From contig JAJFIS010000025.1 in assembly GCA_021774735.1 (NCBI GenBank), positions 1 through 64,000 of the forward strand: 64,000 nt of DNA. Reading direction: 5' to 3'. The notes under the pieces were generated by a model. The model was not told where the DNA came from, searched no databases, and saw nothing but the letters and a program-made list of their open reading frames with translations. The stretch comes from Alphaproteobacteria bacterium. Its GTDB lineage: Bacteria; Pseudomonadota; Alphaproteobacteria; Sphingomonadales; Kordiimonadaceae. Made by a program: the position numbers and the translations under genes. This document shows positions 1-64,000 of the stretch, in pieces; position 1 is the first letter of the stretch; every line of letters starts with the position of its first letter.

Positions 1-1043
1 ATCGGTACGAGTATCATCGGTGCCAGTTTCTTCGGTGCCAGTGTCATCGGTGCCTGTGTCATCGGTGCCAGTGTCATCGGTGCCAGTGTCATCGGTGCCA
101 GTGTCATCGTCGGAGCCAGTGTCATCGGTACCGCCCGTATCTTCATCGGTGCCCGTGCCATCATCGGTGCTAGCGTCATCGGTACCAGTATCATCGGTGC
201 CGGTATCATCGGTGCCCGTGTCATCGGAGCTAGTGTCACCGGTGCTAGTATCATCGGAGCTAGTGTCACCGGTGCTAGTGTCATCGGAGCCAGTATCATC
301 GGTGCCAGTGTCATCGGTACCGGTATCATCGGTGCCAGTATCATCGGTACCGCCAGTATCATCGGCGCTAGCGTCATCGGTGCCGGTATCATCATCGGTG
401 CCCGTGTCGTCGTCGGAACCCGTGTCTTCGCCTGTGCCAGTGTCGTCATCTGAACCAGTGTCATCTGTACCGGTATCGTCGTCTGAGCCCGTGCCTTCAT
501 CTGAACCAGTGTCATCGGTACCAGTATCATCGGTGCCAGTGTCTTCGCCTGAGCCAGTGTCGTCATCTGAACCACCAGTATCATCGGTGCCAGTGTCATC
601 GTCGGAGCCAGTGTCATCGGTACCGCCCGTATCTTCATCGGTGCCCGTGCCATCATCGGTGCTAGCGTCATCGGTACCAGTATCATCGGTGCCGGTATCA
701 TCGGTACCGCCAGTATCATCGGTGCCGGTATCATCGGTACCGCCAGTATCATCGGAGCTAGTGTCGTCGTCGGAACCCGTGTCTTCGCCTGTGCCAGTGT
801 CGTCATCTGAACCAGTGTTGTCGCCAGTACCATCAGTGTCATCGGTACCGCCCGTATCTTCATCGGTGCCCGTGCCATCATCGGAGCTAGCGTCATCGGT
901 ACCAGTATCATCGGTGCCAGTGTCATCGGTACCAGTATCATCGGTGCCGGTATCATCGGTGCCCGTGTCGTCGTCGGAACCCGTGTCATCGTCGGAGCCA
1001 GTGTCATCGGTACCGCCCGTGTCTTCGCCGCCCTTATCATCGT
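1..1043 (-). repeat. 15-bp coding minisatellite (TDDTG units) with higher-order duplications
   Basis: The unit on the plus strand is close to ggtgccagtgtcatc, repeated dozens of times with 15-bp and 18-bp variants that keep the frame. A longer block (Gly-Gly-Thr, EDTG, then the run toward TSAGT) starting near 127 recurs near 619 and again near 844, which shows segmental duplication on top of the short unit. Every length change is a multiple of three, so copy number can vary without breaking the protein. Confidence 0.9.
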
Positions 1044-1545
1044 CTTGAACATTTCGGCTAACTGGTTCTGATTGCGTTTCAACCGGTTTTGCACCTTCAG
1101 TAGATTCTTGTGAGCCCACTTCCACAATTGGCGTTGTGTTTGGCTCTACGTCTAAAGTCGGAGATTCAACGCCTGCACCACTGGTGAATGCATTTGGTGA
1201 CCCACCACCCTTGGGTGGTTCTTGGTCATATGTTTCTTGAAAATGGTTTTCTTCACCTAAATTTGACTGCCCTGATGTCTGTTCACGCTCTCCCTCTGTT
1301 TCGTCATAGGCACCGCTAGGGTCGGCCCCCTCTTCGCGAGAGACACGAAATTCTTCCGGCGCATCTACACCGCCCATATGTATATTAGGTGCCGCCACTT
1401 CATCAGACGCATCCATTTCAGCACCATCGGCAATTGCTATTTCTTCAGCGTGGCGCTCATCGGCATTCTGGGCAATTTCAAGCTCAGCATCATCTTTGCT
1501 ATTCTTGTTTTTACCTTTTTCATTTACATCATCATTATCAGCCAT
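1..1545 (-). CDS. N-terminal part of a giant acidic repeat protein, probable type I secretion substrate (runs off left edge)
   Basis: Read on the minus strand, an open frame runs from ATG at 1545 to the window edge without a stop (515 codons). The first ~167 residues are non-repetitive and rich in Asp, Glu, Gly and Asn, beginning MADNDDVNEK. From about 1043 leftward the protein is almost pure Thr-Asp-Asp-Thr-Gly units with variants such as SDDDTG and EDTG. A weak GGGTGA ribosome site precedes the ATG; an in-frame GTG lies nine bases upstream. The gene is divergent from a type I secretion operon. Acidic repeat regions are common in large secreted adhesins, so export by that system is inferred. 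The C-terminal secretion signal and any RTX motifs lie outside the window. Confidence 0.75.
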   Translation of the reverse strand, partial: MADNDDVNEKGKNKNSKDDAELEIAQNADERHAEEIAIADGAEMDASDEVAAPNIHMGGVDAPEEFRVSREEGADPSGAYDETEGEREQTSGQSNLGEENHFQETYDQEPPKGGGSPNAFTSGAGVESPTLDVEPNTTPIVEVGSQESTEGAKPVETQSEPVSRNVQDDDKGGEDTGGTDDTGSDDDTGSDDDTGTDDTGTDDTGTDDTGTDDTGTDDASSDDGTGTDEDTGGTDDTDGTGDNTGSDDDTGTGEDTGSDDDTSSDDTGGTDDTGTDDTGGTDDTGTDDTGTDDASTDDGTGTDEDTGGTDDTGSDDDTGTDDTGGSDDDTGSGEDTGTDDTGTDDTGSDEGTGSDDDTGTDDTGSDDDTGTGEDTGSDDDTGTDDDTGTDDASADDTGGTDDTGTDDTGTDDTGTDDTGSDDTSTGDTSSDDTSTGDTSSDDTGTDDTGTDDTGTDDASTDDGTGTDEDTGGTDDTGSDDDTGTDDTGTDDTGTDDTGTDDTGTEETGTDDTRTD

Positions 1546-1861
1546 TTTTTTCACCCAGAGTACTTTTTTGCCTTATGCATTCATTGGTCATAGTGATGGT
1601 TACAAACTCTCCATAATCACCAAATTGAATGTATTTCACCTCACATAGTGCCTATACAAAATTAAAAAAATACCTATTTTTCATGAAAATTTTAATTAAA
1701 TCTTATGAAGCCGAACCATTAATATCTAAATGCATATTAATATTATTAGTTTACCTTGTTTATCTATACAATATATAGTGATATATACGGGCAAACTGCA
1801 AGTTAGGGCCTACATATAGTTTGTTAAAAACATAGAGACCGCCCAAGAGGAAAAGCTAGTC
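1546..1861. promoter_or_regulatory. AT-rich divergent intergenic region between the repeat protein and the secretion operon
   Basis: About 316 bases without a credible gene. The stretch 1660-1800 is strongly AT-rich with several TTAAT/ATTAA runs. Promoters for the leftward repeat-protein gene and the rightward ABC transporter operon must both lie here, but I cannot assign clear -35/-10 pairs. A TTAGGGCCT half-site at 1805 resembles the left end of the motif upstream of parA (32319), but the right half is missing. Confidence 0.5.
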
Positions 1862-3703
1862 GTGACGAATTCGTCCAATGAAACCAGCAAAAAACAACCC
1901 AGCACCCACGAGAATGGGGGCAATTCAACAGGGGAAACCGCATCACTTGCGGATACATTTTCTATATTAAACAGTGAAGTGTCCCAGCTATGGCGACAAT
2001 ATATACCACTGCTTAGAGCCGATGTTTTAATTGGTTCCTTCATGATTAATATATTAGGCCTCGGCTTGCCCGTGGTTACTCTGCAAGTCTACGACCGCAT
2101 CATTCCCAACAATGCGCTTGAAACGCTCACCTATTTGGTAGTTGGCCTGATCGTTGTCATTATGCTTGATCTTATTCTCAAAATTAGCCGCTCCTGGCTG
2201 GCGGGTTGGGCCGGCGCACAATATGAACATCAAGCTGGCCTGAATGCGATGAATAAATTGATGCGGGGCAATTTGGAAAAAATTGAATCTGTTCCAGCGG
2301 GGGTGCATTTGGACCGAATTGGTGCCATTGAACCTGTGCGCGATTTCTATGCTAGCCAAGCCTCCTTATCTTTGATTGACCTGCCTTTTGTTGTGATCTT
2401 TCTGGCTGTCATGGCCTATATCGCCGGGTGGCTGGTGCTGGTGCCCATAGCTTTGTTAATCTTTGCCATTTATGTGGCCCGAACAACTGGGGCCGGACTG
2501 CGCGGCGCTTTAGTTGAACGTTCAACATGGGATGACCGCCGGTATAATTTCCTGATTGAAGCACTCAGTGGCATTCACACGATTAAGTCCATGGCAATGG
2601 AGCGTCTCATCTTACGTCGCTATGAGCGTTTAATGAAAAGCAGTGTCACATCAGGCTATTCGGTCGCTTTCTTTTCCGGTTTTGCTCAAAATATTGGCTC
2701 CACGATATCGCAGGTTACCATGGCGGCTGTCGCGGGCATTGGCAGCATACTGGTGGTAAACACGTCCATGTCCATTGGTGCGCTTGCGGCCTGTACCTTA
2801 CTTGCTGGCCGGGTTGTGCAGCCTGTGCTGAAAGCGATGTCTTTATGGACACGTTTTCAAACTGTAACCATATCAGAAGCAAAACTTGCTGAAATGGACC
2901 TGTTGGAACCTTGCGACGGTGCGGATGCAACCGAAGCCCCCATCATTAGAACGCTCGAACTTGAGAATGCCTCTTTTCGATATTCTGATGAAGATGAAGA
3001 TATTTTGCACAGTATCGACCTTTCGCTGCAAGCCGGTGAAATTATTGGCATCTCCGGCGGCAATGGGTCTGGCAAAACGACACTGCTTCATATGTTGCTT
3101 GGGCGTTTGGAACCTACAGGTGGTAGCTTTAAAATTAACGGCGAAGACGGCAGCAAAATTAGCAATGAACTGCTCAGGCAGCAAATTGCCTATCTTTCCC
3201 AGAAGCCGGTTTTGTTTCAGGGCTCCGTGCTTGAAAATCTCACCATGTTCGATCTTGAACATAACCTTGATAAAGCTCTCATCCTTGCCGAAAAATTGGG
3301 ATTAGACATGGTTTTTGCCCGCCAACCTGAAGGCTATGACACCCCGCTGGGTGATACCGCTGGCAGTGCCATCCCCGGCGGTGTAGCGCAGCGCATTAAT
3401 ATGGTCCGGGCACTGGTGAATGAACCAAATGTAATCTTATTTGATGAAGCCAATGCCTCACTAGACAGCAGCAGTGAAACCCAATTGCGCCACTTGCTGC
3501 AAGAATATAAAGGTAAAGCCACGATTGTTATTGTAACCTACCGGCCCTCACTTTTAGCTCTAGCTGACCGGCGCTTTCTTTTAGATAGCGGTACACTTTC
3601 CCCAATGAAAAATGTTGGCCGAAATCAACCTGATGCCAAATCAATTGCCCCCATGAAAGCTGAGCTATCCATAAAGCAACCTGATGATGGAGGTGGCTCA
3701 TGA
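1862..3703 (+). CDS. Type I secretion ABC transporter subunit 1 (degenerate H-loop)
   Basis: A 613-residue ABC exporter half-transporter with an N-terminal membrane domain (about residues 50-340) and a nucleotide-binding domain. Walker A is GGNGSGKTT near residue 400, the signature region reads PGGVAQR near 504, and Walker B is ILFDEA near 525. The switch histidine is replaced by tyrosine (VTYRPS, near 559). There is no C39-like N-terminal domain. The start is GTG, with AGAGGA about 12 bases upstream. The stop overlaps the next gene by four bases (ATGA), so the two are translationally coupled. Together with the next ABC gene and the HlyD gene it should form an inner-membrane exporter, most likely for the divergent repeat protein. 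Family assignment is firm; the substrate is inferred. Confidence 0.9.
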   Translation: MTNSSNETSKKQPSTHENGGNSTGETASLADTFSILNSEVSQLWRQYIPLLRADVLIGSFMINILGLGLPVVTLQVYDRIIPNNALETLTYLVVGLIVVIMLDLILKISRSWLAGWAGAQYEHQAGLNAMNKLMRGNLEKIESVPAGVHLDRIGAIEPVRDFYASQASLSLIDLPFVVIFLAVMAYIAGWLVLVPIALLIFAIYVARTTGAGLRGALVERSTWDDRRYNFLIEALSGIHTIKSMAMERLILRRYERLMKSSVTSGYSVAFFSGFAQNIGSTISQVTMAAVAGIGSILVVNTSMSIGALAACTLLAGRVVQPVLKAMSLWTRFQTVTISEAKLAEMDLLEPCDGADATEAPIIRTLELENASFRYSDEDEDILHSIDLSLQAGEIIGISGGNGSGKTTLLHMLLGRLEPTGGSFKINGEDGSKISNELLRQQIAYLSQKPVLFQGSVLENLTMFDLEHNLDKALILAEKLGLDMVFARQPEGYDTPLGDTAGSAIPGGVAQRINMVRALVNEPNVILFDEANASLDSSSETQLRHLLQEYKGKATIVIVTYRPSLLALADRRFLLDSGTLSPMKNVGRNQPDAKSIAPMKAELSIKQPDDGGGS

Positions 3704-5901
3704 AGTCCCCCGTGAGCACCAGCCTGCGTAGCTCCACGAAGCGTCGGGCCCGTTTAAGTACGGTTGCCACCGATCAGTTAGCGTCGGCTTTGCAACAGGG
3801 TAGTCTTGGGGCTTTTGAAGCCAAGTCAGAATATGCTGGGGCCCTTATGCCACTTCTTCAAGCGTTAGGGTGGCGCGGAAGTATGCGGGAACTGGCCGAA
3901 GCTCTGCCCCATTTCGCAGACACTTTAGAGCTTAATGACTTAAGAAATATTTTAGCCTCTCTTGGTTATAAAACCATAAGCAGGGCGCTGGAAGCTGGGG
4001 ACGAACTAGATGAACGCCTTTTCCCCAACCTATTAATAGAAAGTGACGGCAACGTCAAAGTGCTAACAACCCGTGATGGGGCAGACATCCAATTATTTGA
4101 TTGCCGCCGTCAGCAAACATTCACGGTTGCCGCCAGTGAACTTTCTGGCAAAGTCTATCTGGTTACTCTAGCTGAAGACGATGAAATCACTGAAAAGGAA
4201 ACCAAAGACAATTGGGCCGCTTCGGTCCTTAGGCGCTTTAAAAGTTCCTTGTGGCAACTGCTTACCATGACCTTTATTTTAAACTTGATGTCCTTGATTG
4301 TGCCGCTATTCATCATGACCCTATATGATCAAGTCATACCTTCGCACAGCATTAGAGTTTTAGGCTGGTTAGGCGTAGGGCTACTTTTAGCTTTTGGTTT
4401 TGAAACAGTCATCCGGCTATTTCGCGCCAAGCTTATTGCCTTCGTTGGAGCCCGCATCGAACATACAGTGGCCGTAAATGCCTTTCGGCAAATATTACAC
4501 CTGCCTGCCAACATGACCGAGACCGCCCCTCTGGGCTCTCAGGTTGCGCGCATCCGGGGCTTTGATGGCATGCGGGATATTTTTACAAGCGTTCTTGCCA
4601 CCGTCATTTTAGAACTACCTTTTGTTTTGATTTTCATTGGCGTTATCGCATGGCTTGGCGGCATGCTGGCGTTAATTCCCATTGTTATGGCGCTGCTTTT
4701 TGCTGTGGTTTGGTTCACGCTTGGCCCATCATTAAAGAGAGCCGTTGCGACCGCCTCAACGTTAAAAGCAACCCGTCACAGCTTTCTGGTGGAAGCAATT
4801 TCCAACATGCGGGCATTGAAAGAGTTAAGCGCTGAAACTGTTTGGCTAGAACGGTACCGTGAACTTTCAGCCACAACCTCGGTTGCCCATCATAAAACGG
4901 CACAGTTATCCTTTGTTTTCCAGTCTATTGCCCAGTCTATAATGATGATTGCTGGTCTTTCGGCCATCGTCGGCGGGGTTATGCTGGTGTTAGCTGGTGA
5001 TTTAACTATTGGTGGCATGATAGCTATTTCAGCTCTCATTTGGCGGGTGTTATCCCCGGTTCAAAACTTATTTTTGACCTTGGCGCGCGCAACCCAAATC
5101 AAAGTATCTATTGGTCAAGTAAACCAATTAATGCGCATGCAAAATGAAGATGATGGAAGTGCTGTCACATCAGGAATGGAGCGCCACTGGGATGGTGAGA
5201 TATCGCTTCAGCGCGTATCTTTTCGCTATCACCAATTGGCTGAGCCCGCACTTCTCGGCGTAACATTGGACATTAAACCCGGTGAGATGATCGCGGTAAG
5301 TGGCCCGAATGGTGCTGGAAAATCATCTATCTTGCGCTTGATCTTAAGCCTTCATCGCCCTCAAGCTGGTCAAATAACAATTGATGGCCTTGATATTCGC
5401 CAGATAAACCCCGCCCAGTTCCGCCAAGCTGTGGCCTATGTGCCGCAACAGGTTCATCTATTTCATGGCACTATTGCCCAAAATTTACGGTTAGCAAACC
5501 CGGTTGCCAGTGACGAAGACTTAATTTCTGCCTGTCGCTTGTCCGGTCTAGAAGCGGAAGTGAACAATTTACCTGACGGCCTAAACACTCGGATCGGTGA
5601 TCAAGCTATATCGCAATTGAATGCGGGATTTAAACAAAAATTATCATTGGCGAGAGCCTATGTAAAAAAAGCCAGTATCATCTTAATGGATGAGCCTGCA
5701 ATGATGCTTGACAATGAAGGGGATGCCGCCCTTATGGACGCGCTTAGAACAATCAAAGGCAGCGCCACAATCATCATGATCTCCCATCGTCCCAGCCACA
5801 TCAAAATTGCTGATAAGCTGGTACTTATGAACCAAGGAACCATCGCCGCTATGGGGCCCCCAGAAGCGGTGATGGAACAAATACCAGGAGGACTAGGATG
5901 A
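3700..5901 (+). CDS. Type I secretion ABC transporter subunit 2 (C39-like domain, degenerate signature)
   Basis: A 733-residue half-transporter. Residues 1 to about 170 form a C39-peptidase-like domain with no obvious catalytic cysteine motif, as in the chaperone-like domains of RTX exporters. Membrane segments follow, then a nucleotide-binding domain with Walker A GPNGAGKSS (near 535), Walker B ILMDEP (near 663) and an intact switch histidine (ISHRPS, near 695). The signature motif is LNAGFKQK instead of LSGGQ (near 640). It overlaps the upstream ABC gene and the downstream HlyD gene by four bases each. The defects complement those of subunit 1, which points to an obligate heterodimer. Confidence 0.9.
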   Translation: MKSPVSTSLRSSTKRRARLSTVATDQLASALQQGSLGAFEAKSEYAGALMPLLQALGWRGSMRELAEALPHFADTLELNDLRNILASLGYKTISRALEAGDELDERLFPNLLIESDGNVKVLTTRDGADIQLFDCRRQQTFTVAASELSGKVYLVTLAEDDEITEKETKDNWAASVLRRFKSSLWQLLTMTFILNLMSLIVPLFIMTLYDQVIPSHSIRVLGWLGVGLLLAFGFETVIRLFRAKLIAFVGARIEHTVAVNAFRQILHLPANMTETAPLGSQVARIRGFDGMRDIFTSVLATVILELPFVLIFIGVIAWLGGMLALIPIVMALLFAVVWFTLGPSLKRAVATASTLKATRHSFLVEAISNMRALKELSAETVWLERYRELSATTSVAHHKTAQLSFVFQSIAQSIMMIAGLSAIVGGVMLVLAGDLTIGGMIAISALIWRVLSPVQNLFLTLARATQIKVSIGQVNQLMRMQNEDDGSAVTSGMERHWDGEISLQRVSFRYHQLAEPALLGVTLDIKPGEMIAVSGPNGAGKSSILRLILSLHRPQAGQITIDGLDIRQINPAQFRQAVAYVPQQVHLFHGTIAQNLRLANPVASDEDLISACRLSGLEAEVNNLPDGLNTRIGDQAISQLNAGFKQKLSLARAYVKKASIILMDEPAMMLDNEGDAALMDALRTIKGSATIIMISHRPSHIKIADKLVLMNQGTIAAMGPPEAVMEQIPGGLG

Positions 5902-7310
5902 GCAAGCTTGACCTAGAGACGTCAGCGAGCCCGACGCCAAAACAGACGGACCTTATTGCTTCTGAGAGCAATAGCATAAGCCCTCTGACGCTTCAGTCTA
6001 TTAGCCGGGAAGATGCCAGCCTACTGGCGCGCTCGGTAATTTTGGAAGAAACAGACCCTCCCGGTGCCATTCGAACCGCAATCATTATCATAAGTGCCTT
6101 TGTTGTTGTGTTTTTGGTATGGGCGGCCTTCACTGAATTTGATGAAAAGTCCGTGGCAGAAGGCGAAATAGTACCTCTGTTACAAATCCAACAAGTTCAG
6201 CATCTTGAAGGCGGTATCATAGGTGCCATCCGAGTAAGCGAAGGTGAAACTGTCACTGAAGGGCAGACCCTATTACAAATGGATGATACGGCCATCCGCG
6301 CTGAACGGGATGCGCTGGCTGCCCGCGTTGCCGCGCTCGGCTTACAAGCTGAACGTTTGCGCGCCTTTGCTGCGGAAAGTGCCCCCAATTTTGACCAATG
6401 GAAAAACACTTATTCCGAAATGACAGCGAACCAGCAAAGTGCTTACGACACTGCCGTTAAAAACCGCGCTGCCCGCATTAGAGGCCTTAACGCACAAATC
6501 ACGGCCCGCAGAGAAGAAATTAATGGTCTCAAAGCTAGGGCGGACAGTCTGGTGCTGCAAGCGGCTTCGACCCAAGAAAAACTTGATATGAACAATGAGC
6601 TGCTAGCAAAAGGCTTAACCAGCAAAGTGGTCAATTTGGACATTAAGACCACCCTTGCCCGCATTAGTGGTGATTTAGCCCAAACCCAAGCTGATATCTC
6701 CCGCGCTGATGCTACTTTGGCCGAGGCGATTAGCCGTAAAGCAGAACTTATTTTTGAAATGAGCCAGTCGGCGCTTGTTGAACTAAGCCAAACAGACGGC
6801 GAGTTAGGAGCCCAGACAGAGCGGCTAAAGCGCCTTAATGACCAGCTCGCGCGCACCCGTGTTCGGGCCCCAATTGCAGGCAAAATAAGTGGCATGCTAT
6901 TCAATCGCCCCGGCATTGTTGTTAAGCCCGGCGATATCATGCTCTCCGTTGTGCCACAGCAAAATGATTTGGTAGCCGACGTGCGCATTCCAGCGTCTGA
7001 TATCGGTCATATCATTGTCGGGGCATCGGCCCTTGTGAAAGTTGATAGCTATAAATTTGGCCGTGTCGGCGGCGTTAACGGAACGGTTACCCGCATCAGC
7101 GCCACCAGCTTTGAAGACAAAGAAGGCGAACGCTTCTTCCGTGCCCGCGTTAAACTAGATAGCAATTTCATCGGTAGTGACCCAAGCAATAATCGTATAG
7201 TTCCAGGTATGACCGTTGTGGCTGATATTAAAACCGGTCAGAAGAGCCTACTTGCTTATCTGCTACGGCCCATCACCGTTTCACTGGATCAGGCTTTCGC
7301 TGAACGCTAA
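5898..7310 (+). CDS. HlyD-family periplasmic adaptor (membrane fusion protein)
   Basis: A 470-residue protein with a cytoplasmic N-terminus, one membrane segment near residues 53-75, a biotinyl-lipoyl-like half around GGIIGAIRVSEGETV, a long Ala/Glu/Arg-rich coiled coil (about 130-300), the second lipoyl half (RTRVRAPIAGKI) and a C-terminal beta-barrel ending near the HlyD-type signature PGMTVVADIKTG. It bridges the ABC exporter and an outer-membrane TolC-type channel. It starts in an ATGA overlap with the ABC gene. No TolC-like gene follows, so the outer-membrane partner is probably encoded elsewhere. Confidence 0.92.
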   Translation: MSKLDLETSASPTPKQTDLIASESNSISPLTLQSISREDASLLARSVILEETDPPGAIRTAIIIISAFVVVFLVWAAFTEFDEKSVAEGEIVPLLQIQQVQHLEGGIIGAIRVSEGETVTEGQTLLQMDDTAIRAERDALAARVAALGLQAERLRAFAAESAPNFDQWKNTYSEMTANQQSAYDTAVKNRAARIRGLNAQITARREEINGLKARADSLVLQAASTQEKLDMNNELLAKGLTSKVVNLDIKTTLARISGDLAQTQADISRADATLAEAISRKAELIFEMSQSALVELSQTDGELGAQTERLKRLNDQLARTRVRAPIAGKISGMLFNRPGIVVKPGDIMLSVVPQQNDLVADVRIPASDIGHIIVGASALVKVDSYKFGRVGGVNGTVTRISATSFEDKEGERFFRARVKLDSNFIGSDPSNNRIVPGMTVVADIKTGQKSLLAYLLRPITVSLDQAFAER

Positions 7311-7328
7311 CAACTGTTGAGATATCCA

Positions 7329-7973
7329 ATGCCCCGCCAATTTTCTAAAGAAAAAGCCCGCCTTTTCTTTGAAAAATTTCATGCCCTGAACCCAGAGCCA
7401 AAGGGCGAGCTAGATTATGTTAATGATTATACGCTGCTCGTAGCTGTTGTGCTTAGCGCACAAGCAACCGATGTTGGTGTCAATAAAGCGACCAAAAAGC
7501 TATTTCAAATTGCCAACACGCCTGAGAAAATGATCGCACTAGGGTTGGACGGCATTATAAGTCACGTTAAGACCATCGGGCTATATAATGCCAAAGCCAA
7601 AAATATCTTAGGCTTAAGTCAGATATTAGTAGCTGAGCATAACTCGAAAGTACCAAACCGCCGTGAAGCGCTGGAAGCCTTGCCCGGTGTCGGCCGCAAA
7701 ACGGCAAATGTTGTACTTAACATTGCCTTTGGCCAAACAACCCACGCGGTGGATACTCATATATTTCGTCTGGGCAATCGCACTGGACTTGCTACCGGTA
7801 AAACCCCGCTGGCGGTCGAGAAAAAACTAATCCGCTTGGTACCAGATATCTACGGCCAGCACGCTCATCACTGGCTCATTCTGCATGGGCGTTATATTTG
7901 CAAAGCGCGGACGCCCAACTGTGGGTCTTGCCCTGTGTATGATCTTTGTGGCTATCAGGCCAAATCTGTATAA
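7329..7973 (+). CDS. nth: Endonuclease III (DNA glycosylase/AP lyase)
   Basis: Base-excision repair enzyme removing oxidised pyrimidines. The helix-hairpin-helix LPGVGRKTANVVL carries the catalytic lysine, the catalytic aspartate is in VDTHIFRLGNRTG, and the C-terminal 4Fe-4S cluster has the canonical C-x6-C-x2-C-x5-C spacing (CKARTPNC...C...C). Length of about 214 residues is normal. I chose ATG 7329 over the upstream in-frame TTG at 7317 because the protein then begins near MPRQFSKE, as expected. It follows the HlyD gene closely but is functionally unrelated. Confidence 0.95.
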   Translation: MPRQFSKEKARLFFEKFHALNPEPKGELDYVNDYTLLVAVVLSAQATDVGVNKATKKLFQIANTPEKMIALGLDGIISHVKTIGLYNAKAKNILGLSQILVAEHNSKVPNRREALEALPGVGRKTANVVLNIAFGQTTHAVDTHIFRLGNRTGLATGKTPLAVEKKLIRLVPDIYGQHAHHWLILHGRYICKARTPNCGSCPVYDLCGYQAKSV

Positions 7974-8006
7974 ACTAGGGTGTGAATAAATAAAGCTGCG
8001 GAAAAT

Positions 8007-8585
8007 ATGATGAAGGATATATCTAACAACCTGGGAGCCCAAACCATGGTTCCTCCCCTTTTGGAAAAGGCCGCAGGTTATGGTGCCCGTGCCATTGTTG
8101 CCTCGGTTGTTTTAATATTTTTCGGCTTAATGACTGATATGCTAATCTTTGATGCCGCTTCCGCCATGGCACCGCAGTGGAACCTGCTCTTTTTTATCAC
8201 CGCCTTAACCCTCGGCCTATTGATGTATCAATTTTCTAACCGCTCTACCGAGGCGGGGCTTACATTTTTCGTGCTTTTTATATTTGCACGGCTTCTTGAT
8301 ATCGTTGTTGCCGTCAAGGCCTCAATGATACCCGGCGCGGTCATCTCAGCAATATTAATACTCATTTTATCTGGCTTCATGGGCTTTGGTTTGTTTGGTA
8401 TGGGAAGGGTTAACGAAAGCGGCATTGTGGATGAGACAATGACTAGGCCCGATGGCTTTTCATTCCTCAAACTATTGGGGCCATTCGCTGTGCTTTTAAT
8501 GCTGATTATCATAGCTACTTTGCTCTCAGTAGCATCAGGCTCAGAGATCATTGACATTACACCTATTGTTCAAGAGTCAGATTAA
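8007..8585 (+). CDS. Hypothetical inner-membrane protein
   Basis: 192 residues with several hydrophobic segments (about 28-48, 60-75, 85-105, 110-130 and 152-175), no signal-peptide cleavage motif and no family I recognise. The stop overlaps the start of the HIT-family gene (TAATG), so the two are probably co-transcribed. A second ATG lies one codon downstream. Confidence 0.7.
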   Translation: MMKDISNNLGAQTMVPPLLEKAAGYGARAIVASVVLIFFGLMTDMLIFDAASAMAPQWNLLFFITALTLGLLMYQFSNRSTEAGLTFFVLFIFARLLDIVVAVKASMIPGAVISAILILILSGFMGFGLFGMGRVNESGIVDETMTRPDGFSFLKLLGPFAVLLMLIIIATLLSVASGSEIIDITPIVQESD

Positions 8586-8986
8586 TGTTTACCCTCGATG
8601 CACAATTGGCCGCTGATACAGCCTTCATAACACGCTTTAAACTATGCCAAGTTTTGCTGATGAAGGATGCCCATTACCCATGGATAATTTTGGTGCCGGA
8701 GCGCGAAGATATTGAAGAAATTCATCAACTAAGCCCTGCCGACCAAGCCCAATTGATGCAAGAGGTTACCCATGTATCAGAAAAACTAGCAAAGGCTTTT
8801 CAGGCCGACAAAATTAACGTTGGGGCGCTTGGCAATGTCGTATCTCAGCTGCATGTGCATGTCATTGCCCGTTTTACGCAAGACCCAGCCTGGCCCGCCC
8901 CTGTGTGGGGCTTTGGCCCGCCCGCACCCTATGCTGACGGCGACCTGGAAGTGTGGACCGAAGGCCTGCAAAAGATACTTGTATAA
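8585..8986 (+). CDS. HIT-family nucleotide-binding protein
   Basis: 133-residue HIT domain protein. The histidine-triad region reads QLHVHVIAR, so the first histidine of the HxHxH triad is replaced by glutamine while the second and third remain. Members of this family hydrolyse or transfer nucleotides from substrates such as dinucleotide polyphosphates or AMP conjugates; the substrate here is unknown. WPAPVWG further on is a motif I associate with one proteobacterial HIT subgroup. The start overlaps the upstream stop. Confidence 0.88.
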   Translation: MFTLDAQLAADTAFITRFKLCQVLLMKDAHYPWIILVPEREDIEEIHQLSPADQAQLMQEVTHVSEKLAKAFQADKINVGALGNVVSQLHVHVIARFTQDPAWPAPVWGFGPPAPYADGDLEVWTEGLQKILV

Positions 8987-9043
8987 AACTAGTGCGCTCA
9001 TTACCGTAGCTATGGGTGGAATAAATTATTTGGGGGTAAAATC

Positions 9044-9616
9044 ATGACAGACGACGTAACGCCGAAAAAAGGCGATGCTCTAACAAAAATGATGGCGCAA
9101 AATGCTGCTAATTTTGAAGCGCAAGAAGTGGCATCCGTTGCCACGGTTGGCTACGTTCTCGGCGTTTGGATTATTATGCTTGCCGGCTTTGCCTATTGGA
9201 CCGGATATCATATTCGTGAACCAATGGACCGTGCTGAAGGTATTATTTTAAGCATCGCATTAACAGCGCTCACTGGTCTTAGTGTCCTCGGCCTCAGCGC
9301 CCTTACAGCTCAACTCAAAAACAACGCCATAAAGCTTCTTGTCATCCTCATGGCCAGTAGTATCCTCGGCGGCTTCTTCATTAACTTACTTTCCGCGAAC
9401 CCATCATGGGGCGTAGGAATATCGCAAGCTATATGGGCAATGATGCTTCTTGGTAAACTCTACCCCGGGATATCTTCGATAGCTGAGCTAAATGCCAAAA
9501 ATATAGCAAATGGAACGCCGCCGTCCGTGGACGGTATTGTATCTAAGCTTATTTATGGCCTTGCGATTTTGTTAATCGGCATCAATATACTACTGGTTTT
9601 CTACACCAGCCTTTAA
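9044..9616 (+). CDS. Hypothetical membrane protein
   Basis: 190 residues with a hydrophilic N-terminus of about 35 residues, then five hydrophobic stretches including one around [16 protein letters not shown] and a C-terminal one ending in LVFYTSL. GGGGTAAA precedes the ATG at a fair ribosome-site spacing. It converges with purH; the two stops overlap by four bases. I do not recognise a family. Confidence 0.65.
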
Positions 9617-11196
9617 TGCCGGAAATGACGCATGCCCGTGAAGACCATGGCAAGCCCCGCTTTGTCTGCGGCTTCGATCACCTCATCGTCGCGCATGCTG
9701 CCCCCGGGCTGAATGACCGCTGTTGCCCCAGCCTCAGCCGCCGCGATAAGGCCGTCCGCGAAGGGGAAAAAGGCATCTGACGCCACAACACTGCCTTTAG
9801 CCAAGCTTTCCGTCTCGCCCGCCATTTCAGCGGCTTCGCCCGCACGGATAGCTGCAATACGGCTGCTATCCCGGCGGTTCATCTGCCCCGCACCGATACC
9901 CACGGTCATGCCGCCGCGCACATATACAATGGCGTTCGACTTCACATGTTTGGCGGTGCTGAAAGCAAACAGCAGGTCCGCCATTTCTTCATCGCTTGGT
10001 ACCCGCTTAGTGACCACTTGCAAGTTCGCTTCACTGACCTGACCAATATCCCGGTCCTGCACCAGCAAGCCGCCCGCCACAGTTTTAACCATCTGTGCCG
10101 CTTGCAGCGGGTCCGCAAGTGCGCCCGTGGTGAGCAGCCGCAAGTTTTTCTTCGCCGCTATAATATCCTTAGCTTCATCGCTAACAAAGGGCGCAATGAT
10201 CACTTCGGTGAAGACCTTCACAATCGCCGTTGCCGTTTCCGCGTCTAAAGTACCATTTAAGGCGACAATACCGCCAAAAGCTGAAACCGGGTCACACTTC
10301 AGGGCCTTATTATAGGCCTCAAATAGGCTGTCGCCGACCGCCACACCGCAGGGGTTCGCGTGCTTGACAATAGCCACCGTTGGCACTTCAGGGTCAAACT
10401 CACTGACCAGTTCAAAGGCCGCATCCGTGTCGTTCAAATTATTATAACTCAGCGCCTTGCCTTGATGTTGCACCGCCGATGCAATGCCAGGCCTGTCCTC
10501 ACTACCAGCATAAAAGGCTGCATTTTGGTGAGGGTTTTCACCGTATCGACATGCCTGAACTTTGGTGCCTGCAGCCGTAATTCGCTCAGGGTGCATATCC
10601 CCATTTTGCCCCGCATACCAGCTGGCAATGGCACTGTCATATGCGGCGGTGCGTCCATATGCCAGGGCTGACAATGCTTTGCGGCTAGCATGGCTGGTGC
10701 CACCCTTTTCCTGCATTTCAGCAATAATGGCTGCGTAATCTGACGGGTCGGTAATAACCGTAACGAAAGCATGGTTTTTAGCCGCAGAGCGCAACATAGC
10801 AGGCCCACCGATATCAATATTTTCAACGCATGTATCGAAATCTGCGCCCGAAGCTACCGTCGCCTCGAAAGGGTATAGATTCACAATGACCAAATCAATA
10901 TTGCCAATATCATGCTTTTCCATCGCCGCAACATGGTTAGGATTATCCCTAAGCGCTAAAAATCCTCCATGAATTTTGGGGTGCAGGGTTTTCACCCGAC
11001 CATCCATCATTTCTGGAAAGTCAGTGTAATCCGCTACTTCACATACCGACACACCGCCATCACTTAAAGCTTTAGCGCTGCCACCTGTCGATAAAATCTC
11101 AACCCCCATTGCTGCCAGCGCTTGGCCGAGCTCCACAAGGCCATTTTTGTCTGATACCGAAATCAAGGCACGTTTAATGGGAACAATATCAGTCAT
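9613..11196 (-). CDS. purH: Bifunctional AICAR formyltransferase / IMP cyclohydrolase
   Basis: Catalyses the last two steps of IMP synthesis. The N-terminal cyclohydrolase domain begins [12 protein letters not shown]; the formyltransferase domain includes [23 protein letters not shown] and [10 protein letters not shown], ending with the usual GMRHFRH. Length of about 527 residues is normal. I prefer ATG 11196 ([11 protein letters not shown]) over ATG 11214 because an AAGAAAG tract lies upstream of it and the upstream start lacks a ribosome site. Last gene of the leftward rsmB-rpe-heparinase-like-purH set. Confidence 0.97.
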
Positions 11197-11258
11197 TTCT
11201 GGGTCTTTCTTCATAAGATTTTGTAAATCAAAAATAAAAATGCGAAGATTTGTTAGTG

Positions 11259-13043
11259 CTAAACATGCTCGACCTTCCAGCTTATTTCGGCTCCATTTGA
11301 AGGCACATCTTCAAATTCAATCACCAATTGCTGGGCACTGCAGGGTTGATCGGGCTGCACCATATAAAGACTCTCTTCAACTTTGATAGGCCGGTCCGCG
11401 CTGAAATGCCACTGGGTTCCCGATGCCAAGATTAGTTTCACCTGCTTGTCATTACCTGCCAGTTGGGCATCCACATTGGGATGGAGATGAAAGCGCAGGA
11501 CAGCTGGCACACCGCGCTGGCGCTTTCCTGTGGGCTCTAGCTTATCGGAACCATCAACCATGAAGCCTGAACTATCAATTAAAATCCGGCGCTTGTGGGT
11601 AAAACCATAACGGCTTTCATAGCCATCGTGAGAAGCTTCCATCCAGCTCCCCCCCGCTTCACTGCGGCGGCGCACTGTTACTTTTTCAACCCCTTTACCC
11701 AGCAGACCATTGGGCAACATGCGGCTGCTATTGGTGTCCCCCATCACTAATGTCGTGTGGGCAGCAGTAGTGCGCGAAAGCCGTGCTAGCTCATCAAAAC
11801 GGCCTACTGGCATGGCAGGGCCAACATTGACAAATAATCGTTCGCGGCCAGCGCTCATCTCAAAAGCCAAAGTGCCCGCGTGGGAAGCAGCACTGCGCTC
11901 GCCATTTGGCGGACAGCCCGTATCCATAACTATTAGTGTGTTGCCATGCTTCAGCCGTTGGAAGCCCGTTGTTGCCGCATTGATGATAGCGCGGCCCTCG
12001 GCCTGTGAAGCAGCCAAAATGGCGTCCGTGCCAAAACCCCCTTCACCGATTGTGCCATTAAATTGCACCAGTGCGCCACCCGAATGGCGCATGGCGCGCA
12101 CAAAAGGTGCCAAGCGATCAATGGCAAACAACAAGGAATTGGGCATTTCGTCACCCGCTTCAATATAAGCCGCCCTCACCAGCACTAAAAGCCGCAAAAT
12201 TTTAACTGCATGTGCGGGGTTGCGGCTGATGGGACCACCGTCTGGATTAACTGTTTCCGCAAGCGCTTTGTCTAGTGCTTTAGCAGCCCTTGCCTGCCAT
12301 GGATCCCGCCCTGGCAGCAATAAGCCAGCCAGTAACAAACCCGCACTTGCCCTTACCCGGTTAATACCAAAGGGTGCATCCGTGAGAGTGCGTGAGAGAT
12401 GCCGCGCTTGCCGGGCAATACTGTTCAGCACCGCACTGCGATATACCATATCATTGCTGGACAGCATCAAAGGCGCATGGATGATCCAATTATTGAGCCG
12501 GGAACCAATTAAAGCCGGTGCCCAAACCGCCTCATCCCAGCTCGCATGGCGCTCTAACCAACTTTTTGTGAGCTCTTCGGCTGCATTGCGAGCGGCCTCT
12601 TGGTCACTGACCTGCGCCAAATGCCGCAACCACACAAAGCTATGCGCATGATTAAAAAATGACGGGCTTTTATGCCACAGAGCAGACCACGGTGCGCCGT
12701 CAAGCTCCAGCCGTTCAGGGCCATAGAGCATATCACCGCCCAAAATTGCAGAGCCTAATGTTGCATTGCCGGGGGCTGGATCATCGGGACTGGCCAGCAA
12801 TTGTCTCGGATAAGCCCCATTTAACCGGAGCTGATATAACTTTGACCGATAACCAACATAGCGTAGTTTCTGCCCCAAGTTATGCGCTAGTTCCAAACAT
12901 AAATTACCAGAAGGTGGCCGAAAAAGACTACTGGATTGCTCAGACATCGTAGTTTTGTCCGCATGCGTCACCGCTTCAGCATTGATCTCGCTGGGCTGGT
13001 CGGCCCCTTTGCTGTCCATGATGCTGTCCGGATTAATTTGCAT
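11259..13043 (-). CDS. Heparinase II/III-like protein
   Basis: 594 residues. An N-terminal alpha-helical toroid-like half is followed by a beta-rich half with the heparinase II/III-type signature ([21 protein letters not shown] and later [14 protein letters not shown]). The family cleaves uronic-acid polysaccharides, but the members placed between rpe and purH in alphaproteobacteria have, as far as I know, no proven substrate. No signal peptide is visible, so a cytoplasmic or envelope-biogenesis role is possible. Thirteen bases separate it from rpe upstream. Confidence 0.88.
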
Positions 13044-13055
13044 GAGGGTTTTTGC

Positions 13056-13721
13056 CTAGCTTTCACCGCGAAGGGCGCGCATATTGGCACCATATGCAGC
13101 CTCGCCGCCTTTGAAGGTTGCTGTGCCCGCAACCAGCACATTGGCCCCTGCACTAATGGCAAGCGGGGCAGTATCTATATTGATGCCCCCATCAACCTCG
13201 AGGTCGATATCTAGGCCGCTGGCGTCAATACGCTTGCGCAGGGCTTCAATTTTACGGAGCTGACTGTCGATGAAGCTTTGGCCACCAAAGCCCGGGTTGA
13301 CGCTCATCACCAAAATTAAATCAAGATCATCGATCAAATAATCCACTGCATCTATTGGCGTGCCGGGGTTTAATGCCAAACCAGCTTTCTTGCCCAAAGC
13401 TTTGATCGCTTGAACCGTACGGTGGGTATGGGCACCAGCTTCAGGGTGCACGGTAATAATATCCGCTCCCGCCTTGGCAAAGTCTTCAAGGTAACTGTCC
13501 ACAGGAGATATCATCAAATGCACATCAAATGGCTTGGCGCTATGAGGCCGCAGAGCCTTCACCACCCCGGGGCCTATACTGATGTTCGGGACAAAATGCC
13601 CATCCATTACATCAATATGAATATAATCAGCGCCGGCTGCATCCAGCGTGCGCACATCATGACCCAAATTTGCGAAGTCGGCAGAGAGGATCGACGGGGA
13701 TATTTTTACACTATTTGTCAT
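13056..13721 (-). CDS. rpe: Ribulose-phosphate 3-epimerase
   Basis: Interconverts ribulose 5-phosphate and xylulose 5-phosphate in the pentose phosphate pathway. TIM-barrel hallmarks are [13 protein letters not shown] near residue 35, [12 protein letters not shown] near 140 and LEVDGGIN near 175; the metal-binding Asp and His residues are present. Length of 221 residues is typical. It lies between rsmB and the heparinase-like gene on the same strand. Confidence 0.97.
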
Positions 13722-13795
13722 AGCTGAGGATTAGCAGTTTAGCGCTGTTCGAGCAAGCGGGGAGTGGGGCTTTTCATGGCTTTTTAGCAATAAAA

Positions 13796-15139
13796 TTAAC
13801 CCGCAGCGTGGCGGCGCAGGCGGGCAATATAAAAACCATCCATGCCGCCAGCCTCAGCGTCCACCGATGGCATCAAAGTTAACGTACCATCATTGGCGAT
13901 TGTTTGCTCAATTGACGGCACTTCTGACGAGGTAACTGGAACGATTTCAGCAGTTGGGTGACTTTTTAGAAAAGCCGTAATTTGGCCCTCACCTTCTTCT
14001 TGTTCCAGTGAGCATACACAGTAGATAAGCAAGCCGCCAACGGGCAGCAGGCTGAAAGCATGATCCAATAATTTGCTTTGAAGCACCGCAAGTTTAGCGA
14101 TATCCGCAGGACCTTTGTTCCATAGAACATCTGGGTTGCGGCGAAAGGTACCTGTGGCACTGCAGGGGGCATCGAGCAAAATATGATCAAAACTCAACAG
14201 GCTGTCATATTCTGCTGCGTCCGCCATTTCAACGGTCGCGCTTAAGCCGGTGCGTTGTAAATTTTGCTGCAAGCGCTTAAGTCGCGCTTTGGAGCGGTCG
14301 ATTGCCGTGACATTTGCCCCCATGGAAGCCAGCTGCATCGTTTTGCCACCCGGTGCCGCGCACATATCGAGCACCTGTTTGCCCTTAATATCACCGAGCA
14401 GGGTCGCGGGGATGCTGGCGGCTCGGTCCTGCACCCACCATAGGCCCTCATCAAAACCAGCGAGACTGGTTACATCGGTGAATGTGCGCCGCAGAGTGCC
14501 ATCCGCGAGCAGGCGCGCATCCAAAGCCTCAGCCCATTTGGCACCATCTTCACCCTCTTTCAAGCGAATGTCGAGCGGGGGTTCAGACGCCAAAGATGCG
14601 CCTAATTGTTTAACCGTTTCTATACCGAAACGATCACCCCAGCGCCGGCGATACGGCCCGGCAATATCAGCCTCGGGGCGCTCGCTCATTGCCTTGAGCC
14701 ATTTACTGCTCTCCCGCACGGCACGGCGCAACAGGGCATTCACTAAGCCCTTCATGCCGCGTTCTTTGGGGTGGGGAGCACCCGCGATCAGATCAACGCT
14801 TTCGTTAACCGCAGCATGGTCACTTGTGCGCATCAATAATATTTGCGCCAGACCCATCAGAACAACTGTGCGGGTCAAGGCCGCCTCTTTGGCGATGGGT
14901 TTATTAACCAGCTGTCCCAGCACATGTTTCAAGCCCCCCAAGCGCCGCATCACCAGATAGACCATCTGGCGGACAAAGGCTTGATCACGGCTATTCAGTG
15001 ATGATGCCCTTAAGGCCTGCTCCAATGTTATATCCAGCTGCTGGTGCTTTTGGATAACCTGCAACAAAATATCCGCCGTAATTTGACGGGGGTTTGGCGG
15101 GCCTTGCGCGGTGTTTTTATAGCTCTGTTGATCGATCAT
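13796..15139 (-). CDS. rsmB: 16S rRNA m5C methyltransferase RsmB
   Basis: An N-terminal NusB-like helical domain (about residues 20-145) is followed by an SAM-dependent RNA m5C methyltransferase domain. The SAM-binding motif is LDMCAAPGGKTMQLA, motif IV is LLDAPCSATGTFRRNPD with a Pro-Cys pair, and the catalytic cysteine lies in YCVCSLEQEEGE. The product modifies C967 (E. coli numbering) of 16S rRNA. I chose ATG 15139, which has AAGG eight bases upstream, over the in-frame GTG at 15154. Confidence 0.95.
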   Translation of the reverse strand: MIDQQSYKNTAQGPPNPRQITADILLQVIQKHQQLDITLEQALRASSLNSRDQAFVRQMVYLVMRRLGGLKHVLGQLVNKPIAKEAALTRTVVLMGLAQILLMRTSDHAAVNESVDLIAGAPHPKERGMKGLVNALLRRAVRESSKWLKAMSERPEADIAGPYRRRWGDRFGIETVKQLGASLASEPPLDIRLKEGEDGAKWAEALDARLLADGTLRRTFTDVTSLAGFDEGLWWVQDRAASIPATLLGDIKGKQVLDMCAAPGGKTMQLASMGANVTAIDRSKARLKRLQQNLQRTGLSATVEMADAAEYDSLLSFDHILLDAPCSATGTFRRNPDVLWNKGPADIAKLAVLQSKLLDHAFSLLPVGGLLIYCVCSLEQEEGEGQITAFLKSHPTAEIVPVTSSEVPSIEQTIANDGTLTLMPSVDAEAGGMDGFYIARLRRHAAG

Positions 15140-15243
15140 GGGGCCTTGTGTCACAGTAACGCCATGAATAAAAGCGAAACTTGATACTTGCAGGCAGTGC
15201 CGAGAAGCTGTTTGATGGCAAATGGGGTTGGACAGGGGAATTT

Positions 15244-15954
15244 ATGAAAACGCAAATAATGATCCAAGACCGCTTTAAAGGACCCATCGGCATGGGCAAT
15301 GGCGGCTATGTTTGCGGGACGCTCGCGAACTATACAAAAGAGGATGTCATCGTTAGCCTGCGCGCACCCGCCCCGCTCGACATTGCACTTGATGTTGTAA
15401 CAGACGGCGGGACGACACAGCTTATGCAGGGCGAGACTGTGGTCGCCACTGCGGAACCTGCCCCTGATGCAATTTCACCTGAAGTGCCAGCTATCCCTAG
15501 ACTTTCGGCGGCAAAAACCGCGTCCAAGAGCTTTTTCATCGACCCAGAGGAAATGTACCGGCAATGTTTTGTCTGCGGCAAAGACCGAGGCGATGACGCG
15601 CTGCATATTCACGCGGGGCCTGTTACCGGGCACGATAAACTTGTTGCCGCACCTTGGACGGCAGACCGAGATTATGGCGGCGATGACGGCTTTATACGAT
15701 CTGAAATTATCTGGGCCGCGCTGGATTGCCCCGGCTATTTCGCCTGTTCGACCGGCGAACGCTCCCTGCTTGCGCGCATGCAAATGAAACAGTTTGAACA
15801 AGCCGAGGCGGGGGTTCAATACCGGGTCATAGGTTGGGATATGGGGGACGGAAGCAAGTTGGGCCGCAAACGCACGGCAGGAACGGCGATTATTGCCCCC
15901 GATGACAGCGTAGTTGCCAGTGCCCGACAAATATGGATAGTACTGAAAAGCTAA
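15244..15954 (+). CDS. Hypothetical protein, possible double hotdog (thioesterase-like) fold
   Basis: 236 residues from ATG 15244, which has a strong AGGGGAA ribosome site; an in-frame TTG at 15181 lacks one. The motif MGNGGYVCG near the N-terminus and the central CFVCGK, followed by IIWAALDCPGYFA, are reminiscent of acyl-CoA thioesterase-like proteins in which the second half carries the hydrophobic hotdog helix. This is recognition by eye, not a search. The gene is divergent from rsmB and 31 bases ahead of the permease gene. Confidence 0.7.
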   Translation: MKTQIMIQDRFKGPIGMGNGGYVCGTLANYTKEDVIVSLRAPAPLDIALDVVTDGGTTQLMQGETVVATAEPAPDAISPEVPAIPRLSAAKTASKSFFIDPEEMYRQCFVCGKDRGDDALHIHAGPVTGHDKLVAAPWTADRDYGGDDGFIRSEIIWAALDCPGYFACSTGERSLLARMQMKQFEQAEAGVQYRVIGWDMGDGSKLGRKRTAGTAIIAPDDSVVASARQIWIVLKS

Positions 15955-15985
15955 TCGCCCCCTTGAAACTCTGGAAAAATATTTA

Positions 15986-17278
15986 ATGCGCCAAACTACC
16001 ATGCTCGAAAGCTTAAAGCCCTTCTTAAAGCGCCCAATTATGGCGACTTTCCTGCTTGGTATCAGCTCGGGGTTCCCACTGACAATTGTTTTGTCACTAA
16101 TGAGTGGTTGGCTAAAAGATAGCGGCGTTAGCAAAACAGATATCGGCCTTTTTGCCCTCGTTACCATCCCTTATTTATTAAAGCCTCTCTGGGCACCGTT
16201 CATCGATGGCATCAAACTAGGAGCCTTCGCGCGTTACTTTGGTCACCGGCGAAGCTGGTTGCTGATAATACAGGTAGGACTATTAATAGCTATTTTTACT
16301 CTTACCCGTTTTGATCCAGCATTAGATCTGAAAATGGTTGCTATTTTAGCAATCATCATCACTTTCTTTTCCGCCAGCCAAGACATTGTAATAGACGCCT
16401 ACCGCATTGAAATAGTTGATGAAAAAAGCCTAGGCCACGGGGCTACTATGATCAATTTTGGCTATAGATTCGGCAATCTGATTGCCGGATATACAGGCTT
16501 TGTTCTAGCTGATATTTGGGGCTGGCAAGCGGCGCTCTCTATATTAGGCTTCTTGGTTATTCCTGGTGCTCTGGCCATATTTTGGGTCGGCGAACCCGAA
16601 CCCGTGGAAATTAGTAAGGAAGAACAAAAGGTTTCCCCTGTGGGTGGCTTTTCTAAGTTTCTGTACCAATCGGTGTTTTTGCCGTTCAAAGAGTTTATGA
16701 CCCGTCCCAGCTGGTTGGTTATTCTGTTGTTTGTCCTGTTCCTTAAAATGGGCGACGCGCTCGCTGACCTTATGATGACCCCCTTCCATCTAGAGCTAGG
16801 GTTTACCAAAACGGAAATAGCCAATTACAGCAAATTTTTTGGCACGATAGCGCTGCTTGTTGGTGTCGCGGTTGGGCCCTTTTTATATTTCCGCATGGGA
16901 GCGCTGAAATCCCTTTTTGTCTCTGCTATTTTGATGATGCTAACCAATTTAATTTTCATCTGGGCATACTACCAAGGCCATGATGTAACGGCACTTGCCA
17001 TTTCCGTGGCGGCTGAAAAGTTCGCCACCGGCGTTGGTGGCACCTTGGTGGTCGCTTACCTGTCCTCCCTGTGCAATCACGCCTTCACTGCTACGCAATA
17101 TGCACTGCTTTCGGCCCTTGCAGGCGTTGGCCGAACGATCATTGGCAGTTCATCGGGCTATTTGGTGGATAAATTTGGCTGGGTGGATTTTTTCCTGATA
17201 ACCACGGCAGCAGCCGTGCCCGGCATTATATTACTGTTGATGTTATGGCGACGTGATGTGGCAGGAAGCCCGCAATAA
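15986..17278 (+). CDS. AmpG-like major facilitator permease
   Basis: 430 residues with about twelve membrane segments. The N-terminal FLLGISSGFPL and IPYLLKPLWAPFID motifs are typical of AmpG, the inner-membrane importer of anhydro-muropeptides for cell-wall recycling. Related MFS proteins can move other solutes, so the substrate is probable, not proven. No beta-lactamase regulator is nearby. Confidence 0.85.
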   Translation: MRQTTMLESLKPFLKRPIMATFLLGISSGFPLTIVLSLMSGWLKDSGVSKTDIGLFALVTIPYLLKPLWAPFIDGIKLGAFARYFGHRRSWLLIIQVGLLIAIFTLTRFDPALDLKMVAILAIIITFFSASQDIVIDAYRIEIVDEKSLGHGATMINFGYRFGNLIAGYTGFVLADIWGWQAALSILGFLVIPGALAIFWVGEPEPVEISKEEQKVSPVGGFSKFLYQSVFLPFKEFMTRPSWLVILLFVLFLKMGDALADLMMTPFHLELGFTKTEIANYSKFFGTIALLVGVAVGPFLYFRMGALKSLFVSAILMMLTNLIFIWAYYQGHDVTALAISVAAEKFATGVGGTLVVAYLSSLCNHAFTATQYALLSALAGVGRTIIGSSSGYLVDKFGWVDFFLITTAAAVPGIILLLMLWRRDVAGSPQ

Positions 17279-17383
17279 CGAACAAGTGTTTTGCTAAATA
17301 TAATATGTAAATGGCATTGGTGACCACAAACTGGTAACGTGCGCTGATTGAGTAGCCGTGAGAAGCTGAAAAAAGGGTTGGAA

Positions 17384-18277
17384 ATGAAATATGCAGGGCT
17401 AAGGCCACAAGTCGCCGCCGCGCAAACATTAGTAGGCGCAAAAAGTTATGTGCGTCAGGGCTCTATAGAGGTTCGGCTGGCGCGGTCCTTGAAGGAAATA
17501 AAAGAGGCGCAAAAGCTGCGCTATCAAATCTTCTATGAGGAAATGAATGCCAAGCCCAGCCTGCGCATGCGCACCAGCCGCCGTGACATAGATAAATATG
17601 ATATGATCTGTGACCATTTGCTGGTCATTGACCATGACCGCCCCCGGGGCCAGCGTATTGTTGGCACCTACCGCCTGTTGCGCCAACAGGTGGCCGATGC
17701 TCAAGCGGGTTTTTATTCCTCCAGTGAATATGATCTTGGACCGCTTAAGACCCCTGCTTTTGAAAAAATAATGGGCGAAGGCAAGCAACTGCTGGAACTT
17801 GGCCGCAGCTGTGTCCACCTTGATTACCGGGCGAGCAGCACCATTAATATGCTCTGGAGTGGTATTGCCGAATATTTGAAAGAGCATAAAATCGCTTATA
17901 TGTTTGGCTGCGCCAGCTTTGAGGGCACGGACCCTGCTGAGCATGCTTTGGCGCTGGCCTATCTTTACCATAACCACCGGGTTCCTGATGACTTCCGCGT
18001 GAAGGCGCTGGATAACCTGTTCAATGATATGAACACCCTAGAGGAAGCCGATATTGATAACCGTCTTGCCCGTCGGGCGCTACCACCCTTGATCAAAGGC
18101 TATTTGCGGCTTGGCTGTTTCTTTGGTGACGGCGCTGTGGTTGACGAGCAATTCGGCACCACCGATGTCTTCATTTTGTTGCCGGTCGAAAAAATTGCCA
18201 GTCGCTATAGCCGCCATTATGACCTCAAGGGCGAAGCAAATGATGAAGAAGCTGCCAAAGAAGCAGCAAAAGCATAA
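17384..18277 (+). CDS. OlsB-like acyl-ACP-dependent N-acyltransferase (GNAT fold)
   Basis: About 297 residues. The arrangement EAQKLRYQIFYEEM, then VGTYRLL and ELGRSCVHLDYR, ending in a block with KGYLRLGCFFGDGAVVDEQF, matches the family of OlsB, which transfers a 3-hydroxyacyl chain from ACP to ornithine to start ornithine lipid synthesis. No OlsA-type O-acyltransferase adjoins it. I chose ATG 17384, preceded by AAGGG at a workable distance, over the TTG at 17348. Confidence 0.85.
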   Translation: MKYAGLRPQVAAAQTLVGAKSYVRQGSIEVRLARSLKEIKEAQKLRYQIFYEEMNAKPSLRMRTSRRDIDKYDMICDHLLVIDHDRPRGQRIVGTYRLLRQQVADAQAGFYSSSEYDLGPLKTPAFEKIMGEGKQLLELGRSCVHLDYRASSTINMLWSGIAEYLKEHKIAYMFGCASFEGTDPAEHALALAYLYHNHRVPDDFRVKALDNLFNDMNTLEEADIDNRLARRALPPLIKGYLRLGCFFGDGAVVDEQFGTTDVFILLPVEKIASRYSRHYDLKGEANDEEAAKEAAKA

Positions 18278-18281
18278 GACA

Positions 18282-18923
18282 TTAGCTCAAACGAAAAATT
18301 AGCATTTTGTTATTGGCCGGCATATCTATGACATCCGGTGCCGCAAAACCACAAGAACGGGCAAGCAACTTAACGGAATCAAGATCCCGAACCCCCCATT
18401 TAGGATTCTTATTGATCAAAACTTGATCGAAAGCCAAGTTAGACGGTGCCGTGTGTTCGCCGTCAACCCGGTATGGCCCATATAAAATAAGAACCCCACC
18501 CCAATTAAGCACCCTAGCGGCGCCTTCAAACAGGCCTTCGGCTACTTCCCACGGAGCAATATGCAATAAATTAATTGCAAGAACCGCTTTTATCGGTGGG
18601 TCTGGGGCATAATTTTCAACGGGCCAACAAGAGTCAATTACATCCAATTTAATGGGGGAAAGAAGATTTTTACCGCCCGCTTTTTGTCGCCAGCCTTCTA
18701 TGCTGGTAAGGTGATCCCCTTCCACATCACTTGGTAGCCAGCCAAGGTGCGGCATCTTAGTGGCGAGAAAAGTAGCATGCTCACCTGTGCCACTAGCAAT
18801 TTCCAAGACAGTGCCTGACTTAGGCAAAAAATCCAGCAAAACTTTAAAAATTGGCTCCCTGTTGCGCGCAACAGCGGGGGCGCTTAATCTGTATTCATCG
18901 AGTTCTTCTGGTTGGAAGACCAT
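18282..18923 (-). CDS. DUF938 SAM-dependent methyltransferase-like protein
   Basis: 213 residues. The opening SAPAVARNREPIFKVL and the SAM-binding loop VLEIASGTGEHATFLA are hallmarks of the DUF938 family. INLLHIAPW and LILYGPYRVDGEHTAPSN are further conserved blocks. The substrate is unknown. The gene converges with the OlsB-like gene; only four bases separate the stops. It lies just downstream of the small membrane protein on the same strand. Confidence 0.9.
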   Translation of the reverse strand: MVFQPEELDEYRLSAPAVARNREPIFKVLLDFLPKSGTVLEIASGTGEHATFLATKMPHLGWLPSDVEGDHLTSIEGWRQKAGGKNLLSPIKLDVIDSCWPVENYAPDPPIKAVLAINLLHIAPWEVAEGLFEGAARVLNWGGVLILYGPYRVDGEHTAPSNLAFDQVLINKNPKWGVRDLDSVKLLARSCGFAAPDVIDMPANNKMLIFRLS

Positions 18924-18930
18924 GCCTAGC

Positions 18931-19173
18931 CTAACTTTTTGAGCGATTCTTTAGAACCATAAAAATAAAAATTGGTACTACAATGCTCGCCCCAACAAGC
19001 ATATATTGTAGCCCAAACTCCATAGCCCATTCCCACATTCCAGCCAATTTATTTATCAGCCATCCATAAAAATCAGCGGGTGAAACATCCATGGAGAAAA
19101 GAATAAATCCAACAATCAAGCTCCAAACTGCCAGTTTAACGATGGTGCCGCCATCTATAATGTTTTTAGACAT
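18931..19173 (-). CDS. Small membrane protein (possibly DUF6460-like)
   Basis: 80 residues with two hydrophobic segments (about 11-27 and 57-74) around an amphipathic middle. The start GGTIVKLAVWSLIVGFILF resembles small alphaproteobacterial proteins of the DUF6460 type, from memory only. It lies upstream of the DUF938 gene with a seven-base gap, so co-transcription is likely. Confidence 0.65.
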   Translation of the reverse strand: MSKNIIDGGTIVKLAVWSLIVGFILFSMDVSPADFYGWLINKLAGMWEWAMEFGLQYMLVGASIVVPIFIFMVLKNRSKS

Positions 19174-19266
19174 TTAGTTCCCCGTGTTTCACAAAAGCCT
19201 TTCGCCCCCCGCAGCTAGCAAAGCATAAGCGCATTATTTCTGCAAGGTCATTAGCGCTAATTCAAT

Positions 19267-19728
19267 TTAATAAGCGGCCTTTTCTGCCATAATTTCTAGC
19301 ATGCAAGTCTCACTATCGCGTTTTAAACCCTCGTCGGTGCGCGCACTAATATAATTCGCTTGAAAGGGCTCCCCACTTTTGGGTTCAACAAAACCAACAT
19401 CCAAAATGCAGCCCGCCGCTTTAAACAATAGAGTTTGCACATTGCCATCCCTTAGAACAAAGAACGGATCCCCCAAAATAGCAGAAATATAAGCGGGCGT
19501 TTGACCGATCAATTGGTCAAGATTTGGGGGAGGGATTTCTGGCAATACGGTTGGTTCAATGACTAGGAGCGGCTTTGACGACAAATCTATGGGCATGACA
19601 TCGGTTATAGGGGTTGCCAAAGCTTCACTTTGTGCAGTTTCTGGCGGTTGGTCTAGAAGAGCCATATCACTGCTACAGGCGCTTAAGACAAACAACAAGC
19701 CCAATGGAGCTATGGGGGGAAAACGCAT
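19267..19728 (-). CDS. Hypothetical lipoprotein
   Basis: 153 residues with a lipoprotein signal: hydrophobic LGLLFVL followed by the lipobox LSAC, cleaved before Cys18. The mature part is short, with conserved-looking GQTPAYISAILGDPFFVLRDG and two further cysteines (CILDVGF, ETCMLEI) that could form a disulfide. The DPFFVLRDGNVQTLLF stretch resembles small SmpA/OmlA-type lipoproteins, but I cannot assign it. Its ATG overlaps the stop of the EI24 gene (TAATG), so the two are translationally coupled. Confidence 0.75.
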   Translation of the reverse strand: MRFPPIAPLGLLFVLSACSSDMALLDQPPETAQSEALATPITDVMPIDLSSKPLLVIEPTVLPEIPPPNLDQLIGQTPAYISAILGDPFFVLRDGNVQTLLFKAAGCILDVGFVEPKSGEPFQANYISARTDEGLKRDSETCMLEIMAEKAAY

Positions 19729-20468
19729 TATCCTGCCCCCGCACGGCGAAGGTCATGATATATATGGGTCATCACAGAGGCCCCGATGATTGGCGCTAAA
19801 ATATTGAGAAATGGCACCATAAAAAGACCTGTAATGGCTATGCCTGCCCACATAACTTGGCCCCGGTTTAAGCGGCGCAATTGTTGGGCATCCCGCATTT
19901 GATGGTGACCGCTGGCAACCAATTCAAAATATTCACGGCCTATTAAATAACCATTAATAACTAGATATAAGGCAAGGGACCCAAGACCCCCGGTCATAAA
20001 GAAGAGCAATATATAAGGTATGAATGCCAAAATGTTTAAAAGCAGCATCATGGAGCCTAGCCGTAGGGCACTCAGGAAAGTTTCACTAAATTTACTTTGA
20101 CGTTGGGCTATATGGCTAGGGTAATATTCGCCCTCAACAGCTGCCACAACTTGGTCTAGGAAGGTTCCCATCACCATAATAGCAACAGGCGGAAACAGAA
20201 AATATATGGCCATAATTGCCACAGGAATAAAGGTTAGGGTTATAAGCCAGTCCCCAGCGTCCGCTAGCATCCGGTCTAACCACGCCCAACCAGTGATATA
20301 ACTTTCCGGCCAAATATATATCAGGCCAGCCAAAAGCACGACCAAAGTTGCCGTAGCTGCAAGAGCGCCTATGAAAAAAACCTTCCGAAATGCTGGGTGC
20401 AACAATTGTTTATAGGTTCGATTAAAAGCTTCGATAAGCACATGTTTCCCCTGTCGCAGACAATCCAT
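19728..20468 (-). CDS. EI24/CysZ-like membrane protein
   Basis: 246 residues with four or more membrane segments and the conserved NGYLIGREYFELVASGHH block, characteristic of the EI24 family that includes CysZ (a sulfate transporter in E. coli). Alphaproteobacterial members are usually annotated only as EI24 domain proteins, and no cysteine biosynthesis gene is near, so sulfate transport is not claimed. Confidence 0.85.
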   Translation of the reverse strand: MDCLRQGKHVLIEAFNRTYKQLLHPAFRKVFFIGALAATATLVVLLAGLIYIWPESYITGWAWLDRMLADAGDWLITLTFIPVAIMAIYFLFPPVAIMVMGTFLDQVVAAVEGEYYPSHIAQRQSKFSETFLSALRLGSMMLLLNILAFIPYILLFFMTGGLGSLALYLVINGYLIGREYFELVASGHHQMRDAQQLRRLNRGQVMWAGIAITGLFMVPFLNILAPIIGASVMTHIYHDLRRAGAG

Positions 20469-20580
20469 TTTCTTTTTGTTATTTTTTTAAATGTAAGCTC
20501 GAAAGTCACAATTGCAAAGAGCCTTGTTGCAATTAAGTAAAAGTCTGGTCAATATCACGCGATAAAAAAGGGGATACACT

Positions 20581-21567
20581 ATGGAAAAAAGCTTGCAGAT
20601 ACTTGGAATTGGGAATGCCATTGTTGATATTTTGGCCCGCGTCGATGAGAGCTTCATTACTGATCATAATTTGATCAAAAAAGCGATGACCCTCATAGAA
20701 GCTGACCGCTCGGCCCAGCTTTATGCTGATATGCCGGCTGGACGAGAGCAATCTGGCGGGTCGGTTGCTAATTCTGTTGCTGGTATTGCCATGTTGGGCG
20801 GGCGGGCTGGATATATAGGCAAGGTAGCAGATGACCAGTTAGGCCGCGTTTTTCGCCATGACATGACCGCAAACGGGGTGACCTTTAACTCTGCTCCCCT
20901 GTTGGACGCGGAACCGACCGCTAATTGCTTGGTTGCCATCACTCCTGACGCTGAACGCACCATGAGCACCTACCTTGGTGCCTGCAGTGCCCTTTCTATG
21001 GCTGATATTGACCAGTCACAAATTGCCGACAGTGAAATTATTTATATTGAGGGTTATTTATGGGACCGCGAGCATGCCAAACAGGCGTGCCGGGTTGCGA
21101 TGGAAATGGCACATGCTGCAGGCACAAAAGTTGCCTTTACCCTGTCTGACGCTTTCTGCGTTGATCGTTATAGGGATGACTTTTCCCAGCTGATTGACGG
21201 TCCCATCGATATATTATTTGCTAACCGCGATGAGCTTTGCTCGCTATATCAAACGGATGATTTTGCCGAGGCCTTAAGCATGATTGAAGGCCGCGTCACT
21301 GTTGCGGCCATCACATGCGGCGATGAGGGGGCTATAATTTTAGCTGGCGGCGAGCGTCATTTGGTTGAAGCCCTACCAACCGCAGTTATTGACACTACAG
21401 GTGCCGGAGACCTTTTCGCAGCAGGCTTTCTCTATGGGGCAATGAATGGGTTTGACCTAGCCAAGGCAGGCCAGTTGGGCACCGCCTGTGCATCCTTAAC
21501 CATTTCCCAAGTAGGGCCAAGGCCTGAGGCCGCCGCCTTGCAAGAACTTCTTGCGTCTTTCGCTTAG
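20581..21567 (+). CDS. PfkB-family sugar kinase, probable adenosine kinase
   Basis: 328 residues. PfkB signatures are present: GGSVANSVAGIAMLGG near residue 58 and DTTGAGDLFAAGFLYG near 268 with the catalytic Asp. The N-terminal GIGNAIVDILARV and the overall layout fit the bacterial adenosine kinase group, which phosphorylates adenosine to AMP for salvage. GGGGATACACT precedes the ATG. The stop overlaps the stop of the convergent DUF1684 gene. Confidence 0.88.
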   Translation: MEKSLQILGIGNAIVDILARVDESFITDHNLIKKAMTLIEADRSAQLYADMPAGREQSGGSVANSVAGIAMLGGRAGYIGKVADDQLGRVFRHDMTANGVTFNSAPLLDAEPTANCLVAITPDAERTMSTYLGACSALSMADIDQSQIADSEIIYIEGYLWDREHAKQACRVAMEMAHAAGTKVAFTLSDAFCVDRYRDDFSQLIDGPIDILFANRDELCSLYQTDDFAEALSMIEGRVTVAAITCGDEGAIILAGGERHLVEALPTAVIDTTGAGDLFAAGFLYGAMNGFDLAKAGQLGTACASLTISQVGPRPEAAALQELLASFA

Positions 21568-22487
21568 AATTTACCGCTAAAAAATTTACCCGCTGGGGCT
21601 TTTGCCCCGGCAAGGACCGGCATGGCAACGTCAGAATTTTTTACCAGCGGGCAATTATAATGGGGTGACACCGCGCATAAGGGATTATAGGCGAAGTTAA
21701 AATCGAGCGTGAAAGCAACGCTGGTCGCACCCCTTTTTTCCGCATCCCCCAAAGTTTTTAAGTCAATATGGCTGATATAACGCCCTGCCCCATATGTTTC
21801 AGTGCCATTTGAGGCATCTGAGAAATGTATGAGCGCAAAGCTATCTGCCTTAATATTCTTGGTATTTATAAACAGGGGAAGCCGTATAACGGTCCCATCA
21901 TATTCTCCTTCAAAATAACCAACTTTATAATATTTTTTTGTCAAACCTCGGCTGGTTGCTATCATGGTTTTCTTCGGGGTTTTTAGCCGCACCAAAGTTC
22001 CGTCAATTCGCCATTTTGGGTCATAGTCGAAAAATTCAACCCCTTTAAAAGACGCAAGCGCGGGATGTGTTTCAGCAAAAAGCCCTACCCGCACTCTGTC
22101 ATTTTGAACACTGGTTAAAAGGGTGAGACCCCGACCTATATCAACCGCACCACCTTCGGTAATATTAATCACCGCTGTACTATCAGCCGTCTGCTCAATA
22201 TTTGCTTTACCCTCTTGGTTGCGAACAATCACACTATCTAAATATCCAGACATGTTCAGTTTACACCGATAGGCAGGCTTCCCTTCCGCGCACCGAATGC
22301 CGACAAATTGCCCTTCTTTCAAATAGACCACATCAGCGAGCTTCATCACTGCCGTTTCACCCTTTACATAGCCATCTTGGGTTTCCTTAACAAAGGCTTG
22401 CCACGATGTATTATCAGCGGGCCCCGCAGCGGTAATTACGATTGCAAGAAGTGCGCCCCAAGTGACTGAAATAAGAAATTTAACCAT
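21564..22487 (-). CDS. DUF1684 secreted protein
   Basis: 307 residues from ATG 22487, giving a clear signal peptide (MVKFLISVTWGALLAIVITAAG). AGGA lies upstream at a good distance; the longer frame from 22556 lacks this. The C-terminal DFNFAYNPLCAVSPHYNCPL is the hallmark of DUF1684, and VGLFAETHPALASFKGVEFFDYDPKWRIDG is the other conserved block. Function unknown. Four cysteines suggest disulfides in the periplasm. Confidence 0.88.
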   Translation of the reverse strand: MVKFLISVTWGALLAIVITAAGPADNTSWQAFVKETQDGYVKGETAVMKLADVVYLKEGQFVGIRCAEGKPAYRCKLNMSGYLDSVIVRNQEGKANIEQTADSTAVINITEGGAVDIGRGLTLLTSVQNDRVRVGLFAETHPALASFKGVEFFDYDPKWRIDGTLVRLKTPKKTMIATSRGLTKKYYKVGYFEGEYDGTVIRLPLFINTKNIKADSFALIHFSDASNGTETYGAGRYISHIDLKTLGDAEKRGATSVAFTLDFNFAYNPLCAVSPHYNCPLVKNSDVAMPVLAGAKAPAGKFFSGKF

Positions 22488-22852
22488 CGATAAGGTCCTA
22501 TTCGCCAACACTTGATGTTCGAATATTAGTTTACAAAGAGTGTCTGTTAAGCTCAAGTCACAGTTTTAAATTTTTCGTCATCAGATAAAAGCTTTGTTAA
22601 ACAGCACAAAACAGCCATTTGATAGCATTCACCGCATTGAATCCATCGGTTCGTCGCAAACTAGCTTCCCATTTTCAATGGGGCAGTGCATCATATGATT
22701 AATCAAAGATCTTTTATGATTGCTGTTTCTCCTGTGAGGCAAATGGATCACAAGAGCTGACAACAGCCTCCCCACTGTTAGGTGGAGAACAGAAAACAAA
22801 TGCATGCTGTTACGGATGGGGACAGCTAAGGCCGACTTAGAAGGGAATAGCC
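22488..22852. other. Intergenic region without a supported gene
   Basis: 365 bases between two divergent genes (DUF1684 and the CPBP protease). It must hold both promoters. I see no RNA gene, strong inverted repeat or clean promoter pair. The AAGGGA at 22840-22845 is the ribosome site of the CPBP gene. Confidence 0.5.
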
Positions 22853-23752
22853 GTGACAGCAATTGGTCGCAGCGATATTATGCCAGTTGAAATGCTTGAT
22901 AAAGCCTTAGGATTATTCTTGGGTCTTTTAATAGTGTTTGGCAGCCTTGCAACGCTAGCCATGGTTAAGCTTGGCACAAATTATAGCTGGAGCATGGTCC
23001 TGATGTGGACGCCTGCTATGTCTGCGTTCATAACCTGTAAGATTCTTAAGATTAACTTCAATATTTTGGGCTGGAAATGGGGTGAAACCCGTTGGATGGT
23101 CTGGTCTTATGTAACTCCATTAGTGTATTTGGGCATTGCTTATCTTTCGCTCATTGCATTAGGGTATGCTTCCTATGACCCCAGTAAATTCATTGAGAAA
23201 TCAGCAGATTGGATGGGGCTTTCTGGTTGGTCCAATGGATCAATCATCTTTGTTTCCACCATGTGGTTGCTTGTCTTTGCCGTAATAAACGCGATGGCCC
23301 GTGCGTTAGGCGAGGAAATTGGCTGGCGCGGCTTTTTAACCCCACTTCTTGCCCGTAAATTCAGCTTCCCCGTCATGGCTTTTATCACAGGGTTAATATG
23401 GGCTATGTGGCATGTGCCGCTGTTGATCTATAGTAATTATATCGCCGAATATGGTTATGGGATGGAATTGTGGATCAACATTTTGAATTATATGATTATG
23501 ACGATTGCGCTCGCTTTTCCAATGGCATATTTGCGGCTCAAATCCGGTAGTCTTTGGACTGGCACCCTTTTCCATGCGGTACATAACATTATCTTTGGCG
23601 CCATCGCCATACGCATGCTTGTGCCGGTGGAGACATCCAAACTTCAGCTGTCCGAATTTGGTTACGCAATCCCTGCCGTTGCTGTAATTACTGCAATTTA
23701 TTTCTGGCGCCGTGCCATAAGTGAAGGCTTAAATGGCCCGCTTAACGCTTAA
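22853..23752 (+). CDS. CPBP-family intramembrane metalloprotease
   Basis: 299 residues with about eight membrane segments. The three family motifs are present: EEIGWRGFL, FITGLIWAMWHVP and HAVHN. The family includes CAAX prenyl proteases and bacterial Abi-type proteins; the target here is unknown. The GTG start at 22853 has a good AAGGGA ribosome site. The SdhAF4 gene starts 14 bases downstream. Confidence 0.9.
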   Translation: MTAIGRSDIMPVEMLDKALGLFLGLLIVFGSLATLAMVKLGTNYSWSMVLMWTPAMSAFITCKILKINFNILGWKWGETRWMVWSYVTPLVYLGIAYLSLIALGYASYDPSKFIEKSADWMGLSGWSNGSIIFVSTMWLLVFAVINAMARALGEEIGWRGFLTPLLARKFSFPVMAFITGLIWAMWHVPLLIYSNYIAEYGYGMELWINILNYMIMTIALAFPMAYLRLKSGSLWTGTLFHAVHNIIFGAIAIRMLVPVETSKLQLSEFGYAIPAVAVITAIYFWRRAISEGLNGPLNA

Positions 23753-23766
23753 GAATTTAAAATATT

Positions 23767-23931
23767 ATGACCAAGCCTGATCTCCATACTGAAGAAAATA
23801 AAAATACTGATTGCTCTGCTAGCAAAGTTAGCCCCAAAACAAACGGCGCAAAAGAAGTTGGGGGGCGTAAGGGACCAGAACCCACCCGTTATGGTGACTG
23901 GGAAAAAAATGGCATCATCTCAGATTTCTAG
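23767..23931 (+). CDS. Succinate dehydrogenase assembly factor 4 homologue (DUF1674)
   Basis: 54-residue protein. The C-terminal half [20 protein letters not shown] followed by SDF is the family signature of DUF1674/SDHAF4, which binds flavinated SdhA and aids its assembly into complex II. The N-terminal half is hydrophilic and unconserved, as usual. It follows the CPBP gene by 14 bases. No sdh gene is in the window. Confidence 0.9.
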
Positions 23932-23981
23932 GATCTAGCCCAACAGGCCATTATCTGTTGCTCCATTATTCGATGCAAATA

Positions 23982-25661
23982 TTATTCGGAGATACCCGCC
24001 TCTAACAGCAACATCTTAAATTCCTCCAAAGCCATTTGGGCATCATTGGAGCCAAACCCTGTTGCCAGAGCCAGCATAAAGTCTTGTTCTCGCATCAAAA
24101 TTTTTAATGCTTCTGCAACTTCATCACGGCATTTTCCATCTGGGAAATACCCGTCAACAAGCATATGAAGAAGGCGATAAATTTTATCAACCACACTTTC
24201 TTTCATGCCCATAACTTTTTTAAATAATTGCGTCTTGTCAGCAATGATGCGGGCAAAGCCATCAAATACTTCAACAACTTTTCGGGTGTGCATGGCGTTC
24301 AGTTCAGACTTCTTCACCTTTTGTTGCAAATTCGTCAATTCTTTTAAGCGGTCAATAGGGTTGTCATTTAGAGCTAAAAAATACGCTTCACTGTCTTGGG
24401 TCTCTAATATTGGCAATAAAAAATTCGCAACTGTACGCTTGGGTGCCGATCCGATGGCGTTATTTGCGATTTCCAGTAAGCCTTCAATTTTTTCGGCGGG
24501 CCCGCCACAATCTACCAGGTAATCCCCAATGCTTTGGCTATTGACCATTCTACCCGAACGGTCCTTCAAAGCATCCCGCAGAGCATCCTTTACCGTTACA
24601 TCCATTTCAATCGTAGTTATTTTTTCGCTGATAGCTTTAAGGCTTTGCAATTTTTCAATAACTGCCCCATCAATCAACGCCTTGGGGCTTTCAATTTCTT
24701 CCTTCAACCGAGCCACCAATATCCGCTTCGTCTCATCAAGTTGGTCATTCAACAAAAACTCATCCAACTTGAGGAGTTCAAGCGATGTTTTTTTGATATC
24801 ATTATCTATACAGTAAGCTGCTAAATTCCCTGCTTGGAATTCTGCCAAAAATATCATAAATTGAGCCCTGTTTGGCTGCGGGCCCATGATGGAAGGTAGC
24901 AATTTCTTATGTTGGAAAAACTCGGCGATAAGCTGGTCCATCACACCAACAACCCAATCAGGGCGCTTGTCATTTAAAATAGCGACGACCCGACCAAACT
25001 TATCTTCCAGCGTCACCGCAGGTCTAAGATATTCTGAGATTGAAATGGCCAGTAAAAATTTTCGGTTCTTCTCTCCCTCAATTTTAGCAATCAAAGGGTT
25101 AAGTCGCCCCGCCTCGAGCGTTGGTATGGTGTCAGCCAAGCTGTTTACAAGGTTAATAGCCTGATCAATAACTTGAAAAAGTTTGCGCATTCGCTCTTGG
25201 ATTGACCCATCCTCACTACCCTGCGAAATAGCTACCCGTTGCACCGCATTTTGTAATTTTGTGCCACTATCATTCAGCTTGTAATAATGCTCAAGATTAT
25301 GCAAAAGCTCGGTTGGCGTGAGGTGCCATTCTTCCAAGGTGTTTGACATCAGCTCCCAAATTGAGCGGCGTCCGTCAGTGCTATAAAGCTGGTCTGGCGA
25401 TAAACAGGGCGATACTCGGGTAGATTCGTCATATTTTGACATTTTTTTATTCGCACCACGCGCGAATATTTCAATACTCCCAAAGGACTTATCCGATAGA
25501 TCATAAGATTCTTTCATGATCCGAATGCCTGTATATTTACCAGAATCCCATAGTTTTTCAGCCTTCTTGGTAACTAGATCACGGTCTGGCCCAACCTCAA
25601 TAATGGTCCAACTTCTGCCTATGCGGCCAAGAATTTCATAATGTATATTACTGCGCGACAT
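23982..25661 (-). CDS. Unrecognised alpha-helical protein paired with a HerA-like ATPase
   Basis: 559 residues. A short N-terminal alpha/beta-looking module (about 1-65, SRSNIHYEILGRIGRSWTII to SFGSIEIFARG) precedes a long mostly helical region without transmembrane segments or catalytic motifs I can identify. The N-terminal pattern of self-query plus GKYTGIRIMKESYD resembles openings of other alphaproteobacterial hypotheticals. It starts three bases after the HerA gene stop, so the two form a two-gene operon and their products may interact. No nuclease motif (NurA, PD-(D/E)XK) is visible. Confidence 0.75.
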   Translation of the reverse strand: MSRSNIHYEILGRIGRSWTIIEVGPDRDLVTKKAEKLWDSGKYTGIRIMKESYDLSDKSFGSIEIFARGANKKMSKYDESTRVSPCLSPDQLYSTDGRRSIWELMSNTLEEWHLTPTELLHNLEHYYKLNDSGTKLQNAVQRVAISQGSEDGSIQERMRKLFQVIDQAINLVNSLADTIPTLEAGRLNPLIAKIEGEKNRKFLLAISISEYLRPAVTLEDKFGRVVAILNDKRPDWVVGVMDQLIAEFFQHKKLLPSIMGPQPNRAQFMIFLAEFQAGNLAAYCIDNDIKKTSLELLKLDEFLLNDQLDETKRILVARLKEEIESPKALIDGAVIEKLQSLKAISEKITTIEMDVTVKDALRDALKDRSGRMVNSQSIGDYLVDCGGPAEKIEGLLEIANNAIGSAPKRTVANFLLPILETQDSEAYFLALNDNPIDRLKELTNLQQKVKKSELNAMHTRKVVEVFDGFARIIADKTQLFKKVMGMKESVVDKIYRLLHMLVDGYFPDGKCRDEVAEALKILMREQDFMLALATGFGSNDAQMALEEFKMLLLEAGISE

Positions 25662-25664
25662 TGC

Positions 25665-27302
25665 TTAACGTTCCTGCTTCGATCCTTGTCGCCAATTAGC
25701 GATAATTTTTGATACGATCTCACCGTCATCAATGTCATGCTTCCAACCTGAGGTGAATTCTGGATCGGAGCTTGCCGGCCTTAAATTTTCTTCCAAATAG
25801 TCAAGCCGCACTCTAATGGGTGAGCCAACACCCTCGCCGGAAATAACACATTCACGGTTTTGAAGTGTCGGCAAAGCCTCAAGGAAACTGCGGGTGCCTT
25901 CTGGCATGGCATTTTCCACATAGCGGCGGTCACGCTCGTTATTCATTCGCATAGAAATAATGGTTCCACACTGGCTCAAAACTGCCTCAGATAGATCCGA
26001 TGGACGCTGGGAAACAAGACCAAGTGACACACCGTACTTACGGCCTTCCTTGGCTATCCGCTCTAAAGATTTACGGGCGGCTTGGGCTTTGCCCGATGCA
26101 GCTTTGGAAGGAATATATCTGTGAGCTTCCTCACATATTAATAATATAGGCGTAGATTCGCCCGATCGTCGGCTCCAACTAGCATAGTCAAAAACCAATC
26201 TGGTCAGCAAGGCCACCACCACATCAACAATATCACTGGGCACATCTGATAAATCAAGCGTACAAACAGGGCGACCAAGAACGGGGAAGCGGAAAATTTT
26301 CGCGATAATTTCTGATAAACTATCCTGGACTAATAAGCCCGAAAACATAAATGCGTATCGTTGGTCGGTGCGTAATTCTTCAATTTTTGATCGAATTTTC
26401 ATGAAGGGTCTAGCATCTTCAGCTTTATCTAGCTTACCCGCTTCGCCGTCTAAAGAGTCTAGTAGATCGGTCAATTTATATGGCACCGGTGTATCCACCG
26501 TCATCAGTTTACTTTGGTTATTTGGTGTCCCTTTGCGCCGTGCCGCCAATAAGATGCGTCTCAAAATATCAACTTCTTGTTCACGGCCATCAGTATTATG
26601 GCTGATCAAAAGTTCCACATGTTCCGTGAAATTCATCATCCAGTAGGGTAGGCTTAAATCTTTGGTATTAAAATGTATGCCCTCATAAGCGAAGGCGCGG
26701 GCATATTCATTATGAGGGTCAAGAATGAAAATATGTGAATTGGGCATCTGCTCGACGATGCGGTGCACCAACAGGGCCACCGTGCTTGATTTACCGGTGC
26801 CGGTACTGCCAAGTATCGCAAAATGTTTTGACAAAAGCTGTTCGGTGACCAAACCCGCCTCAACATAATCGGTAGGGAACACCTTACCTATATGAAGCGC
26901 TTGGTCAGCGCCCGGGGCGTAGACGCGCTCAAGGTCCTCATCCGTTGCGCCGTAAACACTTTCCCCAGGCAGGGGAAACCGTGTTACACCACGGGCAAAT
27001 TTTTCACCAACAATTTGACCGGCGAAATCAACCTCAAGGTGCACTTCACCCGCTGTATCACCCGCACTAACAGAACGGACAATGCCAAAAACCTCTGCGC
27101 CATCAGTGTAACATTTTATCACCGATCCAATACGGCAATTTCGCGCGAGCTCAGGGACTGCGGTAACAGCAGGAGAGACCTGGACCGTGGCCCCTGCCGC
27201 CAAAACTTCCTCAATTTCTCCGATCGCACTCATTGCCCCAAGAACGGGCTTAACCCTCTCGCGAGTATCGGCTTCAAGACGGTCATGGTCATCGTCAATC
27301 AT
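25665..27302 (-). CDS. HerA-like hexameric ATPase (DUF87/FtsK-HerA superfamily)
   Basis: 545 residues. An N-terminal HAS-barrel-like region (about 55-115) is followed by Walker A LGSTGTGKSSTVALL near residue 170, Walker B ILLICEEAHRYIP near 400, and a sensor/arginine-finger-like region SQRPSDLSEAVLSQCGTII. HerA proteins are DNA translocases that usually pump DNA for a partner nuclease; the partner here is an unknown helical protein. A shared 17-bp motif lies about 90 bases upstream. Confidence 0.9.
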   Translation of the reverse strand: MIDDDHDRLEADTRERVKPVLGAMSAIGEIEEVLAAGATVQVSPAVTAVPELARNCRIGSVIKCYTDGAEVFGIVRSVSAGDTAGEVHLEVDFAGQIVGEKFARGVTRFPLPGESVYGATDEDLERVYAPGADQALHIGKVFPTDYVEAGLVTEQLLSKHFAILGSTGTGKSSTVALLVHRIVEQMPNSHIFILDPHNEYARAFAYEGIHFNTKDLSLPYWMMNFTEHVELLISHNTDGREQEVDILRRILLAARRKGTPNNQSKLMTVDTPVPYKLTDLLDSLDGEAGKLDKAEDARPFMKIRSKIEELRTDQRYAFMFSGLLVQDSLSEIIAKIFRFPVLGRPVCTLDLSDVPSDIVDVVVALLTRLVFDYASWSRRSGESTPILLICEEAHRYIPSKAASGKAQAARKSLERIAKEGRKYGVSLGLVSQRPSDLSEAVLSQCGTIISMRMNNERDRRYVENAMPEGTRSFLEALPTLQNRECVISGEGVGSPIRVRLDYLEENLRPASSDPEFTSGWKHDIDDGEIVSKIIANWRQGSKQER

Positions 27303-27381
27303 GGTTCGCTCCCAAAAGCATAGATACCAGTTTATGTAACATCACATAAAAGACTGATAGTTTAGATGATACACTATTCAC

Positions 27382-27405
27382 TTAGGGGTTAATAATACCC
27401 TAAAC
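27382..27405. promoter_or_regulatory. Inverted-repeat regulatory motif upstream of the HerA-like gene
   Basis: TTAGGG (27382-27387), 10 bases, then CCCTAA (27398-27403). The 17-base core 27389-27405 (TTAATAATACCCTAAAC) is identical in 16 positions to 32327-32343 upstream of parA. TTAA-N7-CTAA is one base from the CtrA consensus TTAA-N7-TTAA. A role in transcription of both genes is inferred. Confidence 0.5.
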
Positions 27406-27435
27406 ATGCAATTCTATCAATATGTTGGCAGCATA

Positions 27436-28413
27436 TTAGAGCTTATCTTGGCTTTTTAGATAAGCAATGGAATCCGCAATTGATTGCTCTAAAGATCTTT
27501 CTTTATAATCAAGCTCCGCAATGGCCTTGGCGGATGATGCATTAATATGCTCACATACCATGGCTACTTCTTCCGATGTTATCATTGGCTTCTTGCTTGA
27601 AAACATCCCTTTCACTGCCAGAATTGAAGCAAATATCTTTAAAGCAATAGCTGGGGACTTTTTGGCGTCCACTGTAACATTTAATTGCTTGCCAGCCTCC
27701 CCTAAATATTCGTCAAAACTGGCATAGGGCCCGCCCAAAATATAGCTTTCTCCAATGCGGCCTTTTGTAACTGCCGTAACAGCTGCTTCGGCAACATTAC
27801 GGCCATTGGCAAAACACCCAGCGCCTGGGGGTATTCCTGGCAGCGTTGCTGCCTTTACATCCAGAATAAGCCGCGCCCAATTATGACCATCATAGCGCCC
27901 AACAATATGACAGGGATTAAGGATAACAACGTCCAAGCCCCGCATGGCTGCATCTTTAACCCGCCGCTCTGCCGCTGCTTTAGTGCGGGCATAATTGGTA
28001 GGCGCATCCCTGCCCCGTCGCTCCGTTTTCTCGGTAATAAGCCCTTTATGCTCCCCGTAAACTGCAATGGATGAAATATGGATAAACCGCTTGGCATCTT
28101 TATCGACCGCCACATGCACCATATTTGCAGTACCAGTAACATTGGTATCACGCTGAGCATTATGTTGGGCTTTCCATAAGCTAGTGTCGGCAGCGACATG
28201 AAAAATACAATCAACATTTTGCGGCATGGCATCGCCGATGGCGGCAATGTTTGAAATATCCCCCTGTGCTAAACTAATCCTGTCGCCATAAGTTTCTTTA
28301 GCCGCCTCAACATTACGGACAAGGGCAATCACGTCCCATCCTTGTTCCAGTAATACATCAACCATATGCTGACCCAAAAAGCCTGTTGCGCCGGTAATAA
28401 ATGCTGTTGGCAT
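27436..28413 (-). CDS. NAD(P)-dependent epimerase/dehydratase (extended SDR)
   Basis: 325 residues from ATG 28413, preceded by AAGGAT. Rossmann nucleotide-binding motif TGATGFLGQH near residue 7, serine region HISSIAVYGEH, and a catalytic YARTK motif near 146 (Y-x3-K). The layout resembles dihydroflavonol reductase-like and sterol dehydrogenase-like SDRs. The substrate cannot be told from sequence. Confidence 0.88.
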   Translation of the reverse strand: MPTAFITGATGFLGQHMVDVLLEQGWDVIALVRNVEAAKETYGDRISLAQGDISNIAAIGDAMPQNVDCIFHVAADTSLWKAQHNAQRDTNVTGTANMVHVAVDKDAKRFIHISSIAVYGEHKGLITEKTERRGRDAPTNYARTKAAAERRVKDAAMRGLDVVILNPCHIVGRYDGHNWARLILDVKAATLPGIPPGAGCFANGRNVAEAAVTAVTKGRIGESYILGGPYASFDEYLGEAGKQLNVTVDAKKSPAIALKIFASILAVKGMFSSKKPMITSEEVAMVCEHINASSAKAIAELDYKERSLEQSIADSIAYLKSQDKL

Positions 28414-28611
28414 AGTAATCCTTAAATTTTGTTTAGCCAATGAATTGACCGCCTTACCCCCGATAGCCCGGTTGTCATAAAATTAAACCTCAAATCAAGG
28501 TGACAATATTTATAGCGCGGCCAAGGTTTGAAATATACAGTCCAATCACATCATGAGATTAAATTATCTGTTCGCTTATAATGATATTAAACTTACTGCC
28601 TTCACAATTTG

Positions 28612-29031
28612 TTATTCTCCGATAATATGACATAGAATTTGGCGACGATGTGGCCTTAAGCGATGTTCCAATAAAAATATTCCTTGCCAAGTGCCAAGTA
28701 GCGGCATTCCACCACCAACAGGTACGGACAGTGAAACATTAGTCAAGGCACATTTAATATGAGCTGGCATATCATCCTCCCCTTCAGCACTATGCCGGTA
28801 TAGACCACGACCAGCCGGTGCAAGGCGGCTCAAGGCATCCTCCAAATCTCGCTGAACATCTGAATCCGCGTTTTCCTGAATGGTCAACGATGCGCTGGTA
28901 TGACTGATAAAAAGCGTCAAAAGCCCCTCGGAAATTTCTTTGCTTCCCACCCAATTGCGTATTTGGTCAGTAATATCTAACATTCGCCCAGCACCGGTGG
29001 TGAATTCAAGCGTGGTTTGATATTGCTTCAT
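28612..29031 (-). CDS. YjbQ/UPF0047 family protein
   Basis: About 139 residues. Conserved blocks LFISHTSASLTIQENAD, YRHSAEGEDDMPAHIK and GTWQGIFLLEHR with HRRQI near the C-terminus mark the family, whose E. coli member has weak thiamin phosphate synthase activity; the real role is unclear. It lies just after the Hsp20 gene on the same strand. I use ATG 29031; a TTG lies nine bases upstream. Confidence 0.92.
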   Translation of the reverse strand: MKQYQTTLEFTTGAGRMLDITDQIRNWVGSKEISEGLLTLFISHTSASLTIQENADSDVQRDLEDALSRLAPAGRGLYRHSAEGEDDMPAHIKCALTNVSLSVPVGGGMPLLGTWQGIFLLEHRLRPHRRQILCHIIGE

Positions 29032-29042
29032 CTCTGGCAAGC

Positions 29043-29447
29043 CTATGTAATTTCTATTTCTCTTATCATATTAGCGTCGGACGGTGATAGTATTTCCAGA
29101 TGCAACAAACCATTTTCAAGCTGGACTTGACCAATCTCAAGTCCATAAGCCAAGACAAATTTTCGCTGAAACTGCCGGGCTGCAATACCCCGATGCAGAA
29201 ACTCTTTCCCCTCAGCGCTATTTTGTTTGCCGCGAATTACCAAATGATTATTTTCAACCGTGACATTAAGCATATCACGGGTAAAGCCCGCCACGGCGAT
29301 GGTTATACGTACCGTTCCGCCCTCCAATTGCTCCACGTTATAGGGCGGATAGCCGTCAGCCGCACTTTTTATCGCTATTTCCAAAGCCTGCTCAAGGCGG
29401 TCAAACCCTAAAAGAAACGGGCTGTTAAAAACAGATAATCGGGGCAT
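29043..29447 (-). CDS. Small heat-shock protein (Hsp20/alpha-crystallin, IbpA type)
   Basis: 134 residues. An alpha-crystallin domain begins at YPPYNVEQLEGG and includes VTVENNHLVIRGKQ, with the hydrophobic LENGLLHLEI beta-strand near the end. It holds unfolded proteins for refolding by the DnaK/ClpB system. It is upstream of yjbQ and probably co-transcribed. I see no clear ROSE-type hairpin, but the leader (29448-29520) was not folded. Confidence 0.93.
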   Translation of the reverse strand: MPRLSVFNSPFLLGFDRLEQALEIAIKSAADGYPPYNVEQLEGGTVRITIAVAGFTRDMLNVTVENNHLVIRGKQNSAEGKEFLHRGIAARQFQRKFVLAYGLEIGQVQLENGLLHLEILSPSDANMIREIEIT

Positions 29448-29520
29448 AAATTTTCCTCAAACAGTTCATTGTGCTGCTTACCAGAATAGCTTAACACGCA
29501 GGGCAAAGACCACCAATTTC

Positions 29521-29555
29521 AAAAAAATAGGGAAGCAATATCCTGCTTCCCTATT
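29521..29555 (-). terminator. Rho-independent terminator of the TPR/SPOR gene
   Basis: A perfect 12-bp stem (29526-29537 with 29544-29555) and a six-base loop, followed on the minus strand by a run of seven T (29521-29527, partly overlapping the stem base). It lies 32 bases past the stop of the gene at 29587 and separates it from the Hsp20 gene. Confidence 0.88.
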
Positions 29556-29586
29556 CATATTTAATTTTGACCTAAAAGATGAAGTG

Positions 29587-30852
29587 CTAATTATCCTTAG
29601 GCAGGCGGCCTTCAGGCGGCTCGGGCGGTCTAATCCAACAGGCCGTGCCACGCGCCTTCAATTCATTGCAAACTTTCTCTGCTTCGGCGAAAGTCGCAAG
29701 GGGCCCGGCGTTTAATCTAAAGAAGAAACCATCTGGGTATTCACCGCGTCCCCCAAAATCCACCTCACTCCGGCGGGGCTCGATGCCTTCTAAAATATCT
29801 TTATTTTCACCGTAAAGGATTTTCCAACCTCGTACCAACTGCGATAGCTTGCGGTAAGCAGCAATTTGGATGGCCCAGCCTTCCGGCTCCAATAGTGGCG
29901 GAATATCCGGCAATACTTCAGGCTCGGGCAATGCTGTAAGTCGCGCAGCAGCCGCTTGACGGTTATCATTATCTGTTAACTCTAAATTACCCGCTTCGGA
30001 TAAATCCTGACCCTGTTCGATGACCCCAGTTAAAAGGGCTTTCATGCGGGCCTCTGGCGGCAAGGCAAAAAGAGTGTCATAAAAAGTAAAAGTTTCATCG
30101 ACGCTGATAGCGTCCAAATCAAGCCGGGCCATAGCCCTTGCCTCACTGCGGCGACCCGCAGTTAAATATGCAAGCGCAAGGTTTTGCCGGTCTCGTGGCC
30201 CAGCACGGCCACCACGGACCATTGTCTCTAACATCTCAATTGCCGTTGCGCTTTCACCAATGAGGGCCGTAAGTAATGCTTTGTTCGAATAGGCTGCCGG
30301 GTGTCCCGGCTCGCTTGAAAGAGCATCATCAAAGGCATTAAGCGCCCCACCCGCGTCGCCAACGGCGGCAAGCGCCACCCCACGACCTGTATGCGATGAG
30401 GCATCAAATGCTGATACAGATACGGCTTTTGAAAAGGCCGCAACAGCAGCTTCATAGTCGCCGATGGCCAAATAAGCTTTGCCAATTTCATGGTTAGCTG
30501 CACCATTACCTAACGCAGCTTCAGACTTTAAGGTGCTTAATGCCTCACTGTAGCGGCCCACCGCATTTAAAGCTCTGCCAAGTCCAACGCGAGCTTGCGC
30601 ACCGCCGGTTGCTAAAGCTTGACGGTACAGTGCAATAGCCTCTGTGGCATTACCGTCAGCCATCGCCTGATCAGCGCGGGCCATAATGGACACGCCCTGT
30701 ATGGCAAAAGCAGTTACAGTCAACGGTGATACGCTGGACAGCTCAGAAGCATGAAGCGACGATGGACTGAGGGTGAAAAACACCATGCCAGTCACCGCCA
30801 CAAATTTATGCTTTAAGGTAAAACTGCCTGTTATTTTACCGGCCAATTTCAT
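29587..30852 (-). CDS. TPR-repeat protein with C-terminal SPOR domain
   Basis: 421 residues with an N-terminal hydrophobic signal (VTGMVFFTLSPSSLHA), about four to five tetratricopeptide repeats (residues 55-230, for example ALFRQALATGGAQARVGLG-like units) and a C-terminal SPOR domain starting GWAIQIAAYRK and ending RGTACWIRPP. SPOR domains bind septal peptidoglycan lacking stem peptides, so a periplasmic division-site location is inferred. A sister protein lies at 32506. Confidence 0.85.
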   Translation of the reverse strand: MKLAGKITGSFTLKHKFVAVTGMVFFTLSPSSLHASELSSVSPLTVTAFAIQGVSIMARADQAMADGNATEAIALYRQALATGGAQARVGLGRALNAVGRYSEALSTLKSEAALGNGAANHEIGKAYLAIGDYEAAVAAFSKAVSVSAFDASSHTGRGVALAAVGDAGGALNAFDDALSSEPGHPAAYSNKALLTALIGESATAIEMLETMVRGGRAGPRDRQNLALAYLTAGRRSEARAMARLDLDAISVDETFTFYDTLFALPPEARMKALLTGVIEQGQDLSEAGNLELTDNDNRQAAAARLTALPEPEVLPDIPPLLEPEGWAIQIAAYRKLSQLVRGWKILYGENKDILEGIEPRRSEVDFGGRGEYPDGFFFRLNAGPLATFAEAEKVCNELKARGTACWIRPPEPPEGRLPKDN

Positions 30853-30953
30853 AAGGTTCGCTCCCTGAAAATCCTAATAATTACCTGAAAACTAGGTTCA
30901 ATCATGAACTAGCAATAGAATCTGTGCAAGTTTTCTTACCAAACTTCTCTAAT

Positions 30954-31541
30954 TTATGCAGTTTTTGGGGATATAGTATCATTTGGCATTGCCCCCCCAC
31001 ATACACACGTACCCTCACCCATTTCTGCGTCTAAATAGCGACTAAGAGCTTTCACCATAAGGGTTTGCAAACTTTCATGTTGCTTGGCGCCATAAAGCCG
31101 CAACCGCAAATGTAACTCTTCATCTATACGTAATGATGTATGAATGCGACCAACATTTTCGCCTCTGCCAGAGCCGCCTTTCTTACTTCTCTTCTTGTGC
31201 ACCGGATTATATCGGCGCTTAACTTGTGTTTTTACAGGGCGCAAAGACTTAGTTGGCGGCATAATATTCATGGAGCTTTCCGCAGAAACCGGTGTTTGTT
31301 CTAGGCTGTCTTGTTCATTCGCCACAGGTATATCAATTACGGTAGGACTTACAGCTTTATCACTAACTTCCTTTGGCGTAGCCATTTCATCTAAAGATGG
31401 TGCAACATCCTCTTCAGGACTGGTAAAGAAGGATACCGGAGCAGGAAGAACCGGAGGAATGCCTAGCATCGACCGCTTCATGGATGGACGAGCCTCCCCT
31501 TTGCGCGCTAGTAAACTGGCGGATAAACTGGCCGACTTCAT
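30954..31541 (-). CDS. Ribbon-helix-helix-type DNA-binding protein, partner of a ParA-like ATPase
   Basis: 195 residues. The first ~115 are low-complexity, Pro/Ser/Glu-rich. A basic linker (KRRYNPVHKKRSKKGG) precedes a C-terminal domain GRIHTSLRIDEELHLRLRLYG...LQTLMVKALSRYL with the strand-helix-helix pattern of RHH/MetJ-Arc proteins. It lies 32 bases downstream of the ParA-like gene, which suggests a ParA and DNA-binding-adaptor pair as in ParAG-like systems. Confidence 0.7.
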   Translation of the reverse strand: MKSASLSASLLARKGEARPSMKRSMLGIPPVLPAPVSFFTSPEEDVAPSLDEMATPKEVSDKAVSPTVIDIPVANEQDSLEQTPVSAESSMNIMPPTKSLRPVKTQVKRRYNPVHKKRSKKGGSGRGENVGRIHTSLRIDEELHLRLRLYGAKQHESLQTLMVKALSRYLDAEMGEGTCVCGGAMPNDTISPKTA

Positions 31542-31573
31542 ATTATATTCTCCTCATACTCAAAAAATGACTA

Positions 31574-32299
31574 TTAATGCCGCGCTATAGAGGGTTCAAC
31601 CCGACGTCCAAAACCAGGCCTGTGCACATTTGACTGCACCCGCGCAAAGGGGTTCGCAAGCACATGTCGCGTGGCGGTTCTCTCAAGACGTTCCCGTGTA
31701 TAATGCCACAGGGCTTCTATCTCCATGGCACTCTTCGACTTCGGGTTTAACTCCATCGTTGTGCGCCCATCAATCATGCTTGCAGCAAAGTCTTGACGGT
31801 GATGAATATTAACGGGTGCCACGGTTCCATGCTGGGATAAGGCCACTGCGGCTTCTGCTGTTAATCGCCCACGCGGGGTTGCGCCGTTGATCACAAACAT
31901 CAATGGCTTGCCTGACCTTTCGGCTAGATCAACTGTCGCCGCAGCAGCTCGCAGGTCATGCGGGCTGGGGCGTGTGGGAATTAACACAAGATCAGAAAGT
32001 GCAATCACCGACTGAATAGCTGCTGTTATCGCTGGCGGTGTATCAACTATGGCGTATTTGAAGCCCTGACTGCGCAAAATATCCAAATCTTGACTTAATC
32101 TGCCAACAGAGGTGTGGGCAAAAGAGGGTAAATCATTTTCACGCTCATTCCACCAGTCGGATAAGCTGCCTTGCGGATCCGTGTCAACCAGAACTACGGG
32201 ACCATCTCCAGCCAATTCTGCCTGCACTGCTAAATGTCCCGAAAGCGTTGTCTTTCCGGAACCCCCTTTTTGCGATGTTACCGCCAAAATGCGCATCAT
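31574..32299 (-). CDS. ParA-family ATPase
   Basis: 241 residues. The deviant Walker A KGGSGKTTLSGHLA with both lysines, switch I region VLVDTDPQGSLSDWW, and Walker B-like IVDTPP place it with ParA/MinD ATPases that form ATP-dependent dimers on DNA. No ParB/Spo0J gene is beside it, so this is not the standard chromosomal parAB locus. A possible start is the second ATG at 32296. A shared motif sits just upstream at 32319. Confidence 0.9.
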   Translation of the reverse strand: MMRILAVTSQKGGSGKTTLSGHLAVQAELAGDGPVVLVDTDPQGSLSDWWNERENDLPSFAHTSVGRLSQDLDILRSQGFKYAIVDTPPAITAAIQSVIALSDLVLIPTRPSPHDLRAAAATVDLAERSGKPLMFVINGATPRGRLTAEAAVALSQHGTVAPVNIHHRQDFAASMIDGRTTMELNPKSKSAMEIEALWHYTRERLERTATRHVLANPFARVQSNVHRPGFGRRVEPSIARH

Positions 32300-32318
32300 G
32301 ACACTCCATTCAATATTA

Positions 32319-32343
32319 TTAGGGCCTTAAAAATACCCTAAAC
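32319..32343. promoter_or_regulatory. Inverted-repeat regulatory motif upstream of parA
   Basis: TTAGGG (32319-32324), 11 bases, CCCTAA (32336-32341). The 17-base core 32327-32343 differs at one base from the copy upstream of the HerA-like gene (27389-27405). Its position 20-44 bases ahead of the ParA ATG would overlap a promoter or transcript start. Confidence 0.5.
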
Positions 32344-32505
32344 CTGAGTAATGTTGACCATCAGTCTACCGGATGGGTGTGAATGAAGATTTAAAACAAG
32401 AATACAATTTTATGCAGTTTTATTCTAAAATACTGCTAACTAGATTTCTGATGAGATAAAAATTAGACTATGACAAGCTAAAACCGTGAAATTTAAGAGG
32501 GTTAC

Positions 32506-33495
32506 ATGCATCGCATATTGATATTATCTGGGCTGTTTATGGTGTGGGCCACCAATGCTATTGTCCCACCACAAGCCGCAACAGCACAAGAACGTGCCAG
32601 CATTAGCTATGATCAAGCCCTATATCTAATGGAACAAGGCCGTGGCAATGAAGCCCTAGCCGCCCTTAAAGTTTATGCGTTGCAAGGAAATATGGAGGCT
32701 CATTATAAGATGGGCCAAATATACCGTTTGGGCTTGGGGGTGCCAATAAACCTACAACAATCCATGGTGCATTACCGTGATGGGGCTGATCGAGGCCACA
32801 GCCAAGCGGCCCTGACACTAGCAAATATCTTATATTTTGATTTATATAATCAACCCGGCAGTGTTGAAGAGGCCGTTGACCTATGGAAGGCGCAGGCCAT
32901 AAAACGTCAAGGGCAAGCTTATTATATGCTGGGTAATATTTTCTGGACGGGGGAACGAGGTGTGCTGGCAGACCCTATTCTGGCATACGGCCTTATGTGG
33001 GAAGCAAGCCGTAAACGTGTGCGCGGGGCGATCGAAGGTGAGACGATCATGCGTGAAAAAGTTATTTTAAGAGATCGCATGCAAGGCCAAAAGGTTGTTG
33101 GTAATTTAGCAACCAATGGCTTTCCTAAAACACCGCTGGTTAGCGTCAATGCTCCCAAAGCCCCCGAAGGCCAATTATATGTTGATACTGGTCCAGCCAA
33201 AGGCCATTCTCGTAGAGCCCCTCCACAAGATTGGACGAATACATGGCGCATTTTAATCGGCGGGCGGGTTTCTCGGAAAAGCGCCAATCGCTTACGATCA
33301 GAAATTGGCGTAACCCTGCCTGGAATCGTTGGCGATCTTGTCTTCCATATTATGCCTGCGCCCAACCCCCGGGGTGATTTGGACCATTTACTGGTTGCCG
33401 GACCATTTAAAGACAATTATGAAGGATTGGTGCGCTGCAGCTATCTAAAACAATATGAATATCAATGTGAATCACTAGGGCCCACACGCCGGTAA
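32506..33495 (+). CDS. Sel1-repeat protein with SPOR-like C-terminus
   Basis: 329 residues with a signal peptide cleaved near AATAQ. Sel1/TPR-like repeats follow (AHYKMGQIYRLGLGVPINLQQS, then SQAALTLANIL and AYYMLGNIFWTGERGV). The last ~80 residues, from TWRILIGGRVSRKSANRL to HLLVAGPFKDNYEGL and YQCESL, read like a SPOR domain but more divergently than in the protein at 29587. Ribosome site GAGGG precedes the ATG. Divergent from parA. Confidence 0.78.
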   Translation: MHRILILSGLFMVWATNAIVPPQAATAQERASISYDQALYLMEQGRGNEALAALKVYALQGNMEAHYKMGQIYRLGLGVPINLQQSMVHYRDGADRGHSQAALTLANILYFDLYNQPGSVEEAVDLWKAQAIKRQGQAYYMLGNIFWTGERGVLADPILAYGLMWEASRKRVRGAIEGETIMREKVILRDRMQGQKVVGNLATNGFPKTPLVSVNAPKAPEGQLYVDTGPAKGHSRRAPPQDWTNTWRILIGGRVSRKSANRLRSEIGVTLPGIVGDLVFHIMPAPNPRGDLDHLLVAGPFKDNYEGLVRCSYLKQYEYQCESLGPTRR

Positions 33496-33519
33496 CCATT
33501 CAGTTTGGAGTTTTCTTTT

Positions 33520-34236
33520 ATGTCTTTTCATAAGTTTATTGCCGAAATTCACAAGTGGGTTGGTCTTCTTCTAGTACAGCTTCTATTTTGGACAGCTGGT
33601 GGCTTTGTTATGAGCTACTTTGAGATCGAAAAAGTGCGCGGCGAGCATAAAGTGGTTGAACAGCCAAGCTATATTATTGCGCCTAACGCATATGACCCTG
33701 AGGTTATGAAGCAAATATTAGCGTCAAAGCCCGGAAGAATCAGCAACGTTTCTGCTACCCATCTATATGGCAAAGCTGTTTATAAAGTTGATTATAAAGA
33801 CAAAAGTAGCGCTCTTTTTGACCCTCATACCGGCACCAATATTTCACCTCTTAACCAGCAAAGCATCAAAGAGATTGCCACAAAACTTTATAGTGGTGAC
33901 AGCGAAATTCTCGCCCTAGAACTGCTACATGAAACAGGTATTGAATACCGCAGCAGCTTACCCGTTTGGAAAGTTGATTTTGCCGACAGTGATGAAACCA
34001 GCTTTTATTTCCACCCTGATACTGGTCGCTTAATGGCGAGACGAACCAAGCTTTGGCGTATCTATGACTTTATGTGGATGTTGCATATTATGGACTATGA
34101 TGAACGGGATGATTTCAATCACCCACTGCTGTATATTTTCTCTGCGCTTTCCGTGCTTTTCATCATTAGCGGGATTTTCTTAATCTATTACCGTTTTAGC
34201 CGCCGTGATTTCCGGTGGCTGGGCCTAGGCAAATAA
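33520..34236 (+). CDS. PepSY-domain membrane protein
   Basis: 238 residues from ATG 33520 (GGAG upstream). N-terminal membrane segment with HKWVGLLLVQLLFWTAGG, a periplasmic region with a PepSY-like part (YKVDYKDKSSALFDPHTG), then MWMLHIMDYDERDDFNHP and a C-terminal membrane segment. The HxW and DFNHPLL features are typical of PepSY-associated transmembrane proteins, often linked to iron or haem handling; the role here is unknown. Confidence 0.85.
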   Translation: MSFHKFIAEIHKWVGLLLVQLLFWTAGGFVMSYFEIEKVRGEHKVVEQPSYIIAPNAYDPEVMKQILASKPGRISNVSATHLYGKAVYKVDYKDKSSALFDPHTGTNISPLNQQSIKEIATKLYSGDSEILALELLHETGIEYRSSLPVWKVDFADSDETSFYFHPDTGRLMARRTKLWRIYDFMWMLHIMDYDERDDFNHPLLYIFSALSVLFIISGIFLIYYRFSRRDFRWLGLGK

Positions 34237-34238
34237 TC

Positions 34239-34916
34239 TTAAAAAGGCACATCGGCTGAAAAACAAACCCGCTCCTGAGTGCGAGGATGCAAGAAGCTAA
34301 GCTTCAAAGCATGCAGCATCAAACGCGGGGCCCGACTTTCAACACTCACGCCGTCACAATCCGCCATATCACCGTAAAATCTATCCCCCAAAATAGGATG
34401 ACCAAGTGCCAGCATATGAACGCGCAACTGATGGGTCCGACCCGTAATGGGGGTTAAAGAGACCCGGGTATAGCCATCATCAGACCGCTCTATAACTTTC
34501 CAGTGAGTAACCGCTGTCCGCCCTTCGGCCATGTCCACCATTTGCTTAGGTCTGTTTGGCCAATCACAGCGCAAGGGTTTATCGACCGTGCCACTGTCAT
34601 CTTTCATATGACCCATGACACAGGCGATATATTCTTTGGCTGTTTTGCGGTCCTGAAAACCTCGGCTAAGATAGCGATGTGCATCAACACTGCGCCCCAT
34701 GACCATAACCCCGGATGTATCCATATCTAGCCGGTGAACGGTTAAGGCACCAGGCAAGGCCGATTGAGCACGGCTTTCCAAGCAGTCCCGATGCGCAGGG
34801 TCTTTCCCCGGCACTGACAAAAGGCCCGCAGGCTTGTTCAGCACCAAAATATCATCGTCACTATAAATGATATCCAACAGTGGGTCTTGAGGTGGTCTGT
34901 AAATTAGCGGCTTCAT
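34239..34916 (-). CDS. rluA: RluA-family rRNA/tRNA pseudouridine synthase
   Basis: About 225 residues. The catalytic block VHRLDMDTSGVMVM holds the essential aspartate; CDWPNRPKQMVD, PITGRTHQLRVHMLALGHPI and GDRFYGD are close to E. coli RluA, which modifies U746 of 23S rRNA and U32 of tRNA. ATG 34916 has AGGAAAG five bases upstream and matches the expected N-terminus, so I prefer it to the longer frame from 34973. Confidence 0.93.
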   Translation of the reverse strand: MKPLIYRPPQDPLLDIIYSDDDILVLNKPAGLLSVPGKDPAHRDCLESRAQSALPGALTVHRLDMDTSGVMVMGRSVDAHRYLSRGFQDRKTAKEYIACVMGHMKDDSGTVDKPLRCDWPNRPKQMVDMAEGRTAVTHWKVIERSDDGYTRVSLTPITGRTHQLRVHMLALGHPILGDRFYGDMADCDGVSVESRAPRLMLHALKLSFLHPRTQERVCFSADVPF

Positions 34917-35104
34917 ATCCGCTTTCCTAACCCTGCTTATGGTGCGTGTCAAATAAGGATCAACCGTTGGCACAAAAGGGTAATTGCGAAGAAATCAGCA
35001 CTGAAACATACTATGATAAAGTCTACCTTGAAACAGGGTGCCACCATGCCTAGGTTAGTAGTCTGATAAAAGTAAAACGCCGCATGCTGAAAGGGCTATA
35101 TCCA

Positions 35105-36541
35105 ATGCATAAAAACGCCATGAAATTTTATATCGATGGTAGGTGGGTGGATCCCATTACCCCAAAGTCATTGGATGTTATTAATCCCGCGACCGAACAG
35201 CCCATCGGCCAGATCAGTTTAGGCAGTGAGCAAGATGTAGACATAGCCGTTCAGGCAGCAAAGCGGGCCTTCGAGAGCTTCAGTCAAACCAGCAAGGATG
35301 ACCGTATCGCCATGCTGGAGACAATCTTGCGGCTTTACAAAGAACGCTGGAATGATCTTGCATCCGTAATTTCCGCTGAAATGGGTGCTCCCATAAAAAT
35401 GGCAACGAGCAGCCAAGTTGGTGCGGGCTTCGGTCAAATGAACAGTGTGCTGGAAGCCTTAAAAGACTTTGAGTTTGAACGTGAGGTTGGCCCGCGTATT
35501 ATTGTCCGTGAACCTATCGGCGTTTGCGGCCTTATCACGCCGTGGAACTGGCCTATAAATCAAGTGGGGGCCAAGGTCGCTCCTGCACTTGCAGCGGGCT
35601 GTACCATGGTTTTAAAACCGTCAGAGATTGCCCCCTATGATGCCATGTTGCTCGCTGACATTATCCACGACGCAGGGGTTCCTGCGGGCGTATTTAACCT
35701 TATTAACGGTGAAGGACCAACTGTGGGAGCTGCCATGAGCGCCCACGCAGATATTGATATGATGAGCTTCACCGGTTCCACCCGCGCTGGCTCTGCGGTT
35801 GCCCAAGCCGGAGCGGCGGGGGTCAAGCGCATCGCCCAAGAGCTTGGCGGCAAGTCAGCGAATATATTATTGGATGATGTAGACTTTGAGAAAATAGTGA
35901 TGCGGGATGTATTTACCTGCATGGGTAATACGGGCCAAAGCTGCAATGCTCCTACCCGGATGCTTGTTCCCCAATCTAGAATGGAAGAAGTGGCAGCGAT
36001 TGCAGCCAAAACAATTAGCAAAATAAAAGTTGGTGATCCAGCCAGCACGGAAACCCATATGGGTCCGCAAGTGTCTGAGCTGCAATGGGGGCGCGTGCAA
36101 AGCTTAATCGGTATGGGGATTGATGAAGGTGCCCAAGTTATTACCGGTGGTCTCGGCAAACCCGACGGGTTAGAAACAGGCTATTATACTCGGCCAACCA
36201 TATTCGCTGGGGTCACCAATGACATGACTATTGCCCGCGAAGAAATATTTGGTCCCGTCCTGTCTATCATTGGCTACAAAGATGAAGAAGATGCGATCGC
36301 CATTGCCAATGATACGCTTTATGGCCTTGCGGGCTATGTATCCTCAGCGGATCATGACCGGGCTGTTGCCGTGGCACGGCGCATTCGAGCAGGGCAAATA
36401 ATGGTCAATGGACCCGCTTGGGACATTAATGCGCCCTTCGGTGGTTACAAACATTCAGGCAATGGCCGCGAGGGTGGCATATTCGGCCTTGAAGACTTCT
36501 TGGAGACCAAGGCTATCATTGGCGGTGTTGTGCCAACCTAA
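35105..36541 (+). CDS. NAD(P)-dependent aldehyde dehydrogenase
   Basis: 478 residues from ATG 35105 (AAGGG upstream; the ATG at 35084 has no ribosome site). The family residues are visible: substrate-binding TPWNWP, FTGSTRAGSAV, glutamate in QELGGKSANI, catalytic cysteine in NTGQSCNAPTR, and EEIFGPVLSI. The aldehyde is unknown. Placed ahead of the phasin and wax-ester synthase genes, a fatty aldehyde is possible but speculative. Confidence 0.92.
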   Translation: MHKNAMKFYIDGRWVDPITPKSLDVINPATEQPIGQISLGSEQDVDIAVQAAKRAFESFSQTSKDDRIAMLETILRLYKERWNDLASVISAEMGAPIKMATSSQVGAGFGQMNSVLEALKDFEFEREVGPRIIVREPIGVCGLITPWNWPINQVGAKVAPALAAGCTMVLKPSEIAPYDAMLLADIIHDAGVPAGVFNLINGEGPTVGAAMSAHADIDMMSFTGSTRAGSAVAQAGAAGVKRIAQELGGKSANILLDDVDFEKIVMRDVFTCMGNTGQSCNAPTRMLVPQSRMEEVAAIAAKTISKIKVGDPASTETHMGPQVSELQWGRVQSLIGMGIDEGAQVITGGLGKPDGLETGYYTRPTIFAGVTNDMTIAREEIFGPVLSIIGYKDEEDAIAIANDTLYGLAGYVSSADHDRAVAVARRIRAGQIMVNGPAWDINAPFGGYKHSGNGREGGIFGLEDFLETKAIIGGVVPT

Positions 36542-36647
36542 CCCACTATCCTTATTATTTAGCCATCACTCCCTGGGCCTCTCCCTAGGGGATCATAGGT
36601 TATGGCTATTGTATAAATTTCCTTGAAATAGCTAAATATTGCATTGA

Positions 36648-36666
36648 TTTGCTGCGTTGCAGCAAA
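36648..36666. promoter_or_regulatory. Perfect inverted repeat, candidate PhaR-type operator
   Basis: An 8-bp perfect inverted repeat, TTTGCTGC and GCAGCAAA, with a three-base spacer, 82 bases upstream of the -35 of phasin 1. The core CTGC-N3-GCAG matches, from memory, the site reported for PhaR repressors of alphaproteobacterial PHA genes. No phaR is in the window. Confidence 0.5.
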
Positions 36667-36747
36667 ATAAATATATTAGTAACTAATTGATTTATATGAA
36701 TATATATTGAAATTTGAAATTATTTTCTATATTTTTGAAAATAATAA

Positions 36748-36776
36748 TTGACGCAGTGCAGCATTTTTACTATAAC
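36748..36776 (+). promoter_or_regulatory. Sigma-70-type promoter of phasin 1
   Basis: -35 TTGACG (36748-36753), a 17-base spacer, -10 TATAAC (36771-36776). The block 36743-36768 is identical over 26 bases to 39275-39300 ahead of phasin 2. The spacer holds GCAGTGCAGC, TGC-rich like PhaR-type sites, so a repressor could sit between the boxes. Confidence 0.75.
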
Positions 36777-36839
36777 TCCTCTCAACGCAGCGGAACTGGC
36801 CTAATGCCAACCGCCAAATGAATTAACAGGAGACGAACC

Positions 36840-37163
36840 ATGGCTAATGCAAAAATTGCTTTACCTCAGATCGACGAACTTAAAGATATTTTCAATCTTG
36901 CTGTAAAAGGCAATCGTTCCCTTATTGAAAAGCAAGTTGAATTCGCTCAAGCAAATGCAAATCATTTCTTTGATAGCTTGCGCACAGTGACTAGCTCAGA
37001 AGACCTAACATCAGCCGGCCAGAGCCAAGTTAAGATGGCAATGGAAGGTGTTGAACGCTCCATGGAGCAGGTTCGCGAATTAGCACAGCTTGCCAACGGC
37101 AATCGCAAAGAGCTTCAAGAAGCTGTAAAAGATTATCTGCCATCGATGCCTGGTAGCAAGTAA
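36840..37163 (+). CDS. Phasin-family granule-associated protein
   Basis: 107 residues, fully helical in appearance, with the phasin_2-like pattern of Phe/Leu heptads: LKDIFNLAVKGNRSLIEKQV and EQVRELAQLANGNRKELQEA. Phasins coat polyhydroxyalkanoate or neutral-lipid granules. A very good AGGAGA ribosome site precedes the ATG, and a strong promoter and a clear terminator flank it, fitting an abundant structural protein. No phaC synthase gene is in the window. Confidence 0.85.
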   Translation: MANAKIALPQIDELKDIFNLAVKGNRSLIEKQVEFAQANANHFFDSLRTVTSSEDLTSAGQSQVKMAMEGVERSMEQVRELAQLANGNRKELQEAVKDYLPSMPGSK

Positions 37164-37197
37164 TAGATATTTGCCTGCGCCAAGCAGGTAATGCATA

Positions 37198-37282
37198 GGG
37201 GGCGTCCGGTTATCCCCCCCATCTATATACCCTTAACTGGACGCCCCCGACGACCTGACTCTATAATGTCAGGTCGTCTTTT
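37198..37282 (+). terminator. Double hairpin terminator after phasin 1
   Basis: Two adjacent perfect stems: GGGGGCGTCC (37198-37207) with GGACGCCCCC (37239-37248), then GACGACCTGAC (37249-37259) with GTCAGGTCGTC (37268-37278) followed by TTTT. The second has the form of a Rho-independent terminator; the first, with no spacing between them, may protect the phasin mRNA 3' end. Confidence 0.85.
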
Positions 37283-37363
37283 GCGACCCTTCTAATGCAA
37301 TTACTTTGACTTATCAGCATATGTCGCCAAACTAATGTTTCAGCTAAATGCAAAGGACCCAAA

Positions 37364-39097
37364 ATGGAACAGTTGAGCCCAATCGACGCATCTTTCATCT
37401 ATATGGATGGCAATAATCAGCCAATGCATATATCAGGTTTAAACATTTATGATCCGTCGACTATTCCGGCCGACCGCTTGAATGAAAATGGTGTCCTGTC
37501 GCATAAAGAAATTTTGCGCACTTTTGAAAAAACATTGCCAAAAATTCCTGCCATGCGCAAACGCTTGATCCGGGTCCCCGCTGATCTCGACCATCCTTAT
37601 TGGGCAGATGACCCTGATTTTTCTCTTGAATTTCATGTACGCCATATTGCCCTGCCAAAGCCCGGTGATTGGCGGCAGCTGTGCATTCAAGTGGCACGTT
37701 TACACGCCAGACCCCTAGATACCAATCGCCCCTTGTGGGAACATTATGTTATCGAAGGCCTCGACAATATCCCTGGAATTCCCAAAGGCTGTTTTGCAAT
37801 TTTTTCGAAAATTCATCACGCGCTTGTTGATGGGGCATCGGGTAGTGACTTCATTGGTGCCACCCATACGTTGCGCCCTGAAGATCCGCCTTATGAAGTA
37901 GAAGACACATGGACCCCCAAACCTTTGCCCACTACACCCGAAGTGCTATTGAAGTCTTACTTAGACACTGTCACCAACCCTATGAAGCTGGTCGAATCAG
38001 TTTCTAAGGTTACAAAAACAATAACGCGCTTTGGCCAATCTATTGCTACGGGTAAATATCAACGCCCACCGAAAAAGGCTGTTACACGCTTCTCTGGTGG
38101 CCTATCGCCAAACCGAGTTTTTGATGCGCGTGTTTTCCCGCTTAAAGTTATCAAGCAGATCAGCAAAGCATCAAATGCAACGGTTAATGATGTTCTTGTA
38201 ACCATTACCAGTGGTGCTGCTCGTAAATATCTACTGGGCAAAGGTGAGCTTTTGGATGATCGTTTGACCGCTATTATTCCGATGAACATCCGCTCTGAAG
38301 CAGAAAAAGGAGCCAACGGCAATCAAGTAGCAACGCTGTCTAGTGAGATTGGTTGCCACATCGAGGACCCTATTGAGAGGCTTGCTTTTGTCCATGGTGC
38401 CATCCAAAGTCAAAAAGAATTTACTAACGCTCTTGGTGCCCGCGAAATAATCGATTCGATCGGCACAGCCCCTGCCGCCTTGATGTCCCTTGGGATGCGC
38501 GCAGCAGTTATGTCGGGCAGTTCAGAAATGAACGCCTTAGTACCAGGCAATATGACCATTACCAATGTACCTGGGCCACAAATACCCCTGCATTTTTGCG
38601 GCGCTAAAATGGTTGCTATGTTTGGCGGCGGCTGCATTTTGACCGGTGCTGGTCTGTTTATCATCTTATTAAGTTATAACGGCATGATATCCATGAGCGT
38701 CACTAGCGACAGAGCAATGATGCCCGACCCTGATGTATTTGCTGATTATCTGCAAGAAAGCTATGATGAACTGGTGCGTGCCACATTGGGTGAAGATGCT
38801 CTTGTTGCGCTTGACCCCAACCAAACAGAGACCGCCTTTGAAGTACCGCTTGCAAAATTACCACGGACACAAGTTGCGGTTAAGGCAAAAGCTGCTCCAA
38901 AGAAAAAGGCTGTAAGGAAGGCTACGGCCCAAAAGGTGGCCCAAAAGACGGCTAAAAAAACTGCGCCCAAGAAATCAGTGGCTAAGAAAATTGCAACGCG
39001 CAAAACCACGCTCAAAAAGGTTAAAGCTAAGAAAGCCTCACCTAAAAAAGCTGCTGCATCAAAAGTAGCCACACTTAAGAAAAAAATGAACCCCTAA
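37364..39097 (+). CDS. Wax ester synthase / diacylglycerol acyltransferase with histone-like C-terminal tail
   Basis: 577 residues. The N-terminal ~500 form a WS/DGAT enzyme: catalytic HHxxxDG is KIHHALVDGASG near residue 150, and the conserved NVPGP occurs in TITNVPGPQIP. The family makes wax esters or triacylglycerol from acyl-CoA. The last ~75 residues (from VAVKAKAAPKKKAVR) are almost only Lys, Ala, Thr, Pro, Val and Arg, like the AAKP tails of PhaF and histone H1; this is not part of the normal enzyme. Phasin genes flank it on both sides. Confidence 0.92.
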   Translation: MEQLSPIDASFIYMDGNNQPMHISGLNIYDPSTIPADRLNENGVLSHKEILRTFEKTLPKIPAMRKRLIRVPADLDHPYWADDPDFSLEFHVRHIALPKPGDWRQLCIQVARLHARPLDTNRPLWEHYVIEGLDNIPGIPKGCFAIFSKIHHALVDGASGSDFIGATHTLRPEDPPYEVEDTWTPKPLPTTPEVLLKSYLDTVTNPMKLVESVSKVTKTITRFGQSIATGKYQRPPKKAVTRFSGGLSPNRVFDARVFPLKVIKQISKASNATVNDVLVTITSGAARKYLLGKGELLDDRLTAIIPMNIRSEAEKGANGNQVATLSSEIGCHIEDPIERLAFVHGAIQSQKEFTNALGAREIIDSIGTAPAALMSLGMRAAVMSGSSEMNALVPGNMTITNVPGPQIPLHFCGAKMVAMFGGGCILTGAGLFIILLSYNGMISMSVTSDRAMMPDPDVFADYLQESYDELVRATLGEDALVALDPNQTETAFEVPLAKLPRTQVAVKAKAAPKKKAVRKATAQKVAQKTAKKTAPKKSVAKKIATRKTTLKKVKAKKASPKKAAASKVATLKKKMNP

Positions 39098-39133
39098 TAC
39101 CAAATACCTAAAATTACAATTTACGTCATCATG

Positions 39134-39160
39134 CGGCCCTGAATATTTTCGGGGCCGTTT
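39134..39160 (+). terminator. Terminator after the WS/DGAT gene
   Basis: A nine-base stem, CGGCCCTGA (39134-39142) with TCGGGGCCG (39149-39157), one G-T wobble and a six-base loop, followed by TTT. It lies about 40 bases past the stop and separates the gene from phasin 2, which has its own promoter. Confidence 0.75.
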
Positions 39161-39279
39161 GCCATTTAAATGCTGCATAGCAATATAAATTATTTATATT
39201 TCGCGTTAAAATTACTATATACTTACTAATACACTGAACTATATGCATTATTTATTTTCTAAAATAAGTTAGAAAATAA

Positions 39280-39308
39280 TTGACGCAGTGCAGCATTTTT
39301 GATATACC
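39280..39308 (+). promoter_or_regulatory. Promoter of phasin 2, duplicated from that of phasin 1
   Basis: -35 TTGACG (39280-39285), a 17-base spacer, -10 TATACC (39303-39308). The 26-base block 39275-39300 is identical to 36743-36768. A weaker TGCT...AGCA dyad at 39171-39182 sits about where the palindrome 36648 lies relative to the first promoter. Confidence 0.75.
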
Positions 39309-39360
39309 TTACTTCAATACAGTTATTTATGCCCATACACATCCCGATTGGAGAGATATA

Positions 39361-39846
39361 ATGACCGAAGTAAAAACAGCAAAAACTGACGTGAAGACAA
39401 TTAAAGCGCCAGCTTCTAAAGCCCCTAAAGCAAAGCGCAAGGTAGCCGCAAAAGTGAAAGTTGCTGCCAAACCAGCAGCCAAAAAAACCCGGGTTAAAAA
39501 AGCCCGCGCGAAAAAGGTCGTTTTCGAAACGCCTAAAGTGGAAAACAACAGCAAACTAAATAAAGTTTCTACGCTTACTGTTAAGAACATTCGCACCATC
39601 AGCAACAAAGGCATCGACTTTAGCCAAGATAACGTCAACCGCGTTTTTGATGGTATCCGCAATATTATCAACGCAAAAGGCCTCGCATCTCTTGGCCGTG
39701 CACAAGTAAAATTACTTGTTGAAAGCATCGAATCTGACATGGACCATGCCCGTGATGTTGCCAAGATTGCTAATGAAGGCCGCAAAGAAATTCAAGACCT
39801 AACAAGTGATCTGCTACCAAAGTGGGGCCGCAAGGACGCCGCTTAG
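39361..39846 (+). CDS. Phasin-family protein with basic histone-like N-terminal tail
   Basis: 161 residues. The first ~60 are Lys/Ala-rich (KAPASKAPKAKRKVAAK and onward). Residues 70-161 match phasin 1: NVNRVFDGIRNI and ARDVAKIANEGRKEIQDL align with its NANHFFDSLRTV and VRELAQLANGNRKELQEA, so the two are paralogues. I chose ATG 39361, behind GGAGAG; a TTG-initiated extension would start inside the -35 box. The tail resembles the DNA-binding regions of PhaF and PhaM, so this protein may link granules to the nucleoid (inference). Confidence 0.85.
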   Translation: MTEVKTAKTDVKTIKAPASKAPKAKRKVAAKVKVAAKPAAKKTRVKKARAKKVVFETPKVENNSKLNKVSTLTVKNIRTISNKGIDFSQDNVNRVFDGIRNIINAKGLASLGRAQVKLLVESIESDMDHARDVAKIANEGRKEIQDLTSDLLPKWGRKDAA

Positions 39847-39887
39847 TATATCTGACATTTGGCCTTCCTCCAGCTGGTCATACAAAG

Positions 39888-39923
39888 AAAAAGGTTCAAC
39901 CAATTTGTGGTTGAGCCTTTTTT
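39888..39923 (+). terminator. Terminator after phasin 2
   Basis: A 15-base stem (39888-39902 with 39908-39922, one G-T wobble), a five-base loop ATTTG and a trailing T run. The A run on the left arm means it can act on both strands, so it may also end the leftward hydrolase transcript. Confidence 0.88.
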
Positions 39924-39969
39924 ACATGAAGAGCCCTAGAGATATGGATTTAGACCTTGGAGGCCTATT

Positions 39970-40746
39970 TCAGACGACGGCAGGTTTTGGGTAAACAATC
40001 CGCTGCCAAGCTGACTTTTTAAAAGGCTTCCAACTATCTTGACTTTGAGCCATTCGGTCCATGATCACACGCAACGTTGGGCCGTGCATCCCCATACCAA
40101 CATGACTTGCTATAACTTCAACATTTTCTCTAAAATCCGATGTTGGCTCTACACATGTCCGCCAATTCACGACGCCGTCCATTTTGGAATAAACGCTGGT
40201 CGTGGGCACATGTAACGGGTGGCCCATTTCTTGCGATTCCATTTCCACAGCTTCTTTGAACTGGTACCCCATCGCCATTTCAACAGCGCCGTAAGCCCAG
40301 CTACTTTTGCCCTGATTTATAGCGCCATAAGGACTACCTAGCGTCACAACAGATTCAACCATTTCAGGCTTGTCCCGCGCAATAGAGCGCGCATAAATGC
40401 CGCCTAAACTTTGGCCAACAAGGCGAAGCTTTTGGCCGCCATGATCGGCTGATATTTTGGCAATACGCCCTTCAAGAGCGCTCAAAACATGCCAACGTGG
40501 CCCCAAATTGATCCCTAAGTCCCATCCGTAAGCTTCATAACCAAATTTTTTCATCAAACCGCGCATAATGGCCGTGGAGCGGTCTCCTGTGCCAAACCCT
40601 GGCAGAACCAATATTGGCTCACCGTTCCCTCGCGGAACATTTGACATGAAAAACCCTGCCCAACTTAATGTAGACAGATCTGTTACCGCGCGAACCCCTT
40701 CGCTTGCTGCCAGCAACACTGACGGCTTTTTATAGCTACGTTGCAT
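39970..40746 (-). CDS. Alpha/beta hydrolase, lipase-like
   Basis: 258 residues. Oxyanion region ILVLPGFGTGDR, nucleophile elbow GQSLGG near residue 112, an Asp in SKMDGVVNW and a His in SHVGMGMHG complete a plausible triad. No signal peptide. In a granule cluster an intracellular esterase or lipase acting on stored lipid is a reasonable guess, not shown. It lies 18 bases after the TetR gene and is likely co-transcribed with it. Confidence 0.83.
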   Translation of the reverse strand: MQRSYKKPSVLLAASEGVRAVTDLSTLSWAGFFMSNVPRGNGEPILVLPGFGTGDRSTAIMRGLMKKFGYEAYGWDLGINLGPRWHVLSALEGRIAKISADHGGQKLRLVGQSLGGIYARSIARDKPEMVESVVTLGSPYGAINQGKSSWAYGAVEMAMGYQFKEAVEMESQEMGHPLHVPTTSVYSKMDGVVNWRTCVEPTSDFRENVEVIASHVGMGMHGPTLRVIMDRMAQSQDSWKPFKKSAWQRIVYPKPAVV

Positions 40747-40764
40747 TCTTCTTCCCCTGTTTAC

Positions 40765-41571
40765 TCATGCAGGTTTGCCCATACTTTCATTTTCACCTGC
40801 TCCCCTTGAGCTCGGTAATAGATTAGACAAACTGCGCATTACAAAATCAACTGTGACCCCACCTAGGTCAATCACTGAAAGCGCCGACCCAAAGGGTAGC
40901 TTCCAGCTTTGCATAAAAATTAATGATCCAAAAATTAAAATGGCTGTGGCTTCAGGCTCGCACCAGCCGATACTGCCATCTTTCACACCGCTGCGGAGCA
41001 AACTCGCCAAACGATTGACGTTATCTTGCAGGTCTTGCTTTAATTCATCGCGGTGGATTTCCTCCAAGAAGCTCGGCTCGCCCGGCATAGCCCAAAATTC
41101 TTGCTCGCGGATATCAACGAGCGTGTTCTTAACAAAATTTTCGACCTTTCGCAGGCCGGAAACATCCAAATTTTCAGCTCTGGTCAAATTCTCACCAACC
41201 AGATTATAGGTTGCCTTTAAACATTCAAAAGCCAGATCTTCCTTGCCGGTAAAATAATAATAAAGCGCCCCATTGGTCATATCCAATTGCTTGGCAACCG
41301 CTTTCAGGGAGGTTTCATGGTAGCCCATATCAGAAAGCAACTTTGAGGCTGCCCGCACAATAGATACACGTTTGGCACTTGGCTGGCCACGCTTAGAAGT
41401 TTTTGATTTTACCGCTGAAACTGTTTTTTCTATGGGCTTGTCTTTTGCCTTTAGACCACGTTTTTTGGCCTTGGGCCGCTTTTTAACTTGGGCACGCTTT
41501 CTTGCTTCAGGCTTCGCTTTAGCGCCTCCCGCAATGCCCTTTGCACTTTTATTTTCTGCATGGTTCGTCAT
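40765..41571 (-). CDS. TetR-family regulator with basic N-terminal extension
   Basis: 268 residues. The helix-turn-helix domain (about residues 68-115) includes VRAASKLLSDMGYHETSLKAVAKQLDMTNGALYYYFTGKEDL; this is ordinary for TetR. Ahead of it are ~65 residues rich in Lys, Ala and Arg (GGAKAKPEARKRAQVKKRPK and on), far longer than usual. There is no ATG between 41571 and the HTH, so the extension is probably translated; an internal GTG cannot be excluded. The ligand-binding domain ends in a hydrophobic helix. A 24-bp palindrome lies 125 bases upstream. Confidence 0.85.
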   Translation of the reverse strand: MTNHAENKSAKGIAGGAKAKPEARKRAQVKKRPKAKKRGLKAKDKPIEKTVSAVKSKTSKRGQPSAKRVSIVRAASKLLSDMGYHETSLKAVAKQLDMTNGALYYYFTGKEDLAFECLKATYNLVGENLTRAENLDVSGLRKVENFVKNTLVDIREQEFWAMPGEPSFLEEIHRDELKQDLQDNVNRLASLLRSGVKDGSIGWCEPEATAILIFGSLIFMQSWKLPFGSALSVIDLGGVTVDFVMRSLSNLLPSSRGAGENESMGKPA

Positions 41572-41695
41572 TTAAATAACGTCATTCCCAAGATCAAAAG
41601 TTATCGGTCATATTTGGCACCTACACCCTTCCCGTAATGCGGGCCAGCATGGCTGAAGCACTAAAGAACCACCAGCACTTATACCGAACATGTCA

Positions 41696-41719
41696 TTATT
41701 CTAATCATGATTAGAATAA
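41696..41719. promoter_or_regulatory. 24-bp perfect palindrome, candidate TetR operator
   Basis: Left arm TTATTCTAATCA (41696-41707) is followed directly by its reverse complement TGATTAGAATAA (41708-41719) with no spacer. It lies in the intergenic region between the TetR gene and the divergent hypothetical gene. TetR proteins bind such dyads and often control their own gene; the assignment is inferred from position. Confidence 0.65.
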
Positions 41720-41810
41720 GCTGTCAAAGCTTTACATGACAAACATCTCGATTAATGCAAGCATTGATACTTCATGCAATGCACCACTTGGTCATCAAGA
41801 GGAATATTTA

Positions 41811-42638
41811 ATGCGCGATATCATACGCTTATTACAAATCGTAGCCATTTATGGCGCGGGCCCTGATGACACCGAAGGAGGGGAATTTCTTTCCCAGCAT
41901 CCGGTCCAACAAGATGATGACGATGACTTTATAGCCCGCGATGAAATTGACGATAATTTCCTGTGGCTTGCATGGCATAACAGCGAAGAACATTTAGCTG
42001 AAACACTTAATTATAATTTACAGCCGTCTGATGTAGTAAACACCACCCTTATAGGGGATCAATTATCCATCGAGATGAATGATGAAAAATTTTACCCGCC
42101 CCTATCAACAGCGGAACATAATAGCTACATCATATTTTCGTCGATCGCACATTTGCTGCGTGACCGTTATGATTTTTGGCTGGCAAAAGGCCTGATGCAA
42201 GTGGACGTACATGCTATATTGATAACCACTAAGGCCGAAAGCGAAGAACTAATGTCGAAATATGCGGCATTGGCGAAGCAATATTTCATGCCCTTTGAAA
42301 TTGGCCATGACTATTTCACCGGCATCAACATTCCTTATAGTGGCTGTGAGGGTCATAACCCGCTCTTTGATACACAACGCCGTGCTATTCTGCCCACTCT
42401 CTCCCGCATCAAAGAGCAACACACTTTGAGAGGTAAGGAGCTCCTGGCTGAAAATAAACAACGGCAACAGTGGCTTGAAGATATCACAAACAATATTAGC
42501 ACTGCAAATATTGACCCCAGTGCCATTTCCTTGGCCTGTGCGAGGTTTGATAAAGCAGAGGCGCAAAGCCATAAAATTTATGAAGAGAAAATAGCCTGTC
42601 TGCGCCGTGAGATCGCAGAAATTATACAGCCTGATTAA
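41811..42638 (+). CDS. Hypothetical protein of unknown function
   Basis: 275 residues from ATG 41811, behind AGAGGA at an ideal distance; an ATG at 41736 would add 25 residues that look random. Acidic stretch QQDDDDDFIARDEIDD near residue 35, a middle domain with AHLLRDRYDFWLAKG, and a helical, charged C-terminus. No transmembrane segment and no family I recognise. Divergent from the TetR gene, with the palindrome between them. Confidence 0.65.
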   Translation: MRDIIRLLQIVAIYGAGPDDTEGGEFLSQHPVQQDDDDDFIARDEIDDNFLWLAWHNSEEHLAETLNYNLQPSDVVNTTLIGDQLSIEMNDEKFYPPLSTAEHNSYIIFSSIAHLLRDRYDFWLAKGLMQVDVHAILITTKAESEELMSKYAALAKQYFMPFEIGHDYFTGINIPYSGCEGHNPLFDTQRRAILPTLSRIKEQHTLRGKELLAENKQRQQWLEDITNNISTANIDPSAISLACARFDKAEAQSHKIYEEKIACLRREIAEIIQPD

Positions 42639-42652
42639 TACTATTTGCTTCA

Positions 42653-43933
42653 TTAGCCTATAGAAGGCCCCATTTTGCCAATAGGGTCATCAATAGATGT
42701 AGGCGGTTCCGTGAACCATACTGGTCCTTGACTAGACATGTATATACAATCTTCTAATCGCACCCCAAATTCACCGTAAATATAGATACCCGGCTCATTG
42801 GAAAAGCACATGCCGGGGGCAAGTTTAGTGATTTCACCGTGAACAAAATTCACAGGCTCATGGCCGTCCATGCCAATACCGTGACCGGTGCGGTGGCTGA
42901 GACCCGGCGTTTGGTAACCGGGTCCATAGCCCAATGTTTCATAATATTTGCGCACCGCATCATCCACTTCGCCCGCAGCTGTTCCAAGCTTAGCCGTATC
43001 AAAGGCGATTTGCTGACCTTTGCGCACGGTGTTCCAAACTTCTCTTTGGCGCTTAGATGCTTCACCAAAAACGAAAGTGCGCGATATGTCCGACTGGTAG
43101 CCATGAACACTGGTACCGCAGTCCATCAGCACCGTTTGACCATCGGTCAAAGTTTGCGGCTGATTGGTACCGTGAGGATAGGCACTGGCACCACCAAAAA
43201 GCGCCATTGTCCAAGTGCCAGAACCACCAAGCTGGTTTTGCGCGCCCCGCATCAGCTTATTAACGTCCGCCGGCGTCATGCCAACTTCCAGTGATTGCCA
43301 AACATGATTATACGCCGTCAGTGTTACTTCATTGGCCGTGCGCATCAGCTTCAACTCAGCATCGGACTTATACATCCGGCAACCCCTTGTGATAGCTTCC
43401 GCGCTGACAATTTCTTGAGTGCCAGTTCGCTTGAGACCCTTGACGACCATATAGCGCACCGTATCTTCAAGGCCGATACGCCCACCGGCAACACCACGGT
43501 CCGCGAGTATCTGCTGCACCCGCTTAAAGGGATCTTCATGCTCGTGCCATGGGCGCACATCATCGCCGAAGGTTAGGCTTTCACGCACACTCGGTTCTTC
43601 AAAATAAGGGGTTACAATGCCGATATCGCCCGCGCGGGGGATAATAACTGCGGTTAAACGCTCACTACGCCACCAGCTAATGCCGGTGAAATAGACCATG
43701 GCCGAGCCCGGCTCTATGAGTATGGCATCGATCTTATGCACCGCCATCAGGGCTTGTGCTTTGGCTATTCTCGCCTTTCGTTCCGTAACCGTAATGGGTG
43801 ACGCATCGCCGATTATAGATTTTAAAGCATTAGGTTTTTGTTTATCACTGGCGCGTGCGCCTACCCCTGTGCCAACTATCGCGGCCAAGCCAGCACCAAC
43901 GCCCGCTAACTTTAAGAAATCACGTTTATCCAT
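42653..43933 (-). CDS. M24-family aminopeptidase (Xaa-Pro type), Tat-exported
   Basis: 426 residues from ATG 43933. The N-terminus MDKRDFLKLAGVGAGLAAIVG looks like a Tat signal with Lys-Arg in place of the twin arginine. The C-terminal pita-bread domain has the metal ligands: DCGTSVHGYQSDISR (two Asp), GHGIGMDGHE (His), NEPGIYIYG (Glu) and RLEDCIY (Glu). The family cleaves the bond before proline. The convergent upstream gene ends 15 bases away. Confidence 0.88.
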   Translation of the reverse strand: MDKRDFLKLAGVGAGLAAIVGTGVGARASDKQKPNALKSIIGDASPITVTERKARIAKAQALMAVHKIDAILIEPGSAMVYFTGISWWRSERLTAVIIPRAGDIGIVTPYFEEPSVRESLTFGDDVRPWHEHEDPFKRVQQILADRGVAGGRIGLEDTVRYMVVKGLKRTGTQEIVSAEAITRGCRMYKSDAELKLMRTANEVTLTAYNHVWQSLEVGMTPADVNKLMRGAQNQLGGSGTWTMALFGGASAYPHGTNQPQTLTDGQTVLMDCGTSVHGYQSDISRTFVFGEASKRQREVWNTVRKGQQIAFDTAKLGTAAGEVDDAVRKYYETLGYGPGYQTPGLSHRTGHGIGMDGHEPVNFVHGEITKLAPGMCFSNEPGIYIYGEFGVRLEDCIYMSSQGPVWFTEPPTSIDDPIGKMGPSIG

Positions 43934-43999
43934 GTCGCCCACCCTTAAAAATAATGTTCAGATGGTAACTTAATCGGTGGCGGTCACCGCGCCAAGGGC

Positions 44000-44950
44000 T
44001 TATTGTCCAACCCCCAAAAAGACCATGGTGGCAAACAGCGTTAGCGGCGCGACAATGATCGAAAGCAATATCATGCTGGCCACCCGGCGCGGGGCAATAT
44101 TGTTCTGCAGGGCATAGCTATAGGGAATGAGACCCGCAGGCATGGCGGCGAACAGGGTCGCCACACCAAGCCATAAAGGCGTCAAATGAAAGACATAAGC
44201 GCCGAGGAGATAGACCCCGAGCGGCATCAATAATATTTTGATCAGCACCCCAACACTGGCTTGCGGCATGTCGCCGTCTAACTTAACGGTGGTTAGCGAA
44301 AGACCAACTGAAAAGAGACCCACGGGCGCGGCGGCAGCGGCGGGCAAGGCCAAAATACTGTCGAGCCAATCAGGGTACGGCAGGGCAAAGGCCGACCAGA
44401 TAATGCCGATGACCATACTCATCACTATCGGGTTTTCACGGATCGACAGCAACGATTTTAACAAAACTCTTCCGCTTGATATTTCCACGCCGCCCACCGC
44501 ATATCGGTGCCGCTGCACCAATAATGTTGTAACAACCAACAGGGTCAGCGAATGCAGGCTGAAGATCACCATCAACAGCCGCACGCCCTCTGCGCCGTAA
44601 GCCCCTTCCATGATCGGAATGCCGACAAAGGCGGAGTTGGCGAAACAGCTGGCGAAAGCGAACATGGCTTGTTCGTCCAGCGGCTGCTTGAAGAGATAGC
44701 GCCCGATGAGCACCGACAGCGCATAAACCACCAGCATGGCGCTATAATAAGCCGCCACCAGATATATTTCAGCCACCGGCAGCTCCCGCCCCGCCATAAC
44801 GCGGAACAAAAGTGCTGGCACCGCCACATACCATACGAAGGCAATCAGTGCTTTGGTCGAGCGCTCATCAAACAGGCTGGTGCGACCAAGGATGAACCCT
44901 GTCGCGATCAACACAAAGACCGGCGCTAAGATAGTAATGACTTCAATCAT
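44000..44950 (-). CDS. AEC-family transporter (auxin efflux carrier-like)
   Basis: 316 residues with about ten membrane segments in two halves. The start MIEVITILAPVFVLIATGFILGR, ANSAFVGIPIMEGAYG and the C-terminal MPAGLIPYSYALQN are typical of the AEC family, whose bacterial members usually move small organic acids. Substrate unknown. It is not obviously part of an operon. Confidence 0.88.
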   Translation of the reverse strand: MIEVITILAPVFVLIATGFILGRTSLFDERSTKALIAFVWYVAVPALLFRVMAGRELPVAEIYLVAAYYSAMLVVYALSVLIGRYLFKQPLDEQAMFAFASCFANSAFVGIPIMEGAYGAEGVRLLMVIFSLHSLTLLVVTTLLVQRHRYAVGGVEISSGRVLLKSLLSIRENPIVMSMVIGIIWSAFALPYPDWLDSILALPAAAAAPVGLFSVGLSLTTVKLDGDMPQASVGVLIKILLMPLGVYLLGAYVFHLTPLWLGVATLFAAMPAGLIPYSYALQNNIAPRRVASMILLSIIVAPLTLFATMVFLGVGQ

Positions 44951-45096
44951 GCGCTCACTGTTAGGTAAAAGCGATGCGAGCGCAAGACTTAAAAAGCATG
45001 TGATAAAACTGCTAATAATAGATATTCATGCATATTTCTGTTTTTCATATCAACTTAACATACTGATAATACATATATATTTGAATGTATTTCAAT

Positions 45097-45165
45097 TAAG
45101 ATCAATCATTTGACCTTAATTGTTATTTTTGCTATTATGCAAATAAGATCAATCATTTGAGCTTA
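45097..45165. promoter_or_regulatory. Two tandem 22-bp near-palindromes, candidate operators
   Basis: Copies at 45097-45118 and 45144-45165 differ at one base. Each is an imperfect dyad, TAAGATCAA - N4 - TTGA(C/G)CTTA, and the starts are 47 bases apart. The second copy overlaps the ribosome-binding region of the ATPase gene, so a bound protein would block its expression. Confidence 0.6.
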
Positions 45166-45174
45166 GGTGGAGTT

Positions 45175-46659
45175 ATGCTGGAACTTACTGATGTTGAGAT
45201 TAAAAATCGAATGCGTTTCGATAATCCGTGGTGGGATGACCCTACCATAGAGCCCACCGTGTTTACCAAACGCCGGGTTTATTTTGAGCCCTTATTAGAG
45301 TTACTTACGAACCATGACCTTCGCCGCGCGGCGGTTTTAATGGGCCCTCGCCGTGTGGGGAAAACCGTTCTGCTGCGCCAATTAATTTCGCAATTGATTG
45401 CGGACGGCGTGCCGACAACATCCATCATGTATTTATCGCTGGAAAACCCTGTTTTTCAGGACCTGCGGTTAGAGCAATTATTCGACTATTTCAAAGAGCG
45501 CTTCGGGCATTCTCGTGACGCTGTACTTTATGTGGTTTTTGATGAAATTCAATATCTGAAGAATTGGGAGCGCCACCTGAAAGTGATGGTCGATGACCCC
45601 TATAGCAAAACACGCTTTATCGTTTCTGGCTCTGCTGCGGCTGCCTTAAAGCGCAAAAGTCGGGAATCTGGTGCGGGTCGCTTCACAGACTTCCTGCTGC
45701 CACCGCTGACATTTTATGAATATTGCGAGTTTAAAGACTTTGACCCCACCATTGACTGGGATATTGATGAACTGAATGAATATTTTGTTCATTATTTGAA
45801 TTATGGTGGTTTTCCCGAAATCGTCTTTGACAAAGGAAAGGAAGCCAACCTCTCACAACATTTGGGCCAAGATATTATCGACCGGGTGTTACTGCGCGAC
45901 CTGCCGAGCCTTTATGGTATCGCGGATCCAGTTGAGCTGAACCGATTTTTCAGAGTTTTAGCCCTTAACACAGGCCAAGAAGTATCGCTTGAGGCACTCA
46001 GTAAAAAATCAAATGTATCTAAAAACACGCTTAAAAATTACTTGGAGTACCTAGAGTCCGCTTTCCTGATTTTCCGGCTCGACCGGGTCGACAAAAGCGG
46101 TAGAATATTCAAGCGCGCCACTACCTTCAAAATTTATCTCACCAATCCATCCCTGCGCACGGCGCTTTATGGCCCCATGGAAGAAAGTGACAAAAATTTC
46201 GGCGCGCTGGTAGAAACCGGATATTTTGCCCAAATGCTTCACTCCGACATGGGCATGACTGATTTTTACGCCCGCTGGGATACAAAAGGGGCTGAGGTTG
46301 ATCACGTAACCCTTGATTTTAATACAATGCGCCCATACAAAGCCATAGAAATTAAGTGGTCTGACCGGATTGTTAATCACCCAGAAGAGCTAAAGGGATT
46401 AAAAGCTTTCATAAAAGCAAACCCAAAAATAACTGAAAATGAGGACAGTCTAGATCTACTTGTTAAATCGAAAACGGGCAGCTTAAATATCAATGGCGCA
46501 ACTATTAATGTGTATCCTGTATGCCAATTTTGTTATTATTTATCAGCAGCAATGAGCAAATATTATCAAGATGGTGGTATAAATTTACTCCTAAAAGCCT
46601 TTCATATCCGTTCGCAATTCAAAGAGCGTCTAAAAGACACCACAAGAAGCGAGCCATGA
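45175..46659 (+). CDS. AAA ATPase with DUF4143 (AAA_14) domain
   Basis: 494 residues from ATG 45175. N-terminal AAA_14 domain with Walker A MGPRRVGKTVLLRQL near residue 60 and Walker B VVFDEIQYL near 120; C-terminal DUF4143 part with a winged-helix-like SLEALSKKSNVSKNTLKNYLEYLESAFLI and a restriction-endonuclease-like end (EVDHVTLDF...KAIEIKWSD). The role of the family is poorly known. It stands alone between unrelated genes, behind the duplicated dyads at 45097. Confidence 0.9.
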   Translation: MLELTDVEIKNRMRFDNPWWDDPTIEPTVFTKRRVYFEPLLELLTNHDLRRAAVLMGPRRVGKTVLLRQLISQLIADGVPTTSIMYLSLENPVFQDLRLEQLFDYFKERFGHSRDAVLYVVFDEIQYLKNWERHLKVMVDDPYSKTRFIVSGSAAAALKRKSRESGAGRFTDFLLPPLTFYEYCEFKDFDPTIDWDIDELNEYFVHYLNYGGFPEIVFDKGKEANLSQHLGQDIIDRVLLRDLPSLYGIADPVELNRFFRVLALNTGQEVSLEALSKKSNVSKNTLKNYLEYLESAFLIFRLDRVDKSGRIFKRATTFKIYLTNPSLRTALYGPMEESDKNFGALVETGYFAQMLHSDMGMTDFYARWDTKGAEVDHVTLDFNTMRPYKAIEIKWSDRIVNHPEELKGLKAFIKANPKITENEDSLDLLVKSKTGSLNINGATINVYPVCQFCYYLSAAMSKYYQDGGINLLLKAFHIRSQFKERLKDTTRSEP

Positions 46660-46698
46660 CAGCCCGCTTTAATGAGGTTCTAAATCTATTGGCAAGAC

Positions 46699-47931
46699 TT
46701 AGTCATAGCTGGGTGGCTCGGTGACCTTGCCGCGATTTTTGAGCAGTTGTAGGCGCAGGGCATTCAGCTTGATGAAGCCTTCGGCGTCGCGTTGGTCATA
46801 AACACTGTCAGCCTCAAAGGTGACATGCTCCATGCTGTATAGGCTGTAAGGGCTCTTGCGGCCCACCACATGCACACCGCCCTTGAACAACTGTAATCGC
46901 ACCGTGCCAGCGACAAATTCTTGGCTGGTGTCGATCAACGCTTGCAACATATTGCGCTCAGGGCTGAACCAAAAACCATTATAGATCATCTCGGCGTATT
47001 TCGGCATGATCTGATCTTTGAGGTGCATGGCGCCCTTGTCCAAAGTGATCTGCTCGATGCCTCGGTGCGCGGCCAGCATGATGGTGCCGCCGGGGGTCTC
47101 ATATATGCCGCGCGACTTCATGCCAACGAAGCGATTTTCCAGCAGGTCAAGCCGCCCAATGCCGTGGCGCTTGCCGAGCTCGTTTAGTTTAGTGAGTAGC
47201 ATCGCTGGGCTGAGCGCGACGCCGTTCACCGCAACAGGGTCACCCTTTTCAAACTCAACCTCGATATATTCTGGTGCATCAGGGGCCGTCACGGGGTCAT
47301 CGGTGCGGGCATAAACATATTCTTCCGCCGCCACCCATGGGTCCTCCAGCGCTTTGCCTTCGCTTGAGGTATGCAGCAGGTTAGCGTCCACACTGAAGGG
47401 GCTTTCGCCGCGCTTGTCCTTCGGGATCGGAATTTGATGCTTCTCAGCAAAATCAATCAGGTCGCTGCGGCTGTTCAGCTCCCATTCCCGCCACGGGGCG
47501 ATGACTTTAATTTCGGGGTTTAGGCCATAGTAACCAAGCTCAAACCGCACTTGGTCGTTGCCCTTGCCGGTGGCACCGTGGCAAACCGCGTCGGCGCCGG
47601 TCTCTTTGGCAATTTCAATCTGGCGCTTGGATATCAATGGCCGCGCAATGGCAGTGCCGAGCAGATACATGCCCTCATAGACCGTGTTGGCGCGGAACAT
47701 GGGAAAGACATAATCGCTAACGAACTCTTCGCGCAGGTCTTCGATATAAATTTCTTTAATGCCCAGCATCTCCGCTTTTTTGCGGGCCGGTTCCAGCTCC
47801 TCGCCTTGGCCGAGGTCAGCGGTAAAGGTCACCACTTCACAGTCATACGTAACCTCAAGCCATTTTAGGATGATGCTGGTGTCTAGCCCACCGGAATAGG
47901 CCAAAACTACTTTGTTGATCTTTTGTGTCAT
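46699..47931 (-). CDS. argG: Argininosuccinate synthase
   Basis: Makes argininosuccinate from citrulline and aspartate in arginine synthesis. The P-loop of the N-type ATP pyrophosphatase is [13 protein letters not shown] at residue 10, and [17 protein letters not shown] and [13 protein letters not shown] are family hallmarks. Length of about 410 residues is normal from ATG 47931 ([15 protein letters not shown]); a frame from 48045 would add 38 residues without a ribosome site. Confidence 0.97.
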
Positions 47932-48180
47932 TAAGGGAACCTCACACCTAGTTAAATTTTGCGGAGCCCATATTAGCACAGCACCGCAAACCCGGCCCTG
48001 CGCCGGAAAGTCGCGCGAGTATAGACTTAAAATATATGCCGTCAACCGGGCAATTAGTTAGGCGAGATTCTCCTGTGTTTCACTGACCTAACAGCAGGGC
48101 AGAGCTGTAAAAGATCGCTTGGCAATTGCGGCCGCTTATGAATATTATCATGAACAGCTATTTACATAGGAATGATCTGC

Positions 48181-48642
48181 ATGAAACTACTTTTGGGGTT
48201 ATTGATTGGTTTGGTTTTTCTAAATACTGGCACCGCTAAAGCCAATGAAGATAAAGAAAAATCATTCGATTTTATTGTGCGTTGTGTTGGATATTTGACG
48301 TTAAAAGTAAAGTCAGGGGAATTAAGCGGTTCAGAAGCCAATAAAACATTACGGCAGGAACTATCCATTAAAAATCTTAAATTTTTTACTTTGGCCGGTG
48401 GGGCCATTGGAAAAGACCTGAATATTTCTCACAAACAAATAATGGAGAAGTTTGAGGAAGAATATGAAAGTTGGAGGCTTATTATGAAAGTCGGCTCAGA
48501 ACGTGAAGATATGATGCCATATGGCTTACTAAAAGCTTACGAAATCGAATGTTATGAGGGAGGCACTATTTACGCAGAAGCAAATGGCGCCATTATAGCA
48601 GCAGGCTTGGAACAGGAAGCTGCTGATATTTTTGGAAACTAA
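48181..48642 (+). CDS. Hypothetical periplasmic protein
   Basis: 153 residues. Signal peptide MKLLLGLLIGLVFLNTGTAKA, cut near AKA-NED. The mature part is helical and charged with two cysteines (FIVRCVGYL, AYEIECYEG) that could pair. ATG 48181 has AGGA nine bases upstream and gives the cleaner signal than the ATG at 48172. No family recognised. A small membrane protein follows. Confidence 0.65.
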   Translation: MKLLLGLLIGLVFLNTGTAKANEDKEKSFDFIVRCVGYLTLKVKSGELSGSEANKTLRQELSIKNLKFFTLAGGAIGKDLNISHKQIMEKFEEEYESWRLIMKVGSEREDMMPYGLLKAYEIECYEGGTIYAEANGAIIAAGLEQEAADIFGN

Positions 48643-48690
48643 TTTCTGGCTATGATCGAAGAAGAACTGATGTCGATTTGGGGGTAATTC

Positions 48691-49047
48691 ATGGATTTTA
48701 TTAAAGCGTTATGGCGCGGGAAAAAAAGCTTAGCTTTCACTTTTTGGCGCATGTACGTCATGATGCACTTAGCATTTACAGCATTTTATATGTTGTTAGA
48801 TATGCTTGGGGTTTATAATGAAATAACGGATGTTGAATATTTTTTACTACAAGTTTTTGAGGTAGCAACTTTCATTTACACGATGTTTATCTTGGTTTGT
48901 TTAGGGCGATGTGCGGCAAACTATACCAATAATGAAGAGATAAATGATACCCAAACTGGATGGGGTCGCTTGGTCGTAATACTTGTTGCATTTGGTTGGA
49001 TAAACTTGCTCTTTCAATTTGCTACAATGGTGTGGGGCTATAACTAA
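48691..49047 (+). CDS. Hypothetical small membrane protein
   Basis: 118 residues with three hydrophobic segments (about 20-40, 55-73 and 92-112). The N-terminal MDFIKALWRGKKSLAFTFWRMYVMM resembles small alphaproteobacterial inner-membrane proteins with no known role. GGGGGTAATTC lies ahead of the ATG. The gene is 48 bases after the periplasmic protein. Confidence 0.65.
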   Translation: MDFIKALWRGKKSLAFTFWRMYVMMHLAFTAFYMLLDMLGVYNEITDVEYFLLQVFEVATFIYTMFILVCLGRCAANYTNNEEINDTQTGWGRLVVILVAFGWINLLFQFATMVWGYN

Positions 49048-49093
49048 CCTTCTCCAGCCGCAATCATCGTATCAGGTTTTACCTCACCCACCC

Positions 49094-50278
49094 TTAAGCC
49101 ACCAGCCCCGTTGAAGCGGCAAGTGCACGGCGCGCGTCCGCCTTGCTGACTTTTTCACTTGCGGATTTTAGCTGACCGCAGGCGGCCATGATATCGCGGC
49201 CACGAGGCGTGCGAATGGGGGCTGAAATACCACCGCCGTAAACAATATCGCTGAAGCGCTTAATTTGTTTCCAGCTGCTGCATTCATAATTAACCCCCGG
49301 CCAAGGGTTGAAGGGGATCAGGTTTACCTTGGCAGGCAGATCATATTGCTTGAGCAGGCGCACTAATTCGCGGGCATCATCGTCGCTGTCATTAATGCCT
49401 TTCAGCATGACATATTCAAAGGTGATGCGCCGGGCGTTGTGAGCCCCGGGATAGTTAGCGCAGGCGCGCAATACTTCGTGGAGGCCATATTTTTTGTTGA
49501 TCGGCATGATGTCTGAGCGCACATCGTCGCGCACCGCATGCAGGCTAACCGCCAAGTTAACGCCGATCTCCTTACCGCAGCGCTCCATATGCGGCACCAC
49601 ACCGCTGGTGGAAAGCGTGATGCGGCGGCGGGACATTTGAATGCCCTCCGGGTCCATCATAATCTCGAGCGCTTTTTTGACATTGTCGAAATTATAAAGC
49701 GGCTCGCCCATGCCCATCATAACGATATTGGTGATGCGGCGGCCAAGGGTGGGATCGTCCCATTCACCGAGGTCATCGCGGGCGACCAATAGCTGCGCGA
49801 CAATTTCAGCGGCGGTGAGGTTACGCACAAGGCGCATGGTGCCAGTGTGACAAAATTTACAATTAAGTGTGCAGCCCACTTGGCTTGAAATACACAGGGT
49901 GCCCCGGTCTTCATCGGGGATATAAACCGCTTCGGCCTCATTGCCGTCAGCGAATTTGATCAGATATTTGCGGGTGCCATCTTCGCTATATTGCGCTTCG
50001 CTAATCTCGGGCCGCTTGATGAGAAAATGCTCCGCCAGCAGCGCTTTGATATCCTTCGAGATATTATGCATCGCCGCAAAGTCGCTAACCCCACGGTGGT
50101 AGAGCCAGCCCCAAATTTGCTTGGTGCGCATGTTCAAGGCTTTATCCGGCACGCCAATATCTGCCAGCGCTGCTTTCAGCGTCTCGCGGTCAAGGCCGAG
50201 AATATTAAGCTTACTGTGCGGGTCAATATCGACGCGCGGCTGGACAATAGGCTCATCGCCTGTTGGGTGGGTTTGCAT
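49094..50278 (-). CDS. rlmN: Dual-specificity rRNA/tRNA A2 methyltransferase RlmN
   Basis: 394 residues. Radical-SAM cluster motif C-x3-C-x2-C in [14 protein letters not shown], plus a cysteine in AACGQL that corresponds to the one forming the methyl-transfer disulfide. [20 protein letters not shown] and [11 protein letters not shown] follow the family. It methylates A2503 of 23S rRNA and A37 of some tRNAs. Confidence 0.96.
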
Positions 50279-50400
50279 TTTATTTCACCTTGCCTTTTGA
50301 TGAGACTAAAGCTCGCCGCCAGGACGTTTATAAGCCCCCCAGCGTTCCACCGGGTGGGCGGTTATTTTCCATGCGCGGCTTATACGCTCAAGCAATAGCC

Positions 50401-51597
50401 TTAGGCAAGCTTTAAGGCGGCAGCCTCCGCGAGCTCAGCCTTGCTCTTGAGGCCAAACAGTGGCCGCAGCAGGCCGGAGGGGCGAATGACATAATGATAG
50501 GTGAGGCCACAGCCCACCGCCGTCAGCATCGTCACAAGGGTGAATTCTAGCCCCTTACCCAGTGCCATGGGGGTCAGAGCAACACCCGCCAGAATGATCA
50601 CCGTTTGGTGGAGAATATAATAGGGGTAAACCGCTTGGCTAAGGTAAGTGAGAAGCTTACTGGAGCGATTAAGGTACGCTTGCGCCAAGCCCATCAGCGC
50701 CAAAATAACCACCCACATATAAACCACCCGGCCTATGCGCGCTGCTAGCAGTAATGTCTCATTCTCTGTTACATAGGCCCAATTGTTCCACCCAATGGTC
50801 AAAGAAATGCCCAAGATAAGGACGAGCCCCAATGTCACCCAACGATAGCTTTGAACTGCATCCCAAAAAACACTGCTTTTCGCGGCCCAGAAGCCCAACA
50901 TAAAAATACCAAAATATTTGGCGTGGTTTGCCCAGTCATTGACCAAAGCATTGGTCGTCGGGAAACCATCCGCCAAGGTAAAGCGGATGAGTGCGAACAG
51001 CAAAACCGGGGTTATGATCAACATCGGACCACGCACGAGGACATCAAAACCGCGCTGCATTGCGGCCCAGCCATGAGCTGGTATCAGCTTCAAAAGCAGC
51101 GCTAAGGTCAGGCTATAAGCCATGATATAAACCAGATACCACAGATGGTTCCAAGTGGGCGTAATGGGAGTATAGGCTTGGTCCAAGCTCAAGTAGCTCA
51201 GATAAAAATCCATGAAGCTACCGCTATGTTCGCCGAGACGCAGCACCTCAAAATAGGTTTGCGGCGGCACGATGACCAATATACCAAAGGTGAGCGGTAC
51301 AAATATCCGCTTGAAGCGCGAGCGGACAAAATCTCCTGTGCCTATTTTCCCCAACAAAAACTTCACCGCCACACCCGAGATGAAAAACAGCAGTGATAAG
51401 CGCCAAGGATTGAGGAGCCGCATCAGGCTTTCCCCGGTGTCGCTGGCGTACATGCTTTTCACATGCCAGCCCCAGCTGACATAAAACATGCCGACGTGAT
51501 AAAATATCAGCAGACCAAAAGCGATAACCCGGAGCCAATCGAGATCATGGCGCCGTTTGTTTTGGGCCTCAGTATTTGTTCCCATTAAATGTGTCAT
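50401..51597 (-). CDS. Membrane acyltransferase (acyltransferase 3 family)
   Basis: 398 residues with about ten membrane helices. The opening RRHDLDWLRVIAFGLLIFYH holds the conserved Arg/His of the acyltransferase 3 family; MRLLNPWRLSLLFFISGVAVKFLL, WHLWYLVYIMAYSL-like and YPYYILHQTVIILAG are further family features. It probably acylates an envelope glycan or lipid; the acceptor is unknown. It is divergent from a LytTR regulator gene. Confidence 0.88.
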   Translation of the reverse strand: MTHLMGTNTEAQNKRRHDLDWLRVIAFGLLIFYHVGMFYVSWGWHVKSMYASDTGESLMRLLNPWRLSLLFFISGVAVKFLLGKIGTGDFVRSRFKRIFVPLTFGILVIVPPQTYFEVLRLGEHSGSFMDFYLSYLSLDQAYTPITPTWNHLWYLVYIMAYSLTLALLLKLIPAHGWAAMQRGFDVLVRGPMLIITPVLLFALIRFTLADGFPTTNALVNDWANHAKYFGIFMLGFWAAKSSVFWDAVQSYRWVTLGLVLILGISLTIGWNNWAYVTENETLLLAARIGRVVYMWVVILALMGLAQAYLNRSSKLLTYLSQAVYPYYILHQTVIILAGVALTPMALGKGLEFTLVTMLTAVGCGLTYHYVIRPSGLLRPLFGLKSKAELAEAAALKLA

Positions 51598-51609
51598 TAT
51601 TTTTATATC

Positions 51610-51708
51610 CTATTTTTCATGGGTGAGGCCCCATTGCCTCGCTGTCGTAAAAAACACCATAGCCACCGCGATGAAAAACCACCAGCCAAATGGGGTGAAC
51701 AGCAGCTG
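51610..51708 (-). pseudogene. Possible remnant of a membrane protein C-terminus
   Basis: On the minus strand a frame without a start reads QLLFTPFGWWFFIAVAMVFF followed by TTARQWGLTHEK and a TAG stop at 51610-51612. The stretch looks like a genuine transmembrane end, but a stop lies upstream and the part before it does not look coding. A 16-base near-repeat of TGGGGTGAAC(A/G)GCAG at about 51690 and 51753 could mark a deletion. Low confidence. Confidence 0.3.
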
Positions 51709-51823
51709 GCTGTGACGGATACAGGCGCATATGGGCCGAACGGCAGCAGGATGGGGTGAACGGCAGGTGTCACTATCACAATCATGCTTTCCAAATTTAC
51801 TGGTGGGCTATATCATTGCCGCC

Positions 51824-52678
51824 ATGGAAAATAACAATGATACAAATGGCACAATTGAGCGTGAGCAAACCGATTATGGCGCGGTGCTGCGAACCTACTT
51901 AGTGTCGGCGGCTCTGCTGTCCTTGCTCGGTATTATGCTAGCGCTCAGCGAAATTACCGATGCAGCCCGCACGGGGGCGGACCTGCCCAGTGGTCGCTTT
52001 TGGGTCAATGAAATGTCGGGGACTTTAACCTGGCTGCTCGCCCTGCCGCTGGTAAACCATTTAGCAGCAAACACGCTGCTTAAGGACATAGGCTGGCCGC
52101 AAAAAGTTATGCGCTTAGCCATTGGCCTCGTGCTTTGCTCCGCCGTCCACATAACGGCCATGATGGTCATACGCTACGGCATTTACACCCATATTTGGGG
52201 TCAACCGGCCATGAGCCTGCCGGACTATAGCGGCGGCATCCTCTATGAATTCCGCAAGGACATCGTCGCCTTCACGGTCTTTTTGTTGATCTTCACGGGG
52301 AGCCGCCTGCTGGCGGAACAACATGCCGCGCTGTCTGAGGCCGCCCGCCGCAATGCAGGCGCTGGGCGCATCATGCTCAAAAGTGGCGGTACAAGTATAT
52401 GGCTCAACTGCGCCAATTTCATTAGCGCCGAGGCGGCAGGCAACTATGTTAATATCAGCGCTGAGGGCGGCGATTATTTCGTCCGCATGACCCTGTCGCA
52501 GTTAGCGAAGGACCTAAGCGACGCGGGCGATGCACCAACCCGCTGCCACCGCTCTTGGCTCATTAGCCCCAGCCATATCGAGCAAGTCAGGCCCACCGGC
52601 GACGGTGATTATGTCATTACGCTAAAGGGCGGCGCGAGCGTCCCCGGCAGCCGACGCTTAAAAGCGAGCTTCCTTTAG
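51824..52678 (+). CDS. Membrane-bound LytTR-family transcription regulator
   Basis: 284 residues from ATG 51824. Four hydrophobic segments (about 25-45, 65-85, 95-120 and 145-165) precede a C-terminal LytTR DNA-binding domain (about 185-284) with IWLNCANFISAEAAGNYVNI, HRSWLISPSHIEQVRPTGDGDY and PGSRRLKASFL. The start is uncertain; neither this ATG nor the one at 51731 has a strong ribosome site. The divergent pairing with the acyltransferase suggests that it regulates that gene. Confidence 0.82.
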   Translation: MENNNDTNGTIEREQTDYGAVLRTYLVSAALLSLLGIMLALSEITDAARTGADLPSGRFWVNEMSGTLTWLLALPLVNHLAANTLLKDIGWPQKVMRLAIGLVLCSAVHITAMMVIRYGIYTHIWGQPAMSLPDYSGGILYEFRKDIVAFTVFLLIFTGSRLLAEQHAALSEAARRNAGAGRIMLKSGGTSIWLNCANFISAEAAGNYVNISAEGGDYFVRMTLSQLAKDLSDAGDAPTRCHRSWLISPSHIEQVRPTGDGDYVITLKGGASVPGSRRLKASFL

Positions 52679-53232
52679 CCGCAAGCCTTGGTGATGGCGT
52701 TGTAAGCGGCGGTGAAGCCCGATAGGCTGTAAGTGTCGGTGGTGCGGGTTCCCCGGGCGCTGGCGCCGTCGACGCGCAAGCGGCTGCCGCGTTTCATCGC
52801 CGCTGCCATGGCGCTGTCGTCTTTGGGGTCATATGCCCAGCCGACGCTATTGCCGCCGGCGCTTTTTTCCGTGAAGAATTTCTTTCGCGTCCGCCCGTCC
52901 ACATTCAGGGTCACTTCTGCGCCTTCCGCCATCGGGTAACCAAAGACCACATTAAGCTCGTTTTTAATGGCATATTTGGGCCGGTGGGTAAGGGTGATAT
53001 AAATATCGCCCCGGGATACTTTGGCCTTACTGGCAGTGGACTTGATCGGCACGCTGATCATATAGCAGGCCTTGCCGGTCTTCGCGTCACGGCGCACCAG
53101 TGCATCCCAGTTGCGATAAGAGCCGAGCAGGTCGCGTTTCACCCCCTGGGCGCTGGCTGCTGTGCTGGCGGTGCTGATAGCCCCAAGCTGGGAGAGTATT
53201 AAAGCGGCAAAAATTAAAGCGGTCGGTTTCAT
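52675..53232 (-). CDS. Invasion-associated locus B (IalB) family protein
   Basis: 185 residues with a signal peptide cleaved near ASAQG. The mature part has KACYMISVP, RGDIYITLTHRP and a C-terminal AYNAITKACG, giving two cysteines that may bond. The family was named in Bartonella but is widespread in free-living alphaproteobacteria, and its envelope role is unclear. The stop overlaps that of the LytTR gene by four bases. Confidence 0.85.
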   Translation of the reverse strand: MKPTALIFAALILSQLGAISTASTAASAQGVKRDLLGSYRNWDALVRRDAKTGKACYMISVPIKSTASKAKVSRGDIYITLTHRPKYAIKNELNVVFGYPMAEGAEVTLNVDGRTRKKFFTEKSAGGNSVGWAYDPKDDSAMAAAMKRGSRLRVDGASARGTRTTDTYSLSGFTAAYNAITKACG

Positions 53233-53260
53233 ATAGTTCCCTTACTATGGTTATCAGTCT

Positions 53261-53812
53261 TCACGGCAAATCTTCACGGCGGCGGATGGGGCCACCGCGC
53301 ACATGAGCGGGTTTTTCAAGCGGCTCGCCCCCCACTATCACAGCCCGTTCCCTAAAGCCGCCATGCATGCGCATCCGGTCATACATGATAATAGCACCTG
53401 CTGTGGCAACGTTAAGACTAAATTTTGTCGGAATTCGGATCATATGCTTGCAAGCTGCCTTAACCTCATCGCTGAGGCTGTTTCGCTCGCTGCCCAGCAC
53501 ATAAACGCATTTGGATGGATGGCGAAATTCGGGCAGGTCTACAGCATCCCTGTCAAGCTCCACCCCCACCAGCACACAGCCCTTCGGCAGGTGAATATCA
53601 GCGGTATTATCATACTCATAAAAAGGGATATTACCGGCTGACTTGCTGGTATCGGCGAAGTTTTTGGTCACCGTGGCACCGGTTAAAATATGGCGCTCAG
53701 GCTTAACGGCAAAGGCAAAGGCAGCCCCAAAGGCATGGGCCGTGCGGATAAGGTTACCCATATTGCCTTCCTTGGAGACACCATCGATGCCGATGCCAAA
53801 ATAGCCGCGCAT
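53261..53812 (-). CDS. SpoU/TrmH-family RNA 2'-O-methyltransferase
   Basis: 183 residues. SPOUT motifs: GNMGNLIRTAHAFGA (motif 1), YVLGSERNSLSDE (motif 2) and IPTKFSLNVATAGAIIMYDRM (motif 3), forming the trefoil-knot SAM site. There is no N-terminal substrate-binding domain, as in short TrmL-like proteins, but the target RNA is not clear. AGGA lies ahead of the ATG. Confidence 0.92.
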   Translation of the reverse strand: MRGYFGIGIDGVSKEGNMGNLIRTAHAFGAAFAFAVKPERHILTGATVTKNFADTSKSAGNIPFYEYDNTADIHLPKGCVLVGVELDRDAVDLPEFRHPSKCVYVLGSERNSLSDEVKAACKHMIRIPTKFSLNVATAGAIIMYDRMRMHGGFRERAVIVGGEPLEKPAHVRGGPIRRREDLP

Positions 53813-53987
53813 GGAATTCCTGCCTTACTGTTGATTTCAGCCCCGACAATAGCGCCTAAAATACCATTGGCAATAAGGGAAGCACCCGCGAGGCTAAAAA
53901 GGATAGTTGCCATTAAGGAGCGCCTGCCCCATAAAGGCCGCAGATAAGCTGCTTAATAAAAGCAAGATAAACTAAAAGGCCGCATGC

Positions 53988-54614
53988 ATGAGCGACGATA
54001 GCCCAAATACTATAAAACCCGCTTCAACCGATACACCTCCTGCGAATGCAGGCCGCAAAATGGCAATTGAGTTTTTGCCTTTGCTGGCTTTTTTCATATC
54101 CTACAAGATGGGTGGTATTTTCTGGGCGACCGGTATTTTCATGGCCGCCATGACCATATCCGTTGGTCTGTCATGGCATTTCGAGCGCCATATCGGTACG
54201 ATGTTAAAGGTGAATTTCGCCATCGTCGCCGTCATGGGCGGGCTAACCTTTTATCTGCAAGATGCCACCTTTGTTTATATGAAGCCGACGATCATCTATA
54301 GCTTCTTCGCTATTATATTAGCCACGGGACTTTTGCGCGGAAGAAGCTATTTGAAATTGGTGATGGAGGCCGCTTTCCCGCCTATGGTGGAGCGTGGCTG
54401 GACCATTCTGACCCGTAACTGGATGGGGTTTTTTATCAGTCTTGCGGCTATTAATGAATTTGTCTGGCGTAATTTTGATGAAAGCACCTGGGTTAACGTC
54501 AAGGTTTGGGGCTTCATCCCATTAACGCTAGTCTTCGCGGCGTCGCAAATGCCCACCGTGATGAAATATATAATTGAAGAAGATAGCGAAGACGAAAGCG
54601 ACGCGGCCCCATAG
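53988..54614 (+). CDS. yciB: YciB/IspZ inner-membrane septation protein
   Basis: 208 residues. A hydrophilic N-terminus of ~25 residues, then five membrane segments. EFLPLLAFFISYKMGGIFWATGI, KPTIIYSFFAIILATG and NEFVWRNFDESTWVNVKVWGF are typical of YciB (intracellular septation protein A). The C-terminus is acidic (EEDSEDESD). The stop codon lies inside the first copy of the repeat at 54610. Confidence 0.93.
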   Translation: MSDDSPNTIKPASTDTPPANAGRKMAIEFLPLLAFFISYKMGGIFWATGIFMAAMTISVGLSWHFERHIGTMLKVNFAIVAVMGGLTFYLQDATFVYMKPTIIYSFFAIILATGLLRGRSYLKLVMEAAFPPMVERGWTILTRNWMGFFISLAAINEFVWRNFDESTWVNVKVWGFIPLTLVFAASQMPTVMKYIIEEDSEDESDAAP

Positions 54615-54661
54615 TCGTCATACTCGGTGAGGGAAGCCTCATAGTCGTCATACTCGGCGAG
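54610..54661. repeat. Two 22-bp near-identical direct repeats, period 30 bp
   Basis: Copies at 54610-54631 and 54640-54661 differ at one base and begin CATAGTCGTCATACTCGG. The first copy contains the stop codon of yciB, so the duplication extends into the gene. Its meaning is unknown. Confidence 0.8.
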
Positions 54662-54764
54662 CGAAGCGAGGGAAGAGTATCCATCTCTCCACTTAACTTG
54701 CAGGCGCAGTATAGATTCCGTGTCCCTCGACAACTAATTGTCGCGCCGGGAAAGACACTATTGA

Positions 54765-55265
54765 TTATTGCTGTGAGGTTTGTAGCTCAGCCTTGAAGCG
54801 GGTCACATGGTCTTTAAAAAAGCGGCAAAAACGGGTCCCCAGCCGGTCCTTACAAACCACCTTAAAAACATCGTAGTTTATTTTATGCGGCGCCATACAG
54901 TTACGCTTCAAAAAGTCTGCCTTCAGCACTTCCCGGTCGCGCAGAGCATTAGAAAAATTTATACGGTGCTCATCATAGGCCTTCTTGGCTTCGGCGTCGC
55001 TACCCAGGGTTCCCGACATCGCCAATTTTTGTGCCGCCTTATGTTCAAAACGCATTTCCCTGCGCAAACGGTCCATCGACTGGGACAGGGTGGCACAGGC
55101 TTCGGCTTCCAGCGGGCCGATCTCGGTTATCGGTGCAGTGAAGGCCAGCGGATGTTGAGATTCACCTCTGTCCTGAGCATGCAGGGCAGCAGTCAGCCCC
55201 ATATTGGCCGAACAGAAGCTGACCAATAGGGTATATTTTATGAAATTAGCTCTAATTCTGCTCAC
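54765..55265 (-). CDS. Hypothetical periplasmic protein
   Basis: 166 residues with a signal peptide (YTLLVSFCSANMGLTAALHAQ). The mature part is helical and rich in Arg, Lys and Glu, with five cysteines, including NCMAPHKINYDVFKVVCKD and RFCRFFKDHV, so disulfides are likely. I recognise no family. Confidence 0.65.
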   Translation of the reverse strand: MSRIRANFIKYTLLVSFCSANMGLTAALHAQDRGESQHPLAFTAPITEIGPLEAEACATLSQSMDRLRREMRFEHKAAQKLAMSGTLGSDAEAKKAYDEHRINFSNALRDREVLKADFLKRNCMAPHKINYDVFKVVCKDRLGTRFCRFFKDHVTRFKAELQTSQQ

Positions 55266-55369
55266 AGCAACTTCCGCGCCTAAATATTTGGATAACTCAA
55301 TAGACCAAAACTATTATAGTCGGGGCCTGCCTTTATGGCGAGTGCCTTTTTAAATCACCTTTAAGGCAT

Positions 55370-55912
55370 TTATACGTCTTGGTACCCCTCTGGGTTCGAA
55401 AAAGGGGCAAAGTCATCAACGCCCCGCACTTTATGATAGTCTCTAAGGGCCCAAGTAACCGATGGAAAGGCCAGTTCAGGCCACGGAATATCTTCCCACT
55501 TGAACAGGGCTACCTCACGGCTTTCGGGGCCCGGTTCAAAATGAGGGTCGGTCATTTTAGCACGGTACATCATATGCACTTGCGATATGCGTTTCACCGT
55601 ATAAACGCCCAACAAACTACCCACCTCAATAGTGGCACGGGCTTCCTCAAAGCTCTCGCGGGCGGCACCTTCATTTGGGGTTTCCCCCAATTCCATGAAA
55701 CCAGCTGGCACCGTCCAATAACCTGCCCTTGGCTCAATGGCGCGGCGGCACAGCAGCAATTGGCCCTGATGCTCGATAACAGCACCGGCGATAATTTTTG
55801 GATTTTCATAATGGATAAAATCGCAGCGCTTACAAACCAGCCGTTCAAACTCATCGCCGTCGGGCACTGTGCGATGAAAGTTTGGTTCCGAAGAGGTAAT
55901 GTTATCAGACAC
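55370..55912 (-). CDS. NUDIX hydrolase with zinc-ribbon N-terminus
   Basis: 180 residues. An N-terminal zinc-ribbon fragment ([15 protein letters not shown], two cysteines) precedes the Nudix box [21 protein letters not shown] (G-x5-E-x7-RE-x2-EE). It hydrolyses a nucleoside diphosphate linked to another group; the layout resembles ADP-ribose or NADH pyrophosphatases, but the substrate is not fixed. It overlaps the start of the preceding small gene by a few bases. Confidence 0.9.
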
Positions 55913-56246
55913 GGATGTCTACAATCTGGCCTAATTGATCAGATCCAGAATTATTGGCATTATTGGATATTCGCCCCAAAGGCGATTCGCGGTTAAAGTT
56001 AGCGCTAAGCTTAGCCGTTTTGGCCTTAGCCGCATCTAGTTCTGATTGGCTAGACAAGCTTCTGCTGCGGCTTGTTGACGACTGTTTGTTGGTGCGCGAA
56101 CTGCTGCTATCACTGCGAACAAGCGCCCGCCGTCGGGCAATATTTTCTTCAAGCCCGGGGGCCTGCTTCACCGGATTATCCCCGCTTCCCCTAAGGGCTG
56201 CGTTGGCCAGTGACTGAATAATTGATGTATCAGGTGTGACTTTCAT
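55905..56246 (-). CDS. Hypothetical low-complexity protein
   Basis: 113 residues from ATG 56246. Ser/Arg/Asn-rich ([19 protein letters not shown]) with a helical stretch [17 protein letters not shown]. No signal, no family. The stop overlaps the start of the NUDIX gene by eight bases, which supports co-translation and is the main reason to call it a gene. Confidence 0.5.
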
Positions 56247-56395
56247 AGCCAGCATCCATCTCTAAATACCTGGGCCATTTTATGGCTCGAACCCCAGGCA
56301 CCGCATTTTGCGCGCCAAATTATTGCTAAATTAGTATCTGCAGCCGCCTATATTGCCTGCGCGACCAGCATACCGCCTAGGCGGTTACTAATGTC

Positions 56396-57490
56396 TTAAA
56401 ACTCGCTATTTTGGGCCAATTTGTCAAGGGCTGAGGCTATTTTAACCCTGTCGCTTGTATTCACAAGGTCGTGTGCTTCGACCAAAACAGCTTTCGCACC
56501 TTCAATATCACCCATTTTGAACTTCGTTCGTGCCAACATTAACCAGCCATCAACATCATCTGGGTTAGCGGCTAATCTTGCCTCTAGCCTCGCGGTCATA
56601 CCCGCAATAAAAGCGGCTTGGCTGTCTGCGTCCATCGCGGCAACCGATGCTGCGGTTTCATTAAAAGCCGAATTTTCTTCAGGTGAAACGCTTTCAATGG
56701 CCGCTTGCAAGCTTGGTCGCCACGGCGCAGCCTCTGCCGTGCGCTCCATCAAGGCCGTCCATATTTGAAGTGCCCTGTCATTATTTCCCGCCTGGCGAAA
56801 ACTAAGACCACGGTAATATTGCCCGGCGGGATGGTTTGGCTCTAGTGCCAATATGCCATCCAGGACTAACAAGCTTGCGGGAACAATCGTACCATGGTGC
56901 ATCTCAACTAAGGCTTCAAATTTTTTAATTCGCCAATCAACATCATCTGGCTGTAATTTCACCAATCGCCCATATATTTGGGCAGTTTCCCCAGCCCAAC
57001 CAACAGCACGGGTGGAAGAGGCTAAAACCTGCAAGCCCATTACATCATCAGGGGCGTCAACTAAACGCGCGCGCACCTGCGCGATGGCTTCGGCCATGGT
57101 CGGCCCGTCTTTGGTGATGGGTCTATCAAGTAAAATATTGCCAACCTCAGCCGGTGCGGCGGGCACGTCTGGAGCCCCCAACTGCCAATATATCATCATA
57201 GCCCCGAGCAGTGTAACCCCTGTGGCGCTATACTGTATCCCTTTCCCACTGCTGCCATCATTCTTGCTTATGGCAGCACTGTTTTTAACGCGGCGATTAG
57301 CAGCCAATAGGCGGCGTTCAAGCTCAAGCTTTGTATCAGTGTAATCATCGTCATTACTTTCTTCTAAGGCCAGTAATTGCTGGCGGTAAAAAGCCAACTG
57401 GTCTGTAGGCGCTTCGTGTGAGCTATCGAGCGGCAAAAGCATGATAATGGCAGCAGCGCCGAGCAAAAAAAGCAAGAAAAGCCAGATCAC
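56396..57490 (-). CDS. ccmI: Cytochrome c maturation protein CcmI
   Basis: 364 residues: an N-terminal membrane helix (MIWLFLLFLLGAAAIIMLLP), a cytoplasmic loop with the family pattern FYRQQLLALEES and LELERRLLAANRR, a second helix, then a periplasmic TPR domain. CcmI holds apocytochrome c for haem attachment by CcmF/CcmH. Start overlaps the ccmH stop by four bases; last gene of the operon. Confidence 0.92.
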   Translation of the reverse strand: MIWLFLLFLLGAAAIIMLLPLDSSHEAPTDQLAFYRQQLLALEESNDDDYTDTKLELERRLLAANRRVKNSAAISKNDGSSGKGIQYSATGVTLLGAMMIYWQLGAPDVPAAPAEVGNILLDRPITKDGPTMAEAIAQVRARLVDAPDDVMGLQVLASSTRAVGWAGETAQIYGRLVKLQPDDVDWRIKKFEALVEMHHGTIVPASLLVLDGILALEPNHPAGQYYRGLSFRQAGNNDRALQIWTALMERTAEAAPWRPSLQAAIESVSPEENSAFNETAASVAAMDADSQAAFIAGMTARLEARLAANPDDVDGWLMLARTKFKMGDIEGAKAVLVEAHDLVNTSDRVKIASALDKLAQNSEF

Positions 57491-57972
57491 GGCGCATCTC
57501 CCCCTTCAGCAAGGTCATCCTGCTGCAAAAGCGCATCAAGCTCTAACCGTTCATCTTCATTTAAGGGCGCTATGACTGACTTAGCATCCCGCTCGCGGAA
57601 CATAAACCAAATACCAAGGAACCCAAGCAAGATGAAGGGGGAGCCCCAGAGAAAATAGGTCCGCTCATCAAACGGTGGTTCCAGCAGAACCCAATCGCCA
57701 TACCGAGAGACAAGCCATGCTTTTATCTCAGCCGGACTTTTGCCCTCAGCCGTTTGCTCACGGACAATTTGGCGTAAATCCTTTGCAAGGTCAGCGTCAG
57801 AATCCTCAATGGACTGGTTCTGGCAAACCAAACATCTTATGTCTTTCATCAAGGCCCGTGCGGCGGCTTCCTGGACCGGGTCCGGCAAAGCGTCCGGGTT
57901 CACCGGCGGCTCCGCCAACAATGCCAGCGACAAGAAGATTGAGGCGATAACGGCTGTTATGAACTGTTTCAT
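57487..57972 (-). CDS. ccmH: Cytochrome c maturation protein CcmH
   Basis: 161 residues with an N-terminal signal anchor, the redox motif RCLVCQNQSI near residue 48 and a C-terminal membrane helix around FILLGFLGIWFMF. Reduces apocytochrome c thiols together with CcmG. The CVLQ-like LRCxVCQNQ hallmark is clear. Overlaps its neighbours by four bases on each side. Confidence 0.95.
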   Translation of the reverse strand: MKQFITAVIASIFLSLALLAEPPVNPDALPDPVQEAAARALMKDIRCLVCQNQSIEDSDADLAKDLRQIVREQTAEGKSPAEIKAWLVSRYGDWVLLEPPFDERTYFLWGSPFILLGFLGIWFMFRERDAKSVIAPLNEDERLELDALLQQDDLAEGGDAP

Positions 57973-58523
57973 GGGCGCTTCTCCGCAAGTACTGCTTCAA
58001 TTTCTGGCCATAAGCGTTTCTCCAGACTATCCCCCACAACAGGGCCCCAGTGTCGGTAGCGAATAATGCCGTCAGCATCGACCAAAAATGTTTCCGGCAC
58101 ACCGCTAACGCCCCAGTCAATGGCGGTACGGCCTTGACCGTCAATAACCATCCGTGTGAAGGGGTTCCCGAGCTCGTCTAAGAAAGCCAAGCTATCCCTT
58201 GGTCGGTCACGGTAAGAAATGCCGTAAATAACAATGCCTTTCTCGCGGGCTAAAATCATCAAGTTTTCATGCTCGGCCCGGCAAGGTACGCACCAACTGG
58301 CGAAAAAATTAATCAAAACTGGTTTGCCGCCACTTACATCATGGTTGGAAAGGTCCGCATTGGTCAGGCCGTGCCCCCCTGCTTGCAGCGGTAACAGGGC
58401 AAAGCTAGGCGCTGGCTTGCCTATCAACACACTGCGCACCTCTACGCTGTTTTGTCGGCTTAAGCCAAAAATAAAAAGGCCAATCAAACTCACAAAAATT
58501 ATAAAAGGAAGAAAACGCCTCAT
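57969..58523 (-). CDS. ccmG: Thiol:disulfide oxidoreductase CcmG (DsbE type)
   Basis: 184 residues: one N-terminal membrane helix then a thioredoxin-fold domain with the active site WCVPC near residue 83, GISYRDRPRDSLAFL and a cis-proline region GVPETFLVD. It delivers reducing power to CcmH and apocytochrome c. Overlaps ccmF and ccmH by four bases. Confidence 0.95.
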   Translation of the reverse strand: MRRFLPFIIFVSLIGLFIFGLSRQNSVEVRSVLIGKPAPSFALLPLQAGGHGLTNADLSNHDVSGGKPVLINFFASWCVPCRAEHENLMILAREKGIVIYGISYRDRPRDSLAFLDELGNPFTRMVIDGQGRTAIDWGVSGVPETFLVDADGIIRYRHWGPVVGDSLEKRLWPEIEAVLAEKRP

Positions 58524-60502
58524 GATGCGATCCCCTGAGTCTTGCTGGCGCCAGCATGTTTACCACTTGCCACACGCAGCCTACGGTCACTCAGGGATAG
58601 CAAACCACCGATCATCATCATTACTGACCCTAGCCACAGGCCCGATATGAAGGGTTTAAAATACAGCCGGGCGCGCCAACGACCATCATCCATTTGATCG
58701 CCAATGGTCGCGTATAAATCACCGCTGAACATAGGGTAAATGGCGGCCTCTGTCGTTGGCATAACCGGGTCATGATACAGCCGCGCCTGTGGGTGCATCC
58801 GGGTTAGAAACTTTCCATCATCCATAACTTGAAACTGCGCTTGAACCGCTGAAAAGTTAGCCCCCACAAAAGGTTCTACGCCGTCAAAGGTAAAACTATA
58901 TCCGGCTATATCCACTTGATCAGCGGGGCGGACCGCTACAATTTTTTCACTAGTCCAAGCCTCAGAAACAGTAACAGCCAAAATAATGATCGCCAGCCCG
59001 CCGTGCGCCAAACTCATGCCCCAACTGGCGCGTTTAATAGAGCCTAAACGCTCAGCCAAAGACCGTCTTGACGATTGGCCAAGGCGTAACTTTTTTGCCA
59101 ATTCACCAAGGACAGCAACCAGTAAAAACACCGAAAGCCCAAGCCCCAAAAGGGTCATTAACGAAGCCCCAACAAATTGCCAGGCAACAACGATACTAAC
59201 CACGGCAGCCACCACCAAAGCAGGCAATAACCAGCGAGTGACCTTGCTAATTTGTCCCCGCTTCCACGCCAGCAAAGGACCAATGCCCAAAGCCACCACA
59301 AGCGGGCTCATGATGACCGCAGTGAAGAAGTTAAAGGTTGGCGGGCCTACAGATATTTGACTGCCATCAAAAGCTTCGACCAACAAAGGGTAGAGCGTCC
59401 CGATCAACACGACAGCAGCAAAGGTTGACAGCAAAATATTGTTCAGCACCAATGCCCCTTCACGGCTGATAACCTTGAACAAACCACCGCCTTTCATCAT
59501 GGGGGCGCGAAGGGCAAAAAGCAGCAAGGAGCCACCGATGACAAGCCCCAAGAAAGCGAGGATAAAAATACCGCGCGCAGGGTCCGTGGCAAAAGCGTGA
59601 ACACTGGTAATGACACCAGAGCGCACCAAGAAGGTGCCAAGCAGCGAGAAAGAAAAAGCGATAATAGCAAGCAATATGGTCCAGCTTTTTAGGCTATCGC
59701 GTTTTTCCACCACGATGGACGAATGCAACAGGGCAGTTGCCGCCAGCCACGGCATAAAGGCAGCGTTTTCCACCGGGTCCCAGAACCACCAGCCGCCCCA
59801 ACCGAGCTCATAATAGGCCCACCAGCTGCCAAGGGCTAATCCGCCGGTTAAAAATACCCACGCTGCCAGTGTCCAGGGACGAACCCAGCGGGCCCACTGG
59901 GGCGTAACTTCTTTTTCCAATAAGGCAGCAATAGCAAAAGAAAAGGTCACCGACAGACCCACATAGCCCAAATATAACATCGGCGGATGAAAGGCGAGGC
60001 CCGGGTCTTGCAGCAAGGGGTTCAGCCCCCCACCCTCAACCGCCGCAGGCACCAGCCGATCAAAAGGATTAGAGGTAAATAACATAAAGAGCAAAAAGCC
60101 CGTGATGATCGCCATTTGAACACTGATAACCCGGGCGCGAAACCGCAGGGGTAGGCCTTGGCCGCGAATAGCGATAGCAGCCCCGAAAAGCGACAAGATT
60201 AAAGCCCACAGCAGCAGGCTGCCTTCATGATTGCCCCACACTCCAGAGATTTTATAAAGTAATGGTTTGGCGGTATGACTGTTGGTCGCCACAACCCGCA
60301 GAGAAAAATCAGAGATGATAAACGCCTCAGTGAGGGCCGCAAAGGCAACAACCACCATCAATAAAACACCCAGAACCAGCCTGTCCCCCATGCGCATCAA
60401 ACGCACATCAGATTTGTAAACGCCGTAACTGGGCAAAGCCACCGCCGCCAGTGCCATCACCAAAGCTAATATTAGGGCGAAATGTCCAATCTCAGCAATC
60501 AT
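58520..60502 (-). CDS. ccmF: Haem lyase subunit CcmF
   Basis: 660 residues, about 14 membrane helices. The tryptophan-rich haem-handling motif WGGWWFWDPVENAAFMPW is near residue 235, and the GSLLLWALILSLFG region (WGNHEGS) is also present. It ligates haem to apocytochrome c in the CcmFHI complex. Overlaps ccmE upstream and ccmG downstream by four bases. Confidence 0.96.
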   Translation of the reverse strand: MIAEIGHFALILALVMALAAVALPSYGVYKSDVRLMRMGDRLVLGVLLMVVVAFAALTEAFIISDFSLRVVATNSHTAKPLLYKISGVWGNHEGSLLLWALILSLFGAAIAIRGQGLPLRFRARVISVQMAIITGFLLFMLFTSNPFDRLVPAAVEGGGLNPLLQDPGLAFHPPMLYLGYVGLSVTFSFAIAALLEKEVTPQWARWVRPWTLAAWVFLTGGLALGSWWAYYELGWGGWWFWDPVENAAFMPWLAATALLHSSIVVEKRDSLKSWTILLAIIAFSFSLLGTFLVRSGVITSVHAFATDPARGIFILAFLGLVIGGSLLLFALRAPMMKGGGLFKVISREGALVLNNILLSTFAAVVLIGTLYPLLVEAFDGSQISVGPPTFNFFTAVIMSPLVVALGIGPLLAWKRGQISKVTRWLLPALVVAAVVSIVVAWQFVGASLMTLLGLGLSVFLLVAVLGELAKKLRLGQSSRRSLAERLGSIKRASWGMSLAHGGLAIIILAVTVSEAWTSEKIVAVRPADQVDIAGYSFTFDGVEPFVGANFSAVQAQFQVMDDGKFLTRMHPQARLYHDPVMPTTEAAIYPMFSGDLYATIGDQMDDGRWRARLYFKPFISGLWLGSVMMMIGGLLSLSDRRLRVASGKHAGASKTQGIAS

Positions 60503-60972
60503 GCGGGGTCATCACCTTCTGGGTGTGCGCATTGGTCAGCGTATTTAGGGGCGGCTTCAGCGGGCATATAGGTTTCATCATGTTTGGCAAGCACTCTGGT
60601 GGCGCGAAACTGACCATTTTCCATCATGCTGCCTTCGGTTATGACCCCTTGCCCAACCCGAAAAAGGTCTGGTAATAGGCCGGTATAAAGCACTTCAATG
60701 GATGCTTTACAGTCGGTCACCAAAAAACGGGTAGTTACCCCGTCCGGCAAATTTACCACCGAGCCATGGGCTACCAAGCCACCAAGCCGCAAGGCGCGAC
60801 CAACCGCAGGCTTATCATCCAGCACCGCAGTCGGCTGCTTGAAATGTGACATATTTTCATCACCAAGCGCATAAACCAACAAAGCAGTAATCGCTACGAA
60901 ACCCACCATCGCCATAGAAACAATGATAAGGCGGCGACGCTTGCGATATCCCTTTGGGCGCAGGGCCGTCAT
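60499..60972 (-). CDS. ccmE: Haem chaperone CcmE
   Basis: 157 residues: a basic N-terminus, one membrane helix, then an OB-fold domain. The haem-binding histidine lies in VLAKHDETYMP near residue 130, followed by the tyrosine ligand. It carries haem from CcmABCD to CcmF. It overlaps ccmD and ccmF by four bases each. Confidence 0.95.
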   Translation of the reverse strand: MTALRPKGYRKRRRLIIVSMAMVGFVAITALLVYALGDENMSHFKQPTAVLDDKPAVGRALRLGGLVAHGSVVNLPDGVTTRFLVTDCKASIEVLYTGLLPDLFRVGQGVITEGSMMENGQFRATRVLAKHDETYMPAEAAPKYADQCAHPEGDDPA

Positions 60973-61160
60973 AATTCAGCATCCTTATTTATATGCTCTG
61001 GCCGCGCGGGCCGTAAGCTTTCAAGCTCCAGTGCAGCCTTCTTAGCCGTTCTGTTGCTAACCATCCACATGGATATCAAAACTATAATGGCAGCAATATA
61101 AGCGGCCCAAATGAAGCCGCTGTGCTTACCAAAGTCAAAAACTGCCAAAATTATCTCCAT
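60969..61160 (-). CDS. ccmD: Cytochrome c maturation protein CcmD
   Basis: 63 residues: a single membrane helix (IWAAYIAAIIVLISMWMV) and a basic C-terminal tail rich in Lys/Glu/Arg. Its short length, composition and place between ccmC and ccmE are what identify it. It stabilises the CcmC-CcmE complex. Confidence 0.9.
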   Translation of the reverse strand: MEIILAVFDFGKHSGFIWAAYIAAIIVLISMWMVSNRTAKKAALELESLRPARPEHINKDAEL

Positions 61161-61163
61161 ATC

Positions 61164-61892
61164 CTAGCGCCCCTTCCTTGCAAATAAGCTTTGCCGCAAG
61201 ACCATTATTTTACGGCGGGTCAGTTCTAATTTTACACGTTTCAACACCAAAGATATTAAATAGGCATGAAAAGCCAAAACCATCAACAAAAGCGGTAGCA
61301 TCATATCCTCGTGGATTGATGGGCCGCCCACACGCAAAACGCTGGCACCCTGATGCACCGTGTTCCACCATTCAACGGAAAATTTAATTATTGGAATATT
61401 GACCACACCAACCAAGGCCAAAATACTGCTGGCGCGGCTGGCCTTGTCATGATCTTCGATTGTTTCCCACATTGCCATATAGCCAAGATAAAGGAAAAAT
61501 AACACCAAAACACTGGTCATGCGGGCATCCCATTCCCACCATGTTCCCCATGTGGGTTGACCCCATACCGCCCCCGTAAATAAAGCCAAAGCCGTAAGAC
61601 CAGCGCCAATGGGAGCCGCTGCCTTCGCGGTTAAAAAAGCCAGAGGGTGCTTCCACACAAGGCCCGTGAAGCTGGCGGCTGCCACGATCATATAACACAG
61701 CATGCTCATCCAAGCCGCTGGTACATGAACATACATAATACGTACTGTTTCTGATTGCTGGTAATCTGCGGGGCTATCAAATAAGCTATAATAACCACCC
61801 AACATAAAGGCTATTATTGCCACAGCATTAGACCAGGGCATGATGCGGTCTGCAAGGTGGTTAAAACGGGCTGGATTGGCGAATCTTTGCAT
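61164..61892 (-). CDS. ccmC: Haem exporter/transferase subunit CcmC
   Basis: 242 residues with six membrane helices. The tryptophan-rich motif WGQPTWGTWWEWDARMTS near residue 125 and conserved histidines (YVHVPAAWMSM, near 57, and STVHQGASVL-type WWNTVHQGAS, near 183) bind haem for transfer to CcmE. The gap to ccmD is only three bases. Confidence 0.95.
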   Translation of the reverse strand: MQRFANPARFNHLADRIMPWSNAVAIIAFMLGGYYSLFDSPADYQQSETVRIMYVHVPAAWMSMLCYMIVAAASFTGLVWKHPLAFLTAKAAAPIGAGLTALALFTGAVWGQPTWGTWWEWDARMTSVLVLFFLYLGYMAMWETIEDHDKASRASSILALVGVVNIPIIKFSVEWWNTVHQGASVLRVGGPSIHEDMMLPLLLMVLAFHAYLISLVLKRVKLELTRRKIMVLRQSLFARKGR

Positions 61893-61942
61893 AGACGTTC
61901 TTTACCTTTTTAGGCCTGTTTGGGCAAGTGTGACATAATGTC

Positions 61943-62617
61943 TTATTCCAGCCCTAAACGCAAAGCAGCAGCCGAGGCAAAGGGGGATATAAATAATGCG
62001 AACAGCGAAACTGCACCACTAAGCGCCAGATGGGGCAAAGGATCAGTACCTGCGCTAATGGCTAACAGGCTGCCTGCCCCAAAAATTAATACCGGGATAT
62101 ATAAGGGTAATATAATTAGAGCAATCAGCACACCGCCACGCCGCACGGCCACCGTGAGGGCAGCACCTATGCTGCCAATTAAGCTAAGGGCAGGCGAGCC
62201 GATGAGCAGGGACAGAAGCAACCAGCCGAGGCTGGCCACCGGCATTGCTAACATTAGGCCAAGTAACGGCGATAAGATCACTAGAGGCAACATAACCGAG
62301 AACCAGTGAGCTAAAGTTTTGGCAAACGCGGTCATTTCTAAGGATAAAGGCGACAGAGCCAGCATATCTAATGAACCATCTTCAAAGTCAGCCTGAAATA
62401 ATCGGTCAAGACTAATAAGACCCGCTAACAATGCCACAACCCAAATAACCCCGGGGGCAAGCCGCATCAAAAATTCACTGTCTGGCCCGACGGCAAATGG
62501 AAATAAGCTAGTTGCAATCATGAAAAAAGCCAAGGATAGCCCCCCTGCTCCTCCCTGTGCCCAAGCCAAAGTTATATCGCGCTTCACTAAGGCCCAAAAT
62601 GCCACTTTCCCCCTCAT
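61943..62617 (-). CDS. ccmB: Haem exporter permease CcmB
   Basis: 224 residues with six membrane helices. FFMIATSLFPFAVGP, DRLFQADFEDGSLDML and the C-terminal FASAAALRLGLE are typical. Forms the membrane part of CcmAB, whose ATPase releases holo-CcmE. I chose ATG 62617 because it overlaps the ccmA stop as ATGA; a frame from 62650 would begin inside ccmA. Confidence 0.94.
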   Translation of the reverse strand: MRGKVAFWALVKRDITLAWAQGGAGGLSLAFFMIATSLFPFAVGPDSEFLMRLAPGVIWVVALLAGLISLDRLFQADFEDGSLDMLALSPLSLEMTAFAKTLAHWFSVMLPLVILSPLLGLMLAMPVASLGWLLLSLLIGSPALSLIGSIGAALTVAVRRGGVLIALIILPLYIPVLIFGAGSLLAISAGTDPLPHLALSGAVSLFALFISPFASAAALRLGLE

Positions 62618-63309
62618 AATAAATACTCTGTAGATACAGTAATTTCGCAACTGTAATCATCTAAAGGTATTATTTTTTTCTCTATTTTTGCATCTATTCC
62701 AAGGTCGTCATGGGTGGCGATTACAGCGATACCGCCAAGCGATAAATGGGTATTTATCATGTCCGCAAGCCGTACCCGATTGATAGAATCCAGACCCACC
62801 GTCGGTTCATCCAAAAGCCATACTGACCGCATACCTATGCCTAAGCGCGCCAAAGACGCGCGGTGATATTGACCTTTTGAGAAATATTGTGCCGGCTGGT
62901 CAAGCAAATCAGATAGACCCAACATTGATGCTGCCGCCTCAATCTCTTCTGGTGCTGCATGCTGGCCCAAAGCAGTAGCAGCGAAAATACAGAGATTTTG
63001 CCGCAGAGTCCAAACCGGCTTGATCGCATCAGCATGACCGATAAAATGCAGGGCACTGGTCCAAGCAATGGGATCAACAATCATATCATGATCATTCATT
63101 GTTAAGCTGCCATGTTGGAAGGGTAACAAGCCAGCCAATGTGCGCAGCAAGCTGGACTTACCGCTGCCATTTGCCCCTTTTAAGATCAAAAGCTGGCCCG
63201 ACGTCACTTCAAAAGAAAGGCCGGCAAAAACCGAACGTCCACCACGCACCACCCCAAGGTCCGTCACTTCAATGGTTTTAGCTACTATATTTGTCACTTG
63301 TTCATCCAT
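62614..63309 (-). CDS. ccmA: Haem exporter ATPase CcmA
   Basis: 231 residues, cytoplasmic ABC ATPase: Walker A LKGANGSGKSSLLR near residue 38, signature YFSKGQYHRASLARL near 137 (a relaxed form of LSxGQ, typical of CcmA), Walker B VWLLDEPTVGLD near 157, and switch histidine in VIATHDD. First gene of the ccmABCDEFGHI operon, which runs leftward to 56396. Confidence 0.95.
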   Translation of the reverse strand: MDEQVTNIVAKTIEVTDLGVVRGGRSVFAGLSFEVTSGQLLILKGANGSGKSSLLRTLAGLLPFQHGSLTMNDHDMIVDPIAWTSALHFIGHADAIKPVWTLRQNLCIFAATALGQHAAPEEIEAAASMLGLSDLLDQPAQYFSKGQYHRASLARLGIGMRSVWLLDEPTVGLDSINRVRLADMINTHLSLGGIAVIATHDDLGIDAKIEKKIIPLDDYSCEITVSTEYLL

Positions 63310-63449
63310 CGGGGCGCACGCTAACCCATTTTGCTATTGGCGGCAATGTGCAACAGCCATCAAACATTGTCTTATGCTTACTCTTGCCACCTAAGGGGTT
63401 TGCCGCCTATATCTATAGCATAGCTTGAAACAGTTCGGAGATGAACCGC

Positions 63450-64000
63450 GTGGACACTGTCGTATCAGCAAGTGCCTATATTTTTGCCCTGCTGGTTGCT
63501 ATCAGCGCAATATTGGCTGCTGTCCATGCCATCATGACCCAAGATGATGTCCGTGCTGCCATTGCTTGGATCGGGTTTGTATTATTCATACCCTTCTTTG
63601 GTGCTCTGTTTTATTTAATGTTTGGGGTAAATCGCATTCGGCGCAGAGCACGTCACACCCGGATCAAACAAGGCTTAAGCGCCCGTAGGGGACTGCTGTC
63701 CATGCCGGTGGGTGACCCGCTGGAAGCCCTCTGGCCGGATGCACCGGATGTTTGGTTTGGTCATGCCCGTCTTTCAGGGCGGGTGGTTAAACAGCCCCTG
63801 TCGGCAGGCAATAATGTAACGCCTCTTGTGGGCGGACGGGCAGCCTATGATGCCATGATTGATGCCATCAATAATGCCAAAATATCCGTGGCGCTAACTA
63901 CTTATATTTTTCAAGCTGACCAAGCGGGACGTCGGTTTGTAACCGCCCTGCGAAAAGCCCATGAACGTGGGGTGGAAGTACGGGTGCTGGTTGATTCTGT
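63450..64000 (+). CDS. Cardiolipin synthase-like phospholipase D protein (3' end missing)
   Basis: At least 183 residues, cut by the window edge. Two N-terminal membrane segments with IPFFGALFYLMFGVNRIRRRA, typical of Cls proteins, precede the start of the first PLD domain: NNVTPLVGGRAAYDAMIDAI, then ISVALTTYIFQADQAGRRF and RGVEVRVLVDSV. The HKD catalytic motifs lie beyond the edge. Start GTG 63450 is behind GGAG; ATG 63441 is the alternative. Confidence 0.85.
   Translation, partial: MDTVVSASAYIFALLVAISAILAAVHAIMTQDDVRAAIAWIGFVLFIPFFGALFYLMFGVNRIRRRARHTRIKQGLSARRGLLSMPVGDPLEALWPDAPDVWFGHARLSGRVVKQPLSAGNNVTPLVGGRAAYDAMIDAINNAKISVALTTYIFQADQAGRRFVTALRKAHERGVEVRVLVDS

Follow-up and report, generated by a model that had tools for sequence, protein, structure and literature searches.

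A putative alphaproteobacterial neutral-lipid droplet locus with histone H1-like tails on its WS/DGAT synthase and on a phasin

Our analysis of a 64,000-nucleotide window, the whole stretch of DNA under study, points to a neutral-lipid droplet locus in which the synthase (WS/DGAT) and a coat protein (phasin 2) both carry Lys/Ala tails that would bind a polyanion and probably tether the droplets to the nucleoid, a reading to which we give somewhat more credence than doubt. We propose a model in which the locus combines a WS/DGAT synthase, two phasin coats, a lipase-like hydrolase, and a regulator, with triacylglycerol (TAG) or wax ester as its product. The WS/DGAT and phasin 2 tails would act as disordered polycations binding a polyanion, most likely chromosomal DNA, and nascent as well as mature droplets would be kept on the nucleoid and shared out at division, in the manner of PhaF with PHA and of MLDS with Rhodococcus droplets. 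Until droplets build up, both phasin genes are probably held off by PhaR, whose own gene lies in another part of the genome.

The locus comprises the following features (positions in the window):

36647-36667, unstranded: PhaR-type operator 1, which contains a perfect palindrome (TGCTGC-GTT-GCAGCA) and fits CTGCNNNGCAG as well as the PhaR consensus of S. meliloti (PMC12542648)
36746-36766, unstranded: PhaR-type operator 2, overlapping the predicted phasin 1 promoter (TTGACG 36748-36753, 17 nt, TATAAC 36771-36776)
36840-37163, + strand: phasin 1, 107 aa, tail-less (Phasin_2 PF09361, E = 1.5e-12, 48 bits against a cut-off of 24.9)
37364-39097, + strand: WS/DGAT, 577 aa (PF03007, E = 3.5e-61; TIGR02946, 380 bits against a cut-off of 310)
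38849-39094, + strand: WS/DGAT C-terminal Lys/Ala tail, residues 496-577, net charge +30
39278-39298, unstranded: PhaR-type operator 3, overlapping the predicted phasin 2 promoter (TTGACG 39280-39285, 17 nt, TATACC 39303-39308)
39361-39846, + strand: phasin 2, 161 aa from ATG 39361 (Phasin_2 PF09361, E = 2.4e-9, 37.8 bits)
39361-39516, + strand: phasin 2 N-terminal Lys/Ala tail, 52 residues, net charge +18
39970-40746, - strand: alpha/beta hydrolase, assigned from its GQSLGG nucleophile elbow, a family alignment, and PDB triacylglycerol hydrolases matching the profile (E = 6e-9)
40765-41571, - strand: TetR-family regulator, 268 aa (TetR_N PF00440, E = 8.9e-14), an orthologue of which adjoins the hydrolase in locus L193
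41371-41571, - strand: TetR N-terminal basic tail, residues 1-67, net charge +19

The WS/DGAT gene is placed between the two phasin genes; its product has both Pfam domains of the family, scores over the NCBIfam cut-off, carries the HHxxxDG motif as HHALVDG (residues 151-157), and is a predicted TAG or wax ester acyltransferase. Both phasins exceed the PF09361 gathering score, and a PDB search with phasin 2 gave no match. The likely start of phasin 2 is the ATG at 39361, preceded by GGAGAG; the TTG at 39280, where the mechanically called ORF begins, was dropped because it falls within the -35 box of the promoter. The alpha/beta hydrolase gene, overlooked in the preliminary description, sits between phasin 2 and the TetR regulator and encodes a probable neutral-lipid lipase. 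Operators 2 and 3 are the same 21 bases, and full matches to the PhaR consensus number three in the window, all at phasin promoters, and nine in 1.263 Mb (45% of this genome). The genome also encodes PhaR itself (PF07879, E = 2.5e-29, G000:C22), which together with these predicted sites at phasin promoters makes up what a PhaR regulon would comprise.

The preliminary description had reported tails of about 75 residues at the C-terminus of WS/DGAT, about 60 at the N-terminus of phasin 2, and about 65 at the N-terminus of the TetR regulator, with none on phasin 1, and each of these observations stands, at 82 residues (27 Lys and 3 Arg, 19 Ala, no Asp or Glu), 52 residues from ATG 39361, and 67 residues, respectively, while no 50-aa stretch of phasin 1 exceeds a net charge of 0. 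A TetR tail that is not translated would have spoken against the preliminary description; the next in-frame ATG, GTG, or TTG is codon 72, inside TetR_N (residues 71-116 in Pfam), and hence the tail must be translated if the helix-turn-helix is whole. In composition, the tails resemble the DNA-binding tails reported in PhaF, AlgP, MLDS, and HbhA, which suggests that they may be DNA-binding, granule-positioning elements. Phasin 2 has the plan of a PhaF-type tether, a phasin domain (Phasin_2) fused to a Lys/Ala tail; the PF05597 phasin domain, also a mark of that type, had no match in the whole genome.

That the TetR regulator would use its tail as a granule anchor, as earlier proposed, is unlikely because DNA binding is a property of TetR proteins in any case and because L193, the one locus with an orthologue among the WS/DGAT neighborhoods sampled, shows just a shorter basic arm on it. 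It is rather probable that the tail is a basic N-terminal arm through which the regulator gains further minor-groove contacts at its own operator, which would be compatible with droplet tethering by the other two proteins. The TetR repressor SimR has a flexible N-terminal extension that binds the minor groove, to judge from the title of Le et al. 2011 (cited in PMC5812520), whereas 67 residues would be long for such an arm and their composition is like that of the neighboring tails.

The retention of tails in close relatives, on which the preliminary description hinged, was borne out, as the WS/DGAT tail is present on 68 of the 81 orthologue-like proteins in related genomes, against 6 of 20 other WS/DGATs. 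The tail label clusters on the WS/DGAT tree (11 changes, where shuffling gave 24.2 and 0 of 500 shuffles were as low), and the tail is short or absent in the orthologues of L198, L203, L048, and L037. Most WS/DGAT orthologues across the order and class are tailed, and a tailed WS/DGAT is not a peculiarity of this cluster; tails unique to the cluster are ruled out by these relatives. In the literature library that we searched, we came across no published WS/DGAT bearing a tail of this kind. The WS/DGAT neighborhoods contain 16 tailed non-WS ORFs (6 HAD-AGPAT fusions, 9 PhaF-like/PF05597 phasins, and 1 other), and within the same family PhaF-like tailed phasins occur close to WS/DGAT (L064-L072). 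The order WS/DGAT (+), phasin (+), hydrolase (-) is seen again in other families (L076, L077, L080, L089, L194, and L199), and in about 59 of 81 loci WS/DGAT has the hydrolase nearby; a scan of named genomes yielded one distant locus only (Seongchinamella). Other kinds of protein in these genomes also bear Lys/Ala tails.

As to the stored compound, the preliminary description had offered neutral lipid or PHA; a storage-granule locus is upheld, and neutral lipid is favored over PHA. The genome of this locus (G000), rated 100% complete, gave no match for a class I (PhaC_N/PF07167) or a class III (TIGR01836) PHA synthase, the enzyme expected of a PHA granule (carbonosome) system, and within the order 218 of 248 genomes carry PF07167. 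Since no class I or III synthase is detectable despite the completeness rating, triacylglycerol or wax ester is a more likely granule material than PHA; it is possible that a divergent PHA synthase falls into an assembly gap or lies beneath the reach of the profiles. A locus serving PHA granules, with attachment to DNA in the manner of PhaF or PhaM, would agree with the PhaR-type operators and with a genome that encodes two phasins and PhaR, but this same genome has one WS/DGAT, lying between phasin genes, and no detectable PHA synthase, and we regard this explanation as highly improbable. For a phasin on neutral lipid there is precedent in R. eutropha, where PhaP1 goes to TAG inclusions according to the title of Haenisch 2006 (cited in PMC6273058). 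As most relatives having a tailed WS/DGAT have a PHA synthase too, and one group (L076 and L089) has a PHA-synthase-like gene nearby, the tail does not mark PHA absence. A second candidate genome without PHA synthase (G082) was dropped, as it encodes a distant PhaC-like protein (L188; TIGR01836 at 82 bits, below the cut-off, and no Pfam match).

The tails could also be tolerated low-complexity extensions, related to solubility, charge, or crowding and with no tethering, and their occurrence on three neighbors a coincidence in a tail-rich lineage. Conservation of the WS/DGAT tail in composition only, with a varying sequence, would suit this explanation, as would the similar stretches on other proteins of these genomes. 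Yet just 9 of 1173 ORFs in the 1.263 Mb have a Lys/Ala stretch at threshold level, and three of these nine (WS/DGAT, phasin 2, and TetR) fall within four consecutive genes (P about 0.0012 under random placement); moreover, the tail is conserved on the main WS/DGAT clade and mostly absent from paralogues, and the neighboring tailed ORFs in relatives are nearly all neutral-lipid or granule proteins. We consider mere tolerance of the tails quite improbable. Binding to another polyanion (polyphosphate granules, RNA or ribosomes, acidic membrane lipid), which would place synthase and coat there and not on the chromosome, deserves more attention but also seems unlikely. Poly-Lys/Ala tails are able to bind polyphosphate, RNA, or acidic membranes as well as DNA. 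The other tailed proteins nameable in this genome all act on nucleic acids; one is a release-factor-like homologue of ArfB, whose target is the ribosome, whereas the other three, HU-like, TopA, and FtsK, act on DNA. AlgP, which has a KPAA tail, associates with granules of polyphosphate and determines how they are spaced, but this tail binds DNA too (PMC9239181).

More tentatively, the alphaproteobacterial neutral-lipid line (HAD-AGPAT, WS/DGAT, phasin) might have repeatedly gained H1-like tails on unrelated folds, so that both the making and the storage of TAG take place at the surface of the nucleoid, with phasins coating droplets in a species that lost PHA synthesis; we see this as conceivable rather than probable. 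To our knowledge, TAG and wax-ester storage has been little studied in alphaproteobacteria. If droplet tethering by WS/DGAT and phasin 2 is true, the site of fat synthesis, and not the finished droplet alone, would be fixed to the chromosome, by a tail conserved in many genera. The genome would also provide a natural case of phasins without a detectable PHA synthase, and the tail could serve as a simple marker for neutral-lipid loci in alphaproteobacteria.

Prior granule-DNA tethering involves dedicated coat proteins (PhaF, PhaM, MLDS), from which a tail on the synthase itself differs. In Rhodococcus jostii RHA1, the lipid-droplet protein MLDS has a Lys-rich C-terminus that binds DNA irrespective of sequence and connects the droplets with the genome, holding them on the DNA, and MLDSR, the regulator of MLDS, is also on droplets (PMC5504291); there the tail is on a dedicated structural protein, whereas here it is on the synthase and on a Phasin_2 coat, and we liken the two by reported function and tail type. 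PhaF of Pseudomonas putida, with its AAKP-repeat tail, and PhaM of Ralstonia eutropha coat storage granules and tie them to the nucleoid (PMC5658603, PMC3556143), but they do so for PHA granules, whereas phasin 2 joins a Phasin_2 fold, in place of PF05597, to an N-terminal tail. In Pseudomonas aeruginosa, the histone H1-like tail of AlgP organizes a storage granule (PMC9239181), in that case of polyphosphate and with no lipid enzyme. The WS/DGAT structures PDB 6chj and 7nxg have the same catalytic and C-terminal domains and HHxxxDG motif, but they align to residues 2-470 only, their chains of 455-463 residues being tail-less. Finally, the mycobacterial HupB and HbhA owe their DNA binding to an AKKA/PAKKA tail joined to a folded domain (PMC5676037, PMC10665949), although these are nucleoid proteins and not lipid synthases.

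The granule cluster, in a genome that is probably alphaproteobacterial to judge by what its relatives encode, spans five genes:

36840-37163, + strand, phasin 1
37364-39097, + strand, WS/DGAT
39361-39846, + strand, phasin 2 (ATG at 39361)
39970-40746, - strand, alpha/beta hydrolase
40765-41571, - strand, TetR-family regulator

As the preliminary description had claimed, Lys/Ala-rich tails are carried by the WS/DGAT C-terminus (residues 496-577, with 27 K, 3 R, 19 A, and zero D/E) and by the N-termini of phasin 2 (52 residues from the ATG, net charge +18) and of the TetR regulator (67 residues, net +19), and scanning the phasin 1 sequence revealed no comparable tail. The charge-hydropathy rule classes each of the three tails as disordered, but not the folded part of WS/DGAT. 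The next possible start of the TetR gene is codon 72, within TetR_N; its tail is thus no annotation artefact, unless the HTH were likewise cut. Such tails are rare in this genome (2.78 Mb, 51 contigs, completeness rating 100%): the threshold was passed by 9 of 1173 ORFs in 1.263 Mb, three of them in this cluster (P = 0.0012 for three of nine randomly placed marks falling inside four consecutive genes). Among the remainder are four proteins that act on nucleic acids, namely an HU-like protein, topoisomerase I, FtsK (an internal, not terminal, stretch), and an ArfB-like release-factor homologue, and two ORFs without Pfam match. The HU-like protein (L162 19655-19933, contig C41), near a lon-like gene, resembles mycobacterial HupB in its long C-terminal KKAAPKK tail. 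A 259-aa protein without Pfam match (L221 17869-18648, contig C14) bears C-terminal KKAPKKAAKKPAKK repeats.

The search for WS/DGAT homologues covered 248 genomes from the order and 385 from the class, and a sample of the hits was examined with its surroundings. Far from being absent in close relatives, a C-terminal tail (net of at least +8) was found in 68 of 81 orthologue-like WS/DGATs (at least 36.5% identity, our own threshold; median over all 81, 56 residues and net +16) and in 6/20 more distant ones, with 11 changes on the WS/DGAT tree versus 24.2 with shuffled labels. Composition is conserved and sequence is not; alignment to two relatives of solved structure is limited to residues 2-470. 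Phasin_2 genes lie nearby in L076, L089, L194, L199 (two), and L204 above the Pfam cut-off and in L077, L080, and L086 by our own profile, mostly in the window's order WS/DGAT(+), phasin(+), hydrolase(-). By our count, a same-family hydrolase, whose profile best matches one alpha/beta hydrolase and then triacylglycerol hydrolases in the PDB, neighbours about 59/81; a TetR orthologue adjoins it once among the sampled neighbourhoods (L193).

Among 1069 neighbourhood ORFs scanned at a fixed threshold, 57 WS/DGATs and 16 others were tailed. Six of the latter (L056, L058, L060, L061, L062, and L104 1973-3616) are HAD-AGPAT fusions of a phosphatase domain and an acyltransferase, with C-terminal, histone H1-like tails; these activities are the steps preceding DGAT. 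Nine (L064-L072) are PhaF-like phasins or a further PF05597 phasin, mostly of the window's own family, and the last is one other protein. The PhaF-like phasins, e.g., L070 466-975, combine a coiled coil with a C-terminal Lys/Ala tail ~5 kb from WS/DGAT; those tested score below the PF05597 gathering score, except L069 3685-4128 (48.9 bits). N-terminal Lys/Ala segments are also frequent on relatives' Phasin_2 proteins. One relative (G073) has such a segment on a PHB depolymerase (PF06850; L175 3469-5103). Separately, L188 943-2514 (G082) encodes a protein distantly similar to PHA synthase that has a basic tail at its C-terminus; it matches no Pfam family and scores below the TIGR01836 cut-off.

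The genome encodes PhaR, one WS/DGAT, and two Phasin_2 proteins, both in this cluster; neither PhaC_N, present in 218/248 genomes of the order, nor a class III PHA synthase was detected in it. From this gene content, and since, as a title states, a phasin expressed in Rhodococcus goes to triacylglycerol inclusions (Haenisch 2006, cited in PMC6273058), we infer neutral-lipid droplets with a phasin coat; of the two granule types first proposed, neutral lipid is favoured over PHA.

Both phasin promoters share a common form with identical TTGACGCAGTGCAGCATTTTT. The Sinorhizobium meliloti PhaR consensus (WNWD2NYGCRNYGCRNH2WNW; PMC12542648) matches fully three times in the window, always at phasin promoters (shuffled windows, mean 0.8; at least three in 6/100), and nine times in the 1.263 Mb. 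The six others comprise four within ORFs and two intergenic, one of which (L223 14900, C14:34900 region of the 60001-80000 stretch) lies just upstream of an ETF-beta-like (electron-transfer-flavoprotein-like) gene, a possible further target, with a cobalamin-adenosyltransferase-like gene on its other side. PhaR control of the phasin genes is therefore likely. The window scan found no consensus site for WS/DGAT itself, which would be transcribed separately, given a probable terminator after phasin 1 (37249-37282; by eye, an 11-bp inverted repeat, 8-base loop, then TTTT).

By analogy, the WS/DGAT and phasin 2 tails would keep droplets on the nucleoid; the main rival is that they bind polyphosphate or other polyanions. 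The anchor proposed for enzyme, coat protein, and regulator alike may hold for the first two, the TetR tail being more simply an arm for the regulator's own operator, as reportedly in SimR.

The excerpted text of a sediment WS/DGAT survey reports some genes with PHA-related genes and a phasin nearby and hydrolase neighbours, and makes no mention there of tails (PMC10351704). In the literature searched (mostly open access), no WS/DGAT with such a tail is described, in line with its suspected novelty. Tethering granules to DNA through a Lys-rich tail is a principle already known; what is new is that the synthase and further TAG enzymes carry the tail. DNA binding by such tails is documented for HbhA (HbhA/HupB literature: PMC5676037, PMC10665949), for PhaF and AlgP (PMC5658603, PMC9239181), and for MLDS, where the tail keeps lipid droplets on DNA (PMC5504291); the WS/DGAT and phasin 2 tails, known here from sequence, are alike in type.
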